NCBI RefSeq assembly: GCF_000724625.1
Contig: NZ_CP007139.1
Coordinates: 1,302,001 to 1,366,000, forward strand
DNA length: 64,000 nt
Source: Fimbriimonas ginsengisoli Gsoil 348
Lineage (GTDB): Bacteria; Armatimonadota; Fimbriimonadia; Fimbriimonadales; Fimbriimonadaceae
Direction: 5' to 3'
Under the pieces are notes generated by a model. The model searched no databases and was not told the DNA's origin. It worked only from the letters and a program-made list of their open reading frames with translations. Below are positions 1 to 64,000 of the stretch, one piece after another. The translations under genes were made by a program, and so were the position numbers. The first letter of the stretch is position 1. Every line of letters begins with the position of its first letter.

Positions 1-239
1 GCCCCCGGACCCGTCACTCATCCCAACACCCTCACTCCTTCGTCCCCTGATGCACCCCGAGGAGCGAAATAGGGCCCCGAAATGGTCTCTTGCGTGATCT
101 ATGGTTAGGGACGACCTTCGTTGGCTTTTGTGATCGTCTTCGGCCAGCAAACCTGCAGCAATACGGCAGCACCGTTGAAGCCCTTCGTCTCCAAAGGGTT
201 ACGCCCCCGGAATACTGCTGGGGGCGTTAGCACACAGGG
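1..239. other. Left edge, no gene seen
   Basis: I see no convincing gene in this stretch. Frames reading rightward through it run antisense into the next gene and have no family resemblance. It contains an inverted repeat, ACGCCCCC at 201-208 and GGGGGCGT at 220-227 with an 11-base loop, just past the stop of the leftward gene. That position suits a terminator, but no T-run follows on the minus strand. Confidence 0.4.
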
Positions 240-848
240 TCAGTCGCCGATTTTCTTGCTGGCGGCTTGGGTGGTCTTTAGCCATGGCTCGAAGGCCAGG
301 CCGATGGCTTGCCGGGCGGCGCGTTGTTGGTGGGGGGTTTTGGGGCCTCCGCTGAGGGCGGTGAAGCCCATGGAGACGAGGAGGGCGCCGGCGGTTTCGA
401 GACCTTTTTCGACGCGGGTGCTGTCGGCCTTTACATTCTTGGCATCAAGAGCCACTTCTTCCTTCTTGACGTCGATAATCATGCAGTCGACCGTGCAGTC
501 GGCTTTTGTCTTCGGGCCAAGGGAAACCCACACGCTCTTGGTGTGCCACTTCGCCCGACCCGCGCATACCCAGTCGACGTGCAGCTTCTTCCCGAGGGCG
601 AGTAAGTCCTTCGCGGAGGGCATGGCGGGAAAGTCCTCGTCATCCTTGAGCTCGGTAGGAATGGGAGCCAACTTCAAATCCGTTTCCCACGCCACCTGAA
701 CGGCGGCGGGCGAAAGCACCTCGTGCTTTGTTTTCTCGAAGAGAGTCGTGATCGTCTCCCGCGCCGTCTTGACCGCACTCTCGGTGCCGCCTTTCAGGCA
801 CCAGGGAAGGACAGCCACTCGCTCGGCCGGCGTTTGAGCGTGAGTCAA
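240..848 (-). CDS. Hypothetical protein, possibly CsgG/LpoB-like
   Basis: A 202-residue protein of unknown function. The opening RVAVLPW stretch, followed by helices and alternating strands, resembles the start of the fold shared by CsgG/LpoB-type envelope proteins, but I see no diagnostic motif, so this is only an analogy. The start used is TTG at 848. An in-frame stop lies only 15 bases upstream (864-866), so no signal peptide can be added, although proteins with this beginning usually have one. Either the protein is cytoplasmic or its 5' end has been lost. Codon use looks coding throughout. Confidence 0.6.
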   Translation of the reverse strand: MTHAQTPAERVAVLPWCLKGGTESAVKTARETITTLFEKTKHEVLSPAAVQVAWETDLKLAPIPTELKDDEDFPAMPSAKDLLALGKKLHVDWVCAGRAKWHTKSVWVSLGPKTKADCTVDCMIIDVKKEEVALDAKNVKADSTRVEKGLETAGALLVSMGFTALSGGPKTPHQQRAARQAIGLAFEPWLKTTQAASKKIGD

Positions 849-1178
849 CGCGGGGCCGCGGGGTCACCTATGGCCCGTGTGACGGAGCCACGACCTTGAT
901 TTCATGGCCAAGCCACCCGTGATCGATTAGAGAGGCATTTCGGATCCCCGCGACCGAACGAAGCATAAGTAGACGAATATCTACCTATTTGTGCTACAAT
1001 GGGGGTTGGTGCCCCATGCATGCCCAGATCAACAACCCTTCGAGGTCGAAAAGTAAAAAACACGGAACGAACCCAGATTTGAACCTAATCGGGACAAAAA
1101 CGAACCCAAAAAGTGCGGATTCCGACCTGCCTTCACCGGCGTCGCCATAATCAAGATTCTCCGAGAGGTCTCCAAGAA
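849..1178. other. Upstream region of the methyltransferase
   Basis: There is no gene here. A weak promoter can be read, with a -10 TACAAT at 995-1000 but only a poor -35 before it. The AT-richer part from 1040 to 1115 repeats the phrase ACGAACCCA. An upstream ATG at 1113 is in frame with the methyltransferase, but the 22 residues it adds are basic and unlike the family. Confidence 0.4.
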
Positions 1179-2042
1179 ATGTCCGCCGAGAACACCACAC
1201 CACCACCGAACGCGGCTCAGATTGAATATTGGAATAAGGGGGGCGGGGCGGCGTGGTCGAACTATCACGACCTGCTGGATCGCCAGCTAGGTCCGTTAGG
1301 ACACGAGGCCATGCGGGTGCTTGATCTAAAAGCCGGCGAGGCTGTGCTCGATATCGGTTGCGGCTGTGGCCAGACGACGTTCGAACTCGCCACCCGCGTG
1401 GGGCCGACCGGGTCGGTGACGGGGGTCGATATCTCGGCGCCGATGCTCGCGATCGCGGAGGCTCGGGCGCCTCATGACGGGGCGGGCGAGATCGAATTCC
1501 GGCTACGGGACGTTCAGACCGACGACCTCGGGATCGGCCGGTACGACGTCGCGTTCTCGCGATTCGGGGTGATGTTTTTCAGCGAGCCGACGGTGGCGTT
1601 TCGCAACATCCACCGTGCGCTCCGGCCGGACGGCCGGCTTGCATTCGTCTGCTGGCAGCCGTTCTCATCGAACCCCTGGATGCGCGAACCGCTCGAGGCG
1701 GTTCGCCACCTACTACCACCCTCGGAGCCTCCCGACCCATTGGCGCCCGGCCCCTTCGCATTTGCCGACCCCGACCGCGTTCGCGGAATCTTGACCGATG
1801 CGGGATTCACGAACATCGACATTGCGTCGTTTGAAACCACCCTCGGCAGTGGCTCGGTCGACGAGACGCTCGCCGTGACGCTGCGAATCGGACCCCTCGG
1901 CCGAGCCGTAGCCGACCAGCCCGAACGGTTACCGGAACTTGCCGGTCCCGTCCGAGCCGTCCTCGAGCGATACCTAACGTCAAATGGTGTTCAGATCCCA
2001 GCCTCGGCCTGGATCGTTCGCGCATTGGGTAGACAAGAATAG
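1179..2042 (+). CDS. Class I SAM-dependent methyltransferase
   Basis: A 287-residue small-molecule methyltransferase of the Methyltransf_11/25 type. Motif I, VLDIGCGCGQ, lies at residues 56-65 and binds S-adenosylmethionine. The acidic post-I motif GVDIS follows near residue 84, and the post-II region FSRFGVMFF comes later. The N-terminal segment with IEYWN resembles UbiE/COQ5-like and sterol-methylase-like enzymes, but the substrate cannot be read from sequence. I chose ATG 1179 over the in-frame ATG 1113 because GAGAGG lies 11 bases before it and the alignable part begins there. Its stop directly abuts the stop of the convergent lipoprotein gene, leaving no spacer. Confidence 0.85.
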   Translation: MSAENTTPPPNAAQIEYWNKGGGAAWSNYHDLLDRQLGPLGHEAMRVLDLKAGEAVLDIGCGCGQTTFELATRVGPTGSVTGVDISAPMLAIAEARAPHDGAGEIEFRLRDVQTDDLGIGRYDVAFSRFGVMFFSEPTVAFRNIHRALRPDGRLAFVCWQPFSSNPWMREPLEAVRHLLPPSEPPDPLAPGPFAFADPDRVRGILTDAGFTNIDIASFETTLGSGSVDETLAVTLRIGPLGRAVADQPERLPELAGPVRAVLERYLTSNGVQIPASAWIVRALGRQE

Positions 2043-2792
2043 TTAACGAGGAGAGATCCGGAAGCTCCCTTTGAAACTGAACCTCTTTGAGGGAGTGGCG
2101 CGGTCATAGGTGATTTCGTTATCCACGGTGACGGTCGTGGAGGCGAAATTACTTAAGCGAAACGAGAAACGCGATGACATTGCGGAGGACCGGTTATCTG
2201 GGTGGACGTTAAGGTTCGCCGGGCCACTGTCGTAGAGCCACACTCTAAGGAAGGCATCGTTCCATGTCCCGGAATATCCTTTGACGCCGCCAGAATTAAA
2301 GTCTGGCTGATCCGAGATCGTTGCGACCCCGCTCATCGGGCCGGTGGTGAGATTGAAGCTAATGTTCGCCCTCGACGGGTGGGGAGACGCGGCCTGACGC
2401 ACGAAATGAAGCGTTTGACCGGAAATGTCAGATCGGATGAGATCCAGGCTGCCGTCACGGTTCATCTTTCCAGTCAATTGGAATTCAGCCCCGTCTTCCA
2501 GTTCACAGGTTGCCTCAACCGAACTCCCCTTGACGGAACCTTCAAAGACTCCCTCCTGGAATGCGTAAATGCCCGTCTCCGCCGCCACGACGAAGTCGCC
2601 GTTCCAATGATCGCTGGAGTCGGGCAACACCTCCAAGACCATCGGCGAACCGTCGGGAAGGGTCGCCACGTATTGCGCCGCATCCGTCCCTCCCAGGGTG
2701 GCTCCCGGTCCCGAGGATGAAGTGGAACCACCACATCCGTTTAAGACCATGAGGAAAGAAAATGCGACTACCGGCAAAAAAGGTTTGGGCAC
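2043..2792 (-). CDS. Hypothetical lipoprotein
   Basis: A 249-residue exported lipoprotein. The N-terminus is a type II signal peptide with lipobox LNGC (Cys20), followed by a Gly/Ser-rich linker. The rest is predicted beta-rich, with repeated strands and few charged clusters, and I recognise no family. It converges directly on the methyltransferase gene. Function is unknown; a surface or periplasmic beta-sandwich protein is the most that can be said. Confidence 0.75.
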   Translation of the reverse strand: MPKPFLPVVAFSFLMVLNGCGGSTSSSGPGATLGGTDAAQYVATLPDGSPMVLEVLPDSSDHWNGDFVVAAETGIYAFQEGVFEGSVKGSSVEATCELEDGAEFQLTGKMNRDGSLDLIRSDISGQTLHFVRQAASPHPSRANISFNLTTGPMSGVATISDQPDFNSGGVKGYSGTWNDAFLRVWLYDSGPANLNVHPDNRSSAMSSRFSFRLSNFASTTVTVDNEITYDRATPSKRFSFKGSFRISPR

Positions 2793-2901
2793 TAAGCAGC
2801 TTAGCCGTAATCGCCGTTTTCGTCGACGAGGTGTTTCCGACCACCAGTCATGACCTTGGGCGGGCGAGATATGGACAGCGTCCGGAATTCTCCACCCCCA
2901 A

Positions 2902-2950
2902 CCCCCTCCTCATCGCACATACATCGACGAGGAGGGGGCTTCGGATTTTT
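2902..2950 (+). terminator. Orphan rho-independent terminator
   Basis: CCCCCTCCTC (2902-2911) pairs perfectly with GAGGAGGGGG (2929-2938). A T-rich tail, ATTTTTGATTT, follows at 2945. It reads as a plus-strand terminator, yet the gene on its left is on the minus strand, so nothing obvious is being terminated. Confidence 0.6.
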
Positions 2951-2961
2951 GATTTGGGCGG

Positions 2962-3008
2962 TTGCCAATTCTTGAAAACACGTATATAATCAACTGGTTT
3001 TATAACCA
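2962..3008 (+). promoter_or_regulatory. arsR promoter and operator
   Basis: A near-consensus sigma-70-type promoter: TTGCCA at 2962-2967, a 17-base spacer and TATAAT at 2985-2990. The predicted transcription start falls inside an inverted repeat, TGGTT-TTAT-AACCA (2995-3008), that ends immediately before the ArsR start codon. There is no room for a normal Shine-Dalgarno site. Autorepression by the ArsR protein through this repeat is the natural inference. Confidence 0.65.
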
Positions 3009-3359
3009 ATGAGTTATTCACAGCCTGAACAATTGAATGCTACGTTTGCCGCTCTCGCCGATCCGACTCGGCGGGCGATCTTGGCGCGGCTTGCGCAAGG
3101 GGAGGCTTCGGTGAACGAGCTGGCGCTTCCCTTTGCGATGAGCCAGCCGGCTATTTCCAAACACATCAAGGTGTTGGAGCATGCCGGGCTGATCTCGCGG
3201 AGTCGCGAGGCGCAGAAGCGGCCGTGCCGAATCGAAGCGAAGCCCTTGGCGGAAGCCTCGGAATGGCTCGAGAGGTACCGACAGTTTTGGGAAGGCAACT
3301 TCCAGCGGCTCGACGGTTTGCTGGAAGAGTTGAAGGCTCTACGACCCGACGGACTTTAA
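3009..3359 (+). CDS. ArsR-family transcriptional regulator
   Basis: A 116-residue winged-helix repressor of the SdpR-like branch of ArsR/SmtB. The signature LADPTRRAILARL lies near residues 16-28. The recognition helix, MSQPAISKHIKVLEHAGL, is around residues 44-61, with a basic wing following. No metal-binding cysteine pair is visible, so it probably does not sense metal. It is the first gene of a three-gene operon with a GyrI-like protein (3 bases downstream) and an SRPBCC protein. The same regulator-plus-SRPBCC arrangement recurs twice in this window. Confidence 0.9.
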   Translation: MSYSQPEQLNATFAALADPTRRAILARLAQGEASVNELALPFAMSQPAISKHIKVLEHAGLISRSREAQKRPCRIEAKPLAEASEWLERYRQFWEGNFQRLDGLLEELKALRPDGL

Positions 3360-3362
3360 GAC

Positions 3363-3830
3363 ATGCTCGACACACCAGAAATCGCTCAAACCGACTCCCT
3401 CACCACCGCGACGATCCGGCTCACCATTCCCCGACACGAGATTCAGCAGGTGATGGGGCCGGCGATCCAAGAGGTAATGGCGGCCGTGGCCGCCCAAGGG
3501 CTCACGCCGACCGGCCCGGTCTTCTCCTATCACTACAAGATGGACCCCGGAACTTTCGACTTCGAAGTCGGCATTCCGGTCGCCTCGCCGCCCACTCCGG
3601 TTGGCCGGGTGCAGGCAAGCCAACTGCCGGCGCGGAAAGTGGCGCGCACCACCTACCGCGGACCTTACGAAGGGCTGGGCGAGGGTTGGGGCAAATTCGC
3701 AGACTGGATCGAAGGGCAGGGGCTTGCCACCGCGCCGGATCTGTGGGAGTTTTACGCCGCCGGGCCGGAATCGGGCGACGATTCTTCGACTTGGCGCACC
3801 GAGCTGGTGAAGCCGTTGGTGGACCAATGA
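3363..3830 (+). CDS. GyrI-like effector-binding domain protein
   Basis: A 155-residue stand-alone GyrI-like domain, the fold that binds small hydrophobic or cationic ligands in AraC- and MerR-type regulators. The FDFEVGIPV strand, the ARTTYRGPYEGLGEGW segment (residues 94-109) and the closing LWEFYAAGPES are characteristic. There is no DNA-binding domain. It lies between the ArsR and SRPBCC genes, and its TGA overlaps the next ATG by four bases, so the two are translationally coupled. It is likely a ligand-binding or sequestering partner of the operon; the ligand is unknown. Confidence 0.8.
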   Translation: MLDTPEIAQTDSLTTATIRLTIPRHEIQQVMGPAIQEVMAAVAAQGLTPTGPVFSYHYKMDPGTFDFEVGIPVASPPTPVGRVQASQLPARKVARTTYRGPYEGLGEGWGKFADWIEGQGLATAPDLWEFYAAGPESGDDSSTWRTELVKPLVDQ

Positions 3831-4321
3831 GGCCCGGCCTCGTAGTAACCGCGCCAGGCGATCTCGAGATCGTCATGACGCGGTCGTTCGACGCGCCACG
3901 GGATCTGGTTTTCGAAGCGATGACGAAGCAGGAGTTCTTGCGGCGCTGGCTCTTGGGGCCGGATGGGTGGACGATGACGGTTTGCGAGTTCGACGCCCGC
4001 CCCGGGGGACACTATCGGTATGAGTGGAAGCACGCCGACGGGGCGGCAATGGGCATGGGCGGGACTTTCCTGGAGGTCGTTCCGCCCGAGCGGATGGTTC
4101 AACGCGAGAAATTCGACGAGCCGTGGTACCCGGGCGAAGCGATCGTGACGACTAACCTTCAAGAGGTAGCAGGGCAGACAACCCTGGTCGTGACGCTTCG
4201 GTACGAGACGAAGGAAGCGCGCGACGGCGTGCTCAAATCGCCGATGGAAGGCGGAGTCTCGGCGAGCTACGATCGTCTGGAGGCGATCCTGCGCGAGCAA
4301 TTCGGCTCGCCGGCGGAATAA
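3827..4321 (+). CDS. SRPBCC (AHSA1-like) protein
   Basis: A 164-residue START-like hydrophobic-cavity protein of the AHSA1 type. Typical features are RSFDAPRDLVFEAMT at the N-terminus, FLRRWLLGPDGW, the central FDARPGGHYRYEW strands and the C-terminal SYDRLEAIL helix. Members bind lipids, polyketides or other small molecules and are very often encoded with ArsR regulators. The start is ATG 3827 in the ATGA overlap with the GyrI-like gene. The frame is open back to 3224, but that extension lies inside the upstream genes and is not used. Confidence 0.85.
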   Translation: MRPGLVVTAPGDLEIVMTRSFDAPRDLVFEAMTKQEFLRRWLLGPDGWTMTVCEFDARPGGHYRYEWKHADGAAMGMGGTFLEVVPPERMVQREKFDEPWYPGEAIVTTNLQEVAGQTTLVVTLRYETKEARDGVLKSPMEGGVSASYDRLEAILREQFGSPAE

Positions 4322-4705
4322 AGATAGCTAAAGCTATTCCTCCGCTCGCGGCATCGCTTGTGCTCGGCATGGGTGTTCTCGTGGTGGTGGGACGTCGTAA
4401 ACCGGCGGCGCAATCTCGCGTCGCCGATTGACCATGCAGATCCACCCGTAGCCCGTGGATAAGGGGCATTGACAAATTAGGTTTACATTCCCCTTGCCTG
4501 ATTTCACCCGTAGCCCGTGGCTTTAGCCGCGGTTCAAGGTTCTACCGGGGATAAATCCCCGGGCTTCGGGTGAACCTTTCTTGTCAATCTATATTTGTCA
4601 ATCACCATAACCTTCGGGTCACGGGGTTTTGTCCCGGATTATTGGCCTGGGGGGCTGCTATGAGAAGGGTTCAAGTTATTGGTAGTCTAGGTTTGCAGGC
4701 CGCCA
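4322..4705. other. Repeat-filled intergenic region
   Basis: The 384 bases before the GH31 gene hold no complete gene. They contain a small inverted repeat (ATAGCT-AA-AGCTAT, 4324-4337) and an open stretch at 4333-4431 that would encode a hydrophobic segment followed by GRRK. One copy of the long dispersed repeat fills 4443-4590. Confidence 0.6.
4443..4590 (+). repeat. Dispersed palindromic repeat, copy A
   Basis: About 148 bases, nearly identical to the reverse complement of 45433-45579. It is built from imperfect palindromes: CACCCGTAGCCCGTGG units, TTTAGCCGCGGTTCAAGG, and CCGGGGATAAATCCCCGG followed by TTCGGGTGAACC. It is non-coding, can fold into stem-loops and lies outside genes in both places. 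It is best described as a REP/BIME-like or MITE-like element. The two copies share the AT-rich flank AAATTAGGTTTACATT as well as the GC-rich core. Confidence 0.85.
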
Positions 4706-7399
4706 ATGTTCATTCACCTTCCTCCTACGCAAGCTCCCTTTTCCCGTGTCGACGATGGGATCGTTATTCGGTTGAAAGGGGGACGCCTAAGGCTCCAGGT
4801 GAATTCGCCGGAGATCGTTCGAGTTCGATTTACCCAGGGGGAGGACCGCGGTCCGGCCAGCCTGGCGGTGATCGCAAGGCCCACTAAGACGGCGTTCTCG
4901 GTGGTCCAGAAGGGAGGCGAGATCTCACTGAAGACCTCGGCGATGCAGGTCGTGGTCGAGAAGCGGACCGGCGCGGTCAGGTTTTTAGACGAAAAGGGGA
5001 AGCCGATCCTCTCCGAGCGGCCGAACAAGAGCCTTACCCCCTCCAAAGTTGCCGGGATTCCGACGCTACGCAGCCGGCTGGGATTCGATCTTGCGCCGGG
5101 GGAGGCGATCTACGGCTTGGGACAGCGGCAGGACGGACTGCTGAACCACCGGGGGAGCTTGGTCCATCTCCAGCAGGAAAACCGGATCATCGCGGTGCCG
5201 ATGCTTCTGTCGAGTCGCGGCTACGGCCTGCTCTGGGACAACCCGGCCATTACCGACGTGGATGTGGCGGGAGGCACCGAAGCGCCCCTCGATAGCTCGT
5301 GGCTCCGGGACGAAAACGGCACTCCCGGAGGGCTAACCGGGCGGTATTTCGAGGGCAAGTCGTTCGAGAAGCTCGTGCTCACCCGGAAGGACCCGAAGAT
5401 CGATTTCGACTGGGGCAAGACGCCTCCGCCAGGCCTTCCGCATGACGACTACAGCGTCCGCTGGACCGGATTCCTCGAAGTTCCGAAGGACGGCGAGTAC
5501 AACCTCGTTCCCGGCGGCGACGATGGCTTCCGCCTCTTCGTGGACGATCGGATGGTCACCGAAGACTGGAACGCCCGCGCCTTTCTTAGCATTCCGACAA
5601 AGGTTCGTTTGCGGGCGGGTCGGCACAAGCTCCGATTCGAATACTTTCAGGCACGCTACGACGCGAGGGTGCGGCTTGCGCTGCATACCCCCGCCACGGA
5701 CCCAAGTGTCACCTGGACCTCAGAGGCGGCGGACGCCGTCGATTACGTTTTCTTCAAGGGACCCAGCCTCGAGAAGGTGATCCAAGGGTATCGACGGATG
5801 ACGGGGCAAGCGCCGATGTTCGGACGATGGGCGTTCGGTTTGTGGCAAAGCCGGGAGCGGTACAAGACCCAGGCCGAGCTGCTGGACGTGGTGCGCCGCT
5901 ATCGCGACGCGAAGATCCCGCTCGACGGGATCATTCAAGATTGGCAGTACTGGCCGAAGAACTCATGGGGTACCCACCATTTCGATCCCGACCGGTACCC
6001 CGACCCGGCTGGAATGATGCGAACGCTCCACGAGGAGGGGATCCACACCCTTATCTCCGTGTGGCCCAAGTTCGACGTGGGAAGCGGGAACGCGAAGGAG
6101 CTGGAGCGAGCCGGCGCGCTATTCCCCAAGGTCATCCCTTACGTCTATCCGGAAGGAAGGGGGCAATGGTACGACCCGTTCAGCTCGGTGGGACGCCGAA
6201 CGTATTGGGGTCAGATCTCCCGAGAGCTGGCGGGCAAAGGGTGGGACGGATGGTGGCTCGACGGGAGCGAGGCCGAATTGGGCGGGGCTTGGGGCGAGTT
6301 CCGCGACTTCAAGACTGCCCGCGGTCCCGGCTCGAGCGTTTTCAATGCCTACCCTTTGATGCATACGCAGGGAGTGTACGAGGGGTGGCGAGCCGAGCAC
6401 CGCGATCGACGGGCCATCATTCTCACGCGATCGGCGTACGCCGGCCAGCAACGGAACGGCGCGATCTCGTGGTCGGGCGACATCGCGGCCACGTGGGACG
6501 TTTTTGCCAAGCAAATCCCCGCCGGGCTCAACTTCTCGATGTCGGGCATACCGTACTGGAACACGGATACGGGTGGCTTCTTCAATGTGCCGCCGGTGAC
6601 CGACAAGGGGTATCAGGACCTGTTCGCCCGCTGGTTCCAGTTCAGCGTGTTCTGCCCGATGCTCCGCATCCACGGCACCGATAACCCCAAGGAAATCTGG
6701 CGCTGGCCTTCGCCCACCCGCGACACTCTCGTGCGGTTCGACGAGCTGCGGTACCACCTGCTTCCCTACATCTACTCCACGGCGTGGCAGGTTACGAGCC
6801 GGGGATCGACGATGATGCGAGGATTGCCGATCGACTTTCGAGAAGACGAAAAGGTCTTGGACATCACTGACCAATTTATGTTCGGTCCTTCCCTCATGGC
6901 TTGTCCCGTGACCAAACCAAATGCGGTTAGCCGGGCGGTGTACCTGCCCAAAGGCACGAGTTGGATCGATTTCTGGACGGGGGCGAGGTATGCGGGCGGG
7001 AAAACGGTCGAATGCGATGCCAAGGAGAAGCTGCCGGTGTTGGTAAGGGCGGGCTCGATCCTTCCCTACGGTCCCTCCGTGCAGAACGCCCAGCAGTCGC
7101 AGGACCCGACGGAGCTGCGGGTTTACCCTGGCGCCAACGGAGCGTTCACGATCTACGATGACGCTGGGGACGGTTATGGCTACGAGAAGGGAGCGTACGC
7201 TACGATCGACCTGCGCTGGGACGATCGGACGCACACGTTGACGATCGGCAAACGGAACGGGAGTTACCCTGGGATGCCGCCTTCACGAACGTTCCGGATC
7301 GTGCTCGTCCAGCCTGGGGCCGGAGTGGGGATCCCGTCGACGGCGCAAGTTCGGCGAACGGCGAGGTACATCGGCGACCGGATAGTGGTCAGACTTTGA
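4706..7399 (+). CDS. GH31 glycoside hydrolase with inserted PA14 domain
   Basis: An 897-residue family 31 alpha-glycosidase (alpha-glucosidase or alpha-xylosidase type). The N-terminal mutarotase-like beta domain covers roughly residues 15-200. A PA14 domain is inserted at about 205-335, beginning GLTGRYFEG and containing the GGDDGFRLFVDD core; PA14 inserts in glycosidases often bind or cap sugars. The barrel follows. Asp519 in WWLDGSE is the expected nucleophile and Asp592 in WSGDIAATW the expected acid/base, both seen in place. Beta domains close the C-terminus. An in-frame TAG at 4688 makes ATG 4706 the only good start, and no signal peptide is evident. Exact substrate specificity cannot be read from these motifs. 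Confidence 0.92.
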   Translation: MFIHLPPTQAPFSRVDDGIVIRLKGGRLRLQVNSPEIVRVRFTQGEDRGPASLAVIARPTKTAFSVVQKGGEISLKTSAMQVVVEKRTGAVRFLDEKGKPILSERPNKSLTPSKVAGIPTLRSRLGFDLAPGEAIYGLGQRQDGLLNHRGSLVHLQQENRIIAVPMLLSSRGYGLLWDNPAITDVDVAGGTEAPLDSSWLRDENGTPGGLTGRYFEGKSFEKLVLTRKDPKIDFDWGKTPPPGLPHDDYSVRWTGFLEVPKDGEYNLVPGGDDGFRLFVDDRMVTEDWNARAFLSIPTKVRLRAGRHKLRFEYFQARYDARVRLALHTPATDPSVTWTSEAADAVDYVFFKGPSLEKVIQGYRRMTGQAPMFGRWAFGLWQSRERYKTQAELLDVVRRYRDAKIPLDGIIQDWQYWPKNSWGTHHFDPDRYPDPAGMMRTLHEEGIHTLISVWPKFDVGSGNAKELERAGALFPKVIPYVYPEGRGQWYDPFSSVGRRTYWGQISRELAGKGWDGWWLDGSEAELGGAWGEFRDFKTARGPGSSVFNAYPLMHTQGVYEGWRAEHRDRRAIILTRSAYAGQQRNGAISWSGDIAATWDVFAKQIPAGLNFSMSGIPYWNTDTGGFFNVPPVTDKGYQDLFARWFQFSVFCPMLRIHGTDNPKEIWRWPSPTRDTLVRFDELRYHLLPYIYSTAWQVTSRGSTMMRGLPIDFREDEKVLDITDQFMFGPSLMACPVTKPNAVSRAVYLPKGTSWIDFWTGARYAGGKTVECDAKEKLPVLVRAGSILPYGPSVQNAQQSQDPTELRVYPGANGAFTIYDDAGDGYGYEKGAYATIDLRWDDRTHTLTIGKRNGSYPGMPPSRTFRIVLVQPGAGVGIPSTAQVRRTARYIGDRIVVRL

Positions 7400-7508
7400 A
7401 TGACGGCGGAAGATCGCAATGCGAGACATCTTCGCGCAGGTACGAACCAAAGCTGCGTCTACAACGCTTCGCGTTATGGACTGTGGTTGATGCGGTAGCA
7501 TCTGATGC

Positions 7509-7751
7509 ATGCGAACCACGTTGGACATTGCGGAGGACGTGCTGTTGGCAGCGAAAGCGCTGGGGAGATTGGAGCATAAGACTGCCGGCCAGGTCCTGTC
7601 GGAGCTGGCCAGGAAGGGACTTGCCGCCTCGAAAGGAGGGGCTGAGATGAGCTCCGAGCAGGAATTCCTCGGGTTTAGGCCATTGCCGATGCGTGGCGTG
7701 GTCGTCACGTCGGAACTGATCGAGCGGCTCCGTGAGGACGAGTTTCTGTGA
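7509..7751 (+). CDS. VapB-like antitoxin
   Basis: An 80-residue antitoxin candidate. Its N-terminus, MRTTLDIAEDVLLAAKALG, has the strand-helix pattern of ribbon-helix-helix VapB proteins, and it ends in an acidic toxin-binding tail, LREDEFL. Its TGA overlaps the GTG start of the PIN toxin gene by four bases, the usual order and coupling of vapBC. It should bind its own promoter and neutralise the toxin. Confidence 0.85.
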   Translation: MRTTLDIAEDVLLAAKALGRLEHKTAGQVLSELARKGLAASKGGAEMSSEQEFLGFRPLPMRGVVVTSELIERLREDEFL

Positions 7752-8176
7752 CCGCTCTACTCGATGTGAACATGCTGCTCGCGTTGCTCGACGGGTCTCA
7801 TGTCCATCACGTCCGCGCCAAGGAGTGGCTGCTCGCGCAACCGAAGCCAACCTGGGCGTCGTGTCCCATTACGCAGAACGGGTTTATTCGGATTATCTCG
7901 CAGAGCGCTTATCCGGGTTCGATCAGTACAAGCCAGGCCTTTTCCCTGCTTGGGACTGCCGCAAGTTCGCCTCACCATCGATTTTGGCCCGACGATCTCA
8001 GTCTCCTTGACGGGTCCCTCATCGATCCAACTCTTGTTCATGGTCCCAAACAGGTTACGGACATTTACCTACTTGCCCTTGCCGTAAAACATAACGGACG
8101 GTTCGTGGCCTTGGACCGGGCAATTCCACTGAGCAGCGTTCGCGGCGCCCAATCGCACCATTTGGTTCTTCTCTAA
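7748..8176 (+). CDS. VapC-like PIN-domain toxin
   Basis: A 142-residue PIN-domain ribonuclease. Asp6 in LLDVNMLLAL is the first metal-binding acid, a conserved Thr/Asn-bearing stretch SCPITQNGF follows near residue 40, and further acids lie in TDIYLLALA and ALDRAI. The start is GTG 7748, overlapping the antitoxin stop. VapC family members cleave tRNA or rRNA when released from VapB. The sequence looks intact, with all expected acidic positions present. Confidence 0.87.
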   Translation: MTALLDVNMLLALLDGSHVHHVRAKEWLLAQPKPTWASCPITQNGFIRIISQSAYPGSISTSQAFSLLGTAASSPHHRFWPDDLSLLDGSLIDPTLVHGPKQVTDIYLLALAVKHNGRFVALDRAIPLSSVRGAQSHHLVLL

Positions 8177-8321
8177 CGGCCCGAACCGGCTTCCCCATCT
8201 CGGCGATTTTGAGGTCGCTGATCTAATTCATTGAACCTCCTGTGGGTTGTCGGCCACCCACCTTTGATTACCGGCACGCTACCCGTCCAATGGCTACCAA
8301 AGGCGTGCCTAAGGAGCAGAA

Positions 8322-9386
8322 ATGAAAGTATCATCGCTTCGCCAGAGTGTCCCGCGTGGAAAACATGTGGATCCAGGCATCGCTTTTCAGCGAACGAGAA
8401 CAGGCATCTTGGCCCTTGGCCTCTTGGCAACGGTGGGCGGCGCCTATGCCTGTTCCGGGGTGGGGCCGCCGGGACAACCGGTCGTATTCGGCGACCAGAC
8501 GAACATCGTCATTTGGGATGAAGCTCACCATACGGAGCATTTCATCCGCAACGCCAAGTTCCGGTCCGGAGCGGACGATTTCGGCTTTATCGCTCCCACT
8601 CCCGCAAAGCCCGAGCTAAGCCAGGCATCCAGTCGCGCGTTCAATACCCTTGCGGCGCTCGCTCCGGTTGTTGTGTACAGCAGAGGTTTCGGCGGTGGGG
8701 GAGGAATGGCCGACCGAACAAAATCCGCCGAGGTTCAGGTTATTCAGGAGGCGGATGTCTCCGGCTATCATGCGACGACTCTGAAGTGCCCGGATGCTCA
8801 CGCCATCAACGATTGGATGAACCAGCATGGCTACATTTCGACCCCCGAAGTCGAAAAATGGGCGGAGCGATATTGCTCCCGTGGTTGGTACCTCACGGCG
8901 TTCAAAGTCGTGGACAAATCGAAGCTTATGGCGTCGACAGGCACCGTTCGGATGTCTTTCCGGACCAACAAGCCGTTCAATCCGTTTTACGTTCCGGCGA
9001 CGAACATCCCCATCAATGGGGGAGGGACCTTGCGGGTCTATTTCGTTTCGGTCGGCAACTACGATGCGCTCATCGGGCATTCCGAAACTTGGCAAACGCC
9101 CCAGTGGACCTCGGCGGTCCCCGAGGCCTCGGCGGCGCTGCTCGCTAAACAGGCCGAATTGCCGTTCGCTTCCGTTCCTGACAACTGCCAGGTGGAGGCG
9201 TTCGTCGACAACAACTTCCCGCGTCCGGCCGCGGACGATATCTACTTCGTCAAGAGGCCGACGGAAGCGTCGTCGAGCAAGCTCATCGGCCTGCCCGGCC
9301 GCCAGATCCCAACGACCGCGGCGATGTCTCTACTCGTGAGTCTCGGAGTGTTCGCGGTAGCCCGCCGGCGTCGGTCGGCAGGCTAG
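8322..9386 (+). CDS. DUF2330 family secreted protein
   Basis: A 354-residue protein of the DUF2330 family, whose function is not established. Recognisable are the N-terminal hydrophobic segment ending in YACSG (about residues 27-45), the QTNIVIWDEAHHTEHFIRN stretch typical of the family, and a C-terminal transmembrane segment, MSLLVSLGVFAVA, followed by RRRR. It is therefore likely exported with its body outside and held by the C-terminal helix. A clear AAGGAG lies 6 bases before ATG 8322. Confidence 0.85.
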   Translation: MKVSSLRQSVPRGKHVDPGIAFQRTRTGILALGLLATVGGAYACSGVGPPGQPVVFGDQTNIVIWDEAHHTEHFIRNAKFRSGADDFGFIAPTPAKPELSQASSRAFNTLAALAPVVVYSRGFGGGGGMADRTKSAEVQVIQEADVSGYHATTLKCPDAHAINDWMNQHGYISTPEVEKWAERYCSRGWYLTAFKVVDKSKLMASTGTVRMSFRTNKPFNPFYVPATNIPINGGGTLRVYFVSVGNYDALIGHSETWQTPQWTSAVPEASAALLAKQAELPFASVPDNCQVEAFVDNNFPRPAADDIYFVKRPTEASSSKLIGLPGRQIPTTAAMSLLVSLGVFAVARRRRSAG

Positions 9387-9393
9387 GGCCAGA

Positions 9394-9430
9394 CGCTTTG
9401 CATCCCGGGGCGTGCCCGGGATGCAAAGCG
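9394..9430. terminator. Bidirectional terminator hairpin
   Basis: A 16-base perfect inverted repeat (9394-9409 with 9415-9430) around a GCGTG loop lies between the convergent DUF2330 and VOC genes, so it can terminate both. The arms read CGCTTTGCATCCCGGG and its complement. Confidence 0.85.
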
Positions 9431-9439
9431 GTCTTTGGG

Positions 9440-9919
9440 TCAAGCCTTGGCGCGCATCGCGGCTTCGATCTTGGCGACGTCGATCTTTCCCATCTCCATC
9501 ATTGCCTCGAAGGCTCGCTTGGCCACGTCGCCACCCTCGGCCATCGCATCGGTCAAGATGCGGGGCGTGATCTGCCATGACACACCCCATTTGTCCTTGC
9601 ACCAACCGCACGCGCTTTCTTGGCCTCCGTTTCCGACGATCGCGTTCCAGTAGCGGTCAGTCTCCGCTTGGTCTTCGGTAGCGATCTGAAACGAGAACGC
9701 CTCCGTCTGCTTGAACACGTCTCCACCATTAAGACCAACGCACGGAATGCCGCAGACGGTGAACTCCACGAGCAGGACATCCCCTTCCTTTCCGCCAGGG
9801 AAATCCGACGGCGCGCAGTGGATCTTGCCGACGGAGGTGTCGGGAAACGTCTCGGCATAAAATCGCGCCGCCGCTTCGGCGTCTTTGTCGTACCAAAGGC
9901 AAATCGTGTTTTTGTTCAT
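9440..9919 (-). CDS. VOC-superfamily protein (PhnB / 3-demethylubiquinone type)
   Basis: A 159-residue vicinal-oxygen-chelate protein of the PhnB-like branch. MNKNTICLWYDKDAEAAARFY opens the first beta-alpha-beta module. The stretch GGDVFKQTEAFSFQI and the WGVSWQITPRIL motif are typical of the group often labelled 3-demethylubiquinone-9 3-methyltransferase, although most members are uncharacterised. GAGGAG lies 7 bases before the ATG on the minus strand. A degraded trace of a similar gene may lie upstream at about 10100-10150. Confidence 0.85.
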   Translation of the reverse strand: MNKNTICLWYDKDAEAAARFYAETFPDTSVGKIHCAPSDFPGGKEGDVLLVEFTVCGIPCVGLNGGDVFKQTEAFSFQIATEDQAETDRYWNAIVGNGGQESACGWCKDKWGVSWQITPRILTDAMAEGGDVAKRAFEAMMEMGKIDVAKIEAAMRAKA

Positions 9920-10355
9920 AGTCGTTCTCCTCTTCAGTTACTTGTGAGTAGACCCGGTCGCCGCCGATGTCAGCGAGATCGTCAGCATGGGCTCTCATCA
10001 ATGAGTCGATTGGCCCCGACAATAATCGACCGGTCGCAAGAAGGATTTTCGTTCGTCAAGCTTTCGATGGGGTCGGCGAGTTGTCCCTTAACCGACAATG
10101 TGAGAAAGGGGACGTCCGATGGCGCGCAGTGTTCCTTCCGGCCGCTGGCCCCGCGCCGACGCCTTATCTGCCCGCCGTAACCGGCATCGGGGAGGAGCTT
10201 CTCAGGGTTTCCCGTATAAATACCTGGGGTTTCTTGCGCCCGAGGTCTCTAGCGGTCGTCACATGTCTGGTGCCCTGCCAAACGAGGCTCGCGATGATCG
10301 AAGTTCCGCGAGCTCATTTCCGCTACACGGGTAGGGACGCCCTAGGAGAACGAGT
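9920..10355. other. Intergenic region, possible VOC remnant
   Basis: 436 bases without a convincing gene. A rightward frame at 9967-10359 is open but has no family resemblance and irregular composition. On the minus strand near 10100-10150 a short reading resembles part of the neighbouring VOC protein (HCAPSD followed by a residue and Pro), suggesting a decayed duplicate. No promoter for the next gene stands out. Confidence 0.4.
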
Positions 10356-11540
10356 ATGAGAACGAAGATTCAGAAGAGCGCCACGATGGTCGCCATTGCT
10401 ATGGTCACATCGGTCGCAACGGCGCAGGGAATCTCGGTAACGGTGGACGGCAAAGCCGTCCATTTCAACAATGGTGGACCGCGGAGCGTCCAGGGACGCG
10501 TCATGGTGCCACTTCGCGGCGTGTTCGAGCAGATGGGTGCATCCGTAAATTGGGATGCCGCCAACCGAGACGTCAATGCGAGCCGGAACGGCAAGTCGAT
10601 GCGGCTTCACATTGGAGACCGAGAAGCAAACGTCGGCGGCCAGCCAGTAACGATGGACGTCCCCGCGATGATCATGAACGGAGCCACGATGGTTCCCATC
10701 CGCTTCCTTAGCGAGACCCTTGGCGCACAAGTGAAGTGGAACGAGTCCGAGAGGCTTGTGGCGATCAGCACGAACGGGGAGGATGGAGACACCGAAACGA
10801 GCTCCACCCTGCGAGACCAAAAAGGCCGCGTTCGAAATCGAGCGGGTCAATACCAAGACGATGACGGCGTGTGGCACAACGCTCGAACCCGGTGGCAGGA
10901 TCAGAACGGAACCTGGCACGAGGTCCGAGGCGGGCGTCAAACCAACGGAAGTCAGACAAACGGCCGAGCCCAGACGATCGCCGGCACTACGGTTCTTCCG
11001 GTCACGTTGGACAACGCTTTGTCCTCGTCCCAGTCTGAGCCTGGCGAGCGGTTTACGGCCACGGTCCGCTCAACCGGTAACGATTACTACGGCATGCTGC
11101 CCGACGGCACCAAGGTTCAAGGAACGGTTGTCACCTCGCGGGCCCAGTCCGGAAGAGACCCTGGACTCCTTGAACTCAGCTTCGAGGAGCTCCGGTTACC
11201 GAACGGAAGGACCTATCCGATCACCGGAAGTCTCGTGAGCCTGACCGCCGCGGGTGTGGTGCGCGATGCCGACGGCCGTATTCGAGCCACTGAGGCGACG
11301 ACCGACAAACGGGGCGTCTTTGCCGGTTACGGCGCGGGCGCCGGGCTTATCGTCGGTCTGTTGACCAAGAAACCGATTGAGGGCACGATCCTCGGCGGCG
11401 TTCTCGGCTACATCGCCGGCCAGGTCCAAAAGGACAAGGCCGATAAGCCAAGCAATGTACGGCTCGAGCCCGGCACGCAGTTCGGCGTTCTGCTAGCAAG
11501 GCCCGTCACCCTCCTGGACCGCGACATCCGAAGCCGCTAG
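10356..11540 (+). CDS. Copper amine oxidase N-terminal (stalk) domain protein
   Basis: A 394-residue exported protein. A signal peptide (about residues 1-23, cut after VATAQ) precedes a copper-amine-oxidase N-terminal-like domain at about 26-137. That domain has two copies of its repeat motif, VMVPLRGVFEQMGASVNWD and MVPIRFLSETLGAQVKW. This domain is non-catalytic and widespread in cell-surface proteins. A polar linker with WHNARTRWQDQNGTWHEV follows. The C-terminal domain has a beta-rich part and a Gly-rich hydrophobic stretch, GYGAGAGLIVGLL, before VRLEPGTQFGVLLARPVTL. The last element recalls TrbI/VirB10-like beta structure, but that is speculative. Confidence 0.8.
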   Translation: MRTKIQKSATMVAIAMVTSVATAQGISVTVDGKAVHFNNGGPRSVQGRVMVPLRGVFEQMGASVNWDAANRDVNASRNGKSMRLHIGDREANVGGQPVTMDVPAMIMNGATMVPIRFLSETLGAQVKWNESERLVAISTNGEDGDTETSSTLRDQKGRVRNRAGQYQDDDGVWHNARTRWQDQNGTWHEVRGGRQTNGSQTNGRAQTIAGTTVLPVTLDNALSSSQSEPGERFTATVRSTGNDYYGMLPDGTKVQGTVVTSRAQSGRDPGLLELSFEELRLPNGRTYPITGSLVSLTAAGVVRDADGRIRATEATTDKRGVFAGYGAGAGLIVGLLTKKPIEGTILGGVLGYIAGQVQKDKADKPSNVRLEPGTQFGVLLARPVTLLDRDIRSR

Positions 11541-11594
11541 TCGCGTCGCCGTCGGCAGGAGGAAGATTCCCACCTCCGGCCGACGCCCTCTCCT

Positions 11595-11621
11595 GATTGG
11601 TCAGATTGAATCTGACCAATC
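11595..11621. promoter_or_regulatory. Perfect 27-bp palindrome before the hybrid kinase
   Basis: GATTGGTCAGATT (11595-11607) and its exact complement (11609-11621) are separated by one base. The element is AT-rich and has no T-run, so it looks more like an operator for a dimeric regulator than a terminator. It lies 24 bases before the hybrid kinase start, between it and the preceding stalk-protein gene. Confidence 0.55.
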
Positions 11622-11644
11622 GATAACGTCAGGAAGGACCGTTC

Positions 11645-14011
11645 ATGCTTCTCGAGACATACTCCCAAGACATCGTCGACACGGTTCGGGAGCCGCTTCT
11701 CCTGCTCGACACGACTCTTCGCGTTCACTCCGCGAATCGGGCCTTCTACCAAACGTTCAAGGTCACTCCCGAAGAAACCGAGCACCACCTCATTTACGAG
11801 CTGGGTAACGGCCAGTGGGACATCCCCGACCTGCGCCGATTGCTTGAAGACGTAGTCCCCAAGAGCCTCGTCTTTAACGATTTCGAGCTCGTGCACACCT
11901 TCCCCATCATCGGGCGGCGCGTGATGCTTCTCAACGCCCGCAAGTTGAAGGCCGGAAATCACGGAGAGTTGCTCGTGCTGGCCATGGAAGACGTGACCGA
12001 GCGGAGGAGGGCGGAAGAAGAGGTCGCCAAGACCGCGGCGGATCTGAAGGCGATCGAAACGTTCTCCCAGAACATCGTCGATACCATCAGAGAGCCGTTG
12101 CTCATGTTGGATCGGACTCTAAGAGTCCACTCAGCCAACCTGGCGTTCTATCAAACGTTCCATGTCTCCCTTGAAGAGACCGAAAACCGCCTCATTTACG
12201 AGCTCGGAAACGGCCAGTGGGACATTCCGGCGTTGCGAACGCTGCTGGAAGATGTCGTTCCGCAAAGTTCCGTCTTCAACGACTTCGAGCTGGAACACAC
12301 CTTCCCCGTCATCGGGCAGCGAGTGATGCTGCTCAATGCTCGACAGCTCAAGGCGGGAAACCACGGCGAGCTGCTGGTGCTGGCGATGGAAGACGTCACG
12401 GACCGGCGTCGCGCCGAAGAGGAGGTCGAGAAGGCAAAGGAAACGGCCGAAGCGGCGAATCGAACGAAGAGCCTCTTCCTCGCCAACATGAGCCATGAAC
12501 TTCGGACCCCGCTAAACGCGATTTTGGGCTACTCGGAGATGCTACAAGAGGAGGCGGCCGATCAAGGCGTCGAAGACTTCCTGCCCGACCTCCAGAAGAT
12601 CCACGTCGCGGGTAAGCATCTCCTCGCGCTTATCAACGACATTCTCGACCTCTCCAAGATCGAGGCCGGGAAGATGGATTTGTATCTGGAGACATTCAGT
12701 ATCCCGAAGCTCATCGAGGAGGTTACGGAAACGATACAACCGCTCGTGAGGGCCAATGGCAACACGCTTAGCGTCTTCTGCCCTCCAGATCTGGGAGTGA
12801 TGCACGCGGACTTGACGAAGACTCGTCAGAGCCTCTTCAACCTCCTCTCCAACGCGGCAAAGTTCACCCGTGAGGGCGCGATTTCTCTAGAGGCATCCAG
12901 GGAAACGATGGATGAGAAGGAATGGATCTGGTTTAAGGTCTCGGACACAGGAATCGGAATGACGCCGGAACAGATGGTGCGGCTCTTCCAAACCTTCAGC
13001 CAAGCCGACACTTCCACTACGCGAAAGTTTGGAGGGTCCGGTCTCGGGCTGGCGCTGACGCGACGATTCTGCCAGTTAATGGGTGGAGAAGTCACGGTGA
13101 ACAGCGTGCCCGGAGAGAGCAGCGCGTTCACGATAAAAGTTCCGGCGACGGTTCGGGAACTCGAACATGCCGATGCCGCCACCGCCGAGGTTGTCGCCGC
13201 CGCCAAATCCGAAGGAGAGGCGCCTACTTTGGTCGGAAGCAGTGTGCTCGTTATCGACGATGACCCCGTTCAGCGAGACCTGATGCGCCGATTTCTCGTT
13301 GGTGAGGGCTTTTCCGTTCAGACGGCTAGCGACGGCGAAGAAGGGCTGCAACTTGCCCGCAGCCTACTGCCTATCGCCATCACGCTGGACGTCATGATGC
13401 CGGGCATGGATGGATGGACCGTGCTTTCTTCGCTTAAGGCGGACCCACTCCTTTGCAATATTCCAGTGATCATGCTCACGATGGTCGACGATCGGAAGCG
13501 GGGCTTTTCGCTGGGAGCGGCCAACTTTATGACAAAGCCCGTGGATAGGAGGGGCTTGGCCGACATGTTGAAAAAATACCGGTGCCCACATCCGCCGTGC
13601 CCGGTGCTCCTCGTCGAGGACGACGCGGTGACACGCGGATTGATGCGCTCGATGCTGGAGCGGGCCGGTTGGACGGTGAGCGAGGCTGAGAACGGTCGGG
13701 CCGCTCTGGAGCGGATCGCCGAGAATCGACCAGCCTTGATCTTGCTGGATTCGATGATGCCGGAAACGGACGGGATCGGGTTGGCCACGCAACTCCAACA
13801 AAAGGAAGAGTGGTCTTCCATACCCGTAGTGGTGTTGACCGCCAACGACTTCGACGCGAAGAAGACCCACGGCCTGGGGGGAAACGTCCATATCGTGCTC
13901 GATAAAGTTGGGCGTCCGAGAGAGGAGCTTATGCTGCAGGTGCGGGACGTTTTAGCGGATTGGGCTCTCCTTATCGCCGCCTTGCCAGCCGGTAAGTCTG
14001 AAACTGCTTAG
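11645..14011 (+). CDS. Hybrid histidine kinase with tandem PAS and two receivers
   Basis: A 788-residue cytoplasmic sensor kinase. Two very similar PAS-type modules (about 1-125 and 135-260) share a LIYELGNGQWDIP stretch and end in AMEDVT(E/D)RRRAEEE. Then come a short coiled coil, a HisKA domain with His284 in NMSHELRTP, a HATPase domain (about 390-500), and two receivers with phospho-acceptors Asp582 (LDVMMPGMDGW) and Asp702 (LDSMMPETDG). No membrane segment is seen, so the input should be cytoplasmic. It starts at ATG 11645 after AGGAAGG. A receiver gene follows 17 bases later, and together they form a phosphorelay cluster. Confidence 0.93.
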   Translation: MLLETYSQDIVDTVREPLLLLDTTLRVHSANRAFYQTFKVTPEETEHHLIYELGNGQWDIPDLRRLLEDVVPKSLVFNDFELVHTFPIIGRRVMLLNARKLKAGNHGELLVLAMEDVTERRRAEEEVAKTAADLKAIETFSQNIVDTIREPLLMLDRTLRVHSANLAFYQTFHVSLEETENRLIYELGNGQWDIPALRTLLEDVVPQSSVFNDFELEHTFPVIGQRVMLLNARQLKAGNHGELLVLAMEDVTDRRRAEEEVEKAKETAEAANRTKSLFLANMSHELRTPLNAILGYSEMLQEEAADQGVEDFLPDLQKIHVAGKHLLALINDILDLSKIEAGKMDLYLETFSIPKLIEEVTETIQPLVRANGNTLSVFCPPDLGVMHADLTKTRQSLFNLLSNAAKFTREGAISLEASRETMDEKEWIWFKVSDTGIGMTPEQMVRLFQTFSQADTSTTRKFGGSGLGLALTRRFCQLMGGEVTVNSVPGESSAFTIKVPATVRELEHADAATAEVVAAAKSEGEAPTLVGSSVLVIDDDPVQRDLMRRFLVGEGFSVQTASDGEEGLQLARSLLPIAITLDVMMPGMDGWTVLSSLKADPLLCNIPVIMLTMVDDRKRGFSLGAANFMTKPVDRRGLADMLKKYRCPHPPCPVLLVEDDAVTRGLMRSMLERAGWTVSEAENGRAALERIAENRPALILLDSMMPETDGIGLATQLQQKEEWSSIPVVVLTANDFDAKKTHGLGGNVHIVLDKVGRPREELMLQVRDVLADWALLIAALPAGKSETA

Positions 14012-14028
14012 CAAGGGAAGGGAACGAG

Positions 14029-14418
14029 ATGGCGAAAATACTTTTGGTCGAAGACAACGAAATGAACCGCGACATGCTTTCCCGAAGGCTTATGCGGCGG
14101 GGCTATGAGGTGAGCATCGCCATCGACGGCGAAAGCGGTCTGGCCCTCGTGGGCACCGAGAAGCCGGACCTCATCCTCATGGACATGAGCTTGCCGATCC
14201 TCGATGGCTGGGAGGTTACGCGGCGGCTCAAAGCGAATCCGCTCACCCAGCGGATTCCTGTCATCGCTCTGACCGCCCATGCGATGTCGAGCGACCGGGA
14301 TAAGGCGATGGAGGCTGGGTGTGACGACTACGATACCAAACCGGTCGAGCTGCCTCGGCTGCTAGAAAAGATCGAAGCACTGCTGACGATGAGTGCGAGC
14401 CCCTCGGGGGAGGTGTGA
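14029..14418 (+). CDS. Single-domain response regulator
   Basis: A 129-residue stand-alone receiver of the CheY/DivK type. The acidic pair EDN is near residue 9, the phospho-acceptor is Asp52 in LILMDMSLP, Thr in ALTAH follows, and the conserved Lys is in TKPVELP. There is no output domain, so it probably carries phosphate between kinases or acts by protein contact. It has a good Shine-Dalgarno site (AAGGGAAGGGA). Its TGA overlaps the GTG start of the next kinase, indicating coupled expression. Confidence 0.92.
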   Translation: MAKILLVEDNEMNRDMLSRRLMRRGYEVSIAIDGESGLALVGTEKPDLILMDMSLPILDGWEVTRRLKANPLTQRIPVIALTAHAMSSDRDKAMEAGCDDYDTKPVELPRLLEKIEALLTMSASPSGEV

Positions 14419-15836
14419 GACTTAACGACCGAGGAGAGGTCTCAAGGACCTTAATGCACGATCTGAGAACCCCCCTTCACCAGATCATCGGGTACAGCGA
14501 GCTTTTGGTCGAGCAGGCCGAGGCGGAAGGGGAACCGGCATACCTTCCGGATCTGGTCAGGATACGATCCGCGGGACGACAGCTTCTCGGCCTCTTGGAA
14601 GGATCGACCATTTCCGAATTGCCGCCATTGCCACTTGCGACGGCTCATGCGCCTGCGGCGCCTCGCGCTGCCCGGCCGCGTGAAGATTCGTCCTTGGTCT
14701 TGGTCGTGGACGATATCGAAGTGAATCGGGACGTGTTGTGCAGGCGTATCGAGCGCGAAGGGCACCGGATCGAGGTTGCTACCAACGGAATCGAAGCGAT
14801 GGAAGTCTTGCGATCGCGGGCTTTCGACCTCGTGCTGCTCGATATTATGATGCCGCTCATGGACGGCTATCAGGTGCTGGAGTCGATGAAGGCGGATCCC
14901 GAATTGAGTCACATCCCGGTGATCATGATCAGCGCCCTCGACGAAGAAGAAAGCGTCGTCCGCTGCATCGAGATGGGCGCGGAAGATTATCTTTGCAAGC
15001 CGTTCCACCCTACGTTGCTACGGGCGCGCATGGGAGCATGCCTGGCTCGCAAGCGCGCCCACGACCGCGAGAGGTCCCTCACGGAGCAGTTGCAGCAAAA
15101 CCTGACCCGGCTCCAAGACCTCGAACGCCTACGGGACGATCTCACGCACATGGTCGTACATGACCTGAGGACACCACTCACCTCGCTGATCGCCGGCATG
15201 CAGTCGATGGATGGAGTGGGAGATCTAAACGACGATCAGCGAGAGATGATGCAGATCGCCATCGACGGCGGGGCAACGCTCTTGGGGATGGTCAACGACT
15301 TGCTCGAAGTCTCCCAAATGGAGGCGGGCTCGATGCAGCTCGAATACGGCGAGGTCGACCCTTACGCCCTGATCGCGGAGGCCACGGCACAGGTAGCTTC
15401 GCTGCTCCAGGGTAAGGGGTTGCGCCTGGTGACCGAATTGTCGCCGGGTCTAAGTCCGTTCCGTGGCGACGAGTCCAAGCTGCGCCGAATATTGGTCAAC
15501 TTGCTGGGGAACGCCATCAAGTTCACGCCCTCGAACGCGGAAATTACGGTTGCGATCCGGCAAACCGACGATTCAGCGGGACTCTTGTTTTCCATCCGCG
15601 ACCATGGAGAAGGGATTCCAGCCGAAGCCTTTGAGCGGATCTTCGAAAAGTTCGGGCAGGTTGAATCTCGCAAGAACGGACGGAAGATGAGCACCGGCCT
15701 TGGACTGACGTTCTGCAAGCTCGCCACGGAAGCGCACGGCGGGAACATAGGGGTTGAGAGCATGCCTGGGATTGGCAGCACCTTCTTTTTCACCATCCCC
15801 AAGGGGAACATCCCGCTCGCCGCGAACGGCACTTAG
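14415..15836 (+). CDS. Histidine kinase with N-terminal HisKA fragment and receiver
   Basis: A 473-residue protein with an unusual order. A short HisKA-like helix with His15 in MHDLRTPLHQ lacks its own ATPase domain. A receiver follows with Asp143 in LLDIMMPLMDGY, then a coiled coil (about 215-240), a second HisKA with His249 in VVHDLRTPLTS, and a complete HATPase with GDESKLRRILVNLLGNAIKF and the GLGL box. The start is GTG 14415 in a four-base overlap with the receiver gene; ATG 14454 would be an alternative that drops 13 residues. The first histidine may accept phosphate from the receivers encoded upstream. Confidence 0.9.
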   Translation: MRLNDRGEVSRTLMHDLRTPLHQIIGYSELLVEQAEAEGEPAYLPDLVRIRSAGRQLLGLLEGSTISELPPLPLATAHAPAAPRAARPREDSSLVLVVDDIEVNRDVLCRRIEREGHRIEVATNGIEAMEVLRSRAFDLVLLDIMMPLMDGYQVLESMKADPELSHIPVIMISALDEEESVVRCIEMGAEDYLCKPFHPTLLRARMGACLARKRAHDRERSLTEQLQQNLTRLQDLERLRDDLTHMVVHDLRTPLTSLIAGMQSMDGVGDLNDDQREMMQIAIDGGATLLGMVNDLLEVSQMEAGSMQLEYGEVDPYALIAEATAQVASLLQGKGLRLVTELSPGLSPFRGDESKLRRILVNLLGNAIKFTPSNAEITVAIRQTDDSAGLLFSIRDHGEGIPAEAFERIFEKFGQVESRKNGRKMSTGLGLTFCKLATEAHGGNIGVESMPGIGSTFFFTIPKGNIPLAANGT

Positions 15837-15963
15837 CGGCTCTGAACTCAGATCTCCGGTTGTTGCCCGTATATTTGCAGGGTTTTGTGCGAAAAGTTGC
15901 TAATTAGCCCCCGAGGGGCCTCCGAGCGAGGTCACACCACAGAGCCTCGCAAAGGAGCTAGTT

Positions 15964-16710
15964 TTGGAAACCGAAAACATAAAAGTTAATATTGAAGACG
16001 TAACACGATTGCGTCATCAGACTGCGTATTGGCGCGTCGGGGGGGCGGTCGCTTCGTTAGCCATCGTTGGTGTGTGTCTCTCACTTTTGAACTCGTCGGT
16101 ACGAGGACTCACCCAGCAAGGACCGAGCCAGGACCGATACGTTTCAGAGCTTCAGCTCGGCCTCAACAAAGACTTTATCCCCCGCCTCCAGCAGGTGGCG
16201 AGTCGGACGATGAGCGAGATGCAGCCGGTCGTTCAGAAGGAATTTGAGAATCTGAACACCCGCGTTCCAGAACTCACGCAGGCATCGATGAAAGAGGTGG
16301 ATCAGCTCCAGAAGAGCCTCCCGGAGCGAGGCGAGAAAGTTCTCGACGAGACGTTCGGCGCGGCGCTTCGAGCCCAGGAACCAAAGATCCGAGAAATGTT
16401 CCCCTCCGTAAAAGAGGAGCAAGTAAAGGCTCTAATGACGAGTCTCTCGGATATGGCAACCGTGCGAGGGTCGCGAGTTGCGGACGAGCTGCTGCTGCCA
16501 CACACAAACCGCATGCGCAGAATCGTGGAGGGACTTCGAAAGATCGAGGCCACCGAGAAGCCGCCCGCGCCGGGCGAGGTCGCCGACTGGCACATGGGCC
16601 TCTTGGTCCTCGACCTGATGCGCGAAGACCTAAAGGAATTCGAGCCGAAAAAGAGCGACGTCAAGGCGTCGGCCGCGGACAAATCGAAACAGTTGGAGAC
16701 GAAACGATGA
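15964..16710 (+). CDS. Membrane-anchored coiled-coil protein (first of a pair)
   Basis: A 248-residue protein of no family I know. A short cytoplasmic N-terminus is followed by one transmembrane helix (about residues 26-46, VGGAVASLAIVGVCLSLLN) and a long, mostly helical, charged outer part with predicted coiled coil. The start is TTG 15964, supported by AAAGGAG 8 bases upstream. Its TGA overlaps the ATG of the next gene, which has the same plan. It may be a structural or sensory partner of the kinase cluster just upstream, but nothing in the sequence proves this. Confidence 0.75.
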   Translation: METENIKVNIEDVTRLRHQTAYWRVGGAVASLAIVGVCLSLLNSSVRGLTQQGPSQDRYVSELQLGLNKDFIPRLQQVASRTMSEMQPVVQKEFENLNTRVPELTQASMKEVDQLQKSLPERGEKVLDETFGAALRAQEPKIREMFPSVKEEQVKALMTSLSDMATVRGSRVADELLLPHTNRMRRIVEGLRKIEATEKPPAPGEVADWHMGLLVLDLMREDLKEFEPKKSDVKASAADKSKQLETKR

Positions 16711-17435
16711 GCGAAACCATTCCCACTGCGGAAACGCCCCAATCCTCCGAAGGGCTCGCCGAAAACTTCCTCATTAAAGAAGTAGCCAGAGTCCGCACGA
16801 ACCTTATCCGCACCCGATTTATGGTCGCCGGCAGCGTATTGTTCCTCGGCGGATATATGTGGTACCTGACGAGTGGCTTCCGAGAAAATCTCGAACCCAA
16901 GACGGCGGCGTTCATCACGACCAGCCTCGTGAATCAGCGTTTAGACGAGGCGGAGCCCCAGTTCGCCACCTTCATTCGCGAAAAGGTTCCGCAGACGATC
17001 CGCGGGGCTCCCGACTACGCGTTAGCCCGATTGCCCGAGTACCGAGCCTCGATCGAGAATCGTGTAGAGCATGATCTCCGAGGTCAGGCTGAGGCGAGCT
17101 CGGCTCAACTGACGAAGGAGCTGGGCGAGTTTCTGACGTTGCACAAGACGGAAGTCGAGGCAATGCTTCAAGAGCCCGATAAGGCGGCATCCGCCAACGC
17201 AATGGGCGCTGCCCTCGAAGAAAGGTTCCGTACCTTCCTGGCTGAGCAGCCGGTAGCGGGCGAAACGATCAAGTCGAGACTGGACAAGACGCTCAAGTCC
17301 ATGGACGACATCGAAAAGAGAACGACACGACTGGCGGCGAACAAAGGACTCACTCCTACCGAGCAGAAAACCCGTCGGGCGATCGCAAACCTAATGCGGC
17401 GCGTAGACTCGGCGAAAGGGCAACCTACTCGTTAG
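16707..17435 (+). CDS. Membrane-anchored coiled-coil protein (second of a pair)
   Basis: A 242-residue protein with the same architecture as its upstream neighbour: a polar N-terminus, one transmembrane helix (about residues 39-58, MVAGSVLFLGGYMWYLTSG), then a long helical segment rich in Glu, Lys and Gln. The two are probably paralogues that form a hetero-oligomer, since they are coupled by an ATGA overlap. No catalytic motif is visible. Confidence 0.75.
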   Translation: MSETIPTAETPQSSEGLAENFLIKEVARVRTNLIRTRFMVAGSVLFLGGYMWYLTSGFRENLEPKTAAFITTSLVNQRLDEAEPQFATFIREKVPQTIRGAPDYALARLPEYRASIENRVEHDLRGQAEASSAQLTKELGEFLTLHKTEVEAMLQEPDKAASANAMGAALEERFRTFLAEQPVAGETIKSRLDKTLKSMDDIEKRTTRLAANKGLTPTEQKTRRAIANLMRRVDSAKGQPTR

Positions 17436-17477
17436 CCCAAGGGACAAGCTTCGGCTGAAGATGAATACAATCTCCGG

Positions 17478-17966
17478 ATGATCCGAAAGCCGACGCTCTA
17501 TCTCATGTGCGGCCTTCCCGGTTCGGGCAAGACAACGTTGGCCAAGCGTTTGGAGCAGGACGCGCCCGCCTTGCGGTTGACGCCCGACGAATGGATGATT
17601 CCACTTTACGGCGAGGGTATCGGCGAACCCGACACGATCGTTCGATGGAACGATGCCCATGACCGGGTAGAGCGGATTCAATGGCAGATCGCCGAGCGGG
17701 CTCTTCAATTGGGGATGAACGTCGTTCTGGACTTCGGGGTCTGGTCTCGCGAGGAGCGCGAAGATTTCCGGACGAGAGCCGCCGGCGTGGGCGCCCGGTC
17801 GGAGCTGATTCTTCTCGACGAGCCACTGGACGTGCTCAAAACGAGGGTTAAGGCGCGAAATAGCGCAACGGGAGAGGCGGCTTACCCAATCAGCGAGGCC
17901 GAGCTCGAACGGTGGCACGCGGTGTTTCAACCACCTAGCCGAGACGAGTTAGAGCCGCGTGAGTAA
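17478..17966 (+). CDS. P-loop kinase-like ATPase (AAA_33 / zeta-toxin-like)
   Basis: A 162-residue nucleotide-binding protein. Walker A GLPGSGKTT covers residues 12-20. A strand ending in VLDFG after residue 75 and the lid-like segment REEREDFRTRA follow, as in small predicted kinases related to zeta toxins and polynucleotide kinases. The substrate is unknown. Its last codons and stop lie within a 50-base segment that recurs, non-coding, at 23349-23397. No antitoxin-like partner is adjacent. Confidence 0.8.
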   Translation: MIRKPTLYLMCGLPGSGKTTLAKRLEQDAPALRLTPDEWMIPLYGEGIGEPDTIVRWNDAHDRVERIQWQIAERALQLGMNVVLDFGVWSREEREDFRTRAAGVGARSELILLDEPLDVLKTRVKARNSATGEAAYPISEAELERWHAVFQPPSRDELEPRE

Positions 17967-17970
17967 GAAT
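17921..17970 (+). repeat. 50-bp repeat, copy 1 (coding end of P-loop gene)
   Basis: This segment, starting GGTGTTTCAACCACCT and ending GCCGCGTGAGTAAGAAT, recurs at 23349-23397 with a single one-base indel. A shorter related piece lies at about 47090-47106. Here it encodes the last residues and stop of the P-loop kinase. Confidence 0.85.
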
Positions 17971-18005
17971 GGCTTCTCCGATTACGTTTGGTAACCTCGG
18001 ACGGC

Positions 18006-18968
18006 ATGTTGCTCGTTTCCGCGGTCTTACTGTCGCTTTCGTTCCAAGGAGGGGCGCCTACCAACCCGGTCTTGGTAGGGGCGGACCCACATGCGATGCG
18101 CATCGGACGGCAGTTCTGGATCTATCCCACCCAGAGTCCGGCGGACGGGCCGGGGTTCTTCGCCTTTTCGTCAAGCGATCTGAGAACGTGGACGCAACAC
18201 GGGCCGATTCTCCGGTTCGCGAACGTGAAGTGGATTAAAGACGATGGAGAGACGACGCATTACGCCTGGGCGCCGGGGGTGGCGGAACGGTACGGGAAGT
18301 TCTATTTCTACTACGCGGTCGGCCCGCAGGGGCGGACGCCTTCCCGCATCGGCGTTGCGGTCGGCCCCCGGCCGGATGGTCCGTTCGTCGACTCAGGGAA
18401 GCCGCTCCTGACCGGCGGCAAGGGGTTCGAGGCGATCGATCCGATGGTTTTCGGAGATCCGCGGACGGGCCGCTTCTACCTTTATGCGGGGGGAAGCGCG
18501 GGGGCTAAGCTGCGGGTGTTCGAGATGACGGACGACATGGTCAACCTCCGCCGGGAGATCCCAGTGCAGACGCCGCCGAAGTTTACCGAGGGGCCGTTCA
18601 TGCATTTCCGGAACGGGGTGTATTACCTTTCGTATAGCCATGGCGGATGGCGGGATGCCTCCTACTCGGTCCACTATGCGACGTCGAATACGCCCGTCGG
18701 CCCCTGGCGGTACCGGGGAGCGATCCTAACCAGCGACGAGCACCACAAGGGGCCGGGCCATCACTCGATCTTCTGGGGACCGGGGCCGGACGAGTGGTTC
18801 ATCGCCTACCACCGGTGGAACAACGCCGTGGGAAACGGGCCTTACCGAGGCCAGCGACAGATCGCCATCGAACCGCTTCATCACGAGTACGGAACCTGGA
18901 TTCGACCGGTGCGAATGACCGACAATGCGCCGAAGTTGTCGCCTCTAGTTGGTATTGGAAAGGGGTGA
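18006..18968 (+). CDS. GH43-type glycoside hydrolase, secreted
   Basis: A 320-residue five-bladed beta-propeller glycosidase resembling family 43 (arabinanase/xylosidase group). The GADPHAMRI motif supplies the expected general base, Asp27. The later AIDPMVFGD supplies the pKa-modulating Asp and FTEGPFMH the acid Glu. The signal peptide MLLVSAVLLSLSFQG supports ATG 18006 rather than the in-frame TTG at 17988. It should cleave arabinose- or xylose-containing polysaccharide outside the cytoplasm. TrmO follows two bases after its stop. Confidence 0.87.
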   Translation: MLLVSAVLLSLSFQGGAPTNPVLVGADPHAMRIGRQFWIYPTQSPADGPGFFAFSSSDLRTWTQHGPILRFANVKWIKDDGETTHYAWAPGVAERYGKFYFYYAVGPQGRTPSRIGVAVGPRPDGPFVDSGKPLLTGGKGFEAIDPMVFGDPRTGRFYLYAGGSAGAKLRVFEMTDDMVNLRREIPVQTPPKFTEGPFMHFRNGVYYLSYSHGGWRDASYSVHYATSNTPVGPWRYRGAILTSDEHHKGPGHHSIFWGPGPDEWFIAYHRWNNAVGNGPYRGQRQIAIEPLHHEYGTWIRPVRMTDNAPKLSPLVGIGKG

Positions 18969-18970
18969 CC

Positions 18971-19768
18971 ATGGAGCTTACGTTGCAGCCAATTGGGTAC
19001 GTGCGGGCAACGAAAGGGTTCAAGTTCGACGCACCACACCAGCCGGACGTCGGTTCGGACGAAGTCAATTTCATCGAGCTCCTGCCGGGGCGGCAGTTCG
19101 AACTCGCGCTCCAGGACCTGGACGGGTTCGACAAAATCTGGCTGATCTCGTGGTTCGATCGAAACCGAAGCTGGCGCCCGCGGGTGCTTCCGCCGCGGGG
19201 TCCGGCTAAACGCCGAGGAGTGTTTGCCACTCGGTCACCGCATCGTCCCAATCCTATTGGTCTGACCTGCGTTTCGTTGCTCGGCATCGAGGGCCGGATC
19301 CTCAAGGTTGGTGCGCTGGACCTGACGGATGGAACTCCGATTCTGGACATCAAGCCCTACTTGCGCACGGTCGACTGCCATCCGGATAGCCGCCTCGGGT
19401 GGGTTCAGGAGATTGAGGAGCGCGAGGCGACTCCTCCCGCCTTCCTAGTCACATTGGAGCCTCTAGCGGAACGTCAGTTGCGCTGGCTGCGAGAAGTCTG
19501 GAACCTCGACTTCACCGAGCGCGCCTTCGCCCTCCTAAAACGCGATCCCGCGCCTCACCGGACGCGCCGCATCTTGCAGCTCTCCGAGAATCGGTACCGC
19601 ATCGCCTGCGGTCCTTGGCGAATGTTCTATCGAATCGAAGGCGATTCAGTAATCGTGGAGGAGGTCGCCAGCGGCTTTTCCCGCGAAACTCTGTCGGCTT
19701 CGACGGGTGAGAAGACGACGGATCGCGAGGCGCACATGGCGTTCCTCCACCTCGACTGGTCCGTTTGA
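18971..19768 (+). CDS. trmO: tRNA methyltransferase TrmO (TsaA domain)
   Basis: A 265-residue TsaA/TrmO-type protein that methylates the N6 of threonylcarbamoyladenosine-37 in tRNA using SAM. The N-terminal QPIGYVRA, the RGVFATRSPHRPNPIGLT signature (about 77-94) and LDLTDGTPILDIKPYL (about 115-130) mark the catalytic domain. The C-terminal hundred residues form the second domain. ATG 18971 lies two bases after the preceding stop, with GAAAGGGG before it. Pairing with a secreted glycosidase appears accidental. Confidence 0.85.
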   Translation: MELTLQPIGYVRATKGFKFDAPHQPDVGSDEVNFIELLPGRQFELALQDLDGFDKIWLISWFDRNRSWRPRVLPPRGPAKRRGVFATRSPHRPNPIGLTCVSLLGIEGRILKVGALDLTDGTPILDIKPYLRTVDCHPDSRLGWVQEIEEREATPPAFLVTLEPLAERQLRWLREVWNLDFTERAFALLKRDPAPHRTRRILQLSENRYRIACGPWRMFYRIEGDSVIVEEVASGFSRETLSASTGEKTTDREAHMAFLHLDWSV

Positions 19769-19920
19769 GCCCAGTTCTGGGGCGGTCTTTTCGAACATTA
19801 GAAGCGAGGTAAGCCCGTCCGCCTTCAAGTATCTACATAGCGGTTTGGGATCGGTCAGTCTTGATTGACAATGGTGAGTGCTTGGTGTAATTCGTTTTCA
19901 AGTCACGCGTCAATAGATAG

Positions 19921-20529
19921 ATGATTTGGTTTCCTTTGGTTGCTTCGGCATTTGGACTTACGCAAGTCACTCCTGAACAGCATTGGCCGGGAGGCATGTA
20001 TGGCAAACATAGGATCGTCTTCGTCGGTTGGCACGACGAGATGGACAGCCGGGATCAGTGGGGGGCGCTCGACATGGAGAACAAGGCGTTCACCGCGGCC
20101 CCGACGAAGGGAACGATCTTTCTGGGTCTCGACCGGGCTCCCGCAAATTGGCCCTATGGGTACCAGTGGAGCGGCGTGACGCGAGACCTTTACGTGGACG
20201 TCGCCAGGTTTCCCATGCTGATGGCCCGCGTTATCCAAGTGCAGGGTTATGCGCACTTGGATATCGATGTGCTGGATGCCAAAAGCAAAGCAATCAACAC
20301 GCTTCGCAGCAACACGCTGACCGCGCCGGGAATCTCGTCGATCGACCTAGGGAGACTTTTGCCGCCGGGCCAGGCGCACCTCCGTCTTCGCTTGATCGTG
20401 GGAGGACCGAACGAAGGATGCTGCGCCACCTACGACTGGGTCCGATTCGTAAACAAGGTCGATGCCGATTTTCTCACTAAGGACCCCGATTGGGGCTACG
20501 TCCGGATGCACGGCATGATGCTTCGCTAG
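19921..20529 (+). CDS. Hypothetical secreted beta-rich protein
   Basis: A 202-residue protein with a short hydrophobic N-terminus (MIWFPLVASAFGL) that may be a signal peptide. Trp- and Tyr-rich, strand-forming sequence follows, including WPYGYQWSGVTRDLYVDV and a vicinal Cys pair in GCCATYDW. The look is that of a carbohydrate-binding beta sandwich, but I recognise no family. It is a single gene with no clear partner. Confidence 0.65.
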   Translation: MIWFPLVASAFGLTQVTPEQHWPGGMYGKHRIVFVGWHDEMDSRDQWGALDMENKAFTAAPTKGTIFLGLDRAPANWPYGYQWSGVTRDLYVDVARFPMLMARVIQVQGYAHLDIDVLDAKSKAINTLRSNTLTAPGISSIDLGRLLPPGQAHLRLRLIVGGPNEGCCATYDWVRFVNKVDADFLTKDPDWGYVRMHGMMLR

Positions 20530-20655
20530 GGGTGCTCAACGCTCCAGTTCTGCTTGCCCTGTTGTGCCTCATCCGGCGTGATCCAATCGAACCGAATACA
20601 ATGGTAGGAAGATACGCAAGCCTAGGCTCTATCTTCTCTTTCAAACTTGGTCGCT

Positions 20656-21525
20656 TTAAGGTGAATCGGCATCCTTTACCGCCAAAGATTCGATTCGAGG
20701 AGCCGCTTGCCAAGTAGCGGCTCGCAGCTCTCGGGGACTCGCCCCGTAGCTTTGTCGAACGAGCCGGGAAAAATGATAGGGAGACTGGAACCCGACGCGA
20801 GAGGAAATTTCGGTGATAGAAAGTCCGGTGTTGAGCAAGAGTCGCACTCCGCGCTCGGTCCGTTTTCGCCAAAGGTATCGAATCGGCGTTTCCGAAAAGT
20901 GCTGGCGAAAGAGGCGCGTTAGATGCTGGGCCGACATCTGGGCCACTTCGGCTAGATCCCCGAGCGTTTGGGGCTCGGAGAGGTTTGCTTCGAGATAATG
21001 AAGAGCCTTTTCCAACGATTCCCATGTCCCCACGAAAGTAGGGGCGTTTGCATCGGCGAGGAACGCTTCGAACGCACTGATCGCCAACGCCTCCAACCAA
21101 TACTCCATCTCGCCTACGTTGAGCGTTTGAAGCCCGAGGTCGATGACGGCGAGAAGACGACTGGATGCAACGGCGGTTCGAGGAGCTCGTTGAAGTCGAT
21201 CGGCAAGGCCGAATTTCGGAACGTCCGGATAGATCGCCACCCACGTATGCCGTGTTGGACGATCTGTGGCGAACCTGACATGCTCCGTCTGCCCCGGGAA
21301 CATTAGAGCACAACTTCCTACTGGAATCTCGAACTCCTCGTTTTCAACGGTTGCTACCGCTGATCCGGAGGTGACGACGACTAGTTGATAAGTGGCTTGG
21401 ATGCGTGGGCCGCACGTTCCTCGGGGATCGTACTGAGCTTCGCCGAAGTTCGCCCTCGGGGCGAGGCGCATGTTGATTGCAGATAGTTTTTTGACATGCC
21501 TATACATCGACGAGAGGTCACTCAT
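20656..21525 (-). CDS. AraC-family transcriptional regulator
   Basis: A 289-residue regulator. The N-terminal half is a cupin-like ligand domain (SAVATVENEEFEIPVGSCALMF). The C-terminal half holds two helix-turn-helix units, the first with LGDLAEVAQMSAQHLTRLFRQ and the second with ITEISSRVGFQSPYHFSRLVRQ, the AraC signature. The frame is open further upstream to 21966, but that part lies under the divergent serine hydrolase gene. ATG 21525 gives the usual family length and an intergenic gap. It probably controls the divergent hydrolase gene. Confidence 0.88.
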   Translation of the reverse strand: MSDLSSMYRHVKKLSAINMRLAPRANFGEAQYDPRGTCGPRIQATYQLVVVTSGSAVATVENEEFEIPVGSCALMFPGQTEHVRFATDRPTRHTWVAIYPDVPKFGLADRLQRAPRTAVASSRLLAVIDLGLQTLNVGEMEYWLEALAISAFEAFLADANAPTFVGTWESLEKALHYLEANLSEPQTLGDLAEVAQMSAQHLTRLFRQHFSETPIRYLWRKRTERGVRLLLNTGLSITEISSRVGFQSPYHFSRLVRQSYGASPRELRAATWQAAPRIESLAVKDADSP

Positions 21526-21588
21526 ATGCATATCATACAGGTGCGTCATCGAAAGCGCGATGTGACGCTTCTCGCGCAGCCTTATCTT

Positions 21589-23319
21589 ATGAACCCCCTC
21601 AAGCCGTTTTCCAGGACCTTTCTGGCTCTCGTAATCGCCGTCCCTGCGCTTTCCTCGATTTGCCAGGCCGACGCCGTCGACGACTTTGTACGGGCTCGGA
21701 TGTTGAGGGACAAAATTCCGGGGGTTTCGCTTGCGGTCATTCGGGACGGGAAGGTGATCAAATCGGCAGGCTACGGATATGCGAACCTGGAGCTCGGAGC
21801 GACTGCTACTCCAAATACCGTCTACCAAATTGGTTCCATCACGAAGCAGTTCACCGCCGCGGCCGTCATGCTTCTGGTCCAGAACCGCAAACTCGGTCTT
21901 GACGACAGGCTTTCCAAGTACCTCCCGAATGTGCCCGCCGCTTGGGCTGATATCCGAATTCGCCATCTCCTAACGCATACGGCGGGTCTCGAGGGGAACG
22001 GCATTACCACTACGGAAAAGACCTTCTTTTCGGATTTCACCGAGGATGAGATTCTCGAATCGGCCAAGAAACTTCCGCTGATTTCGAAGCCGGGGGAGCG
22101 GTTTTCATACAGCAACCTCGGTTATGACTTGCTCGCAATGGTTATCGAGCGGGTTAGTGGCGTCAGCTATCGAACGTTCGTTTCGGAGCGCCTCCTTCGT
22201 CCCGCAGGTATGCACTCGACCGACGTAAACGACCCACTGACCATTGTTAGGTCACGGGCGCAAGGGTATTTATTCGTAGACGGCAGACTTCGAAACTGTA
22301 TTCAAATCAGTCCGACGCAATTCCGAGGTTCTGCCTCTCTTTATTCGACCGTCCTCGACCTCGCAAAGTGGGACATGTTCCTTACGCACGGTAACGTCCT
22401 TCAAAAATCGAGTCTTGCCGCAATGTGGGCGCCTATGACTCTTAACGACGGCAAGGCGACTGGCTACGGATTTGGGTGGTTCCTATCGTCGATTCGCGGG
22501 CACCGAGTCGTTCGTCACAACGGCGCGATGAACGGGTTCTTGGGAAACATAGCGCGATTCGTGCACGACAAACTCACCGTCATCGTCCTTGCGAATCAGA
22601 GCGGAGTTGCCGATACCGAACGGATGGCCACGGCCATTGCTCGATTGTACGTTCCAGGGCTTCGGTACGCGCCTCCCGTGAAGCTTCTCGCCGCGCCGAA
22701 GATAGGCCCAAACGAACTCCGAATGCTTACCGGTCGATATGAGTATTGGGGTGGCGGCTACCTGCTCACGGTGGCCGCAGAAAAAGGTCGGTTGGTGGGC
22801 CATATGCCCGACGCGGGGCTTAATGACTACTTGCCGCTTTCGGATGGTTCGTATTGGCAGCCGGATGACGGGGTTCAACTGACTCCCACTAGGGATTCGA
22901 AAGGCCAAGTGGTTGGCCTGAAGGTGAGATTCGACGGCGGCTGGGTACATCCGATTCCAAAAGTCGGCCCTCTCGTCGCGGACCTTGTGCCGAGCCGAGA
23001 TACAAATCCGGCGCTAAGTAGGGAGATCGAAGCCGACTTCTCGGCGTTCGGGAAAGGACCGGCAGCGGTCAAGAAAATGCTCGGCATCCTGCCGGCCAAG
23101 GCTAGATCGGTTTCTCGACCGGATCTGAATTTCGCCCGATTCTGTGGTCTTCAATTCATCGCCGAGCAAGACGTCGCCGAACGAGGCATCGAGAGAAACG
23201 GCGCAAAAATCGCCTGGATCAGATATTTCAGGTTCGCGAGTGCCACAGGCAGGAAGTTCGCGATGGTCTACCTTACGAAGGACCACCTCCTTGCGGACTA
23301 CGACCTTACCACCGAGTAA
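21589..23319 (+). CDS. Serine hydrolase, class C beta-lactamase-like
   Basis: A 576-residue exported serine hydrolase of the beta-lactamase/D-alanyl-D-alanine peptidase fold. The signal peptide ends near residue 28 (ICQADA). The nucleophile motif is S83-I-T-K86, followed by the YSNLGY motif and the RHNGAMNGF motif in the KTG position. A long C-terminal beta domain follows, as in many esterase or peptidase members. ATG 21589 is preferred over upstream in-frame codons because the signal peptide begins there. It is divergent from the AraC gene, its likely regulator. Confidence 0.87.
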   Translation: MNPLKPFSRTFLALVIAVPALSSICQADAVDDFVRARMLRDKIPGVSLAVIRDGKVIKSAGYGYANLELGATATPNTVYQIGSITKQFTAAAVMLLVQNRKLGLDDRLSKYLPNVPAAWADIRIRHLLTHTAGLEGNGITTTEKTFFSDFTEDEILESAKKLPLISKPGERFSYSNLGYDLLAMVIERVSGVSYRTFVSERLLRPAGMHSTDVNDPLTIVRSRAQGYLFVDGRLRNCIQISPTQFRGSASLYSTVLDLAKWDMFLTHGNVLQKSSLAAMWAPMTLNDGKATGYGFGWFLSSIRGHRVVRHNGAMNGFLGNIARFVHDKLTVIVLANQSGVADTERMATAIARLYVPGLRYAPPVKLLAAPKIGPNELRMLTGRYEYWGGGYLLTVAAEKGRLVGHMPDAGLNDYLPLSDGSYWQPDDGVQLTPTRDSKGQVVGLKVRFDGGWVHPIPKVGPLVADLVPSRDTNPALSREIEADFSAFGKGPAAVKKMLGILPAKARSVSRPDLNFARFCGLQFIAEQDVAERGIERNGAKIAWIRYFRFASATGRKFAMVYLTKDHLLADYDLTTE

Positions 23320-23348
23320 GCCGATCGAATACCGCCTGGCGAACACCG

Positions 23349-23397
23349 GGTGTTTCAACCACCTGCCGAGACGAGTTAGAGCCGCGTGAGTAAGAAT
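23349..23397 (+). repeat. 50-bp repeat, copy 2 (non-coding)
   Basis: This is a 49-base copy of 17921-17970, lacking one A. It lies after the serine hydrolase and 17 bases before the next gene. It carries the end of a P-loop kinase gene without the rest of that gene, so it is a relocated fragment or a mobile short repeat. Confidence 0.85.
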
Positions 23398-23414
23398 ATG
23401 TTTCTCTGAACATA

Positions 23415-24287
23415 ATGGATCTAATGGAACCAAACAAGCCTTCCGATCCTTTTGTCATTCGCAATAAATTTGTTCCAGATATTGTCATCGGGTCGTTTAA
23501 CGGTGAAGTCGTAGCGGAATGGCTTAGCCTGTCGGATGCATCTCAGCGCTGGCTTATCGGTACGGTCGGCCAAGCGTCCGAGATCAGTAATGTTGTTAGC
23601 GGGCTGAAAATGGGGGTCAACGAGGTGCGCCAAGGCGCCAGGGTCGTATTGGGTGGACGGTTCACTCACTGGATCATCAATCCGGCGCCTGGTTTTCCCA
23701 CCATTGCGGTCGAGGGGACCGTCGCGCCAAATACCCTGTATGTGGCCCTCGATGGCGGAAACTTCAACCTCGGCACCCACCTGCTCACGCACAGCATTCT
23801 GGGCGACGCGGACGAACTCGCCACCGGCATCTTTAAGTCGGGGCAGTGGAACGTGGTGCCGTACGAATCGATTCCTCAGCCTCCGGTTGTGCCCAAGGTG
23901 GAGGTCACGGCTTCGGTCGGAGCGATCGTGCTTCGAGACAATCGGTTCACGATCGGACCGGGCGACCCCCAGAAAACCGATCCAATCTACTTGTTCCAAC
24001 GGGTGGAGTGGTCGAATGGGTTTTCCTTCTGCAATTTGGCTACGAACATGTTCCTCGGCTATGCCGGGGATAAACAGCCCCTCAAACCGTATCCGATGAT
24101 GTGCGTCGAAGCGCTCTGGCAAAAGTGCTACTGCGACGGACCTGGTTATTGGTGCGCCTACCGTCCCTGGTCCAGTCCGAATATGGTTCTCACGGTCGCC
24201 GGAGGAGGAAGACCGCCTTTCGGCTCGGACGTTATCGTGGACAACTGGACCGGACAGCACGATAACAATATGTGGGCGATGTTCTAA
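23415..24287 (+). CDS. Hypothetical protein, possibly lectin-like
   Basis: A 290-residue protein without a signal peptide or recognised family. It is beta-rich, with a central Pro-rich hinge, PQPPVVPKVEV (about residue 153). The C-terminal half contains FCNLATNMFLGYAG, a cysteine cluster KCYCDGPGYWC and a closing DNNMWAMF, somewhat like ricin-type beta-trefoil repeats. That resemblance is weak. It is a single gene ending at a clear terminator. Confidence 0.6.
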   Translation: MDLMEPNKPSDPFVIRNKFVPDIVIGSFNGEVVAEWLSLSDASQRWLIGTVGQASEISNVVSGLKMGVNEVRQGARVVLGGRFTHWIINPAPGFPTIAVEGTVAPNTLYVALDGGNFNLGTHLLTHSILGDADELATGIFKSGQWNVVPYESIPQPPVVPKVEVTASVGAIVLRDNRFTIGPGDPQKTDPIYLFQRVEWSNGFSFCNLATNMFLGYAGDKQPLKPYPMMCVEALWQKCYCDGPGYWCAYRPWSSPNMVLTVAGGGRPPFGSDVIVDNWTGQHDNNMWAMF

Positions 24288-24302
24288 CTAGCGGCTGGCG
24301 AG

Positions 24303-24330
24303 AGGGTCGATTCGGCGGGTCGACCCTTTG
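24303..24330 (+). terminator. Rho-independent terminator
   Basis: AGGGTCGA (24303-24310) pairs with TCGACCCT (24320-24327) around a 9-base loop and is followed by TTG. It closes the hypothetical gene before the SGNH hydrolase. Confidence 0.7.
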
Positions 24331-24346
24331 AAGTAGCCTAAATCGC

Positions 24347-25063
24347 ATGGTCCTTCCTCTCGTGCTTGTCGCGTTCGTGGCCCAAGCCTCGCCTAAGAAC
24401 TACCTTGCCGACATCGTCGCTGAGATGACGAAGGAGTGGCCGCGAAATCGGACGATCGAGATCGTCTGCCATGGCCACAGCGTGCCCGCCGGGTATGCCA
24501 AGACGCCGGAGGTGCGGTCTCTCGACGCATATCCGAACCTCCTGCGCGAAGGCTTGGCTCATCGGTTTCCGCACGCCGTTATCAACGTGACCGTCACCGC
24601 GATCGGAGGTGAGAACTCGATCCAAGGCGAAAAGCGATTTGCCAAAGACGTCCTCTCTCGACACCCCGATGTCGTGACGATCGACTACGGGCTGAACGAC
24701 CGGGGCCTCGATCCTGCGGCGGTGCGGGACGCCTGGCAATCCATGATCGGCCAGGCAAAGCTTAGGAACGTCAAGGTGATCCTTCTGACCCCCACCGCGG
24801 ATCTCAGCGCGAAAATGGACGACCCCACCGATCCCTTGACGAAACAAGCCGTCGCGATTCGCCGGCTGGCCCAATCGGAAGGAGTCGGCCTCGTCGATAG
24901 CTTCGCCTTATTCCAACGGGAATTAGAGCGCGGAACCCCGCTGCCTTTCCTAATGGCTCAGATCAATCACCCCAATCGGCGAGGCCACGAACTTGTGGCC
25001 GCCGACATATTAGAGTGGTTTCCGAATCAGGAGACGGGCAAGGCACACAGTGGACGTCGATAA
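24347..25063 (+). CDS. SGNH/GDSL-type hydrolase, secreted
   Basis: A 238-residue exported esterase-like hydrolase. After a short signal peptide (MVLPLVLVAFVAQAS), block I reads GHSVPAGY with the nucleophile Ser, block III reads GLND, and block V reads NHPNRRGH with the catalytic His. Members act on acyl esters, for example on acetylated polysaccharides. A TAGCCT hexamer seven bases before the ATG could be a -10 element of a leaderless transcript. Confidence 0.85.
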   Translation: MVLPLVLVAFVAQASPKNYLADIVAEMTKEWPRNRTIEIVCHGHSVPAGYAKTPEVRSLDAYPNLLREGLAHRFPHAVINVTVTAIGGENSIQGEKRFAKDVLSRHPDVVTIDYGLNDRGLDPAAVRDAWQSMIGQAKLRNVKVILLTPTADLSAKMDDPTDPLTKQAVAIRRLAQSEGVGLVDSFALFQRELERGTPLPFLMAQINHPNRRGHELVAADILEWFPNQETGKAHSGRR

Positions 25064-25114
25064 GGACGAAGTCGGCCCCTTGGAAGAGACCTCACCATCT
25101 CGGCAATAACTGCG

Positions 25115-25142
25115 CTATACTGAACCATATGGTTCAGTATAG
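25115..25142. promoter_or_regulatory. 28-bp perfect palindrome over the arsR start
   Basis: CTATACTGAACCAT and its exact complement form an uninterrupted 28-base palindrome. The ATG of the ArsR gene (25129-25131) begins just past its centre. The left arm also holds a -10-like TATACT (25116-25121) placed so that transcription would start at or beside the A of the ATG. It is a strong candidate ArsR operator. Confidence 0.75.
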
Positions 25143-25482
25143 GCAAGCTGGCTTCGATGCCTCGTTCGGCGCGCTCTCGGATGCGACGCGGCGGGGCGTT
25201 CTGGAGCAACTGGGACGGGCGGACGCTTCGATCACCGCCCTGGCCGAGAGGTTTCAGATGACCCTTACCGGCATGAAGAAGCATGTAAGCGTCTTGGAGA
25301 AGGCGGGGCTCGTCAGCACGGAGAAGGTTGGACGCGTGCGGACCTGCCGGCTCGGATTGCGCGGACTAGCAGAGGAGGCGGCATGGATCGAGAGCTATCG
25401 CCAACTCTGGGCTGCGCGCTTCAACGAGTTGGACATCGTCGTTGAGGAATTGAAACGGAAGGAGAGCGCAGATGAAAGGTAA
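25129..25482 (+). CDS. ArsR-family transcriptional regulator
   Basis: A 117-residue SdpR-like ArsR regulator with ALSDATRRGVLEQLG (about residues 15-29) and a recognition region MTLTGMKKHVSVLEKAGLV. It has no metal-binding cysteines. ATG 25129 is chosen because the homologous part begins there and the palindrome is centred on it; an upstream in-frame GTG at 25015 lies inside the SGNH gene. It overlaps the DinB gene by 11 bases and heads a four-gene operon of DinB, SRPBCC and alpha/beta hydrolase. Confidence 0.9.
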   Translation: MVQYRQAGFDASFGALSDATRRGVLEQLGRADASITALAERFQMTLTGMKKHVSVLEKAGLVSTEKVGRVRTCRLGLRGLAEEAAWIESYRQLWAARFNELDIVVEELKRKESADER

Positions 25483-26026
25483 TAAGAACGTCACGGCCAC
25501 GGAATACCCATCGAGCGAGATCGCGGCGTTCGAGCAATTTATTTGCGGATTCACGGGCGGAATCCTTCGCCGGGCTCGAGAGATTCCCGAGGAAAGGTGG
25601 AACTGGAGCTTCTCCGAGCGCACGCCTACTGCCCGGGAGATATGCGAGCACGCATGGCTTTGGCTGCGGAGCGATCGGCAGGAGATAACGGTGCTCGACC
25701 CGGCGCGACAGGTGGCCATCCCAGATCCTCCTCAGGACCGCGCCCAGATGCTGGATTTACTCGAAAGTGAGAAGGAGGCTTGGCGGGAGCTCATCCAGAC
25801 CATTGAGGCGCCTTTAATGAACGAGCTCAGATACAGCCCGGACGGCTATTCCCGATCCGTTCGAGGCTACTTGTTCCACATGGCGCAGCACATCGTCAGC
25901 AAGAGCGGCCAGATGACGATGCTTCATTTCGAGCTCGGCCTCGATGGAGGCGAACCGTATGATGCCCCCCACCCGAACCGCCTCTACGGCTTCGGCTCTC
26001 CAGCCTGGCCCGCACCGAGGCACTGA
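25472..26026 (+). CDS. DinB-like four-helix protein
   Basis: A 184-residue protein of the DinB/YfiT-like metalloenzyme superfamily. Three spaced histidines, in EICEHAWLW, YLFHMAQHIVSK and TMLHFELG, match the usual metal site. Members include mycothiol- and bacillithiol-dependent transferases, though many are uncharacterised. The start overlaps the upstream ArsR gene by 11 bases, and GGAAGGAG lies inside that gene. It is probably a detoxification enzyme under ArsR control. Confidence 0.8.
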   Translation: MKGNKNVTATEYPSSEIAAFEQFICGFTGGILRRAREIPEERWNWSFSERTPTAREICEHAWLWLRSDRQEITVLDPARQVAIPDPPQDRAQMLDLLESEKEAWRELIQTIEAPLMNELRYSPDGYSRSVRGYLFHMAQHIVSKSGQMTMLHFELGLDGGEPYDAPHPNRLYGFGSPAWPAPRH

Positions 26027-26136
26027 GCCATGGTCTCGAGACTTCGCGACAGTTGCTGGAGGCCCGTTACGATCAACCCGGACAAAGCGGCACGGTTTGA
26101 CAAGTTGGACGGCGTCGCCCAGAAAAGGAAAAACAA

Positions 26137-26634
26137 ATGAAAGTAGATAAAGAAATGGAAGCCACGCCCACAAAGGTGGAGCGGAAGTCCGAGCTCGAAC
26201 TCGTGGTCACCCACACCGTCGACGCGCCGGCGCGCCTCGTATTCGAGGCGTGGACCAAGGCGGAACTGTTCAGGCGGTGGTGGGTGCCCAAATCGTATGG
26301 GCTGAACCTGGTCTCCTGCGAAATGGACGTTCGGGTCGGAGGGCAGTATCGTTTGACGTTTCTCCACGAAGGCTCGACCATGGAGTTCTTCGGCACCTAC
26401 CTCGAAGTGACCCCGCCCTCACGCCTCGTTTGGACCAACGACGAGGGCGACGGCGGCCAAACCGTTACCACCGTGACCTTCGAAGAAATCGACGGCAAGA
26501 CCCTATTGACGGTACACGACCTCTACCCCTCGCCGGAAGCCGTCGACACCGGATCGACCGGCGCGATGCCCGAGATGCTCGGCCAACTCGACGAGCTTCT
26601 TGCCAGCCTGAGATCAGGCACGGAGGCAAAATGA
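26137..26634 (+). CDS. SRPBCC (AHSA1-like) protein
   Basis: A 165-residue START-like ligand-cavity protein. [29 protein letters not shown], the strand [12 protein letters not shown] and the closing [12 protein letters not shown] helix fit the AHSA1 family. It follows DinB after a 110-base gap that has no clear gene; AAAAGGAAAAAC stands before the ATG. Its TGA overlaps the next ATG, coupling it to the alpha/beta hydrolase. Confidence 0.85.
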
Positions 26635-27491
26635 CGCATCCAATCCATCGATGGATCGCTCTCCTTCTGTTGACGCTCCTTATGACGGCCGCGTCGGCGC
26701 AGCAGAAGCCAACGACGGGCTACGCACCGGTCAACGGGCTCAAGATGTATTACGAAATCCATGGAAAAGGCGAACCGGTGGTGTTGCTGCACGGCGCGCT
26801 CATGACCATCACCAACAACTGGACCGGGTGGATCGGCGACCTTTCCAAAACTCGGAAAGTCATTGCCGTCGAAATGCAGGGGCACGGCCGGACGGCCGAT
26901 ATCCCACGAGATATCACCTACGAAAATCTGGCGGACGACGTGGCCGGACTGCTCAATTATCTCAAGATCCCCCGAGCGGATCTTATCGGCTACAGCCTGG
27001 GCGGAGGCATCGCGCTGCAGTGTGCGATCCGCCATCCGGACAAAGTGCGAAGGGCTGTCATCATTTCATCCACGTTCCGCAGTGACGGCATGGTCGCGGG
27101 AGCCCACGAGGCAATCTCGCAACTTACGGCGGACGTTTTCAAAGGCTCGCCCATCGAGGCCGAGTACAAGAAGCTGAGTCCGACTCCGGACTACTTCCCG
27201 AACTTCGTCCGGCGAATCGCCGACGCCGCTTCGAAACCGTACGACTTCGGAGCCGACAAGCTTAAGGCCACCACGGCGCCGATGTTTTTCATCCATGGCG
27301 ATGCCGACGGCGTGCGCCTCGAGCACATCGCGGAGATGTTTCGCCTCAAAGGTGGCGGGACCCACGGGGACATGGGGCCGCGCTCCACATCGCGCTTGGC
27401 CATCTTGCCCGACACCACCCACGTAACCCTGATGCAGCGCATGCCCATCATCGTCCCAATGGTGAACAACTTTCTCGACGCCAAGCCGTAG
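26631..27491 (+). CDS. Secreted alpha/beta hydrolase
   Basis: A 286-residue alpha/beta-hydrolase with a signal peptide ([18 protein letters not shown], about 8-25). The oxyanion HGALM, nucleophile Ser122 in GYSLGGG, acid Asp in FIHGDADGV and His in DTTHVTL form a complete triad. Sequence around these motifs resembles the haloperoxidase/esterase group; the substrate is unknown. It overlaps the SRPBCC gene by four bases and ends inside the left arm of a 22-bp hairpin. Why this product is exported while its operon partners are cytoplasmic is unclear. Confidence 0.88.
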
Positions 27492-27518
27492 CCTTGCTAC
27501 GGCTTGGCGTCGAGAAAG
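27470..27518. terminator. 22-bp perfect hairpin at operon end
   Basis: Bases 27470-27491 pair without mismatch with 27497-27518 around a CCTTG loop. The left arm includes the last codons and the TAG of the hydrolase, so the right arm is an inverted copy of the coding end. It should act as a very strong terminator, although no T-run follows. Confidence 0.85.
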
Positions 27519-27684
27519 GCGTACCTCAGTCAACTCGACCGGCCCGGTCGACGCTCTCAGCGTCTCCCTCTCCAACTCCTTCGGGGAGCGAAACGGCCCA
27601 TCCAGGTTCCGCCGAGTTTGGACTCTAGTCGGAGCCTGGGAGGGTCTTGGACTCAAGGCCGTGGAGGAGGGCTCGAAGACGGCA

Positions 27685-28404
27685 TCACTTCACGCCTGCG
27701 AGGGTGCGTATGTGGTCGTTTGCGAAGTATTGGGCGCCGCCTTCTTCGACCGCTTGCACGATCAGGTTCGCTACGAATTCCGGAGTATCTCCCGCGGAAT
27801 AGTCGGACGCCGGGGCGGTCGGGGAGCTGCCCATCCGGTTCTTGCCGAAGTTCGTCGCGGTGATGTACGGATACACCTCGCCCACCGCGATTCCGTCACC
27901 CTCGAGCTCTAGGCGCGCCGTTTGAGTAAAGCCGAGAAGCGCGCGCTTGGAGGATGAGTAAACGCCGTAGCTCGGGATGGTCATAAAGGCGGTGCCGGAG
28001 TTAATGTTAACGATGCTGCCGCCCTGCGAGCGCATGATAGGGATGACGCTTTGCATCGCCACGATGGGACCGAGTACGTTCAGGTGAAAGATCTCGTCGA
28101 ATAGCTCCGGCGCGATCTCTTCGATGGTGGCGGTATAGCTTCGTCCGGCGTTGTTGATGAGGCCATCGATCCGGCCATAGTGGCGGTGAACCTGCTCGAC
28201 CGCAGTCCGAACGGCTTCAAAATTCGTCATGTCCACCGCAAGGGGCAGACTATCGGGCAGACGAGCCGAGAGTTCGGTGAGTAGATCGTAGGATCTGGCC
28301 AGCAGGGCAACCTTTCCGCCCTTTCGGGTGATCGCTTCGGCGGTGGACAGCCCGATCCCCGAGGATGCGCCGGTGACGATAAAAACGCGATTTTGAATAT
28401 CCAT
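27685..28404 (-). CDS. SDR-family oxidoreductase
   Basis: A 239-residue short-chain dehydrogenase. The Rossmann motif TGASSGIG is at residues 11-18, NNAG follows in LINNAGRSY, and the active-site Tyr and Lys are in YSSSK with the Ser in NINSGT. ATG 28404 is chosen over the in-frame codon 36 bases upstream because AAGGGG precedes it and the family begins there. It is divergent from a TetR gene, and the likely operator lies between them in the spacer of its promoter, which has TATAAT on the minus strand at 28449-28454. The substrate is unknown. Confidence 0.88.
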   Translation of the reverse strand: MDIQNRVFIVTGASSGIGLSTAEAITRKGGKVALLARSYDLLTELSARLPDSLPLAVDMTNFEAVRTAVEQVHRHYGRIDGLINNAGRSYTATIEEIAPELFDEIFHLNVLGPIVAMQSVIPIMRSQGGSIVNINSGTAFMTIPSYGVYSSSKRALLGFTQTARLELEGDGIAVGEVYPYITATNFGKNRMGSSPTAPASDYSAGDTPEFVANLIVQAVEEGGAQYFANDHIRTLAGVK

Positions 28405-28453
28405 AGAGTTGACCCCTTGTAAAATGGAGGCACGCTCCACTTACATCTATTAT

Positions 28454-28474
28454 AAACGGAGCCATCCTCCGTTT
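28454..28474. promoter_or_regulatory. TetR operator candidate (divergon 1)
   Basis: An inverted repeat AAACGGAG-N5-CTCCGTTT of 21 bases lies between the divergent SDR and TetR genes. It adjoins a minus-strand -10 TATAAT and a plus-strand TATTAT (28448-28453), so a bound dimer would block both. The outer seven bases of each arm match the operator candidate of the next TetR divergon exactly. Confidence 0.7.
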
Positions 28475-28493
28475 CGTCTCGTGACAAGACAGA

Positions 28494-29057
28494 ATGCAAA
28501 AAAAGCCGCGTGCCGACGCCATCCGAAACCGGGAACGATTGCTCGAGATCGCCCGCGAGAGCTTCGCTGAGATGGGGGACGCCGTCACCTTCGACGAGAT
28601 CGCCAGTCGATCCGGACTCGGGGTTGGAACCCTCTACCGGCACTTTCCCAACCGCGAAGCCCTGGCCGAGGCGGTGTACCTCGCCGAGCATCAGCGCCTA
28701 GTGGAGGCCGCTAAGGAGTTCGAAGCGACCCTGTCGCCGGTCGAGGCGCTTCGCGCTTGGCTCCGCATGTTTGTCGAGCTGTTGGCTACGAAGCGGGCGA
28801 TGAAGGAGTCCTTGAACGCCTTTTTCGATCAGAAGCCAGACGTCTATTCCGCCGTGCGGAACCTGGCAGGCGAAACCATTTCCCGATTGGTGAAGAGCGC
28901 CGAAGAGGCGAGGGAGATCAAACCGGGAATCGATCCAACCGATCTGCTTCGAGCGCTGGTGGGAATTTCCACCGCCAGCACTGGGCCCGAATGGCGGGAC
29001 AGCGCCCTGAAGATGGTCGATTTACTCGTGGCGGGAATGGTCGCCGAGGCTCGCTAG
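28494..29057 (+). CDS. TetR-family transcriptional regulator
   Basis: A 187-residue TetR repressor. The N-terminal HTH runs from about residue 9 to 56, with TFDEIASRSGLGVGTLYRHFPNR carrying the recognition helix. The C-terminal helical domain resembles TetR_C-type regulators with a SPVEALRAWLRMFVEL stretch. It is divergent from an SDR gene, the standard layout for a local repressor. Confidence 0.9.
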   Translation: MQKKPRADAIRNRERLLEIARESFAEMGDAVTFDEIASRSGLGVGTLYRHFPNREALAEAVYLAEHQRLVEAAKEFEATLSPVEALRAWLRMFVELLATKRAMKESLNAFFDQKPDVYSAVRNLAGETISRLVKSAEEAREIKPGIDPTDLLRALVGISTASTGPEWRDSALKMVDLLVAGMVAEAR

Positions 29058-29075
29058 TCGCAGATAGAATGTGTC

Positions 29076-29489
29076 GTGCTGTTTCTAGCGACTCTTGCAT
29101 TCGCTCACACGCGAGCCAATGAGCCCGTTTTATGCGTCGAGTATCTACGCGGAAGAAAATGCATCCTGATCACGCAAGGTAAAGGCTACTACGACGAAGG
29201 ACCGTACGAGACGCATCGCCTCAATACCCGGTACGGGCGGGTCACGGTGAAGTTGGAGCACGACCACTTCCCCAGCTATCCGAACGTCGACACCGGTCCG
29301 GAAGGGTACGCGCTTGCGATCCGTACTCCGAAGCAAGTGAGCGTCAAACTCCGATTCGGCGGCGAAATCGACACCGTCATCGTGGACCATCGCCGCATCG
29401 GCTTCTCCCTCCCTCGGCCTACTTCATACCGTTGCACATTCGCCGGCGGAGACCACCTTTTCGAAATCGCATGGCCACCCACGGAGTGA
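29076..29489 (+). CDS. Hypothetical secreted protein
   Basis: A 137-residue protein with a short signal peptide (FLATLAFAHTRA). The mature part is beta-rich with two pairs of cysteines (VLCVEY, KCILI, YRCTF) that could form disulfides after export. I recognise no family. The start is GTG 29076, and TAGAAT five bases upstream is a possible leaderless -10. Confidence 0.6.
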   Translation: MLFLATLAFAHTRANEPVLCVEYLRGRKCILITQGKGYYDEGPYETHRLNTRYGRVTVKLEHDHFPSYPNVDTGPEGYALAIRTPKQVSVKLRFGGEIDTVIVDHRRIGFSLPRPTSYRCTFAGGDHLFEIAWPPTE

Positions 29490-29655
29490 CGCGCGAATCT
29501 CGAAGGGGTAGTGGTTTCGGGACGGCAATGTTCGAAGGTTGCTCCGTAGAAGACAAGCTAAGCCGCTGTCCGTCCTAGACGCTTTTCAAAATATTTTTGG
29601 CCTGCTTTTGACGTTAGCGACGGTTCAAGGCAGGGAGCGGGATTCTGCCGGCTAG

Positions 29656-30225
29656 TTACGAGTTTGGCCTGTCCGATGTCCCATTCGTCAGGATAGCGCT
29701 CGTAACAAGGTGAAGGAGGCGGTCCTCCCGTGATGCGAATGCGGGTTGGGCGACGACCCAAGCGAGCCCGGACATCAGGGCGAACAGATCCTCCCCATCC
29801 ATATCGGCGCGCGCCGTTCCCTCGGACTGAGCACGGAGCAAGAGCCGGGCGCCCGCAGAGTGCAGCGCCGTGCTCGAAGCGTGAAGCGCTGAGTCCGGGT
29901 CCGCGTGGGCGTTCGCCAACAAGTCGCAAATACCGCTATACGTACGGGTGAACGCCACCGCCTCGCGAATCCAGGACACGAGCGCTTCGTCTGGTGAGCT
30001 CGACGTTTCGAATTCGGTCGCCTGCTGCGTCAGGGCATCCGCTTTCACCCGCAGCAACGCATCGAACAGGGCGTCTCGGGTCGGGAAATGACGAAGCAGT
30101 GTGGCCAATCCAACATTTGCCCGACGGGCGATTTCTCGCATCGATGAGTCGACCCCGTGCTCGATGACGACCTCATGCGCGGCCGGAAGTATGTGGTTGT
30201 AATTCTTTTTGGCGTCGGCTCTCAT
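29656..30225 (-). CDS. TetR-family transcriptional regulator
   Basis: A 189-residue TetR repressor. The HTH includes SSMREIARRANVGLATLLRHFPTRDAL, very like that of the other TetR in this window. ATG 30225 is chosen because the frame further upstream (to 30642) runs under the divergent SDR gene and its promoter. The C-terminal ligand domain is Ala-rich and helical. It is divergent from SDR genes with two palindromes between them. Confidence 0.88.
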   Translation of the reverse strand: MRADAKKNYNHILPAAHEVVIEHGVDSSMREIARRANVGLATLLRHFPTRDALFDALLRVKADALTQQATEFETSSSPDEALVSWIREAVAFTRTYSGICDLLANAHADPDSALHASSTALHSAGARLLLRAQSEGTARADMDGEDLFALMSGLAWVVAQPAFASREDRLLHLVTSAILTNGTSDRPNS

Positions 30226-30232
30226 AAACCTC

Positions 30233-30289
30233 TTGACAAACGGATCACTGATCCGTTTATACTGAATCCGTATATGGATCAGTGATCCA
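30233..30289 (+). promoter_or_regulatory. Promoter with two TetR operator candidates (divergon 2)
   Basis: TTGACA (30233-30238) is followed at 17 bases by TTTATA (30256-30261), with TATACT offset by three. An inverted repeat AAACGGATCA-C-TGATCCGTTT (30238-30258) fills the spacer. A second, TGGATCA-G-TGATCCA (30275-30289), lies near the expected transcription start. Both share the core GGATCA-N-TGATCC, with centres 34 bases apart. Confidence 0.75.
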
Positions 30290-30321
30290 GAAGAGTACCC
30301 GAAGTTCCAGGGAACACAAAT

Positions 30322-31068
30322 ATGAGCACAAGCATGAAGAGACTCAACGGCAAGACCGCCGTAATCACCGGTGGCGCTACGGGCATCGGCCTCGCCTCCG
30401 CAAAGCGTTTTATCGAGGAGGGCGCGTTCGTATTCATTTTCGGCCGCCGGCAGGAAGCGCTCGACGCTGCCGTGGCAGAACTCGGCCCCAATGCCAGAGC
30501 CGTAAAGGGCTCTGTCTCGGATGAGGCCGATCTCGACCGACTCTACGCGGCCGTAAAGGCCGAGCGCGGAACCCTCGACGTCGTCTTCGCCAATGCCGGA
30601 GTGGGAAGCCAGCTTCGGCTCGGGGAGATCACCGCCGAGCACATCGATGAAACCTTCGATGTCAATGTAAAGGGAACAATCTTCACGGTCCAGAAGGCGC
30701 TGCCTCTAATGGGCAAAGGCGGTTCCATCATCCTGACCGGATCAAGCGCCGGCGCCACCGGAGCCCCGGCGTTCACCGCCTACAGCGCCAGCAAGGCGGC
30801 CGTGCGCAACCTCGCCCGGACCTGGGCGGAGGACTTGAAGGGCACCGGCATCCGGGTTAACGTGCTGTCGCCCGGGGCAACGGCGACCGAACTCGCAAAG
30901 GAAGCATTGGGCGACGAGGGCCTAAAGATTTACGGCTCGATGACGGCGCTCCAGCGCATGGGCGATCCGGCGGAGATCGGAGCGGCGGCCGCCTTTCTCG
31001 CGTCCTCGGACAGCAGCTTCATGACCGGCAGCGAGATCGCCGTCGACGGCGGCCTCGCACAAATCTAA
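30322..31068 (+). CDS. SDR-family oxidoreductase
   Basis: A 248-residue classical short-chain dehydrogenase. TGGATGIG is at residues 16-23, FANAG stands in the NNAG position, the Ser is in LTGSSAG, the catalytic YSASK is in place, and the C-terminus ends in the usual EIAVDGG. It resembles the glucose/3-oxoacyl dehydrogenase group. It heads a three-gene set under the double-operator promoter. ATG 30337 is an alternative start five codons in. Confidence 0.9.
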   Translation: MSTSMKRLNGKTAVITGGATGIGLASAKRFIEEGAFVFIFGRRQEALDAAVAELGPNARAVKGSVSDEADLDRLYAAVKAERGTLDVVFANAGVGSQLRLGEITAEHIDETFDVNVKGTIFTVQKALPLMGKGGSIILTGSSAGATGAPAFTAYSASKAAVRNLARTWAEDLKGTGIRVNVLSPGATATELAKEALGDEGLKIYGSMTALQRMGDPAEIGAAAAFLASSDSSFMTGSEIAVDGGLAQI

Positions 31069-31153
31069 CCCGGGCAAGGTCCCATCGCGGGGCTGCCAGC
31101 CCCCGCCATTCGCGGGATAGCGCCCCAAAAGTACACAAGAAGAGACAAAGACT

Positions 31154-31906
31154 ATGAAAAACCTAGAAGGCAAGATTGCCGTGATCACGGGCGGAAGCAG
31201 CGGGATTGGCTTGGCCACCGCCAAGCGCTTCATTGAAGAAGGTGCGCACGTGGTGATCACCGGGAGACGAGAGAAAGAACTGGAGGAAGCCGCCGCCGTC
31301 ATCAAGAAAAACGTTACGACGGTCGTGGGCGACGTTTCGCGCTTGGAAGATCTGGACCGGCTTTATGCCGTCGTGAAAGAGAAACATGGTCACATCGACG
31401 TTCTCTTCGCGAACGCGGGAGCGGGAACAATCTCCCCGCTTGCAATGGCCACCGAGGCTCATTTCGACCAGACCTTTGACGTGAACGTGAAAGGGCTCTT
31501 CTTTACCGTGCAAAAGGCCCTTCCCTTGTTCAAGGACGGCGGTTCGATCATTCTAAACTCGTCGGTCTCGAACGTACTCGGGCTGCCAGGGTTTAGTGCC
31601 TACGCCGCGAGTAAGGCGGCCGTTCGCAACTTCGCACGCGCTTGGACTTTCGAACTGAAGGATCGAAAGATCCGCGTGAATTGCATGAGTCCCGGAGCAA
31701 TCGATACCCCGGCCCTCACGACAACGACCGGCCTCACCGCTGAACAAGCCCAGCAGGCAGCCGAACAGTTCACCACGCAGATCCCAATGGGGCGCAGAGG
31801 CATGCCGGAGGAAATCGCGGCGGCAGTCGCGTTCCTCGCGTCGGATGAAAGCTCTTACATCACTGGCATAGACCTCGCCGTCGACGGGGGCATGGCGCAG
31901 GTCTGA
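31154..31906 (+). CDS. SDR-family oxidoreductase (tandem paralogue)
   Basis: A 250-residue short-chain dehydrogenase, clearly a tandem duplicate of its upstream neighbour: TGGSSGIG (12-19), AKRFIEEGAHV, FANAGAG, TFDVNVKGLFFTVQKALPL, YAASK and DLAVDGGMAQV recur with substitutions. The spacers after both copies share GGTCCC and GGGGCTG phrases, so the duplicated unit included flanking DNA. Redox specificity is unknown. Confidence 0.9.
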   Translation: MKNLEGKIAVITGGSSGIGLATAKRFIEEGAHVVITGRREKELEEAAAVIKKNVTTVVGDVSRLEDLDRLYAVVKEKHGHIDVLFANAGAGTISPLAMATEAHFDQTFDVNVKGLFFTVQKALPLFKDGGSIILNSSVSNVLGLPGFSAYAASKAAVRNFARAWTFELKDRKIRVNCMSPGAIDTPALTTTTGLTAEQAQQAAEQFTTQIPMGRRGMPEEIAAAVAFLASDESSYITGIDLAVDGGMAQV

Positions 31907-32001
31907 CCCCGGCGCGGTGGTCCCGGGGCTGGCCACCAGCGCCGCCAATCGTAGGGCCACGCTCATCAAACCTGCTTCGAATCAAATCTCAGAGAAATAT
32001 C

Positions 32002-32604
32002 ATGAAATACTCAATTATCGGCTTCGGCAATATCGGCAAGGCGCTGGCCACGGCGTTTACGCGCAAAGGCATCGAAGTATCGGTTGCAACCACACGCGAC
32101 CCGGAAAGCTTTGCATCCGATGCGGCCGCGATCGGACCCGGGATCGTCCCCAAAACACTGGCGGAAGCGGTCAAGGCGGACATCATCTTTTTGGCAGTCC
32201 GTTTCGAGTCGCACCAGGACGTGGCGAAGGCACTCCCCACCTGGCAAGGAAAGACTATCGTCGATGTGACCAACGCCTACGGCGTGCCTCTCGAGAAGTT
32301 GGACGGGCTCCCGTCCTCCGCCTTCGTTGCGAAGTCGTTCGTGGGCGCCAACGTCGTGAAAGGTTTCAATCATCTAATCGCCGCCACCCTATCTGCCGAC
32401 CCGGCCGTCTCCGGCGGCCACCGGGTGGTCTTTTTGTCTAGCGACGAGGAGGATGCGGTCGCGCCCGTGGCGGATTTGGCCAAACGACTCGGGTTCGCCC
32501 CCGTCGAGCTTGGTAAGTTCGACGAGGGTGGCGCGCTGGTGCACGCGCACGACGACATTTGGGGCCGGCTCATCTTCCAGGACTTGTACAAGAAGGAGCA
32601 GTAG
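32002..32604 (+). CDS. NAD(P)-binding F420-reductase-like protein
   Basis: A 200-residue protein of the NADPH:F420 oxidoreductase-like group. It has a Rossmann motif, GFGNIGKA, at residues 7-14, FLAVRFESHQDV, VDVTNAYG and VKGFNHLIA. Many members use other electron partners, so F420 use is not implied. It is the third gene of the TetR-controlled set, fitting a small redox or detoxification cassette. Confidence 0.82.
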   Translation: MKYSIIGFGNIGKALATAFTRKGIEVSVATTRDPESFASDAAAIGPGIVPKTLAEAVKADIIFLAVRFESHQDVAKALPTWQGKTIVDVTNAYGVPLEKLDGLPSSAFVAKSFVGANVVKGFNHLIAATLSADPAVSGGHRVVFLSSDEEDAVAPVADLAKRLGFAPVELGKFDEGGALVHAHDDIWGRLIFQDLYKKEQ

Positions 32605-32811
32605 CGACCGCGACCTGGCCCGCGGTCCCGTGAGCTGCGTCCTCAAGTCAACGCGGTGTGGAGACAGGTGCTCACAAGAAGGTCGACGCGATCCACCGTT
32701 GTCGGCCCTCTTCCCTCGCATAAGTCCACCGGCTAGAGGCCGGGAAAAGCCAAGGATATTCGAAACCTAGCCTCGGCTGCGAGGTATCCAGGTTCAAGAG
32801 GATGTGGCTTG

Positions 32812-32832
32812 CCGTCCTATACACTTTTCAAA
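32812..32832. repeat. CCGTCCTA...CTTTTCAAA repeat, copy
   Basis: A 21-base element also seen at 29570-29590 and, three bases shorter, at 36025-36042. It is preceded in each case by a GGCT(G/T)-like stretch. All copies are intergenic. Two lie just downstream of minus-strand genes. Confidence 0.6.
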
Positions 32833-32835
32833 CCA

Positions 32836-33696
32836 CTAACCCAATGTTTGAACTTCGTTCACCGCCGCTTCAAGGGCTTGACTATGGAAGCTTGCGTGTT
32901 CGACCGTGTCGCGAAGAGGTTGGAGATCCAATTCCCAGTTGGTATCGGAGGGAGCCGTGCTGAGGCGCTGGAGACTGTCTCGCATGCCGCGCATCGACTG
33001 CGCCAGCATCTCCAGCTGCGCGTCGACGCGCTCGACGACGAGCGATAGGTCTCGAACTGCCTGTAACCGCCCCTGGCATAATTCGAAGCTTCGCTCCAAG
33101 GCTTCACGGGTCATCGAGTCATTGGTTTGATCGAGTCGCTTCCTAATCTCTTCCATCTCGGAGGAGACTTGGGCGGGCGTCGAAAGTCCTACCGATCCGC
33201 GGTCCCGCACCGATCGTAGTCGCGTCTCTTCATCGATCAGCCGGTTGAGCTGCTTCCACACGTCGTCGCCGGTTTCCTCGGGTAGGTTCAGGCGGTAAAG
33301 CACGAGGGCGGCCTCGCTGTAGGCGCGCTGTACCGGAGAGAGATCCAATACGGGAAGCAGTGCGGCCAGCTCGTCTGCGGAAAGCCGCTTGCGGCTCGTT
33401 TGGTAGCCCAGGTAGGCGTGGAGAAAGCCAAGAACGAGGACACTGAGTACGGCAAAGTTTACAGAGGGATTTCCGAGCATCGGTTTCACGGCTATGGAGC
33501 CGACAAACGCGACACTATAGAAGACGAACCAGGCAAAGCAGCCCTTGCCGTACTGCTTCATCCAAAGCGACTGGTACGCCTTTATCGCTTTCGCATGCTC
33601 AGGCACCAGGCTCGACGTCCCCGGCCAGGTGTATTGCTGGGCAAATTGGTCGGCCAGCCGAAGAATTTCCGGGTGAATCCGTCCATCCAACCTCAT
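32836..33696 (-). CDS. Membrane protein with C-terminal coiled coil
   Basis: A 286-residue protein of unknown family. Two transmembrane helices form a hairpin (about residues 54-72 and 79-97, AWFVFYSVAFVGSIAV and FAVLSVLVLGFLHAYLGY). A long cytoplasmic part follows, rich in Leu, Glu, Gln and Arg with heptad-like spacing from about 150 to 280, suggesting a coiled coil. It is divergent from the Gfo/Idh/MocA gene. Confidence 0.75.
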   Translation of the reverse strand: MRLDGRIHPEILRLADQFAQQYTWPGTSSLVPEHAKAIKAYQSLWMKQYGKGCFAWFVFYSVAFVGSIAVKPMLGNPSVNFAVLSVLVLGFLHAYLGYQTSRKRLSADELAALLPVLDLSPVQRAYSEAALVLYRLNLPEETGDDVWKQLNRLIDEETRLRSVRDRGSVGLSTPAQVSSEMEEIRKRLDQTNDSMTREALERSFELCQGRLQAVRDLSLVVERVDAQLEMLAQSMRGMRDSLQRLSTAPSDTNWELDLQPLRDTVEHASFHSQALEAAVNEVQTLG

Positions 33697-33847
33697 GGCC
33701 TTAAAGATACGCTAATCGGAAGCTGGGGGGACGCACTCTGCCTTTGAGGGGCCACGTGAAGTCGGTCGGCCCAGTTTCGTCGGATTTCCCGTATGGGCGC
33801 GGGCCGAGGGTGGGCGCCTCGTCAAGATCGGACAAACTCGGGCTGGC

Positions 33848-34924
33848 ATGTTTCGTTTTGCGATCGTCGGTGCTGGGTGGCGTTCCGAGTTCTTTCTCCG
33901 GATCGCCCGGGAACTCCCGGACAAGTTCGAAGTAACGGGAGTGCTGGCGCGGCGGCCCGAACGCGCAGCCGAACTGCGGAAAACCTGGCCGATTCGGATT
34001 TATGACTCGATCGATCAGATCGCGGCCGACCGGCCGGACTTCGCGATCACTTCCGTTTCCTGGGAGAGCAACCCGGTCGTAGTCAAGGCTCTGGCGGATC
34101 GCGGCATTCCTGTCCTCTCGGAGACCCCGCCCGCCTCGGATGTCCCCCAAATGATTGAACTCAATGAGCTGGTCAAACGTGGGGCGAGGATTCAGGTGGC
34201 CGAGCAGTACTGCTTTCAGCCCTTGCACGCGGCCAGAATCAAGCTCGTTCGTGACGGAAAACTCGGCGAAGTCTTTCAGGCCCAGGTGTCGGTCTGCCAT
34301 GGGTACCACGGCATCAGCCTCATCCGTCGCCTTCTCAGTATCGGATATGAGCCGGCCAAGATCGTCGCACGAACATTCCCCGAGGTGGTCGTCGGGGGCC
34401 CCGACCGAAACGGCCGCCCCCCGACGGAGGAACGGCTTGACCGTCAATCGCAGCTCGTCGCGTACCTCGATTTTGGAGATAAGCAAGCGGTATTTGATTT
34501 CGTCGGATCCATGTATCACTCCTACATTCGGTCCCATCGCATGTTGGTGCGGGGCCTGCGGGGGGAAATTAACGGCGACCAAGTCCGGTATCTGGAAGAC
34601 TTCCGGACGCCGATCGAATACGCGCTCCGAAGGGTTGACGCGGGACAAACCGGCAACCTCGACGGACACTTCCTCCAAGGAGTGCTTGGCGGCAGCGAAT
34701 GGCTATACCGGAATCCCTTCCCATTCGCGAGGCTAATGGATGACGAGATCGCGATCGCGGAATGCATGTGGAAAATGGGCGAGCATGCCCACGGAGGACC
34801 CGACTTCTACTCCCTCGCCGAGGCCAGCCAGGATCATTACCTGTCCCTTCTCATGAACCAAGCGGCAGAGACAGGATCGGAAGCGACAAGCGTACGGCAA
34901 CCGTGGGCAACCGGCGGGAATTAA
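33848..34924 (+). CDS. Gfo/Idh/MocA-family oxidoreductase
   Basis: A 358-residue NAD(P)-dependent dehydrogenase of the Gfo/Idh/MocA family, which usually acts on sugars or inositols. The N-terminal Rossmann domain begins FRFAIVGAGWRSEFF. SETPPASD stands where the family has EKP, and the long C-terminal beta domain follows (QVAEQYCFQPLH onward). The Lys of the usual EKP motif is replaced by Thr, so its catalysis may differ or be impaired. The nearby rightward xth gene appears unrelated. Confidence 0.85.
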   Translation: MFRFAIVGAGWRSEFFLRIARELPDKFEVTGVLARRPERAAELRKTWPIRIYDSIDQIAADRPDFAITSVSWESNPVVVKALADRGIPVLSETPPASDVPQMIELNELVKRGARIQVAEQYCFQPLHAARIKLVRDGKLGEVFQAQVSVCHGYHGISLIRRLLSIGYEPAKIVARTFPEVVVGGPDRNGRPPTEERLDRQSQLVAYLDFGDKQAVFDFVGSMYHSYIRSHRMLVRGLRGEINGDQVRYLEDFRTPIEYALRRVDAGQTGNLDGHFLQGVLGGSEWLYRNPFPFARLMDDEIAIAECMWKMGEHAHGGPDFYSLAEASQDHYLSLLMNQAAETGSEATSVRQPWATGGN

Positions 34925-34994
34925 GCACGGGGCCAGTCGCATATGTAGTCGTTCGCAGGAAGGTGGTGGACAAAACATCATCTATGATTAGGCC

Positions 34995-35792
34995 GTGAAG
35001 CTGTTCTCTTGGAACGTCAACGGTATTCGGGCGGTGTTGCGGAAGGACATGTTCGGCCCTTTCGTCGCCACGGAAAAACCGGATGTCCTTTGCCTTCAAG
35101 AGACCAAAGCGCAGCCCCACGAGGCGGTCGTCGATCTGCCCGATTACGAGGAGTATTGGAACTCGGCCGATAAGAAGGGGTATTCCGGAACCGGCATTCT
35201 CACCAAGACCAAGCCTCTAACGGTTCAGAGAGGCTTGCCGGCCGAAATTCTCGCGAAGTACGACATGAGTACGGACGGTTACGGCGACCCGAATGCCGAG
35301 GGTCGCGTGTTGATGGCGGAATTCGAGAAGTTCTTTCTCGTCACGGTTTACACGCCAAACGCCAAAGACGACCTGAGCCGCATCCCCTTACGCCGGGACC
35401 ACTGGGACCCCGCATTTCTCGAATACTGCCAGCTCCTGGAAAAGTCAAAGCCGGTTGTCTTCTGTGGCGACTTGAACGTCGCCCACACCGAGCTTGACCT
35501 TGCCAATCCCAAGCCGAATATGGGGAAGAAAGGTTTTACACTGGAAGAGAGGGCCGGCTTTCAGGCCTTTCTCGACGCCGGCTACATCGACACCTTCCGC
35601 ATCTTTACGCAAGGCAACGGTCACTACACATGGTGGAGCCAGATGGGCGGCGCGCGAGCGCGCAACGTAGGGTGGCGGATCGACTATTTCCTCGTCTCAT
35701 CCGGACTGCGAGACAAAGTCACTGCCGCCGAAATTCACGCGAGCGTGATGGGGTCCGATCACTGCCCGATCAGCCTGACCTTGGACCTTTGA
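34995..35792 (+). CDS. xth: Exodeoxyribonuclease III
   Basis: A 265-residue AP endonuclease/3'-5' exonuclease of base-excision repair. Asn7 in SWNVNGIR, Glu36 in CLQETKA, the NAKDDLSRIPLR stretch, GDLNVAH and the terminal GSDHCPISL are the family's active-site motifs, all intact. The length is typical. The start is GTG 34995, six bases after a TATGAT that could be a -10 giving a leaderless message. Confidence 0.95.
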   Translation: MKLFSWNVNGIRAVLRKDMFGPFVATEKPDVLCLQETKAQPHEAVVDLPDYEEYWNSADKKGYSGTGILTKTKPLTVQRGLPAEILAKYDMSTDGYGDPNAEGRVLMAEFEKFFLVTVYTPNAKDDLSRIPLRRDHWDPAFLEYCQLLEKSKPVVFCGDLNVAHTELDLANPKPNMGKKGFTLEERAGFQAFLDAGYIDTFRIFTQGNGHYTWWSQMGGARARNVGWRIDYFLVSSGLRDKVTAAEIHASVMGSDHCPISLTLDL

Positions 35793-36149
35793 ATTAAGCG
35801 AGTCTGGATGCGCTCGAGCACATCTACCGGGATCAAGCGAGTGTGCTCGTTCAAGTGGGCCTCTTGAATCCCGCGGGACTCCCGGTCTGCCCCAGCGAAT
35901 GTGCTCGCAAACTAATCGACCCCTCGATCCCCAACCGCAGCTACTAGATATGATTCGGCACTGAAACGAAGTGACTCGGAAAAGTTCGAACCCTAGTCGG
36001 GCATGCCAGGACGAGAGCGGCTGGCCGTCCTAGCTTTTCAAACTTCGGATCTCAACGTCAAGGAGAAAGACGGCATGCCCAAGACGACCTGATATCAAGT
36101 AGATTGTGTCGACAGAGTATGAGAGCGTTGCGCTTCGGAGAGGGCACAA
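35793..36149. other. Intergenic region with tRNA-like fragment and short repeat
   Basis: 357 bases with no gene. It holds 35984-36003, which matches the 3' end of tRNA-Gln with 18 of 20 bases identical but in the opposite orientation to the real gene, and one copy of the CCGTCCTA...CTTTTCAAA repeat at 36025-36042. It forms the left border of the HD/YwgA pair. Confidence 0.6.
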
Positions 36150-37472
36150 ATGCGTAAGCCACGGCACGAGGTGCGCGACGGGATCCACGGGTTTGTCACA
36201 TTTGACAATGTAGAGCGGGACCTCATCGATAGCCGACCGTACCAGCGACTCCGTTCAATCCATCAACTTGCCTTAACCTATCAACTCTATCCGGGAGCAA
36301 CCCATCGGCGGTTCGAACACTGTCTGGGCGTGATGGAAATCGCCTCACGGATCTTCGACCGGCTGTTCGACGGGCAAGTACCCGACAACGTAAGGGGGCG
36401 TATCGCTGACGAACTTCAGAATGATAAGGGGTACTGGAGGCGGGTCTTGCGGGCAGCGGCGCTACTCCATGATCTAGGCCACCTCCCGTTCTCGCACGCC
36501 GCTGAAGCCGAACTGCTTCCCGCCGGTTGGGACCATGAACGCTTGACCGCCGAGATCATTCGTAAGTCCGAGATCAAGGATATCCTCGGGAACGCCACAT
36601 CGCCCATCAAGCCAGAGGATGTCATTGACATCGCGTGGTCGCCAAAGGACCGGGCAAAGGCGGAACCGGACTTTAAACTTAGTCCTTGGAAGGCTCTGCT
36701 AAATGAGATCATCACGGGGAACACATTTGGAGCAGATCGCATCGACTATCTGCTGCGTGACTCGTGGCACGCAGGAGTGGCCTACGGACGATTCGATCCC
36801 GATCGATTGGTGGCGGGTTTGCGGCCGATCGTAGCTCCAGATACCGACGAGGTCGCGATTGGATTGGACGACGGGGCGATCCACGCGGCGGAGGCCTTGC
36901 TATTGGCTCGTTATTTTATGTATACTCAAGTCTACATGCATGAGGTGCGTCGAATCTACGACCTACACCTTCAGCGCTTCCTACAGGCCTGGTTGGCCGA
37001 AGGTAAATTCGACGTGGCTTGGGAAAGGGCGATCTTGAATACGGACGATGAAGTGCTTGCGGCGATGCGAGCCGCGATGGCTGACCTCAATCACCCTCAC
37101 CATGTCCTAGCCCAACGGGCGATGGGACGGCAACACTTCCGAACCGTTTACTCACTGGCGGCTCCCCACAAGAAGAAAAAGCCAACAATATTAGAGGACA
37201 TTTACGCATTTTTATGCGGACAGTTTGGGGATAGCCGGATTGAACGGTCGCAGTATGGCCCCAAGTCCGAGGCAAACACTTTTTGGGTGGTTCTTGAAAG
37301 TGGAGACCTTCAGCGGGCCGAGGAGTTCTCAAGTGTCATCGCCCACGTCCCTTCTATCGAGATCGGGTTCGTCTTCGCCGAGTCAGCCATTAAGGACCAA
37401 GCCGAAGAAAGCATCAAAGCCAAGTTTAAAAACGTCCTTTCAACGCCAAAGCCCAGAACTAGGAAAAAATGA
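36150..37472 (+). CDS. HD-superfamily phosphohydrolase (YwfO/dGTPase-like)
   Basis: A 440-residue metal-dependent HD phosphohydrolase. RLRSIHQLALTYQLYPGATHRRFEHCLG (with H52 and H57) opens the domain, His107-Asp108 in LLHDLGHLPFSHA form the HD pair, and the distal Asp is in FGADRIDYLLRD. This pattern is that of the YwfO/SAMHD1-like dNTP triphosphohydrolases. Its stop overlaps the next ATG by four bases. In Bacillus subtilis ywfO and ywgA are, as I recall, neighbours, so the pairing seems conserved. It may regulate dNTP levels; a defence role is possible but unproven. Confidence 0.85.
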   Translation: MRKPRHEVRDGIHGFVTFDNVERDLIDSRPYQRLRSIHQLALTYQLYPGATHRRFEHCLGVMEIASRIFDRLFDGQVPDNVRGRIADELQNDKGYWRRVLRAAALLHDLGHLPFSHAAEAELLPAGWDHERLTAEIIRKSEIKDILGNATSPIKPEDVIDIAWSPKDRAKAEPDFKLSPWKALLNEIITGNTFGADRIDYLLRDSWHAGVAYGRFDPDRLVAGLRPIVAPDTDEVAIGLDDGAIHAAEALLLARYFMYTQVYMHEVRRIYDLHLQRFLQAWLAEGKFDVAWERAILNTDDEVLAAMRAAMADLNHPHHVLAQRAMGRQHFRTVYSLAAPHKKKKPTILEDIYAFLCGQFGDSRIERSQYGPKSEANTFWVVLESGDLQRAEEFSSVIAHVPSIEIGFVFAESAIKDQAEESIKAKFKNVLSTPKPRTRKK

Positions 37473-37984
37473 TCGACTTCACCCGACATTGGTACATCCT
37501 CGAAGCCGTCAAGGATCTCCGCGCTGCCGGAAGTTGGGCGGGCAAAACCCACGTTATCAAAACTCTTGCTTTGGTCAATCTGTTGGAAGAAACTCCTTTT
37601 GACTTCGTTCTGTACAAGCATGGTCCGTACTCTTTCGATATCGATGCAGAACTTGAGCAACTCAGAAGCTATGACGGCTTGGTCGAGGAGCGAGTCGGTG
37701 GGTATGGCCCTCGGTTGAAGCCAGGTGCCGGAGCGAGGTTCGTTGTGACGCAGGCATCGCCGCCCAAAAACGCGGCGGAATTGATCAAGAAAGCGGCCAA
37801 TTTTGCCAAGGATCGCGATGTAAGCGGCTTGGAGGCAGTTGTGACATCTGCATGGATCGTGGTTCGCGAAGACATCTGCGATGCGACGATCGTCGCTCAG
37901 CGACTTGTTGAGCTTAAGCCTCACATTTCGGTACTGGTCGCCCGAAAAGCCGCCGAAGAAGCGATTGAATTCATTGCCTGTTAA
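37469..37984 (+). CDS. YwgA-like protein
   Basis: A 171-residue protein similar to the YwgA group (function unknown). The N-terminal half, with GSWAGKTHVIKTLALVNLL and FDFVLYKHGPYSFDIDAEL, matches the characteristic helical module of that group, which resembles SocA/Panacea-like domains in having an LYKHGPYS-type motif. It is coupled to the HD gene by an ATGA overlap, so the two products probably work together. No catalytic motif is visible. Confidence 0.7.
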   Translation: MIDFTRHWYILEAVKDLRAAGSWAGKTHVIKTLALVNLLEETPFDFVLYKHGPYSFDIDAELEQLRSYDGLVEERVGGYGPRLKPGAGARFVVTQASPPKNAAELIKKAANFAKDRDVSGLEAVVTSAWIVVREDICDATIVAQRLVELKPHISVLVARKAAEEAIEFIAC

Positions 37985-38149
37985 GGCAGGTGACAAATAT
38001 GCATGAGGTCACGCATTTTTGACGGCACAGCCTAGAACAGAGGCGGTTGCCCTGTTCGTGCTGGCCGTTAAAGTCTTCGTAAGCGCAGTTACGGCGCGTT
38101 TGAATCTTACTTAGGGCTTCCGCTCAATTTAAGTTCAATTCTCCCAGAG

Positions 38150-38220
38150 CTGCCGGACTAGGATTCGAACCTAGACGTGCGGCACCAAAAACCGCTGTCC
38201 TGCCATTAGACGATCCGGCA
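38150..38220 (-). tRNA. tRNA-Gln (UUG)
   Basis: A 71-base cloverleaf read on the minus strand: acceptor TGCCGGA/TCCGGCA with G as discriminator, D arm GTC...GAC, anticodon stem GCGGT/GCCGC with loop TTTTGGT giving anticodon TTG, and T arm CTAGG-TTCGAAT-CCTAG. CCA is not encoded. It lies between the HD/YwgA pair and the M24 peptidase. Confidence 0.95.
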
Positions 38221-38321
38221 ACGTCGGGGTGAGTATACCGGGCGGGTGGGGATGATTTTTGATGGGTGATGAGTGATGGCTGATGCCCTCCGGGAATAGG
38301 GAGGGTTTATACTTCGTGACC

Positions 38322-39413
38322 ATGGCGAATCGAGTGGAGCGGCTGGCGGAGAGGATCGGGGAAACCGGGGCGGATGCGTTTATTGCGTGGGATCCGGTCA
38401 CGATGGGGTACTTGCTGGGGTTCCATGAGAACGCTCACGAGCGGTTTCTCGCCTTGGCGATCAGCGCAAAGGGGGAGGTTCGGCTGATCTGCCCAGCGCT
38501 TACCGAGAGCCAGGCGCGGCGGATCGGCATCCAGGACATCCGGCCCTGGAAGGACGGGGAGGACCCGATGGGGCATTTCTTCGAGCTCGCCCGCGACTGG
38601 AATCTCAAGAGCGCGATCATCGCGGTCGACGCCGTCTTACCCGCGCGGCAGCTCTTGAAGATGCAAGATTGGCTCCCCGCCGCCCTCTTCAAAGACGGCG
38701 AGTCCATCGTCGCTAGTCTTATGAGCCGGAAAGAGCCGGAGGAGATCGATCGGCTCCGGAAAGCCGGGGCGGTGGCGGACGAGACGTTCCTCGAGGTGTT
38801 CCCCAAGATTCGCGCGGGACAGACCGAACGGCAGATCGAGAAGATGCTGAACGACGGGATGACCGCTCGCGGCGGTACGCCGGCCTTCGCCATCGTGGCG
38901 GCCGGGGCGAACGCAGCGGAGCCGCACCATCTTTCGGACGACACCGTACTCAAGACGGGCGACACGCTGATCCTCGACTTCGGGTGCGAGCGCCAAGGGT
39001 ACATCAGCGACATTACGCGGACGGTCAGCGTTGGCCCTGCCAGCGATAGCGCCAAGGAGATGTACGACTTGGTCTACCGGGCGCATATGGCGGCGCGGAA
39101 GGCGATCCGGCCGGGAGTTCCGGCGAACTCGATCGATAAGGCGGCGCGCGACGTCATCGTGGCCGGCGGCGCGGGGGAGGCGTTCTTCCACCGGACCGGG
39201 CACGGGATCGGGATGCAAGGGCACGAGCATCCGTACATCAACGACTCGAACTCGGAGCCACTGGAGCCGGGCAACTGCTTCAGCATCGAACCCGGCGTCT
39301 ACTTTGCGGGGGAATTGGGGATCCGCATCGAGAACATCGTCGCGGTGACCGAGGACGGTCACGAGAGCATGAACGCGGAGCCGAGCCCGACATTGTTGGA
39401 AACCGGCGGTTAG
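38322..39413 (+). CDS. M24-family Xaa-Pro aminopeptidase/dipeptidase
   Basis: A 363-residue metallopeptidase of the creatinase/prolidase fold. After an N-terminal domain (about 1-130), the five metal ligands are present: Asp in LILDFGC, Asp in SDITRT, His in GHGIG, Glu in SIEPGVY and Glu in GIRIENI. It cleaves N-terminal residues next to proline. ATG 38322 is preferred to the codon 13 residues upstream because the family starts there. TATACT at 38308-38313, eight bases before, could be a -10 element. Confidence 0.92.
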   Translation: MANRVERLAERIGETGADAFIAWDPVTMGYLLGFHENAHERFLALAISAKGEVRLICPALTESQARRIGIQDIRPWKDGEDPMGHFFELARDWNLKSAIIAVDAVLPARQLLKMQDWLPAALFKDGESIVASLMSRKEPEEIDRLRKAGAVADETFLEVFPKIRAGQTERQIEKMLNDGMTARGGTPAFAIVAAGANAAEPHHLSDDTVLKTGDTLILDFGCERQGYISDITRTVSVGPASDSAKEMYDLVYRAHMAARKAIRPGVPANSIDKAARDVIVAGGAGEAFFHRTGHGIGMQGHEHPYINDSNSEPLEPGNCFSIEPGVYFAGELGIRIENIVAVTEDGHESMNAEPSPTLLETGG

Positions 39414-39533
39414 GTGACCGCGGTCGTCGAGGTGCATCTTCGTTTTATATGGAGTCTCCTTCGTCGACCCGGTTTAGGCGGCCACCTCCACCCTTCCTGA
39501 GCTTATCTAAACGCCCGTGAAGGGAGGGGCCAT

Positions 39534-39561
39534 GGTCACGCAAAGGCGCAAAGGCGCAAAG
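39534..39561 (+). repeat. GCAAAGGCGC-type repeat, copy
   Basis: GGTCACGCAAAGGCGC followed by AAAGGCGCAAAG. Its reverse complement recurs at 58903-58930 with one difference in 28 bases. Both copies are intergenic. Confidence 0.7.
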
Positions 39562-39596
39562 AGGGAGGAGAGCGGAACCCCAGCTCGAGCACTCAG

Positions 39597-40012
39597 ATGG
39601 CTGATAAACGGTCCGGTAAGAAGGGCATTCGGTGGGTGGTCGTGGTCGCGCTGACCATGGCGATCGCAATGGGGCTTGTTTTTGTGGTTCGGCGGCGAAC
39701 GTTGCCGGGGTGGATCGGGTGTCAGAGCGTTCCTAGCCGGCAGGCGCGGGTGAGTGCTTGCGTGGTTTCGCGGCCGTTCAAGGAGTATCGGAAGGAGATT
39801 CTCGACTGGGTTGAGCGGGAGCGGTTTCAGATCGACAATCTCACCGACGTCGCGATCTTTACGTCGAGGGGGAAGACTCGCTCGTCGTGTGGGATGGGAG
39901 AATCGCGGACGACACCGGAGCCTCGGTGACCCATGATCCGGGAGTATCGAGCGTGATCTATACGCACACACCGAGCTTGGTGGACGGAATCGCCAATCGG
40001 CTAAGGTGGTGA
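39597..40012 (+). pseudogene. Frameshifted small membrane protein gene
   Basis: The frame beginning at ATG 39597 encodes a basic N-terminus, one transmembrane helix (IRWVVVVALTMAIAMGLVFVV, about 11-31) and a helical part. It then degenerates after NLTDVAIF and stops at 39929. The minus-one frame from about 39860 continues with well-formed sequence (VEGEDSLVVWDGRIADDTG and on to ANRLRW) to a TGA at 40012. One missing base near 39858-39862 explains this. The product would be about 138 residues, of unknown function. A sequencing error is as likely as a true mutation. Confidence 0.65.
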
Positions 40013-40085
40013 GGAAGAGGAACGCTGGCGACCTTGGGGCGGTCCAAAGCAAAGCGGCGGCGTAAGTGCCGCCAGGAGGACGAAC

Positions 40086-40262
40086 ATGATTCCAACCGAT
40101 GAGAACGGACCCGTAGACGGTTTTAGCGACGCACAAAACTCGAGTACCGGCGAGCCCGATCCGGGTCGCCCCGAAGGCGCCCCGCCACCCCTCAGTCCGG
40201 AGGAGTACGCCAAGCTTCAAAAGGAAGCCCGCGAAGATCAAAGCGGCAAACGCGGCGGCTAA
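40086..40262 (+). CDS. Small acidic/polar protein, 58 residues
   Basis: A 58-residue protein, Pro-, Gly- and Glu-rich, ending with a charged helix (LSPEEYAKLQKEAREDQSG). It has an excellent Shine-Dalgarno sequence, AGGAGG at 40074-40079, six bases before the ATG. A GC hairpin (GGCGGC-GTAAGT-GCCGCC, 40056-40073) lies directly against that site and could limit ribosome access. It is probably disordered and its function is unknown. Its stop overlaps the convergent membrane gene by four bases. Confidence 0.65.
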   Translation: MIPTDENGPVDGFSDAQNSSTGEPDPGRPEGAPPPLSPEEYAKLQKEAREDQSGKRGG

Positions 40263-40684
40263 CTAACTCTTGGGGCGGTCTTGCGCCACGTAATGTGGCA
40301 GACCGCCCAGTGAATGACAGGAACCGCGATCCACCAGAGAAGGGTCACTTCCTGATTGAACGGCGACTTGTGGGTCCAACCGCCCATGTACATCAAAAGG
40401 CACCAGGGGCCCCACGGAAAGAGCAGGTACCACACCAGCCAGACAATCGACAGGTGGGGCCATGTCGCGATGAAGCTAGCCAAGCCGAAGGAAGACACCA
40501 GCATGACGGCAAGGACGATCATGTAGGTGCTGTTGTCGAAGCGCCCGGTAGCGAGGGAACTCTGGCTTAACTCTCTGAGGACTCCCCATCGATTGAGCAA
40601 GGGAAGATAGAGGAAGACGACGATCAGGCTCCAAGCAACACCGGCACCAGCCGTCTTCAAAGTGCGCCGGGGCAGCTCTTGCAT
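40259..40684 (-). CDS. Integral membrane protein, about four helices
   Basis: A 141-residue very hydrophobic protein. Likely transmembrane helices lie at about 12-30 (AGAGVAWSLIVVFLYLPLL), 53-71, 76-98 (a Trp-rich stretch) and 112-130. Unusual Trp content and LLFPWGPWCLLMYMGGW stand out. I recognise no family. It may be a lone gene. Confidence 0.7.
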   Translation of the reverse strand: MQELPRRTLKTAGAGVAWSLIVVFLYLPLLNRWGVLRELSQSSLATGRFDNSTYMIVLAVMLVSSFGLASFIATWPHLSIVWLVWYLLFPWGPWCLLMYMGGWTHKSPFNQEVTLLWWIAVPVIHWAVCHITWRKTAPRVS

Positions 40685-40758
40685 TGATCACCTCATCGGC
40701 CGGAATTTGCGAGCGCTCGCAGGCTCGCTGGCTGAAAGCGGTGGCGGGCCACCGCAGT

Positions 40759-41349
40759 CTATAGGGGTTGGACTTGTTTGACGAAGTTCTCCACGATCCG
40801 AAATCCCTCCTCGGTGAGCACCGATTCCGGATGGAATTGGACGCCTTCGATCGGCAACGATTCGTGGCGGAGGCCCATGATCTCGCCGTCGTCTTCCGCG
40901 GTCGCGGTGACGATGAAGCCGGGCGGGACCGAGTCGCGGGTGACCACCAACGAATGGTAGCGGATCGCCCGGAACGGGTTTGGCATCCCTTCGAACAATC
41001 CTTTCCCGTCGTGCCGCACCATCGATGCCTTCCCGTGCATGATGTTTTTCGCCTGTTTCACCACGCCGCCGGCGACGTGGCCGATCGCCTGGTGGCCTAG
41101 ACACACGCCAAAGATCGGCATCGGTAGCCGCTTGGTTACCAGCGCGGCGTTTAGGATGTCGAGGCAGACGCCGGATTCCTTCGGGGTGCAAGGGCCGGGG
41201 GAGAGCATGATGCCGTCCGGGTTTAGCTTCTCGATCTGCTCCAAGGAGATCTCGTCGTTCCGCCAAACGACGATTTCGGCCCCGCACTGGCCCAGGTATT
41301 GGACGAGGTTGTAGGTAAACGAATCGTAGTTGTCGACGACGAGGATCAC
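40759..41349 (-). CDS. Glutamine amidotransferase TrpG/PabA
   Basis: A 196-residue class I glutamine amidotransferase, the ammonia-donating subunit of anthranilate synthase or aminodeoxychorismate synthase. The N-terminal MILVVDNYDSFTYNLVQYL and LSPGPCTP motifs, nucleophile Cys83 in FGVCLGHQAIGH and the GVQFHPES His/Glu pair are all intact. TrpG and PabA cannot be told apart here, and no trpE or pabB lies nearby, so it may serve both pathways. The start is GTG 41349. Confidence 0.93.
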   Translation of the reverse strand: MILVVDNYDSFTYNLVQYLGQCGAEIVVWRNDEISLEQIEKLNPDGIMLSPGPCTPKESGVCLDILNAALVTKRLPMPIFGVCLGHQAIGHVAGGVVKQAKNIMHGKASMVRHDGKGLFEGMPNPFRAIRYHSLVVTRDSVPPGFIVTATAEDDGEIMGLRHESLPIEGVQFHPESVLTEEGFRIVENFVKQVQPL

Positions 41350-41412
41350 GCTTCAAGTGTGGCAGATGGACCCGCATTCACCCAATTGCGCGTATTCTGA
41401 AACCGGCCCCTT

Positions 41413-42216
41413 ATGAAGACTCGACTACTCTTGCCGCTCCTTTCCCTCACCGCGCTATCCCATGGGCAGACGACGCCGGAGCGATCTCTTGCGGGCTTTG
41501 TCGAAGCATGGAATCGCAAGGATCTTCCGGCGGCGGCCCGGTTTATTTACGGCGCAGATCCGAAAGCGGACTTTTCGGCGTTCAACAAGCTGACCGCCAG
41601 CCAACCTTGGCCGATTCTTCACGTCTCCAATGTCAAAGCCACCGTCAACCGTGGGACGGCGAGCCTCACCTATTCGGTGAAGGTGGAGATTCCGGGTGGG
41701 CCGCCGGCCCAAAATGAGGTCGCAACGGCTCGCATCTTCGAAGGGAAATGGCTGCTGATTCCGTTACAGGCAACGGGTAAGCCATCGAAATTCCTTCCCG
41801 GAGTCGCCTTCATGGTGGCTCACCCAGGTCATCGGGTCGGCTCGGACTCCACCTCCGCGCTAATCGAGGTCAAGCAGCTCGCCCTCGGCGCGTTGCTCCT
41901 CGCCAACGACAGCAATTCCGTATTCGCCCTGAGCGACGCCAACGCCACCTCCAAGCTGCGGCCGTACCTCAAGAATCCGGCGCTTTGGACCGCTCCGGGA
42001 GATCCGAAAGGAACCCAAAGCTTCCACCTCAACCCGGCGGTCGCCGGAAAGTCGATGAGTAGCATCCCGATCCCGGCCCGAACGGTGCTGTTGTACGACG
42101 GAAAGAACGGCCAACTCCGTTTCCGTTGGAACGGCCGCGCCGCCGTTGCGTTCGTCGACGGCCACGCGAAATTGGTGACGCGCGAAGAAGCCGCCCGCCT
42201 TCGATGGAAGCCGTAG
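41413..42216 (+). CDS. Secreted protein with H-X9-DG-like C-terminus
   Basis: A 267-residue exported protein. A signal peptide (LLLPLLSLTALSHG) is followed by an NTF2/SnoaL-like module (about 22-120, SLAGFVEAWNRKDLPAAARF). The C-terminal segment ends WNGRAAVAFVDGHAKLV, like the H-X9-DG motif of pseudopilin-type proteins of Planctomycetota and Armatimonadota, but with Trp where the first His is expected. Function is unknown. Confidence 0.72.
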   Translation: MKTRLLLPLLSLTALSHGQTTPERSLAGFVEAWNRKDLPAAARFIYGADPKADFSAFNKLTASQPWPILHVSNVKATVNRGTASLTYSVKVEIPGGPPAQNEVATARIFEGKWLLIPLQATGKPSKFLPGVAFMVAHPGHRVGSDSTSALIEVKQLALGALLLANDSNSVFALSDANATSKLRPYLKNPALWTAPGDPKGTQSFHLNPAVAGKSMSSIPIPARTVLLYDGKNGQLRFRWNGRAAVAFVDGHAKLVTREEAARLRWKP

Positions 42217-42303
42217 CGTCGGCGCCCTCGCCGATGATCCGACGCGTCCTGAGCGTACGTTACATCTGAGGGAGAGGCCGGTCTGGAGACCAGCGGTCCG
42301 GGT

Positions 42304-42558
42304 TTACAGGCGTTTTTCGCCTGGGGGGAGCCAGCCTTCGCCTCGGGCTCGCTCTTCGATCCCGATGCTGCTCTTGCTCCGGATCTCCTGCCGAAGCAGC
42401 TCTTCGCGCCGAGCTTCCGACCGTCGCATCGCGGCGACCTGATCGGAGGTGCGGTCGCGTTGCTCGCGCAGCACATGCCAAGGCCTCTGACTGGCGGCAA
42501 TGCCGGCGACAACCGCCCCGACCACCACCATTACGTTTATGAAAACTCCCTTCCGCAT
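42304..42558 (-). CDS. Small membrane protein, possibly FtsB/DivIC-like
   Basis: An 84-residue protein with one N-terminal transmembrane helix (VFINVMVVVGAVVAGIAAS), a charged heptad-rich segment (LREQRDRTSDQVAAMRRSEARREELL) and an end reading EGWLPPGEKRL. Size and plan recall FtsB/DivIC divisome proteins, which end with a similar Gly-x-x-x-Pro-Gly-Glu phrase. The match is too short to be firm. Confidence 0.6.
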   Translation of the reverse strand: MRKGVFINVMVVVGAVVAGIAASQRPWHVLREQRDRTSDQVAAMRRSEARREELLRQEIRSKSSIGIEERARGEGWLPPGEKRL

Positions 42559-42646
42559 CTCCCCGTCTCGCAGCTATCCAAATGCTAGCACCCTTTGACG
42601 TCCGGGCCAAGGAGAATTGGCGAGAGTTGCGGGAAAAAGGGGGGTC

Positions 42647-42725
42647 GGGCGTTAGGCGTTAAGGCGTTGGGCGTTCTTTCGAAAATTATTCTCGTTAACC
42701 CAACGCCCAGCGCCCACCGCCCAGC
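42647..42725. repeat. GGCGTT-rich inverted repeat
   Basis: GCGTTGGG (42664-42671) pairs with CCCAACGC (42699-42706). It is embedded in tandem GGCGTT units on the left and CGCCCA units on the right. It lies after the SRPBCC stop on the minus strand and could act as its terminator, or it may be a dispersed intergenic repeat. Confidence 0.5.
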
Positions 42726-42729
42726 GCTC

Positions 42730-43239
42730 CTACCTCCCCTCTTTCACCATCGCCACGAGCTGGTCTAGGGCTTTGCCCCAGCCGTCGTGGAAGCCCATCT
42801 CTTCATGCTGTTTGCGGGACCGTTCGTCGCCGTGGATCACGGTGGCGGTGTACTTTGTGCCGGAACCGTGCGATTCGAGGGCGATTACGGCAGTGAAGAG
42901 AAAAGGGCCGCAGGTTACGTCTTGCACCGGGACGCAAGGTCGGTAGCCGGGGGCCATAGCGTTGGTCCATACGAGTTTCTCGTTCTCCACGATCTCCAGG
43001 TAGCAGCCGAGGTTCGGGAATTCCTGACCTTCCGGAGAGAGCATCACGGTCCTAAAGATGCCACCCGGGCGGAGGTCGATCTCGCAATCGACCGTTTTCC
43101 AGGGTGCGGGCGTGAACCACTTCACCAGGTGCGATGGGGTGGTCCAAGCCTTCCAAACGAGCTCCCGAGGCACATCGACGATTCGCTCCATGACGAGGTC
43201 CAGATTCGGGTCGGGCTGATGTTTTTTCGATTCAGTCAT
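42730..43239 (-). CDS. SRPBCC (AHSA1-like) protein
   Basis: A 169-residue START-like protein: [45 protein letters not shown], the later [13 protein letters not shown] and a C-terminal [13 protein letters not shown] helix. It overlaps the upstream ArsR gene by eight bases, forming the third ArsR/SRPBCC pair in this window. The ligand is unknown. Confidence 0.88.
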
Positions 43240-43573
43240 TAGTTTCTTTCTCCATTGTCAGTAGGTAGGCGTCCAGTTGGTTGAGCCGGGCTTCCCACTG
43301 CTCCCGGTGCGTCTTCATCCAATCCTCGGCCAAACGTAGCGGCTGCGTTTCGAGCTCGAAGACTCGTACTCGGCCCTTCTTTTGGGAGCGAACCAAGCCG
43401 CACTTCTCCAGCACCTGCAGATGCTGGAGGAACGACGGGAGGGCCATGCCAAACGGCTTAGCGAGCTCGGTCATCGCGGCGGGGCCACGGCCTAGCCGAG
43501 TGAGGACGTCGCGCCTCGTGGGATTCGAAAGCGCCTGGAATACGTGATCCAAGGTTGCCAATTGGTTAGGCAT
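43232..43573 (-). CDS. ArsR-family transcriptional regulator
   Basis: A 113-residue SdpR-like ArsR regulator: [16 protein letters not shown] (about 13-28), a recognition helix [19 protein letters not shown], then a basic wing [13 protein letters not shown]. It sits at the head of a two-gene operon with SRPBCC. Its start codon lies at the edge of an inverted repeat, as in the other two ArsR genes here. Confidence 0.9.
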
Positions 43574-43610
43574 TTACCTAAGTAAATCCGAGTGGGCGTG
43601 GAAAAGTCAA
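43572..43610 (-). promoter_or_regulatory. arsR promoter and operator (third module)
   Basis: On the minus strand, TTGACT (43605-43610) and TTTACT (43581-43586) are spaced by 18 bases. An inverted repeat ATTTAC-N4-GTAAAT (43572-43587) covers the -10 and overlaps the ATG. Only seven bases separate the -10 from the ATG, so the message would be leaderless or nearly so. Confidence 0.65.
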
Positions 43611-43628
43611 GCCAGGCGTGGCGGCTCG

Positions 43629-45038
43629 TCACCGAACCGTCTGGGTCAAGATCATGTTCGTGTTGCCGGGAACTCCCGCTGGGACGCCGGCGGTGACGAT
43701 GATTTCGTCGCCGATCTTGAGGCGCTTGCGCCGAAAAAACTCGTCGATGGCGTCGCGAATCGTCTCGTCGGTGCTCGCGGGGCTCGGGATCCGGGCTGCC
43801 TCGACCCCCCAAACGACCGCCATCTGGTGAAGGGTCGACTCGCTCGCCGTCGCGCACAAGATCGGCACGCGCGGCCGGAACTTGCTCACCAGGCGCGGGG
43901 TTTGGCCGCTCGTGGTAGTGCAGACGATCGCTCGGGGGCGTAAGATCTGCGCCAGGTCGCTCACCGCGTGGGCGATCGCATCGGTGTGGCCGACCGCGTC
44001 GCGATGGCGTTCGTACTCCCGCTCGATCTTCGTTCGGTCGTAGAGCCCTTCCGCCTTTTCGGCGATCCGCGCCATCGTCCGCACGCACTCGACCGGGTAG
44101 CTGCCGGAGGCGGTTTCCCCGCTAAGCATCACCGCATCGGTGCCATCCAGAATGGCGTTGGCGACATCGGTCGCTTCTGCCCGGGTCGGCCGCGGCGCGT
44201 GAATCATGCTCTCCAGCATCTGGGTCGCGGTAATCACCGGAGTTCCGGCAAGGGTGCAATCCTGGATGATCCGCTTTTGCATCAACGGAACGTCCTCGAT
44301 CTCCATTTGGAGCCCCATGTCGCCCCGCGCGACCATCACGAGATCGACTACTTTCAGGATGTTGTCGAGGTCTTGGATCCCTTGTCGCATCTCGATCTTG
44401 GCGCAGATTCCGGCGCGAGAGCCGAGCCGCTCCAGCAACCGACGCAGTTCGCGGGCGTCGGCGGCGCTCTTCACGTAGCTAAGTGCCACGAAGTCCACGC
44501 CGGCCTTCACCGCCTCCTCGGCGTCGATCACATCCTTGGGGGTCAGGGCCGGCACGTCGAACGCCTTCCCTACCAGCGTAACCCCCTTCCGGCTGCGCAA
44601 CGTCCCCCCGCAAACGACTTTCGCCTCAAAGACGGTCGGAGTAACGCCGACCACGACACGGAGCTCGATCTCGCCGTCCCCCAGCAACAGGCGGCCGCCG
44701 GGAGTCATGGCACGCAAAATCTCCGCCTGTTCGATCGGAATCTCGACTCCCTCACCGCTTCCGACGCGGACGGTGGAGTTATTGACGAGCTCGAGCGTGT
44801 CGCCGGGAAGCATTCCGACGCGAAACTTCGGCCCCTGCAAGTCGGCCAAGATCGCTACGGGGGCGATGTCGGGCGAGAGTTCTCTTAGCCACCCGATCCA
44901 GCGCCGGCGGGTGTCCCAGTCGCCGTGGCTGCAGTTGATACGCGCCACATTCATCCCCGCCTCGATCAGCGCATGGATCTTATCCCGGCTGTCGACCGCC
45001 GGGCCCAGCGTGCAAACGATCTTCGTCCGCCTTTTCAT
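43629..45038 (-). CDS. pyk: Pyruvate kinase
   Basis: A 469-residue glycolytic enzyme converting phosphoenolpyruvate and ADP to pyruvate and ATP. RRTKIVCTLGPAVDS opens the barrel, NVARINCSHG carries the phosphate-binding Arg, CAKIEMRQGIQDLDNIL holds the catalytic Lys and metal ligands, and TQMLESMIHAPRPTRAEATDVANA is the family signature. All are intact. It has the basic three-domain length with no C-terminal PEP-utiliser extension. Confidence 0.96.
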   Translation of the reverse strand: MKRRTKIVCTLGPAVDSRDKIHALIEAGMNVARINCSHGDWDTRRRWIGWLRELSPDIAPVAILADLQGPKFRVGMLPGDTLELVNNSTVRVGSGEGVEIPIEQAEILRAMTPGGRLLLGDGEIELRVVVGVTPTVFEAKVVCGGTLRSRKGVTLVGKAFDVPALTPKDVIDAEEAVKAGVDFVALSYVKSAADARELRRLLERLGSRAGICAKIEMRQGIQDLDNILKVVDLVMVARGDMGLQMEIEDVPLMQKRIIQDCTLAGTPVITATQMLESMIHAPRPTRAEATDVANAILDGTDAVMLSGETASGSYPVECVRTMARIAEKAEGLYDRTKIEREYERHRDAVGHTDAIAHAVSDLAQILRPRAIVCTTTSGQTPRLVSKFRPRVPILCATASESTLHQMAVVWGVEAARIPSPASTDETIRDAIDEFFRRKRLKIGDEIIVTAGVPAGVPGNTNMILTQTVR

Positions 45039-45106
45039 CTATGGCCGAGTTTAGCCGCCCAGACCCAGGGAACATCCTGCCTTTCCAACCAGCCACAGCC
45101 GTAGAT

Positions 45107-45379
45107 ATGCTCAAGACTCTTTCTCTTGCCGCGATCCTTATGGTCACCGGCGCCGCATTTGGAATTCAGAAAAAGCAGGACAAGTCGGTACATCATGCCG
45201 CCATCCATGCCGAGCACTGGCTCAAGCACCATGCGTCGGCGCCGCACCGACGCCATGTCGTCCGCCACTGGAAGCGAAAGGCGAAGAAGCACGACAAGTC
45301 CGTGCACCACTCGGCCATGCACGCCGAACATTGGCTCAAGCACCACGTCGCCGCCCCGCATCGTAAGAAAGGCGGCTAG
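45107..45379 (+). CDS. Secreted His-rich repeat protein
   Basis: A 90-residue small protein. The signal peptide (LSLAAILMVTGAAFG) is followed by two copies of a repeat of about 25 residues, DKSVHH(A/S)A(I/M)HAEHWLKHH, each ending APHR and separated by a basic stretch. About a fifth of the mature residues are His. ATG 45107 is favoured over the in-frame ATG 45041, as it gives a clean signal peptide. Metal binding or nucleic-acid/anion binding outside the cytoplasm is possible; no function is proven. Confidence 0.7.
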   Translation: MLKTLSLAAILMVTGAAFGIQKKQDKSVHHAAIHAEHWLKHHASAPHRRHVVRHWKRKAKKHDKSVHHSAMHAEHWLKHHVAAPHRKKGG

Positions 45380-45702
45380 GGTAGCCAAGCTTTCCATTGC
45401 CCGTAGCCCGGGAGTATGGTCATCAACCAAATAGATTGACAACAAAGGTTCACCCGTAGCCCGGGGATTTATCCCCGGAGAAGCCTTGAACCGCGGCTAA
45501 AGCCACGGGCTACGGGTGAAATCAGGCAAGGGAAATGTAAACCTAATTTTATTAATGACCGTTATCCGCGGCTACGGGCAAAAAACATGGTGTTAGCGTT
45601 TTATCCAAACAGGGTTGGTAAGCGCTAACCTCCAAGCCACCTATCCATTCTCCTCCGTTTCGCGTACTCTCTTCTGGGGCCGCTTGAGGTACCAAAGAGA
45701 TC
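45380..45702. other. Intergenic region with dispersed repeat
   Basis: 323 bases between the His-rich gene and the tandem paralogues. Most of it is copy B of the long repeat plus extra CCCGTAGCCCGGG units from about 45400. I see no gene and no clear promoter. Confidence 0.65.
45433..45579 (-). repeat. Dispersed palindromic repeat, copy B
   Basis: The inverted partner of 4443-4590. Shared parts in order on the minus strand are AAATTAGGTTTACATT, CCCTTGCCTGATTTCACCCG, TAGCCCGTGGCTTTAGCCGC, GGTTCAAGG, CCGGGGATAAATCCCCGGGC and GGGTGAACCTTTNTTGTCAA. The few differences are substitutions and short indels, mainly at the right-hand end. Confidence 0.85.
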
Positions 45703-47079
45703 ATGCTATCGATCGCTTGCGTCTGGGCGCTGCTTGGCCAAATGAGGTCCACTGAAAGACTCACATACGGCGAATTGCGAGCCCTCGTACCGGTCGACCT
45801 TCGGCCAGTTGCGGGAGACCCGGCCGCATGGAATCTCTTGGTGCAAATCAAGAACCTGGCGACGACGCCTCCGCATGAGCCTTTCGATCCAGTTGCGCCG
45901 ACGCAAGTTAGCGACTTGCTGGTCGAGTGGAACGGCAAACGCGGGCCAGATCTCGTTCGTCGCTCTCGTGAACGACTGACTCTCGAGGCGCCAAAAATGG
46001 ACCTGGTCGAGCGAGCTCTGAGAGCAGGCTCTTGGGCGGCGCCGCATGGGCCCGACAAGAAATACCCAGTGTTCAGCGACCTCGAGTTGGAGGAGTCTTC
46101 GGTGCTTGTAGCTCTTAAGAACACCACCAACCTATTTGTTTTGCGGTCCCTCGTCGCCGCCGAAGAGGGGGACGGAGCAGGCGCCGTTCAAGGGCTGAAC
46201 ACTGCCCGATCAATTGGCGAAAGGCTGTCGGCAGGCGGTGGCACGGTCATTAATTGCCTCGTGGGTTTTGCTTCTCTCGCCATCGCCAACGATGCCACGC
46301 GGCGATTGGCGAATCATCCGGCGTTGACGGCAAGTCAACGCGCGAGCCTAGCCAGGTCGATGCCGGTATTTGACGGTTTCGCTGCCTTGAGGGCCAGTTG
46401 CTTGGGCGAATTCGACCGGATGATTCTCACCTTCATCGGGAGCATCCCCTCGATGTACGAAAAGAAGCCGGCTCCTTGGATCCGCGCCGTTCTGCAGGGC
46501 CACCCTAAACCGCTTGACATAAGGGCGACGCTGGGGAAGGCGGTGGAGGTTTGGCGGGCTCAGTTGGAGCACATGAAGCACCCCGACCGAGCTACTCCAG
46601 ATCCGCGAGCATTGATTCTCGAGTACTCGTCGAGCATTCCATCCGCACTGAGAGGAAACGTTTGGGACAGCCCTACCGCACCTAAGAATCTGCCCGTGCA
46701 TAAGATGCACGACCGGTTGATGAAGGTCTCCAATCCAGTTGGGCGGGCTCGCCTTCATGCGCTTCTTGAAAGCTCCGTCCTCGATGGGGACGAACAGCCC
46801 CTTCTAACCGCCGCGAAGAGGAATAAGGCCTCCGAAAGACTTACAGGGTTAATCCTCGCCGCCAACGCCTACCACCTTCGCACCGGGAAATGGCCGGCAA
46901 AGCTGACCGATCTGGGGCCTGAGGATGGAATCGACAAACCGTTGCTCGATCCGTTCTCGAACGAACCGTTCAAATTCGATCCAGCCCGGCTTCTTGTGTG
47001 GAGCGTCGCACCACCCGGTTATTCGGCGCTAGTGGCTCCACTCTCCTTTTCCGTTGTAACTGGCATCGTGTCGAAGTGA
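45703..47079 (+). CDS. Hypothetical secreted protein, tandem paralogue 1
   Basis: A 458-residue protein with a short signal-like N-terminus (MLSIACVWALLGQ). The body is helical and unrecognised. The C-terminus, AANAYHLRTGKWPAKLTDLGPED...LLDPFSNEPFKFD, resembles the pseudopilin-type tail common in Planctomycetota and Armatimonadota. The next gene is a paralogue with the same order: LTYGELRAL(V/L)PV, the central LVGFAS/LVGGAC block, and the same tail. Confidence 0.7.
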   Translation: MLSIACVWALLGQMRSTERLTYGELRALVPVDLRPVAGDPAAWNLLVQIKNLATTPPHEPFDPVAPTQVSDLLVEWNGKRGPDLVRRSRERLTLEAPKMDLVERALRAGSWAAPHGPDKKYPVFSDLELEESSVLVALKNTTNLFVLRSLVAAEEGDGAGAVQGLNTARSIGERLSAGGGTVINCLVGFASLAIANDATRRLANHPALTASQRASLARSMPVFDGFAALRASCLGEFDRMILTFIGSIPSMYEKKPAPWIRAVLQGHPKPLDIRATLGKAVEVWRAQLEHMKHPDRATPDPRALILEYSSSIPSALRGNVWDSPTAPKNLPVHKMHDRLMKVSNPVGRARLHALLESSVLDGDEQPLLTAAKRNKASERLTGLILAANAYHLRTGKWPAKLTDLGPEDGIDKPLLDPFSNEPFKFDPARLLVWSVAPPGYSALVAPLSFSVVTGIVSK

Positions 47080-47109
47080 CGCTGAAGCCGCGTGAGGTAA
47101 GAACGACCC

Positions 47110-48442
47110 ATGCTCGCGTTAGTTAGCGCCCTGGTTTTGTTTGGGCAGTTCAAGCTGCCAGAAAAGCTCACCTACGGCGAGTTGCGGGCTCTACTACCGG
47201 TCGAGCTACGTGCGGAGCCGGGCGATCCCAAGGCTTGGAAATTACTGCAGATGGTAGAAAAGGCCGGGTTCGGGGCGAAGGACCAGATAAGCCCACTTCT
47301 TGCCGAATGGCGAGGCAAGGAAGATCCCACCCTATTGGCTCGCTCACATCGGGCGCTCGTGGGGCTGAAGCCAAACCTTGCGCGTCTGGAAAAAGCACTT
47401 GCTCTCGGCCCCTGGGCCGCGCCCTTCAACCCGGCGGCTCGGTATCCGATCCCTCCGGACTACTATCCCGACCACTTCGACATTGACGCGGCTCTGAAGC
47501 TAGGAGCAAAGGCGTGGGTTTTAGCCGCATTTGCCGCTTCGAAGGAAGGAAACGCGACCGAGGCTCTGCGTTACGTGCGCTTATCGCGGGCAGTGGGCGA
47601 AAAGTGTTCTAACTCCGGATCCTCCATCATCGACTTCTTGGTCGGGGGAGCCTGCCAAGCGATTGCCGACGACGGAGCCCGTCGTCTTGCGACAAAACCG
47701 AGCATGAGCAAAGATCAAGTGGCGCTTCTTGCCAGGAGCACCTCAAAGTTCGACAATCTCGCCGCGCTCCGGAACTGCTCTCGGGGCGACTTCGACCGGT
47801 CGTGCCTAGTCTTAGTAGGGATCGTACCAAGTCAAATGTCGGAGCCCAGGCCAAAGTGGATTAACAGAGTTTTTGATGGGCATCCCAACCTGTTCAACGC
47901 TCGCGAGACCCTGATGAAAGCCGTCGAGATTTGGGAAGCTGCGCTCGAAAACACAAGGCGGCCATGGGGAAAGCAAGTCGATCCTGCCGGCGTCGCCCGA
48001 GAATTCACCAGCGTTCTTCCAAAGGAATTCGCGGGACTGTACCCTGAAGGACCACCGCCCGCCAGTGAGGCCCAGCTCAAAAAAATACACGACCTTCTCC
48101 GAAAAATTGACAATCCGATTGGCCGTGTCGTTATCGACTCGATGATGATTGGGTCGGGCAATCAAGTGATGGAAGCCCTTCAAGTTTGTCGCCCAACAGC
48201 GGCTGACCGTCCTCGCCATTGCGAGCAACTCCTACCATAAGCGCACGGGAACTTGGCCAGGGAAGCTCTCCGATTTGGGGCCGGAAGACGGCGTGGACGC
48301 GCCGTTGATCGATCCGTTCTCGGACCAGGCTCTTAGCTACGATCCAACGCGCCGGATCGTATGGAGCGTAGGGCCGCATGGTAAGGCGGAGCGAAAAGAC
48401 CGGCTCACTTTTTCGATAGAAACCGGTGACACGTTGAAGTGA
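47110..48442 (+). pseudogene. Tandem paralogue 2, frameshifted near the 3' end
   Basis: The frame from ATG 47110 matches paralogue 1 until about residue 357 (GSGNQVMEAL), then leaves the family and stops at 48240. The plus-one frame from 48182 continues the homology (KFVAQQRLTVLAIASNSYHK, then WPGKLSDLGPEDGVDAPL) to a TGA at 48442. One extra base near 48178-48184 accounts for it. The restored product would be about 443 residues, close to paralogue 1. Whether this is a real mutation, a sequencing error or recoding cannot be told here. Confidence 0.8.
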
Positions 48443-48522
48443 CACTAACGCTCCCAGGGAGCCCGCGACGAAGAAAATGAACCTAAAATCGCTAAACAGA
48501 TGTCTTACCGGTCAGGAAAGAG

Positions 48523-48861
48523 ATGTTAAGGATTCCACTGCGACGCGCGGACGGGAAAGAGCTGCCCTATGAGCTCGAGATTAAGACGACCGGTTTGAAT
48601 CAGTGGCTCGAATTTCGGGTGAGGGCAAGCGACACCGGCGAGGTGCTATCTTCGGACACTTTTCACCACGGCCGCATTCCGCTAACCCGCTACCACCCGG
48701 ACGTCGAAGGGGGTTCGATGATCTTGGGATACGAACCGGATGGGGAGCTGATCATCGTCGAATACGGCCGCGACCGTCGCCTTGCGCTCGCCAAGGTTGG
48801 CGAGGTCCGCTCCGCCGTAAACGTCTGCCGGTGGCACGACCGTAATTTAATCGCTGCCTAA
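48523..48861 (+). CDS. Hypothetical protein
   Basis: A 112-residue, beta-rich soluble protein without signal or membrane segment. It includes LPYELEIKTTGLNQWLEF and ILGYEPDGELIIVEYGRDRRLALAKV. I recognise no family. AGGAAAGAG precedes the ATG. It lies in front of typA, with a spacer of 54 bases. Confidence 0.65.
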   Translation: MLRIPLRRADGKELPYELEIKTTGLNQWLEFRVRASDTGEVLSSDTFHHGRIPLTRYHPDVEGGSMILGYEPDGELIIVEYGRDRRLALAKVGEVRSAVNVCRWHDRNLIAA

Positions 48862-48915
48862 TATAAAGCAATCGGGCCACTATGTGAAGGGGGGTCGGTC
48901 GGCGTAGGTAAACTT

Positions 48916-50754
48916 ATGTCGATGTCTTCCCCCATTCGCAACGTCGGGATTATTGCGCACGTCGATCACGGCAAGACGACGCTCGTCGATGCGATCTTCA
49001 AGCAGTCCGGCACCTTCCGTGAAAACCAGCACATGGGTGACCGGGTCATGGACAGCAACGACCTCGAGCGAGAGAAGGGAATCACCATCCTCTCGAAGGT
49101 CGCGTCGGTTCACTACAAAGAATATAAGATCAACATCGTCGACACCCCCGGCCACGCCGACTTCGGTGGCGAGGTCGAGCGCGTGCTGTCGATGGTCGAC
49201 GGCGTGCTGTTGATCGTGGATGCGAACGAGGGCCCCATGCCCCAGACGCGGTTCGTGCTGAAGAAGGCGTTCGAGAACGGCCTCAAGCCGATCGTGTTTA
49301 TCAATAAGATCGACCGCCCGCTGGCCCGTCCGCTCTACGCCTACGACAAGACGATCGACCTGTTTATCGACCTCGGCGCGAGCGAAGACGACATTTTCTT
49401 CCCCCACCTCTACGGCTCCGGCGCCGGCGGCTTTGCGCGCGTTTCTCCCGATGGCGGCGAGACAGACTTGCGCGCGCTCTTCGAGATGATCGTGAACGCG
49501 GTTCCGCCGGCCAAGGTGGAAGCCGAGGGTCCGTTCCTGCTCCAGGTCAACAACCTCGATTACAGCGACTATCTGGGCCGTATGTTCGGCGGCAAGGTTC
49601 TACGTGGCACCGTCAAGGTCGGCGACCGCGTGGAGATGCTCCGCGAAGGGGTCGACAAGAAGATGGGCTTCAACATCACGAAGCTCTGGACCTACGAAGG
49701 AATCCAGATGAAGGAGACCGAGGAGGTCGGCCCGGGCGAGATCGCCATGATGGCCGGCCTCGACAAGGTGCTCATTTCCGACACCATCGCCCACGTCGAC
49801 ACCAGCCCCGCGCTCCCCTCGATCAAGGTCGAGCCTTCGACCCTGTCGATGAACTTCTATGCGAACAACTCGCCGCTCGCCGGGAAGGATGGTGGCAAGT
49901 TCCTCACCATTCACAAGATCCGCGAGCGTGTCGAGAAAGAGGAAGCGGTTTCCGTATCGGTCAAGATCGACCCGAATTCGCCTCCGGACACGGTGAAGGT
50001 GCAGGCGCGAGGCGAGCTCCAGCTTGCCATTCTTATCGAGACGATGCGCCGTGAAGGGTACGAGATGCAAATCTCGCGACCGCAGGTCATCTACAAGCGC
50101 GGCGAGAAAGACGAGATCCTGGAGCCGTTCGAAATCGCGACTCTGGAGTGCCCGGAAGAGAGCGTTGGCACCGTAATGGAAGACATGTCGCGCCGCAAGG
50201 GCGAGCTCGTCGACATGCGGAAGAACGACAACGACACCACGTCGCTGGAGTATTCGATTCCGACCCGCGGCCTGATCGGCTTCCGCTCGAACTTCCTTAC
50301 GATGACACGCGGCCTCGGACTGATCTCCGCCCTATTCGACGGTTATCGCCCCTATAAGGGGGAGATCGAGAGCCGAAGCCAGGGCTCACTGATCAACAAG
50401 GACAACGGCAAGCTGACTCGGTACGCATATGAGGATGTACAGGAGCGCGGGACGCTGTTCTACCCGGTCGGCACCGAGCTGTACGGCGGCATGATCGTCG
50501 GCGCCTGCTCGCGCGACGAGGACATGATCGTGAACGCGACGAAGGAAAAGGCGGCGAACAACATTCGCTCCGCCTCCTCAGAAGCGACCACGGTGATCGA
50601 CTCTCACAAGGAGTTTTCGCTGGAGCAAGCGCTCTCGTGGCTCCGCGACGACGAACTCTTGGAGACGACGCCAAAGCAGCTCCGTTTCCGAAAGAAGATC
50701 CTCGACCACTCCGAGCGCCGCGTTTCCGAACGCCGCAACGAAGTGTTGATTTAG
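48916..50754 (+). CDS. typA: Translational GTPase TypA/BipA
   Basis: A 612-residue ribosome-associated GTPase. G1 [10 protein letters not shown] (about 14-23), the switch I region ERE-KGITI, G3 [12 protein letters not shown] and G4 NKIDRP are intact. The EF-G-like domains II, III and V and the TypA-specific C-terminal domain follow ([32 protein letters not shown]). It assists ribosome assembly and stress adaptation. It ends at a strong terminator at 50778-50801. Confidence 0.96.
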
Positions 50755-50777
50755 AGCCAGTAGGTTCTCAGACGCTG

Positions 50778-50801
50778 GGCTCCTCCCTCGTGGGAGGAGC
50801 C
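50778..50801 (+). terminator. typA terminator hairpin
   Basis: GGCTCCTCCC (50778-50787) pairs perfectly with GGGAGGAGCC (50792-50801) around a TCGT tetraloop, 24 bases after the typA stop. No long T-run follows. Confidence 0.7.
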
Positions 50802-50895
50802 AATCCATGGATTGTCCCGAGAAACCGATACACAGGAACTAGACGAAAAAAGCGTAGACGGTTAGGTTGCTGGCGCTTAGTGTCAAAATAGATAT

Positions 50896-51087
50896 ATGCG
50901 GCGAATTGAGCGGGTGTTCAACTTCACCACGCCGGAACAATCAGACCGGGAAGACTTGGCGATGTACCGTGCAATGTCGCCAGATGAACGGGTCCGAATG
51001 CTCATGGAGATGATGAATGCCTGGCATGGAACCGCTTTCCGACGACTTGAAAGAACTTATCGGTTTGTTCACGTCGACCGGAGTTGA
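50896..51087 (+). CDS. Small protein overlapping the nucleotidyltransferase gene
   Basis: A 63-residue charged helical protein (EQSDREDLAMYRAMSPDERVRMLMEMMN). Short genes of this kind, with an early helix ending in a DERV.L-type phrase, are commonly found just before nucleotidyltransferase genes in high-GC bacteria. The last 71 bases overlap the next gene in another frame. It is probably one half of a two-gene unit, perhaps toxin-antitoxin like. Confidence 0.6.
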   Translation: MRRIERVFNFTTPEQSDREDLAMYRAMSPDERVRMLMEMMNAWHGTAFRRLERTYRFVHVDRS

Positions 51088-51505
51088 GTTCCTGATTGTC
51101 GGTGCGCACGCCCTCGCCTTTCATGCGCTGCCTCGCCAGACCATAGATCTGGACCTTTGGGTGCGGCGAAGTGAAGAAAACGCGGCACGCATTCGCCAGG
51201 TGCTCGACTCGTTCGGATTTAAGATCGGGGATCAAGGACAGCACCTTCTTAAACAGGACAAGCAGTTACTGCAGTTGGGTGTCCCGCCAAATCGAGTGGA
51301 TATTCTTACATTCCTGGATGGTTGCGATTTTGATCGTGCCTGGGCGGCCAAAGAGGCCGGCATTCTACAGGGTGAAAAAGTCTTTTTCTTGTCCTTGCCG
51401 GATTACGTGGCCACGAAAAAGGCTTCTGGGCGACCGAAGGATACCGACGACCTGAATCGACTTCGGGAGAGCCTGGGAGGCAAACTTCCGGGTGATGCGA
51501 CCTAG
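51017..51505 (+). CDS. Nucleotidyltransferase (AbiEii/DUF6036-like)
   Basis: A 162-residue protein with the minimal nucleotidyltransferase motif: IVGAHALAFHALPRQTIDLDLWV, in which the Gly and the two spaced Asp residues bind nucleotide and metal. DILTFLDGCDFDRAW and the KKASGRPKDTDDL tail complete the family pattern. Related proteins act in toxin-antitoxin or abortive-infection systems. Overlap with the upstream 63-residue gene supports a two-gene unit; which of the two would be toxic is not clear. Confidence 0.78.
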   Translation: MPGMEPLSDDLKELIGLFTSTGVEFLIVGAHALAFHALPRQTIDLDLWVRRSEENAARIRQVLDSFGFKIGDQGQHLLKQDKQLLQLGVPPNRVDILTFLDGCDFDRAWAAKEAGILQGEKVFFLSLPDYVATKKASGRPKDTDDLNRLRESLGGKLPGDAT

Positions 51506-51507
51506 CG

Positions 51508-51999
51508 TTGGCTAAAGGACGCTACATCAAGAACGCAGAGCGGGCGTGCGCGGGTAAGGCAAAGTTCGCGACCGCTTACGAAGCCGAACAGACTGCGGAG
51601 TGGCGTTATGGGGCTTATCAATGCCCGGTCTGTCACCAATTCCACCTGACCAGCCGAAACGGGGGCGCCGCCACCACTCCCCTGCCCGAGAAACCCGGGA
51701 AACCTAAGGAGACGGGTCCCAAACTGGCTGATCTCGACTGGAGCGCGGCGCTCGATCCTCAGCCGAAGCCGCCCCGACCGACCAAACCCAGGAAGCCAAA
51801 ACCGCCTCCCGAACCCCCCACCCGTGCGGCTCGATGCCTCGACCGTCCAGGTAAGGACCACCGCGTGCGCCTCGTCGTAGACGGGGTGATCGTGAAGTCG
51901 GCGCCGATCCGAGACCTGACGCTTCGGTCGATCCTCACCGGAGGGACCGTCGTTAAGGTCTCATCGACCGATCCTCCGGCCGTTATCGCAACGCTTTAG
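51508..51999 (+). CDS. Zinc-finger-like protein with Pro-rich linker
   Basis: A 163-residue protein. The N-terminus, RACAGKAKFATAYEAEQTAEW...YQCPVCHQFHLTSR, with Cys19, a CPVC pair and following His, resembles small zinc-ribbon proteins often found in phages and actinobacteria. A Pro/Lys-rich linker (about 75-110) leads to a short beta-rich domain. It starts at TTG 51508, two bases after the nucleotidyltransferase stop, so it may belong to that unit. Confidence 0.65.
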   Translation: MAKGRYIKNAERACAGKAKFATAYEAEQTAEWRYGAYQCPVCHQFHLTSRNGGAATTPLPEKPGKPKETGPKLADLDWSAALDPQPKPPRPTKPRKPKPPPEPPTRAARCLDRPGKDHRVRLVVDGVIVKSAPIRDLTLRSILTGGTVVKVSSTDPPAVIATL

Positions 52000-52075
52000 A
52001 GGAGCCAAAAAAGCCCCCTCTACAAAGCTTTGAGGTATAGCCGCTCTGTAATCCGTAGGATTGTGGCCGCCGGTT

Positions 52076-53254
52076 CTAGAAGGGCCCGTTGCTCCACATT
52101 GGTGGGCCGTCGAGGAGGCTGCGAAGAACATTGAAAGCATCCTCGCTTTCGACTTCCATGCGCTGGCGATCCCGTAGCTTCGAGACGGGTAGAGCGCCGA
52201 AGAAGGCCTGGGAGAAGGCTTGGATGTCCATGCTCACCTGCGCCTCCGCGGTTGTCGGTTCCACGTTCACGGCGCCGTCCGCAATCGACACCTGCCAACG
52301 CCGGTCGTTCCACGAGGCGAACGGATCCCGAACACCGAGGACGAACTCTCCCTTGCGCCCGGGCGCTGGTTTTAGGGCGGTTAAGGCGGAGGCAATGTCG
52401 ACCACTCGCCCCTGAAGGGTTGTCCCAACGGAAGTCTGCATATCGTGGTGAAACATCTCGGACCAGAATCCGTCATCCTCGGGAGCCTGCCAGGTGAACC
52501 ACTTCGCCTGCATGTGGAGGCGGCTCAACAAACCCAACAGGGCCTGCCTGGCCTTTATGTTTAAGGCAATGAACTCCGGCAGCCAGGTCTCTTCGGAACC
52601 GCCTCCGCGAAGAACGAGGTACCCCTCGATCCCTTCGTCTCCCTCGTAAACGTACACGTAGGAGAGGTGAGACTTGCTGTCGCTCAGAATAAGATCCCAC
52701 TCGGCTTCGTCACGAACCGCCATTCCACGATAGCCTCGCCCAATGCGCCGGTAAACCTCCTCGATCGCTTTACGATCCTGCTTTCCCGCGGCTCGCACAC
52801 TATCCGTCTCCGGGACGGGGCGCAGGGCTCGGCTCGGAACCCGGTACGACCTCCGGATGTTGACCCACTCCCAACCGAACTGCCGATAGTAAGCGAATTC
52901 GAAGGGGCAGATCGTTGTAAGAAGTTGACCGGCGTCGCGCATATGTTCGAGCGCATATCTAAGGCAGGCGCCACCGTATCCGCGACCCCGGCGTGCTGGC
53001 GCGCAAGCGATCGAGGAGATGTAGGTGGACGGCAGAACAAGTCCGGGCTCGAATTGCATGAGGGTCGTGTACATCTGAAGGGTCGCCTGCATGCCGGCCT
53101 CATCCCAAAGGCCGAACCTGACCATGCGATGCTCGAATCCGTCCCTGTAGCGCGCGAGACCCCCGAGCGAGCTTAAGGTCCCACGCTCGAAGCTCTGAAG
53201 CCACAGGAAGTCGGCCTCCTCGAACTCCTTCTCTACCAACCTGCGAATTTCCAC
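52076..53254 (-). CDS. Eis-family GNAT acetyltransferase
   Basis: A 392-residue three-domain acetyltransferase like Mycobacterium Eis. The first GNAT domain has the acetyl-CoA loop CAPARRGRGYGGACLRYAL (about 86-104). A second GNAT-like domain follows, then a C-terminal sterol-carrier-like domain (about 285-390). Family members acetylate amines such as aminoglycosides or proteins; the substrate here is not known. Confidence 0.88.
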   Translation of the reverse strand: MEIRRLVEKEFEEADFLWLQSFERGTLSSLGGLARYRDGFEHRMVRFGLWDEAGMQATLQMYTTLMQFEPGLVLPSTYISSIACAPARRGRGYGGACLRYALEHMRDAGQLLTTICPFEFAYYRQFGWEWVNIRRSYRVPSRALRPVPETDSVRAAGKQDRKAIEEVYRRIGRGYRGMAVRDEAEWDLILSDSKSHLSYVYVYEGDEGIEGYLVLRGGGSEETWLPEFIALNIKARQALLGLLSRLHMQAKWFTWQAPEDDGFWSEMFHHDMQTSVGTTLQGRVVDIASALTALKPAPGRKGEFVLGVRDPFASWNDRRWQVSIADGAVNVEPTTAEAQVSMDIQAFSQAFFGALPVSKLRDRQRMEVESEDAFNVLRSLLDGPPMWSNGPF

Positions 53255-53405
53255 TTCTCCCTCCGATTTCTGCCCTAGGCACCATAGCCTTTTTATCGGC
53301 GAGATGCAACCCTATTGAGTCCGGAGCAGGAGAGTGCGCGGGTTCATTGACCCCGATGCCTACGCCTCGCCGGGCATTTAGCCCGCGACGAGCTACCCTG
53401 TGGTT

Positions 53406-54143
53406 ATGGACCAAGTGAGCGCCGAGGAGTGGCTGAGGGGGGCGAGCGAGGGCGAACTTGAAGAGGTCGAGAAAACGACCCACGATACTCGCGCCTGGTT
53501 CGCTACGATCGATGGAGTTCGTGTCTTCGCCAAGTGGTATCCGTCCGCCTTGCGCGACACCTGGTCCGGCGTCGAGCGCTCCATCGCGGGCCAAGCACTC
53601 CACCCTTCCATCGTTCCGCTCGAGCGCGTCGTTAAGTGCGCCGGAGGCGACCTCTTCTTGTACCCTCGCGTCGACGGCGAGAATCTGGGGCAGCCCGAAG
53701 CAAAGCATCGATTCTCAAAACTGCCGACACAGGAACGTTTAACCGCCGTGCTCGCCGTCTGCGGAGCTCTTGCCGCCGTCTGCGAGGCTGGATTCGCCGT
53801 CGTCGATTGGTACGAGGGGAATATGATCTACGACTTCGAGAGACGCCGAATCTGGCTGTTCGACTGGGAGCTAAGCCTCCCCGGAGGCTCCTTCGTTCTC
53901 GAGATGGACTCAAATTATGGGTCGAGCCGCCTGCAAGCCCCCGAGGAGTTCGTTCGGGGCAGCGTCATCGATCAGGTCACCCTGGTCTTCAACCTCGGCC
54001 GGTTTGCTCTCCTCAACTTGCCCGAGCTGGCCGATGAATTGGCTCCAGTGTTGGCGAAGGCGACCTACCCGGCTAAATCCGGCAGATTCCAGACGGTGGC
54101 CGAGCTCGCGAGAGCACTTCAATTGTCGGTTCCGAAGCACTGA
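53406..54143 (+). CDS. Protein kinase-like protein
   Basis: A 245-residue kinase-fold protein. A Lys in VRVFAKWYPS fits the ATP-binding strand. VVDWYEGNMIYDF matches the catalytic loop with Asp and Asn in place, and LFDWELSLP lies where DFG would be, so the third motif is altered. No glycine-rich loop is obvious and the protein is short, so it may be a degenerate or small aminoglycoside/choline-kinase-type enzyme. TACCCT six bases before the ATG is a possible -10. Confidence 0.72.
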   Translation: MDQVSAEEWLRGASEGELEEVEKTTHDTRAWFATIDGVRVFAKWYPSALRDTWSGVERSIAGQALHPSIVPLERVVKCAGGDLFLYPRVDGENLGQPEAKHRFSKLPTQERLTAVLAVCGALAAVCEAGFAVVDWYEGNMIYDFERRRIWLFDWELSLPGGSFVLEMDSNYGSSRLQAPEEFVRGSVIDQVTLVFNLGRFALLNLPELADELAPVLAKATYPAKSGRFQTVAELARALQLSVPKH

Positions 54144-54189
54144 GAAAAGCGCGAGCGAGCTCGCGCACTCCCAAAGCGCTTCGCGCCTT

Positions 54190-54981
54190 TCAGAGGCCCG
54201 CGTACCAGTCGTAGCCCTGCTCGGCCCAATAGTCCTTGGGGCGGGCGGAGCCGAAGGTGATCGTGCCGATCCGTTTGATGTTCTTGATGCCGTACTTGGT
54301 GGGGATCACCAGGCGGATCGGGGCGCCGTGCTCCAGGGTTAGCGGCTGACCGTTCATTTCGTAGGCGAGGAGCGTCTGCGGATGGAGGGCGCTCGGCGTA
54401 TCCAGGCCGACGTAATAGAATCCTTCGACCGACTCCAAGCCGACGTACTCGGGACGAGTTTTGAGCCCGCTCCGATCTTCCGGCTTTGCCTTCTTCATCA
54501 GCTCGCCGGTGATATGGTCGATCAGATCCACGAAACGGACGCCAGTCCAATGGACGATGGCGGTCCACCCCTCGATACAGTTCAGCTCCGTCGTCTGGTC
54601 GATCTTCGGAAGCTTCTTGAGCTGAGCCATGGTGAGCTGCATCGGCTCATCCAAGCCGGGCAAGCCTGCGACGCTCAGCCTCCACTCGTCGATGTCAAGC
54701 TCCTCGACATTGGCCTCTTCATCCAACGAGTTGACGGTCGGCTCGATCGCGCGGGCAGGGTCGAAGGTGGGGGCAAGTGCCATGCCGTTGTAGAGGTCGC
54801 GTTGAAGTTGTTCGTTCGCCTCCAACACTTTCCGGAACGGCCATGCGACTCCGTCGTCGTCCCGGCGCGAGGCGAGCCAGGTCACTCCGCCGTATGTGCC
54901 GAAGACGGCTACTCCCGCCCACAAGAAGCTCCGGCGGGACATCCGCTTCATCTGCTGATGGGGCTCGAGCGGCTCGCTCAC
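54190..54981 (-). CDS. Molybdopterin-dependent oxidoreductase, Tat-exported
   Basis: A 263-residue sulfite-oxidase-family oxidoreductase. A Tat signal (SRRSFLWAG) is followed by the molybdopterin domain with the cofactor-ligating Cys135 in TELNCIEGW and the HGAPIRLVIPTKYGIKNIKRI stretch. It probably works in the periplasm with the coupled cytochrome b. Function may parallel MsrP-type repair or a related reductase; the substrate is unknown. The four-base overlap with the upstream gene shows coupling. Confidence 0.9.
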   Translation of the reverse strand: MSEPLEPHQQMKRMSRRSFLWAGVAVFGTYGGVTWLASRRDDDGVAWPFRKVLEANEQLQRDLYNGMALAPTFDPARAIEPTVNSLDEEANVEELDIDEWRLSVAGLPGLDEPMQLTMAQLKKLPKIDQTTELNCIEGWTAIVHWTGVRFVDLIDHITGELMKKAKPEDRSGLKTRPEYVGLESVEGFYYVGLDTPSALHPQTLLAYEMNGQPLTLEHGAPIRLVIPTKYGIKNIKRIGTITFGSARPKDYWAEQGYDWYAGL

Positions 54982-55649
54982 TGGGCCACCTCCTCGACCG
55001 GCGCGAGTTCGTAGCCGGTGATCATCGATCGGAAGTTATTCCACCCCGCCCGCAGCACCTGCAGCACGTGGATCACGAAGAAGACGACATAACCCATGGT
55101 GAGCCAGAAGTGGATGAATCTGGCGTTTTGATATCCGCCGATCGGAGCCGAGAGCCAGGCGAACTGGGTCGGCTTGTAGACCGCGATTCCGGTTAGGAGG
55201 GAGAAAAAGCCCATGATGACGATGCCGGTGTAAGCGATCCGCTGGGCGCCGTTGAACTTCGATTTGGGTAACGGCTTCTTGGTGAGATGGAGATCGTGGA
55301 GAACGACGTGGATCGATTCCTTCAACGTATGCCGGTTCGGTAACAACTCGCGCCACTCGCCGGAGAACCACGTGTACAGCACGTACAGAAGCCCGTTGAT
55401 GGAAAAAAACCACATGAAGAAGAAGTGCCAAGCCATCCCTTCGGCAAGGCGGGAGCTCATCCCGGCTTTGTCGTAGAGCTTGTCGGAGAACAGCATGTAC
55501 GGCCCAAGGTGGTAGGCACGGTTGGCCCAGTAGATGAGAAGGCCGCTCCAGATCATGATGGTCAGGGCGGGAAAGTTCACCCAGTGGAACCATCTCGTCG
55601 CCAACCGGTGCTTGCGCACCAACATCACATCCGTCGTTTCCTCGGTCAT
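54978..55649 (-). CDS. Cytochrome b membrane subunit
   Basis: A 223-residue integral membrane cytochrome b of the b561/Ni-Fe-hydrogenase type, with about four helices and His ligands in the opening RKHRLATRWFHWVNFP and in later helices (AEGMAWHFFFMWFFSING, FIHFWLTMGYVVFFVIHVLQVL). The start at 55649 is used because the upstream in-frame part lies under the divergent ispE region. It passes electrons to the molybdopterin protein encoded next. Confidence 0.88.
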   Translation of the reverse strand: MTEETTDVMLVRKHRLATRWFHWVNFPALTIMIWSGLLIYWANRAYHLGPYMLFSDKLYDKAGMSSRLAEGMAWHFFFMWFFSINGLLYVLYTWFSGEWRELLPNRHTLKESIHVVLHDLHLTKKPLPKSKFNGAQRIAYTGIVIMGFFSLLTGIAVYKPTQFAWLSAPIGGYQNARFIHFWLTMGYVVFFVIHVLQVLRAGWNNFRSMITGYELAPVEEVAQ

Positions 55650-55709
55650 TGCGTGAAGGGTAATGCATCTACGAAGCGGAAGTTCCGGATTTCGTGGTTC
55701 ACTTTCCGA

Positions 55710-56519
55710 ATGACGTCGCGGTTGGTCGTTCCGTGCCCGGCCAAGGTGAATCTCTTCCTCGCGGTGGGTCCCCGCGACGAGCGGGGATATCACCCTTTGC
55801 GAACCATTTTTCAGGCGATCGACCTTTGCGACATTCTGGTGATCGAGACGAATCCGGCCGAGCCCGGATTTTTCTGCGACGACCCCGGCGTGCCGCTCGA
55901 CAATACGGTCACCAAGGCAATGCGTCTCATCCCTTCGCTGCCTCCGCTACGAGTAACTTTGGAGAAGAAGATCCCCAGCGAAAGCGGCCTCGGCGGGGGA
56001 AGCTCGGATGCGGCGGGACTGTTGCGCGCCGCCATCAAACTCGGTTTTCTTGCTCCCGAAGACGCCCCAGCGATCGCGCTTTCGATCGGAGCGGATGTGC
56101 CGTTCTTTCTGGTCGGAGGCCGTGCGCGGGCCGAGGGGTATGGGGAGCGGCTCGAGCCTCTGCCGGATCGGGAGACGGAGTGGCTCGTGGTGGTCCGGCC
56201 GGACGTCGGCTGCCCGACCGGTCCGGCGTTTGCGAAGCTCGACGAGCGCCCCTATGAGTGGCGGGAGTTCCCCGCGGACGACCTTCTCTACAACGATTTC
56301 GAGCGGGTTGCGCCGCGCTACTGCCTCGACCTCATCGACCGGCTGCGGGCTCTGGGCGCCACCGACGCCGCCCTCACCGGCTCCGGCTCGGCCGTGTTCG
56401 GCCGGTTCGCAAGCCTCGAAGAAGCGGAAAGAGCGAAGGAGAAATTGGTCCAAGAAGGATTCGTGCGGATCTGGGTGACCCGAACTCTCACGCGCGCGGA
56501 GAGCCTTTACCTGGAGTAA
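55710..56519 (+). CDS. ispE: 4-diphosphocytidyl-2-C-methyl-D-erythritol kinase
   Basis: A 269-residue GHMP kinase of the MEP isoprenoid pathway. The substrate loop PAKVNLFLAVGPRDERGYHPLRTIFQ, the ATP-binding PSESGLGGGSSDAAGL (about 90-105) and the closing ALTGSGSAVFGRF are intact. The frame is open upstream to 55425, but ATG 55710 fits the family start. Sixty bases separate it from the divergent cytochrome b gene, so promoters must be back to back. Confidence 0.94.
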   Translation: MTSRLVVPCPAKVNLFLAVGPRDERGYHPLRTIFQAIDLCDILVIETNPAEPGFFCDDPGVPLDNTVTKAMRLIPSLPPLRVTLEKKIPSESGLGGGSSDAAGLLRAAIKLGFLAPEDAPAIALSIGADVPFFLVGGRARAEGYGERLEPLPDRETEWLVVVRPDVGCPTGPAFAKLDERPYEWREFPADDLLYNDFERVAPRYCLDLIDRLRALGATDAALTGSGSAVFGRFASLEEAERAKEKLVQEGFVRIWVTRTLTRAESLYLE

Positions 56520-56548
56520 GGGGTGCCAGCGGCGCAATCTCAACGTGG

Positions 56549-56567
56549 CAGGGGCGGCTCGCCCCTG
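56549..56567. terminator. ispE terminator candidate
   Basis: CAGGGGCG-GCT-CGCCCCTG, a perfect 8-base stem with a 3-base loop, 30 bases after the ispE stop. A second palindrome, CTTGGGCGG-G-CCGCCCAAG at 56686-56704, stands before the next gene. Neither has a T-run. Confidence 0.5.
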
Positions 56568-56766
56568 GTATTCAGCCAAGCAAGCCATCAAATCTCCTGC
56601 ATAAGAGATCAATCTTCCCTAAATATCGCTAATGAGGAATGCGCCCGGTCCCGTCCGAAGGTGCGGTTTGACGGGAGGCTTCTTACTTGGGCGGGCCGCC
56701 CAAGATACACACGGGCGAGCCGCTCGTGCCACGGTAACTGACCCGCATTTGGTCGGGAGGCAACTT

Positions 56767-57321
56767 CTACGGCCGATCCGGAACGGACTCCAGCCATGCC
56801 TTTGCCTCGCTCGGGCGGCGGAAGCGGATGCCGGTTTTTCCCTGTAACTCGGGGCTCGCAAAGAATTCATCTGCCTGCCCGCGACGTCGACGGTGCGTCG
56901 TAAGGACCCAGAGGTAGAGCGACTCCTTCGAGAAGAAGTGCCACCAGAACCGCTCGCGGTTTCCGTTCCAGAGCACCTCCTGACGCAGGCTTCGGCGAAA
57001 GATGCGGCGGGTTAGCCGCCACAGGATGACCGGCAGCGAGTAGTCGAGCCAGATCACGGTGTCGCAGCGTTCGAAGATCAGGTCGCGGACTCGGGCGTAG
57101 TTGCCGTCGATGACCCAGCCGTCTTGGGCGACGATCTCACCGACCCGCCGGCGAAACTCCTCCGTCTCGATCTCCTTCCAGTTCGGCTGGTGATTGATCC
57201 CGTCGAGCTCGACGTACGGCAGGTCAAGCCGCCGGGCTAATTCCTTCCCGAGGGTCGACTTGCCTGCCGCGGAGCTCCCGCGCACGCTGATCCTTTTTCC
57301 TGGCGGGGGCATGTCGTTCAT
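56767..57321 (-). CDS. P-loop kinase-like protein
   Basis: A 184-residue nucleotide kinase-like protein. Walker A GSSAAGKST covers residues 15-23. The WVIDGNYARVRDLIFERCDTVIWLDYS stretch and an Arg-rich lid (RRIFRRSLRQEVLWNG) resemble the FlaR/topology-modulation adenylate-kinase-like group. The likely start is ATG 57321; further upstream codons lie under the divergent nadB region. The substrate is unknown. Confidence 0.8.
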   Translation of the reverse strand: MNDMPPPGKRISVRGSSAAGKSTLGKELARRLDLPYVELDGINHQPNWKEIETEEFRRRVGEIVAQDGWVIDGNYARVRDLIFERCDTVIWLDYSLPVILWRLTRRIFRRSLRQEVLWNGNRERFWWHFFSKESLYLWVLTTHRRRRGQADEFFASPELQGKTGIRFRRPSEAKAWLESVPDRP

Positions 57322-57378
57322 GGGAGGGAGAAGATACCACGTGGGCGCGACCGCGCCTCGAAAGTCTATAACGAATCC

Positions 57379-58881
57379 ATGAACACGTCGCGATTCGACT
57401 TCCTGGTGATTGGAAGCGGCTTGGCAGGATTGACGTATGCGCTGCGGGCTGCCCGGCATGGCCGGGTTTGCGTTCTTACCAAGGGCGAGGTGACCGACTC
57501 GAACACGAGCTGGGCCCAAGGGGGGATCGCCGCCGCGGTCGGCGAGGCCGACAGTTGGGAGCTTCACGAGCAAGACACCCTGATCGCGGGAGCGGGGCTA
57601 TGCGACGAGCAGGCGGTTCGCTTCCTCGTCCAACAGGCGCCGGAGGCTATCCGGTGGCTGATCGAGCTTGGCGCTCGATTCGATTTCGACGGCAACGACC
57701 TGGCGCTGGGGCGAGAGGGGGGTCACAGCCGCAACCGGATCGTGCACCACGCCGACAAAACCGGCTGGGAGATCGAGCGCACCGTGGTGGCGGCGGTACG
57801 GCAGACGGCGAACATCGAAGTATTTCAGCACGCCTACGTCACCCAACTCCTGATGTCGGACGGACGCTGCGTGGGGGCCGAGGCCCGGCTGGGAGACGAC
57901 AACGAACCACGGCAGATGCTGGCCAACGCGGTGATGCTGGCCACCGGCGGGTGCGGGCGGATGTATCAACACACCACGAACCCCCGCGTCGCTACCGCGG
58001 ATGGCATCGGCCTCGGCTCGGCGGTCGGGGCCAGGGTGGAAAACATGGAGTTCATGCAGTTCCACCCCACCACGCTGTTTCACCCTCAGATGCGGAGCTT
58101 TTTGATCACCGAGGCGGTGCGCGGAGCGGGCGGAACCCTCCGCAATCACCTCGGGCGGCGGTTCATGTACGATTACGATCCGCGTCTGGAGCTCGCCCCT
58201 CGCGACGTGGTCGCGCGGGCGATCGAGGCGGAGATGAAGAAGCACGGAACGTGGTGCGTGTACCTCGATATGACCCATCTTCGTCCGGAGCTCATCCGGC
58301 ATGAGTTTCCGACCATTCACGAAAAGCTTGCCTCGATCGGGCTGGAGATCGAGAAGGATTGGATCCCGGTCGTTCCCGCCCAGCACTACTCCTGCGGCGG
58401 CGTGGTCACCGACCTTAACGGCCAAACCACTGTGCCAGGTCTCTACGCCGCCGGCGAGGTTGCCAGCACCGGGGTCCACGGAGCAAACCGATTGGCGAGC
58501 AACTCGCTGCTGGAGGCGCTCGTGTTCGCCGTCTCGGCGGCGGAGGCATCGGCGGGCGACCGGGTGGAGATCGGAGGCTTGGAGAAAAAGAACGTGCACT
58601 GCATCAGCGAAGCGGAGTCGATCCGGATCCGCCGGGCGCTCCAGAGGACGATGACGAACGAGGCGGGTATCGTCCGGACATTCCACGGATTGGAGGAGGC
58701 GAAACAGGCCATCGACGGTCTGATCGAGGAGTACCACTCCCTGCCGGAAACTCCCTTCTCCCAGCACCCGCACGAAACTTTGAACCTCATGCTCGCCGCT
58801 CGCTACGTCGTAGACGGAGCGTTAAGCCGCGACCGGAACGTCGGCCTCCACTTCAACTCGGATCTCGAGGCCAAAAGTTGA
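57379..58881 (+). CDS. nadB: L-aspartate oxidase
   Basis: A 500-residue flavoprotein that oxidises L-aspartate to iminoaspartate, the first step of NAD biosynthesis. FDFLVIGSGLAGLTYALRAA binds FAD, NTSWAQGGIAAAVG and REGGHSRNRIVH line the active site, MEFMQFHPTTL and QHYSCGGVVTDLNGQT are signatures, and a C-terminal helical domain closes. TATAAC six bases before the ATG could be a -10 element. No nadA or nadC is adjacent. Confidence 0.95.
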   Translation: MNTSRFDFLVIGSGLAGLTYALRAARHGRVCVLTKGEVTDSNTSWAQGGIAAAVGEADSWELHEQDTLIAGAGLCDEQAVRFLVQQAPEAIRWLIELGARFDFDGNDLALGREGGHSRNRIVHHADKTGWEIERTVVAAVRQTANIEVFQHAYVTQLLMSDGRCVGAEARLGDDNEPRQMLANAVMLATGGCGRMYQHTTNPRVATADGIGLGSAVGARVENMEFMQFHPTTLFHPQMRSFLITEAVRGAGGTLRNHLGRRFMYDYDPRLELAPRDVVARAIEAEMKKHGTWCVYLDMTHLRPELIRHEFPTIHEKLASIGLEIEKDWIPVVPAQHYSCGGVVTDLNGQTTVPGLYAAGEVASTGVHGANRLASNSLLEALVFAVSAAEASAGDRVEIGGLEKKNVHCISEAESIRIRRALQRTMTNEAGIVRTFHGLEEAKQAIDGLIEEYHSLPETPFSQHPHETLNLMLAARYVVDGALSRDRNVGLHFNSDLEAKS

Positions 58882-58902
58882 AGGATAGAACCTGGCCCTC
58901 CC

Positions 58903-58930
58903 CTTTGCGCCTTAGCGCCTTTGCGTGACC
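58903..58930 (-). repeat. GCAAAGGCGC-type repeat, copy
   Basis: CTTTGCGCCTTAGCGC followed by CTTTGCGTGACC. This is the reverse complement of 39534-39561 with one change. It is intergenic, between the nadB stop and the convergent envelope gene. Confidence 0.7.
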
Positions 58931-58956
58931 CTTCCGGCATCCCTTCCGGCACACCC

Positions 58957-60771
58957 TTACTTCGCAGCTTCCGAATACCGTGGAATCGATCTCGACCTCG
59001 GCAACGGCTTTGCCCAATCCGGTAGGAAAAGCCGGGCCTGGCAGATGCCCGTAGTTTCCGGCGTGTATAAAACTTCGGTGGTCCCCAGCGCTTGGTCCAC
59101 GCGGTAGCGCGGCAGGTTCGAGATGGCGTCCAAGCGAATCTCGTATCCGGCGGCCAGGCGTAAGACGCTCGCCTTCGGTTCGAGGACCGGCCACTCTACC
59201 GTGTAGTTTTTCTCGAACTCGGTGACGTGCAGCGGAACGTCGCTAAAAACTCGTACTGGGGAGAGCCAGGTATCGGCGTATCGCGCTTCTTCGGTCACGA
59301 GGCCGGCGAGTCGGAAGAGAGCTTGCCGCAGGCCCGGCATCGGTTCGAGCAGCTTGGCTTCATTCGAAGTTTGGCCGGTGCGACGACGCCAAATCTCCAG
59401 CCCTCTTTCCGCGCTTAAACCGGCCTGAAACATGGCGGCGGAGAGGCGGCGCTCCGGTTCCGGGCACAAGACTCCGGCGAGGGCGCTCAGCGCGGCGGCC
59501 CGCCGCCTCTGATTCGGATCTGCTACCCAGGGGAGCCATGTGTGCCAATCTCGCCGCCAGGCGACCGAGGTCAGTAGCGCGTTGTCCTCGGAAGTGGCTC
59601 GGGTGGAGGCGGTTACGGCTTGGCTGAGCAGCGCATGCGCGGACGCCAAATCGATTCCGACACCGGCTGCATCGTAGGGTAAGAGCTGGTCCGACCACGG
59701 CTCCTTGAAATAGGCGGCCTGCGAGAGATATTCGGACCCGGTTTCTTCCGCGGAATGGCGAGTCTGAATGTCTCTCGTCGCCGACAGAGTTTCCAGCGAG
59801 AGTTCGACGATACTCGGCACGTCGAACGGAGAGACCGTACCCATTGGAGCGCTCAAGTCAGCGCCAACGCTCAGGCCGCGCCCGGTAGGCACGCGGCGGA
59901 TCGGGAGCCGGATGCGCAACTCGGTCGACTTGCAAACCGACGCCGGTCCTTCGCCGAGGGAGAGCTTCATCCTCCGGGCGGGGGACAGCACTTTTAGCGG
60001 ATACCCCCCGATTTCGGCGAGAACGGCGGCTCGGGGCAAGAGCGCGCCCACGCGGCTGAAGGTCCAGTCGGCGACGACCGAGTCTTCGTCGGCCTGAACG
60101 GTGAGGTTTTGCAGCACCGGGGCGTTGTGCGACCAAATGTCTTCTTCCTCCGCCGCCGATTCGGCAAGGCGTCCGAGAGCGGCGGCGCTATTTGCCGCGG
60201 CGGGTTGCAGCCCCACCGGAAGACCGACACGGACCCAGCCCCGAAAGTCCGGAGCGCCTTCGATCGTCCAAGCGCCCGGTTTGCCGGTCACCGTGAGGCT
60301 CGATGGTCCATCAGGGAAACCCAAGACAAGCGGTGGCTGAGCGTCGCGAAACGATAGAACGACCCAACGGACGTTGGGGGTCGGCACACCGCTGGCGGCG
60401 CTTCCCTCTCTCCAGGTTAGATAAGGCGCTCCCGTCGATCCGACTTTCAGCGACAGCCCCTTTTCGAAATAGAGGGCGAAGCCCGGGGCGAGGAGGCTCG
60501 CGCGAACCTTGGCCGGGTTCCCGGCCGGCCCGCCAAGCGCGACGGTTTGCTCCATGTCCGACGTGGCCGTCGGCTTCCAGACTCTCGCAGGCCGAGCAAA
60601 TCGGATACGATCCGCCGCCGGGTGAGAGACGACGAATCCGTCGCTGTCGACGGTGAACCCCGGCAGATCGAACCGGCTTACGTACCCAAAGCGGCCGAAC
60701 GACTGGGCGGAGCCCGCCGCGGGCGCCAGCGCAGCCGCGAACAGAAGCAGGTTAATTAATCGTCGCGCCAA
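58957..60771 (-). CDS. Hypothetical secreted protein coupled to the LptD-like gene
   Basis: A 604-residue exported protein. I place the start at TTG 60771: the codons after it encode a clean signal peptide (RRLINLLLFAAALAPAAGSAQ), whereas the longer frame to 60852 has none and runs inside the upstream gene. The gene overlaps the LptD-like gene by 20 bases, so the two are probably coupled. The body is beta-rich at first, then helical and Leu/Arg-rich from about 330. I recognise no family. It may be a periplasmic or outer-membrane partner of the barrel protein. Confidence 0.75.
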   Translation of the reverse strand: MARRLINLLLFAAALAPAAGSAQSFGRFGYVSRFDLPGFTVDSDGFVVSHPAADRIRFARPARVWKPTATSDMEQTVALGGPAGNPAKVRASLLAPGFALYFEKGLSLKVGSTGAPYLTWREGSAASGVPTPNVRWVVLSFRDAQPPLVLGFPDGPSSLTVTGKPGAWTIEGAPDFRGWVRVGLPVGLQPAAANSAAALGRLAESAAEEEDIWSHNAPVLQNLTVQADEDSVVADWTFSRVGALLPRAAVLAEIGGYPLKVLSPARRMKLSLGEGPASVCKSTELRIRLPIRRVPTGRGLSVGADLSAPMGTVSPFDVPSIVELSLETLSATRDIQTRHSAEETGSEYLSQAAYFKEPWSDQLLPYDAAGVGIDLASAHALLSQAVTASTRATSEDNALLTSVAWRRDWHTWLPWVADPNQRRRAAALSALAGVLCPEPERRLSAAMFQAGLSAERGLEIWRRRTGQTSNEAKLLEPMPGLRQALFRLAGLVTEEARYADTWLSPVRVFSDVPLHVTEFEKNYTVEWPVLEPKASVLRLAAGYEIRLDAISNLPRYRVDQALGTTEVLYTPETTGICQARLFLPDWAKPLPRSRSIPRYSEAAK

Positions 60772-62782
60772 GGAGTTGGATTCCGATCCGGTTCGTGCGT
60801 TTGGACCATACGAGACCGATTTCCCGCCAGCCGAGGCGATAGCCGATGGCAATGTTGTAGTCCAAATATTCGTTCGCCAGATATTTATCCAGCGTGTAGT
60901 TGCCGGAGAGCCGCCAAAGTCCGCTAAGACGATAACCCAGATCCCCGAAGATGTTCATTCGGTCGACATCCAAGCTCTTAGTTGCAAAAAGCTGGAAGTC
61001 GGTGCGCCCACCGTTCCAGTAGGTGGTCGCGCTGAGGCGGTGCTGTCCCAAGACGGCGTCGTTGAATCCGTCGCGCATGTAGTCGTAGGTGACCAGCAGA
61101 GCGGATTGACTGGATAGCTTCTTGCTTACCGTGGCGCTGGCGGCCAAGGTGATGCCCGGCAACACGTTTTGTCCCACGAGACGACTCGCGGAAAAGCTTG
61201 TCGTAAGGCTCATCGTTGGATTCAACGTGATCGGGAACGACTGCAGGCGGGCTTGAATGCCGGCCGCCCTCTGGGTCAGGTTGCTAAAGCTGTTCGAGCT
61301 GGTATTCGCGGTAAGCCCGTAGGTCAACTGGAACGGTAACTTGCCCGTCCGTCGCGGGTCGGTAGTTGCGCCAAACGAGAAATCTTGGGAGCTGTACCGA
61401 AGGCCGATGAGGGACCGCGTCGCGCTTCCGTTCAAGCTCATCTGCCAGCCGTCGAACTGCCGGTTGATACTGCCAGACCCGAAGAAACTGCTACCGGCGG
61501 GCACCTCGACTTGAGCGGAGGCGGTGCTGCGGCTGTCCAGCCGGTAGTACTGCTGCACGCCAAGCCGCCAGTCGCGGCGGGCAAGTCCTTTGACAAACAT
61601 CCCGCCTTCCATATCCTCGCCGTGGCTCCAATTGAGCTCATAGTCGACGAAAGCGCCGCCACGGCTGCTGTAGCTGCGCTGGCCGTACGCTTCACCGGTT
61701 CGGAACCGAAGAAGGCTCGTTTGCCCCGGCTTCAAAGATAAGTAGTAAGGATAGTTGATGGCCAACGTGTTGTCGTTGACCGCGACCAGATCCTCGGTGA
61801 TGAGGGGGCTGTTGCTCTGCTGCAGGTTCACCTGATACAGCGGCAGCTTCATCACTTTGTTGTCGGCCACATAGATGTCGGCTCGCTGGAACTGGATCAG
61901 CTTGCCGGGGAAGATGACCGCCTTTTTGGCTCCGATGCTGGAGGGTGCGCCCAGGATCGGCTGGAATTCAAAGTTCGAGGCGGGAACGGTGCTGGTGCAA
62001 GGGACCAGGGTCGGCCCTTTGATCTCGACGAGGCCGTACCGGTCGCGATCGGGTTGAACGTCGAAATCGAGGCTGCCGTCATCCCTTTCTATCGCAAACC
62101 CCAGCCACTTCCCCTGAGTGGTGATGAACTGGGTGGCATGCCCGCGGAAGGTCGTCGTACCGTATCCGTGGCGCTGGTTGAGCTTAAGATACAGCTCGTC
62201 GAAATCTTTGACGAGCTTCCCGATCTTGAGGTGGGCGTTTCTGGCCCGAACCTCGTAATTCGGAATGTCGACCTGCACGTCGTCGGCTTGGATCTCGATG
62301 TCGCGGAAGCGTACGGAAACCGCTTTATTAGCGCCGGTGGCGCCGATGAGCCGGGTGTCGACCGTGTAGCGCATCTTGCCCGGCGCGACGATTTCGATGT
62401 ACTCGCGGGCACTGGACAGCATCGCCCGGTCGGCGACGAACTCGAATTCGAGGGTAGTAGGCCCCGCGCCGCCCGCCAAGGGGGTGGCGGTGATCTTGGC
62501 GATGCCGGGTTGGGTACCGGACACGAGGATGGCTCGCGCGATTCCGTTTGCGGTCGTAGCGGCGTTTTCGCGGAACGAGCCTAAATTTGTGTTAAAGAGA
62601 ACGCGGGTGCCATCCGCGACGGGGCGGCCCTGGGCGTCGCGGACCTCGGCGGTAATCGTCGTGGTGCTGCGGCCGTCGGCCACGCTGATGCGTGGAAACG
62701 CCGAGAGTTGATCGGCCGCGGCCACCGAAACGGTGCACGCAAGCGCGAGTAGCGCGGTAGGGCGGTTAAAGCGAAAGGACAT
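60752..62782 (-). CDS. LptD/OstA-like outer-membrane barrel with Ig-like domain
   Basis: A 676-residue exported protein. After the signal peptide (about 1-23), an invasin-type Ig-like domain (about 27-115, with TITAEVRDAQGRPVADGTRV) precedes an OstA-like stretch: VRFRDIEIQADDVQVDI and YEVRARNAHLKIGK, the beta-taco core of LptA/LptD. A C-terminal part of about 350 residues made of alternating strands reads as an outer-membrane barrel. This domain order is unlike classical LptD. It implies an outer membrane and a role in envelope assembly or export. Confidence 0.78.
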   Translation of the reverse strand: MSFRFNRPTALLALACTVSVAAADQLSAFPRISVADGRSTTTITAEVRDAQGRPVADGTRVLFNTNLGSFRENAATTANGIARAILVSGTQPGIAKITATPLAGGAGPTTLEFEFVADRAMLSSAREYIEIVAPGKMRYTVDTRLIGATGANKAVSVRFRDIEIQADDVQVDIPNYEVRARNAHLKIGKLVKDFDELYLKLNQRHGYGTTTFRGHATQFITTQGKWLGFAIERDDGSLDFDVQPDRDRYGLVEIKGPTLVPCTSTVPASNFEFQPILGAPSSIGAKKAVIFPGKLIQFQRADIYVADNKVMKLPLYQVNLQQSNSPLITEDLVAVNDNTLAINYPYYLSLKPGQTSLLRFRTGEAYGQRSYSSRGGAFVDYELNWSHGEDMEGGMFVKGLARRDWRLGVQQYYRLDSRSTASAQVEVPAGSSFFGSGSINRQFDGWQMSLNGSATRSLIGLRYSSQDFSFGATTDPRRTGKLPFQLTYGLTANTSSNSFSNLTQRAAGIQARLQSFPITLNPTMSLTTSFSASRLVGQNVLPGITLAASATVSKKLSSQSALLVTYDYMRDGFNDAVLGQHRLSATTYWNGGRTDFQLFATKSLDVDRMNIFGDLGYRLSGLWRLSGNYTLDKYLANEYLDYNIAIGYRLGWREIGLVWSKRTNRIGIQLLGATIN

Positions 62783-62853
62783 GGCGTCCGTTTGAAACGG
62801 CTTTAAAAGGATACGCCGGGGCTTCCATTTTGGGGAAGCCCCGGCGAGAGGGT

Positions 62854-64000
62854 TTAGCTCAGGACGAACACCGAGGTCGTCTTGATCTCCGTCGTTCGAC
62901 CAGGAGCGGTGGCCGACACCTCGATGGTGTACAGCCCCGGCTTAACCCGGCGATTGGCGGCATCGCGGCCATTCCACAGCACGCTGTGGGTACCGGCCGT
63001 CTGAGCGGCTCGGCTGCCGACGACGTATACTTCCCTGCCGCTCTGGAGGATCCGAACGGAGGTCGTGGCGTCTGCGCCGAGTTGGTACTGGATGTTGAAT
63101 CCAGCGGTAGTGCCGGATCCCGTTCGGGTCGCGGTGAGCGATGAGAGGACCGGACCGACGGCCTGCGTAGAATCCGCCGTGATCTTGAACTGTCGATTCG
63201 ACTGGGCCTTCGAGGTGAACGTGTAGCTCGACTGCTTGCGCATGTCGATCGTCTGGTTCGTCGTAAGGTCGGTCAGCATCAACTGGATCGAAGCCGGCGC
63301 CTGATTGGCATTTGGCCACGAGATGGTCGTGCTGCCCGCGCTCTTGGTGTAGACCTGCCAGGCCCACTGGTTGTGGGAGGCATCCGGCACCAGCGACTGG
63401 GCGAGGAGCAGGCTCTTCGTTCCATTCAGCGTTACTATCGCCGCGGAGACCGCGGTGGGGGTCGGGGCGACCGGTGGCTTCTGGATTCGAGCCCGAACCG
63501 TGTCGGCCGGGTTCGTAACCACGCCGATGTAGTTCTGATCGTCGAGGACCTTTCCGGAGCGGACGGCCAGGTTGACCTTCCACTTCGCAGTCGGCGCGGC
63601 GATCGTCGCGGCACCGTGGACCTTCATGGCGCCGGTGATGCCACCGGTGCCGACGGGGATGAACGCGGTGAATACCGGACCGAACGAGATCGTCACGTCC
63701 TGAGGCGTATTCACGAACAGCCAGTAGCCGCGGTTCGGAATCAGGAGATCGGTGAAGTCCTGCGTGAACTTGTAGCTCTGAGTGTTGGGATCCCAGAACG
63801 AGAGGGTCGAGCCGATCACGTTCTGACCGGCGAGATCCGCAAACGTATGCGCATCCGTCGGGTCCGTGGCGGTGACGCCGACGAGTTGAGAGACCGGGAT
63901 GGAGTAGTTGTACGGGTTGGCAATCAAGTTCCAGCCCGAGTGCAAAACGATGAGCGGAGCTCCGTTTGCGGACCCGAGATCGGAAGGCGTCCGGGGGTTG
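62854..64000 (-). CDS. Surface protein with FlgD-like C-terminal domain, partial
   Basis: The 3' part of a large exported protein; the frame remains open to the window edge, so the start lies beyond 64000. The phrase LHSGWNLIANPYNYSIPVS resembles modules seen in surface-layer and gliding-type proteins. The last 80 residues, with LGADATTSVRILQSGREVY and SVLWNGRDAANRRVKPGLYTIEV, form a FlgD-like Ig domain. This is a common C-terminal tail of secreted proteins that in other phyla can be a sorting signal. Confidence 0.8.
   Translation of the reverse strand, partial: NPRTPSDLGSANGAPLIVLHSGWNLIANPYNYSIPVSQLVGVTATDPTDAHTFADLAGQNVIGSTLSFWDPNTQSYKFTQDFTDLLIPNRGYWLFVNTPQDVTISFGPVFTAFIPVGTGGITGAMKVHGAATIAAPTAKWKVNLAVRSGKVLDDQNYIGVVTNPADTVRARIQKPPVAPTPTAVSAAIVTLNGTKSLLLAQSLVPDASHNQWAWQVYTKSAGSTTISWPNANQAPASIQLMLTDLTTNQTIDMRKQSSYTFTSKAQSNRQFKITADSTQAVGPVLSSLTATRTGSGTTAGFNIQYQLGADATTSVRILQSGREVYVVGSRAAQTAGTHSVLWNGRDAANRRVKPGLYTIEVSATAPGRTTEIKTTSVFVLS

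Follow-up and report, generated by a model that had tools for sequence, protein, structure and literature searches.

A SAMHD1-type HD phosphohydrolase coupled to a YwgA-type protein with a DarG C-terminal-domain fold in Fimbriimonas ginsengisoli: a candidate dNTPase-inhibitor pair

Beside a tRNA-Gln gene of Fimbriimonas ginsengisoli Gsoil 348, two overlapping genes encode an HD-domain phosphohydrolase and a small protein of the YwgA type, which raises the question of what this enzyme acts upon and what its partner does to it. The window (the whole stretch of DNA that was analysed, 64,000 nt) lies on a chromosome of 5.23 Mb contained in a single contig. A preliminary description of this DNA had reported an intact HD protein and a YwgA-like protein joined by a four-base overlap, and both ORFs were found at these positions. 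The genes of the locus are:

34995-35792, exodeoxyribonuclease III gene, upstream of the pair
36150-37472, plus strand, HD phosphohydrolase of 440 aa, SAMHD1/EF1143/Aq_1910 (COG1078, YwfO) type
37469-37984, plus strand, YwgA-type partner of 171 aa with a DarG C-terminal-domain fold
37469-37472, plus strand, 4-nt ATGA overlap of the HD and partner genes
38149-38220, minus strand, tRNA-Gln (TTG), convergent to the pair
38283-39413, M24 peptidase gene, beyond tRNA-Gln

The HD gene starts with ATG and carries GGAGAGG shortly upstream, while the partner ATG sits within the HD stop and is preceded by AGGA; both genes have good ribosome-binding sequences. The ATGA overlap, which recurs identically in many relatives, implies translational coupling of the two genes. 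Since the gaps flanking the pair (357 nt on the 5' side and 164 nt on the 3' side) contain no ORF of at least 60 aa wholly inside them, the unit consists of two genes. Its G+C content is 0.52-0.57, compared with about 0.60 in the surroundings. Two other features of this region were recorded. The exodeoxyribonuclease III gene has a second copy in the same genome (G000 C1:1594326-1595120) with 94% protein identity and 89.5% DNA identity over 813 nt, and in the other congeners searched close homologues were limited to two (77% and 73%), with distant ones or none in the rest. A 286-aa ORF on the minus strand (32836-33696), lying amid annotated-looking genes, has no Pfam match.

Judged by its sequence, the HD protein is a member of the SAMHD1/EF1143/Aq_1910 family and not of the Dgt family. 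It matches the Pfam families HD (PF01966, E 5e-12) and HD_assoc_2 (PF19276, E 5e-13), and the closest solved structures are the Aquifex protein 2hek (E 1e-49), E. faecalis EF1143 (2o6i, 3irh and 4lrl) and SAMHD1. Its AlphaFold model (pLDDT 94.6) matches 2hek with E 6e-24, dNTP-bound EF1143 (3irh and 4lrl) at about 1e-21 and SAMHD1 at about 1e-17; by the SAMHD1/EF1143/COG1078 fold it is nearer EF1143 and SAMHD1 than Dgt. The label of a Dgt-type dGTPase was rejected (TIGR01353, 29.8 bits against a cut-off of 152), as were the anti-phage dGTPase of Dgt type (NF041026, 19 bits against 400) and a CRISPR Cas3-HD reading, for which the PADLOC matches were weak (6e-4). Of the nucleotide hydrolase originally proposed, the intact active site thus stands and the dGTPase name has to be replaced by SAMHD1/EF1143 type. 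The two catalytic motifs are:

36468-36497, plus strand, HD motif HDLGHLPFSH, residues 107-116 (H107, D108, H111, H116), invariant in 43 of 43 aligned homologues
36534-36539, plus strand, HE dyad H129 E130, identified by alignment with SAMHD1, H in 42 and E in 43 of 43 homologues

In the same 43-homologue alignment the metal ligands H57, H107, D108 and D196 are invariant or nearly so. Alignment with human SAMHD1 gives the equivalents Q149=Q39, R164=R54, H167=H57, H206=H107, D207=D108, H210=H111, H215=H116, H233=H129, E234=E130, D311=D196, K312=R197, Y315=Y200, D319=D204, R366=R254 and Y374=Y262, each of these fifteen being kept in 38-43 of the 43 homologues, with exceptions that are mostly exchanges of R and K. 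The metal ligands, the HE dyad and the triphosphate-binding residues of the SAMHD1 family are therefore all present, and Y262, which occupies the sugar-gate position, is kept. Because of this family membership and intact active site, the best prediction for the HD protein is a triphosphohydrolase acting on dNTPs, and it is a strong one. An RNA 5' triphosphate, (p)ppGpp or a cyclic or modified nucleotide would be a rather improbable substrate, with the partner then regulating the enzyme or conferring specificity as a subunit. In its favour are the promiscuity of the HD superfamily, the purely hypothetical annotation of 2hek, the best structural relative, and the suggestion that YwfO might be a pyrophosphohydrolase acting on modified trinucleotides or mRNA 5' ends (PMC4993169); the retained SAMHD1 triphosphate residues and Y262, together with the dNTPs bound in the closest studied relatives (3irh, 4lrl), argue against it. 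On plasmids and phages the HD protein has no close relatives; the homologues found there share less than 40% identity with it and are mainly partial. Among prophages, the Klebsiella records H50-H53 encode an HD homologue of about 25% identity, which may be a Clover-type or another prophage-borne dNTPase.

The partner sequence alone matched no Pfam family, and among PADLOC models only weak matches (PDC-M19A and DarG) were obtained. A profile built from 17 family members matched one solved protein, DarG of the M. tuberculosis DarTG complex (7yk3_B, E 1e-11), and the members themselves matched DarG models in PADLOC (17/17) and NCBIfam (16/17). The part of DarG that is covered is the C-terminal domain alone (profile positions 167-323 of 329). 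With the AlphaFold model of the partner (pLDDT 96.9, pTM 0.91), Foldseek returned below 1e-3 only the two DarG chains 7yk3_B and 7yk3_D, and VIA-align gave a Z of 16.6 to DarG (7yk3) across 160 of the 171 residues. Profile and predicted structure show that the partner has, over its full length, the fold of the DarG C-terminal domain (DarG-CTD). YwgA had been described as having no known role, and this antitoxin fold now gives a clue. Two motifs stand out:

37541-37561, plus strand, GxTxxxK motif, G25-K31, where helix 2 of the partner begins, from alignments; the consensus is GxTxxQK and I replaces Q30
37622-37633, plus strand, GPYS motif, G52 P53 Y54 S55, after a beta strand; G52 and P53 are invariant in 46 sequences

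Throughout the family K31, G52 and P53 are invariant, and besides I at Q30 the window partner deviates by having A at Y34. The GxTxxQK helix and GPYS strand recall the helix-2/GPV architecture, with its GPV motif, of the Panacea antitoxin domain (PMC8832971). The Panacea Pfam family PF13274 was matched weakly by two of the 17 relatives (best E 0.0075) and not by the window partner; Panacea membership was rejected, the gathering score not being reached. According to the title of the study that reported 7yk3 (Deep et al. 2023, cited in PMC12170906), the C-terminal domain of DarG inhibits its toxin DarT through mimicry of single-stranded DNA.

On the basis of the modelled fold the partner is predicted to act directly on the HD protein, as its inhibitor or regulator. 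The N-terminal 100 residues also resemble winged helix-turn-helix domains (Z 7-9.6), as would be expected if the partner were a transcription factor, controlling its own operon or sensing DNA, and not an inhibitor of the enzyme. Such a factor is improbable, since over the full length only the antitoxin domain of DarG matches, with a score well beyond those of the others, which are partial winged-helix matches with Z up to 9.6 over 65-89 residues (the next best 9.6 over 71 aa). Moreover, the partner gene follows that of an enzyme with translational coupling, the most conserved motifs of the protein, GxTxxQK and GPYS, point to the DarG/Panacea class and not to a recognition helix, and its pI in the window is 5.8. 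Proteins of about 345-460 aa with a YwgA-type domain and no HD neighbour (L221-L227) also occur in Armatimonadota, their length suggesting DarG-type antitoxins.

A lasting association of the two families, which the preliminary description had stated for Bacillus subtilis and had proposed to check outside this lineage, was found across many phyla. When GTDB genomes were scanned with the HD protein, a YwgA-type ORF lay directly 3' in 46 of the 80 loci kept, and about 60% of the HD-homologue loci with room downstream carry a partner there (63/103, a few loci being counted twice). Among HD relatives scoring above 500 bits the fraction rises to 24/25, the exception (L069) having a partner-like ORF on the other strand. 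The bacterial hosts include Armatimonadota, Desulfobacterota, Bacillota, Planctomycetota, Verrucomicrobia, Acidobacteria, Chloroflexota, Nitrospirae, Alphaproteobacteria, Actinomycetota, Hydrogenedentota, Latescibacterota and Omnitrophota, and the archaeal ones ANME-2, Methanothrix, Methanophagales, Geoglobus and Thermoplasmata. Starting from YwgA-like loci of Armatimonadota, an HD gene was paired in 19 of 30, or in 19 of 21 after exclusion of long DarG-like and weak hits. The divergence of HD proteins is correlated with that of their partners (Mantel r 0.87, the largest of 2000 permutations being 0.37, for these two families compared with each other), also within the window subfamily (r 0.83, the permutations reaching at most 0.73), as expected for a co-inherited unit. 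Because about 60% of loci are paired and divergence in one family tracks that in the other, the pairing is not due to chance.

The copy in the window is solitary: none of its 37 proteins has a PADLOC match at 1e-15. The pair was found in none of eight sampled congeners, one of which (G169) has a distant HD homologue, and in 201 Armatimonadota genomes a single-sequence search found a relative of the window partner beside an HD relative in four. The neighbourhood of tRNA-Gln and the M24 peptidase is conserved in six congeners, none of which has the pair at that site, and the far side of the tRNA varies among these six, with a nearby contig end in two. The window pair is accessory, as had been supposed, and tRNA-Gln marks the boundary of the accessory segment. 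With regard to the tRNA as an accessory site, the adjacency itself is correct, but the tRNA gene is convergent on the minus strand, so that the pair adjoins its 3' side, and no direct repeat of the tRNA 3' end that would mark integration was found within the window.

A role in defence, which had been inferred for the pair, is supported by the context of relatives and not by that of the window. In the family to which F. ginsengisoli itself belongs, one locus (L161, 92-10471) is a class I DISARM operon with the order DrmMI-HD-YwgA-DrmA-DrmB-DrmC, and DISARM genes lie downstream of the pair in two further loci (L238, L052). In five others (L046, L048, L049, L057 and L062) the pair is directly 3' of HmaA, and HmaB, in most cases joined by HmaC, lies farther downstream; in L057, at a contig edge, the C-terminal half of HmaA overlaps the HD start. 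A Type III restriction-modification Mod-Res pair is directly 5' of HD-YwgA in L059, a Type I methyltransferase is near the pair in L061 and BrxC in L094, and DrmD and an LmuB-like gene are near it in an Armatimonadetes MAG (L045). At E 1e-20, 169 PADLOC families were matched among 77 proteins neighbouring pairs, a count inflated by redundant models, and one among 74 neighbours of unpaired HD homologues, a contrast that is large despite this redundancy. A stricter probe with 14 defence proteins was positive in 13 of 58 paired loci (some of which supplied the probes, L046 and L048 being near-duplicates), in 0 of 35 unpaired loci and in 0 of 6 Bacilli loci. Recurrent placement in defence loci was thus seen in relatives, but not at the window locus or in the six Bacilli loci probed, and a defence role of the solitary window copy is a tentative proposal that falls somewhat short of even odds. 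A five-gene form of Hma, HmaA-HD-YwgA-HmaB-HmaC, was seen to recur: Desulfacinum, a Planctomycetota MAG and an ANME-2 archaeon have it, and other genomes hold partial forms.

In Bacilli the situation is different. YwgA occurs in 63 of 200 genomes, and each of the 30 loci inspected has an HD gene immediately upstream, with conserved neighbours and a conserved chromosomal position, which supports the original identification of the two genes as of the ywfO and ywgA type. Compared with the window pair, the same two families occur in the same order, but the Bacilli pair looks like a core locus and is diverged, its HD proteins mostly scoring 240-270 bits to profile A4 against 525 for the window protein. 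This core-like character argues against a purely defensive role of the pair, and for Bacilli ordinary control of the dNTP pool appears more likely than a defence backup arm. To our knowledge, the Bacilli pair has not been reported as a toxin-antitoxin system. Extended to the whole family, such housekeeping would mean that the enzyme controls the pool of dNTPs (or of other NTPs or an alarmone), with the partner as an allosteric or stabilising subunit and the defence genes as neighbours hitchhiking in the same islands. Consistent with it are the synteny of the pair and the frequency of YwgA in Bacilli, the lack of defence genes in the window and the 45 of 58 paired relatives in which the limited 14-protein probe recognised no defence neighbour. 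The sporadic occurrence outside Bacilli, as in Armatimonadota and the sampled congeners, does not fit, however, and the tight spacing inside DISARM and Hma operons is poorly explained by hitchhiking; we consider this general housekeeping role unlikely, although not to be neglected.

The reading preferred here, to which a probability of about 50% is assigned, is a regulated dNTPase that a second protein restrains by direct inhibition, which would make the pair a protein-based counterpart of Clover. The HD protein would convert dNTPs to deoxynucleosides and triphosphate, like EF1143 and SAMHD1, and its uncontrolled activity would drain dNTPs and halt growth. In the simplest model the coupled YwgA partner, made from one transcript with the enzyme, would bind it directly and keep it reversibly inactive, a restraint modelled on that of the DarG C-terminal domain on DarT and of Panacea antitoxins on their toxins. 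Direct inhibition is suggested by the partner fold, the recurrent pairing and the co-divergence, and on these grounds it is slightly favoured. A cue linked to infection or replication (replicating phage, ssDNA or a shift in the dNTP ratio are examples) would lift the inhibition, after which dNTP depletion would stop replication; inside DISARM, Hma or restriction-modification operons the pair would form a backup effector arm. The inhibition may possibly be achieved by mimicry of a nucleic acid or nucleotide. As titles of PDB entries state that SAMHD1 binds single-stranded nucleic acid, and the DarG domain reportedly mimics ssDNA, a shared mechanism based on a nucleic-acid groove is conceivable, if speculative. 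Several points weigh against a dNTPase with its inhibitor: the winged-helix part of the partner fold makes a DNA-binding regulator possible, the pair of Bacilli is syntenic and resembles a core locus, the window copy stands alone and has a partner that is off-consensus at Q30 and Y34, and the enzyme gene precedes the partner gene. In many toxin-antitoxin operons the antitoxin comes first, but in DarTG and Clover this is not so.

Among the systems described so far, Clover provides a precedent: its dNTPase CloA is toxic without the partner CloB and the draining of dNTPs protects against phage (PMC12265719). Clover (CloA dGTPase and CloB nucleotidyltransferase) and the HD-YwgA pair are both two-gene units, found in defence islands (for HD-YwgA, in relatives of the window copy), that combine an HD protein bearing dNTPase-type catalytic residues with a partner, which in Clover restrains the toxic dNTPase. 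CloB, however, is a Pol-beta nucleotidyltransferase making p3diT, whereas the partner here has the DarG-CTD fold, and the spread of HD-YwgA includes archaea and a core-like form in Bacilli; membership in Clover was rejected for the window pair, no nucleotidyltransferase domain being matched in its partner. With DarTG the pair shares a fold, that of the domain with which DarG binds DarT and blocks it, but it has no macrodomain or DarT, its neighbour being an HD hydrolase; the 171-aa partner aligns to the C-terminal domain only, and DarTG membership was likewise rejected. PanAT (Panacea, PF13274/DUF4065, SocA) resembles the pair in that a small protein of the antitoxin class, having a central helix and a conserved GP motif, accompanies an enzyme. 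Panacea antitoxins are known to swap toxin partners. No HD-domain toxin is named in the searched text of the Panacea paper (PMC8832971). EF1143 and SAMHD1 have family, fold and catalytic residues in common with the window HD protein, which lacks a SAM domain, has a coupled partner and is closest by fold to Aquifex 2hek. As for Hma and DISARM, the pair is internal to these operons in several relatives, while the window copy is without their genes. The component lists of Hma and DISARM known to us contain no HD-YwgA pair. In the PADLOC paper Hma was named with three genes only, and a paper on BREX diversity in which Hma is discussed uses none of the terms YwgA, Panacea, dNTP and HD domain.

The proposal of a two-component unit of dNTP control or defence survives this analysis, with a molecular hypothesis for YwgA added. 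The main texts of open-access papers on YwgA, YwfO, COG1078/COG3432 and HD proteins or dNTPases with DISARM or DarG were searched and nowhere describe the pair as a module; an earlier description elsewhere is possible. In its broadest form, which we regard as doubtful, the proposal is that a SAMHD1-type dNTPase silenced by a dedicated DarG-CTD/YwgA inhibitor constitutes a widespread class of undescribed defence modules, standing alone or plugged into DISARM, Hma or restriction operons, in which dNTP depletion would set in once the first defence has failed. The YwgA family, which has no known function, gains a concrete candidate role through a structurally understood antitoxin domain, and the hypothesis offers a way in which bacteria and archaea may carry SAMHD1-like enzymes without poisoning themselves. 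If it is true, the Clover principle of a restrained dNTPase would extend to a protein inhibitor, DISARM and Hma operons would gain an unrecognised two-gene component, and the function of ywfO-ywgA in Bacillus would become directly testable.
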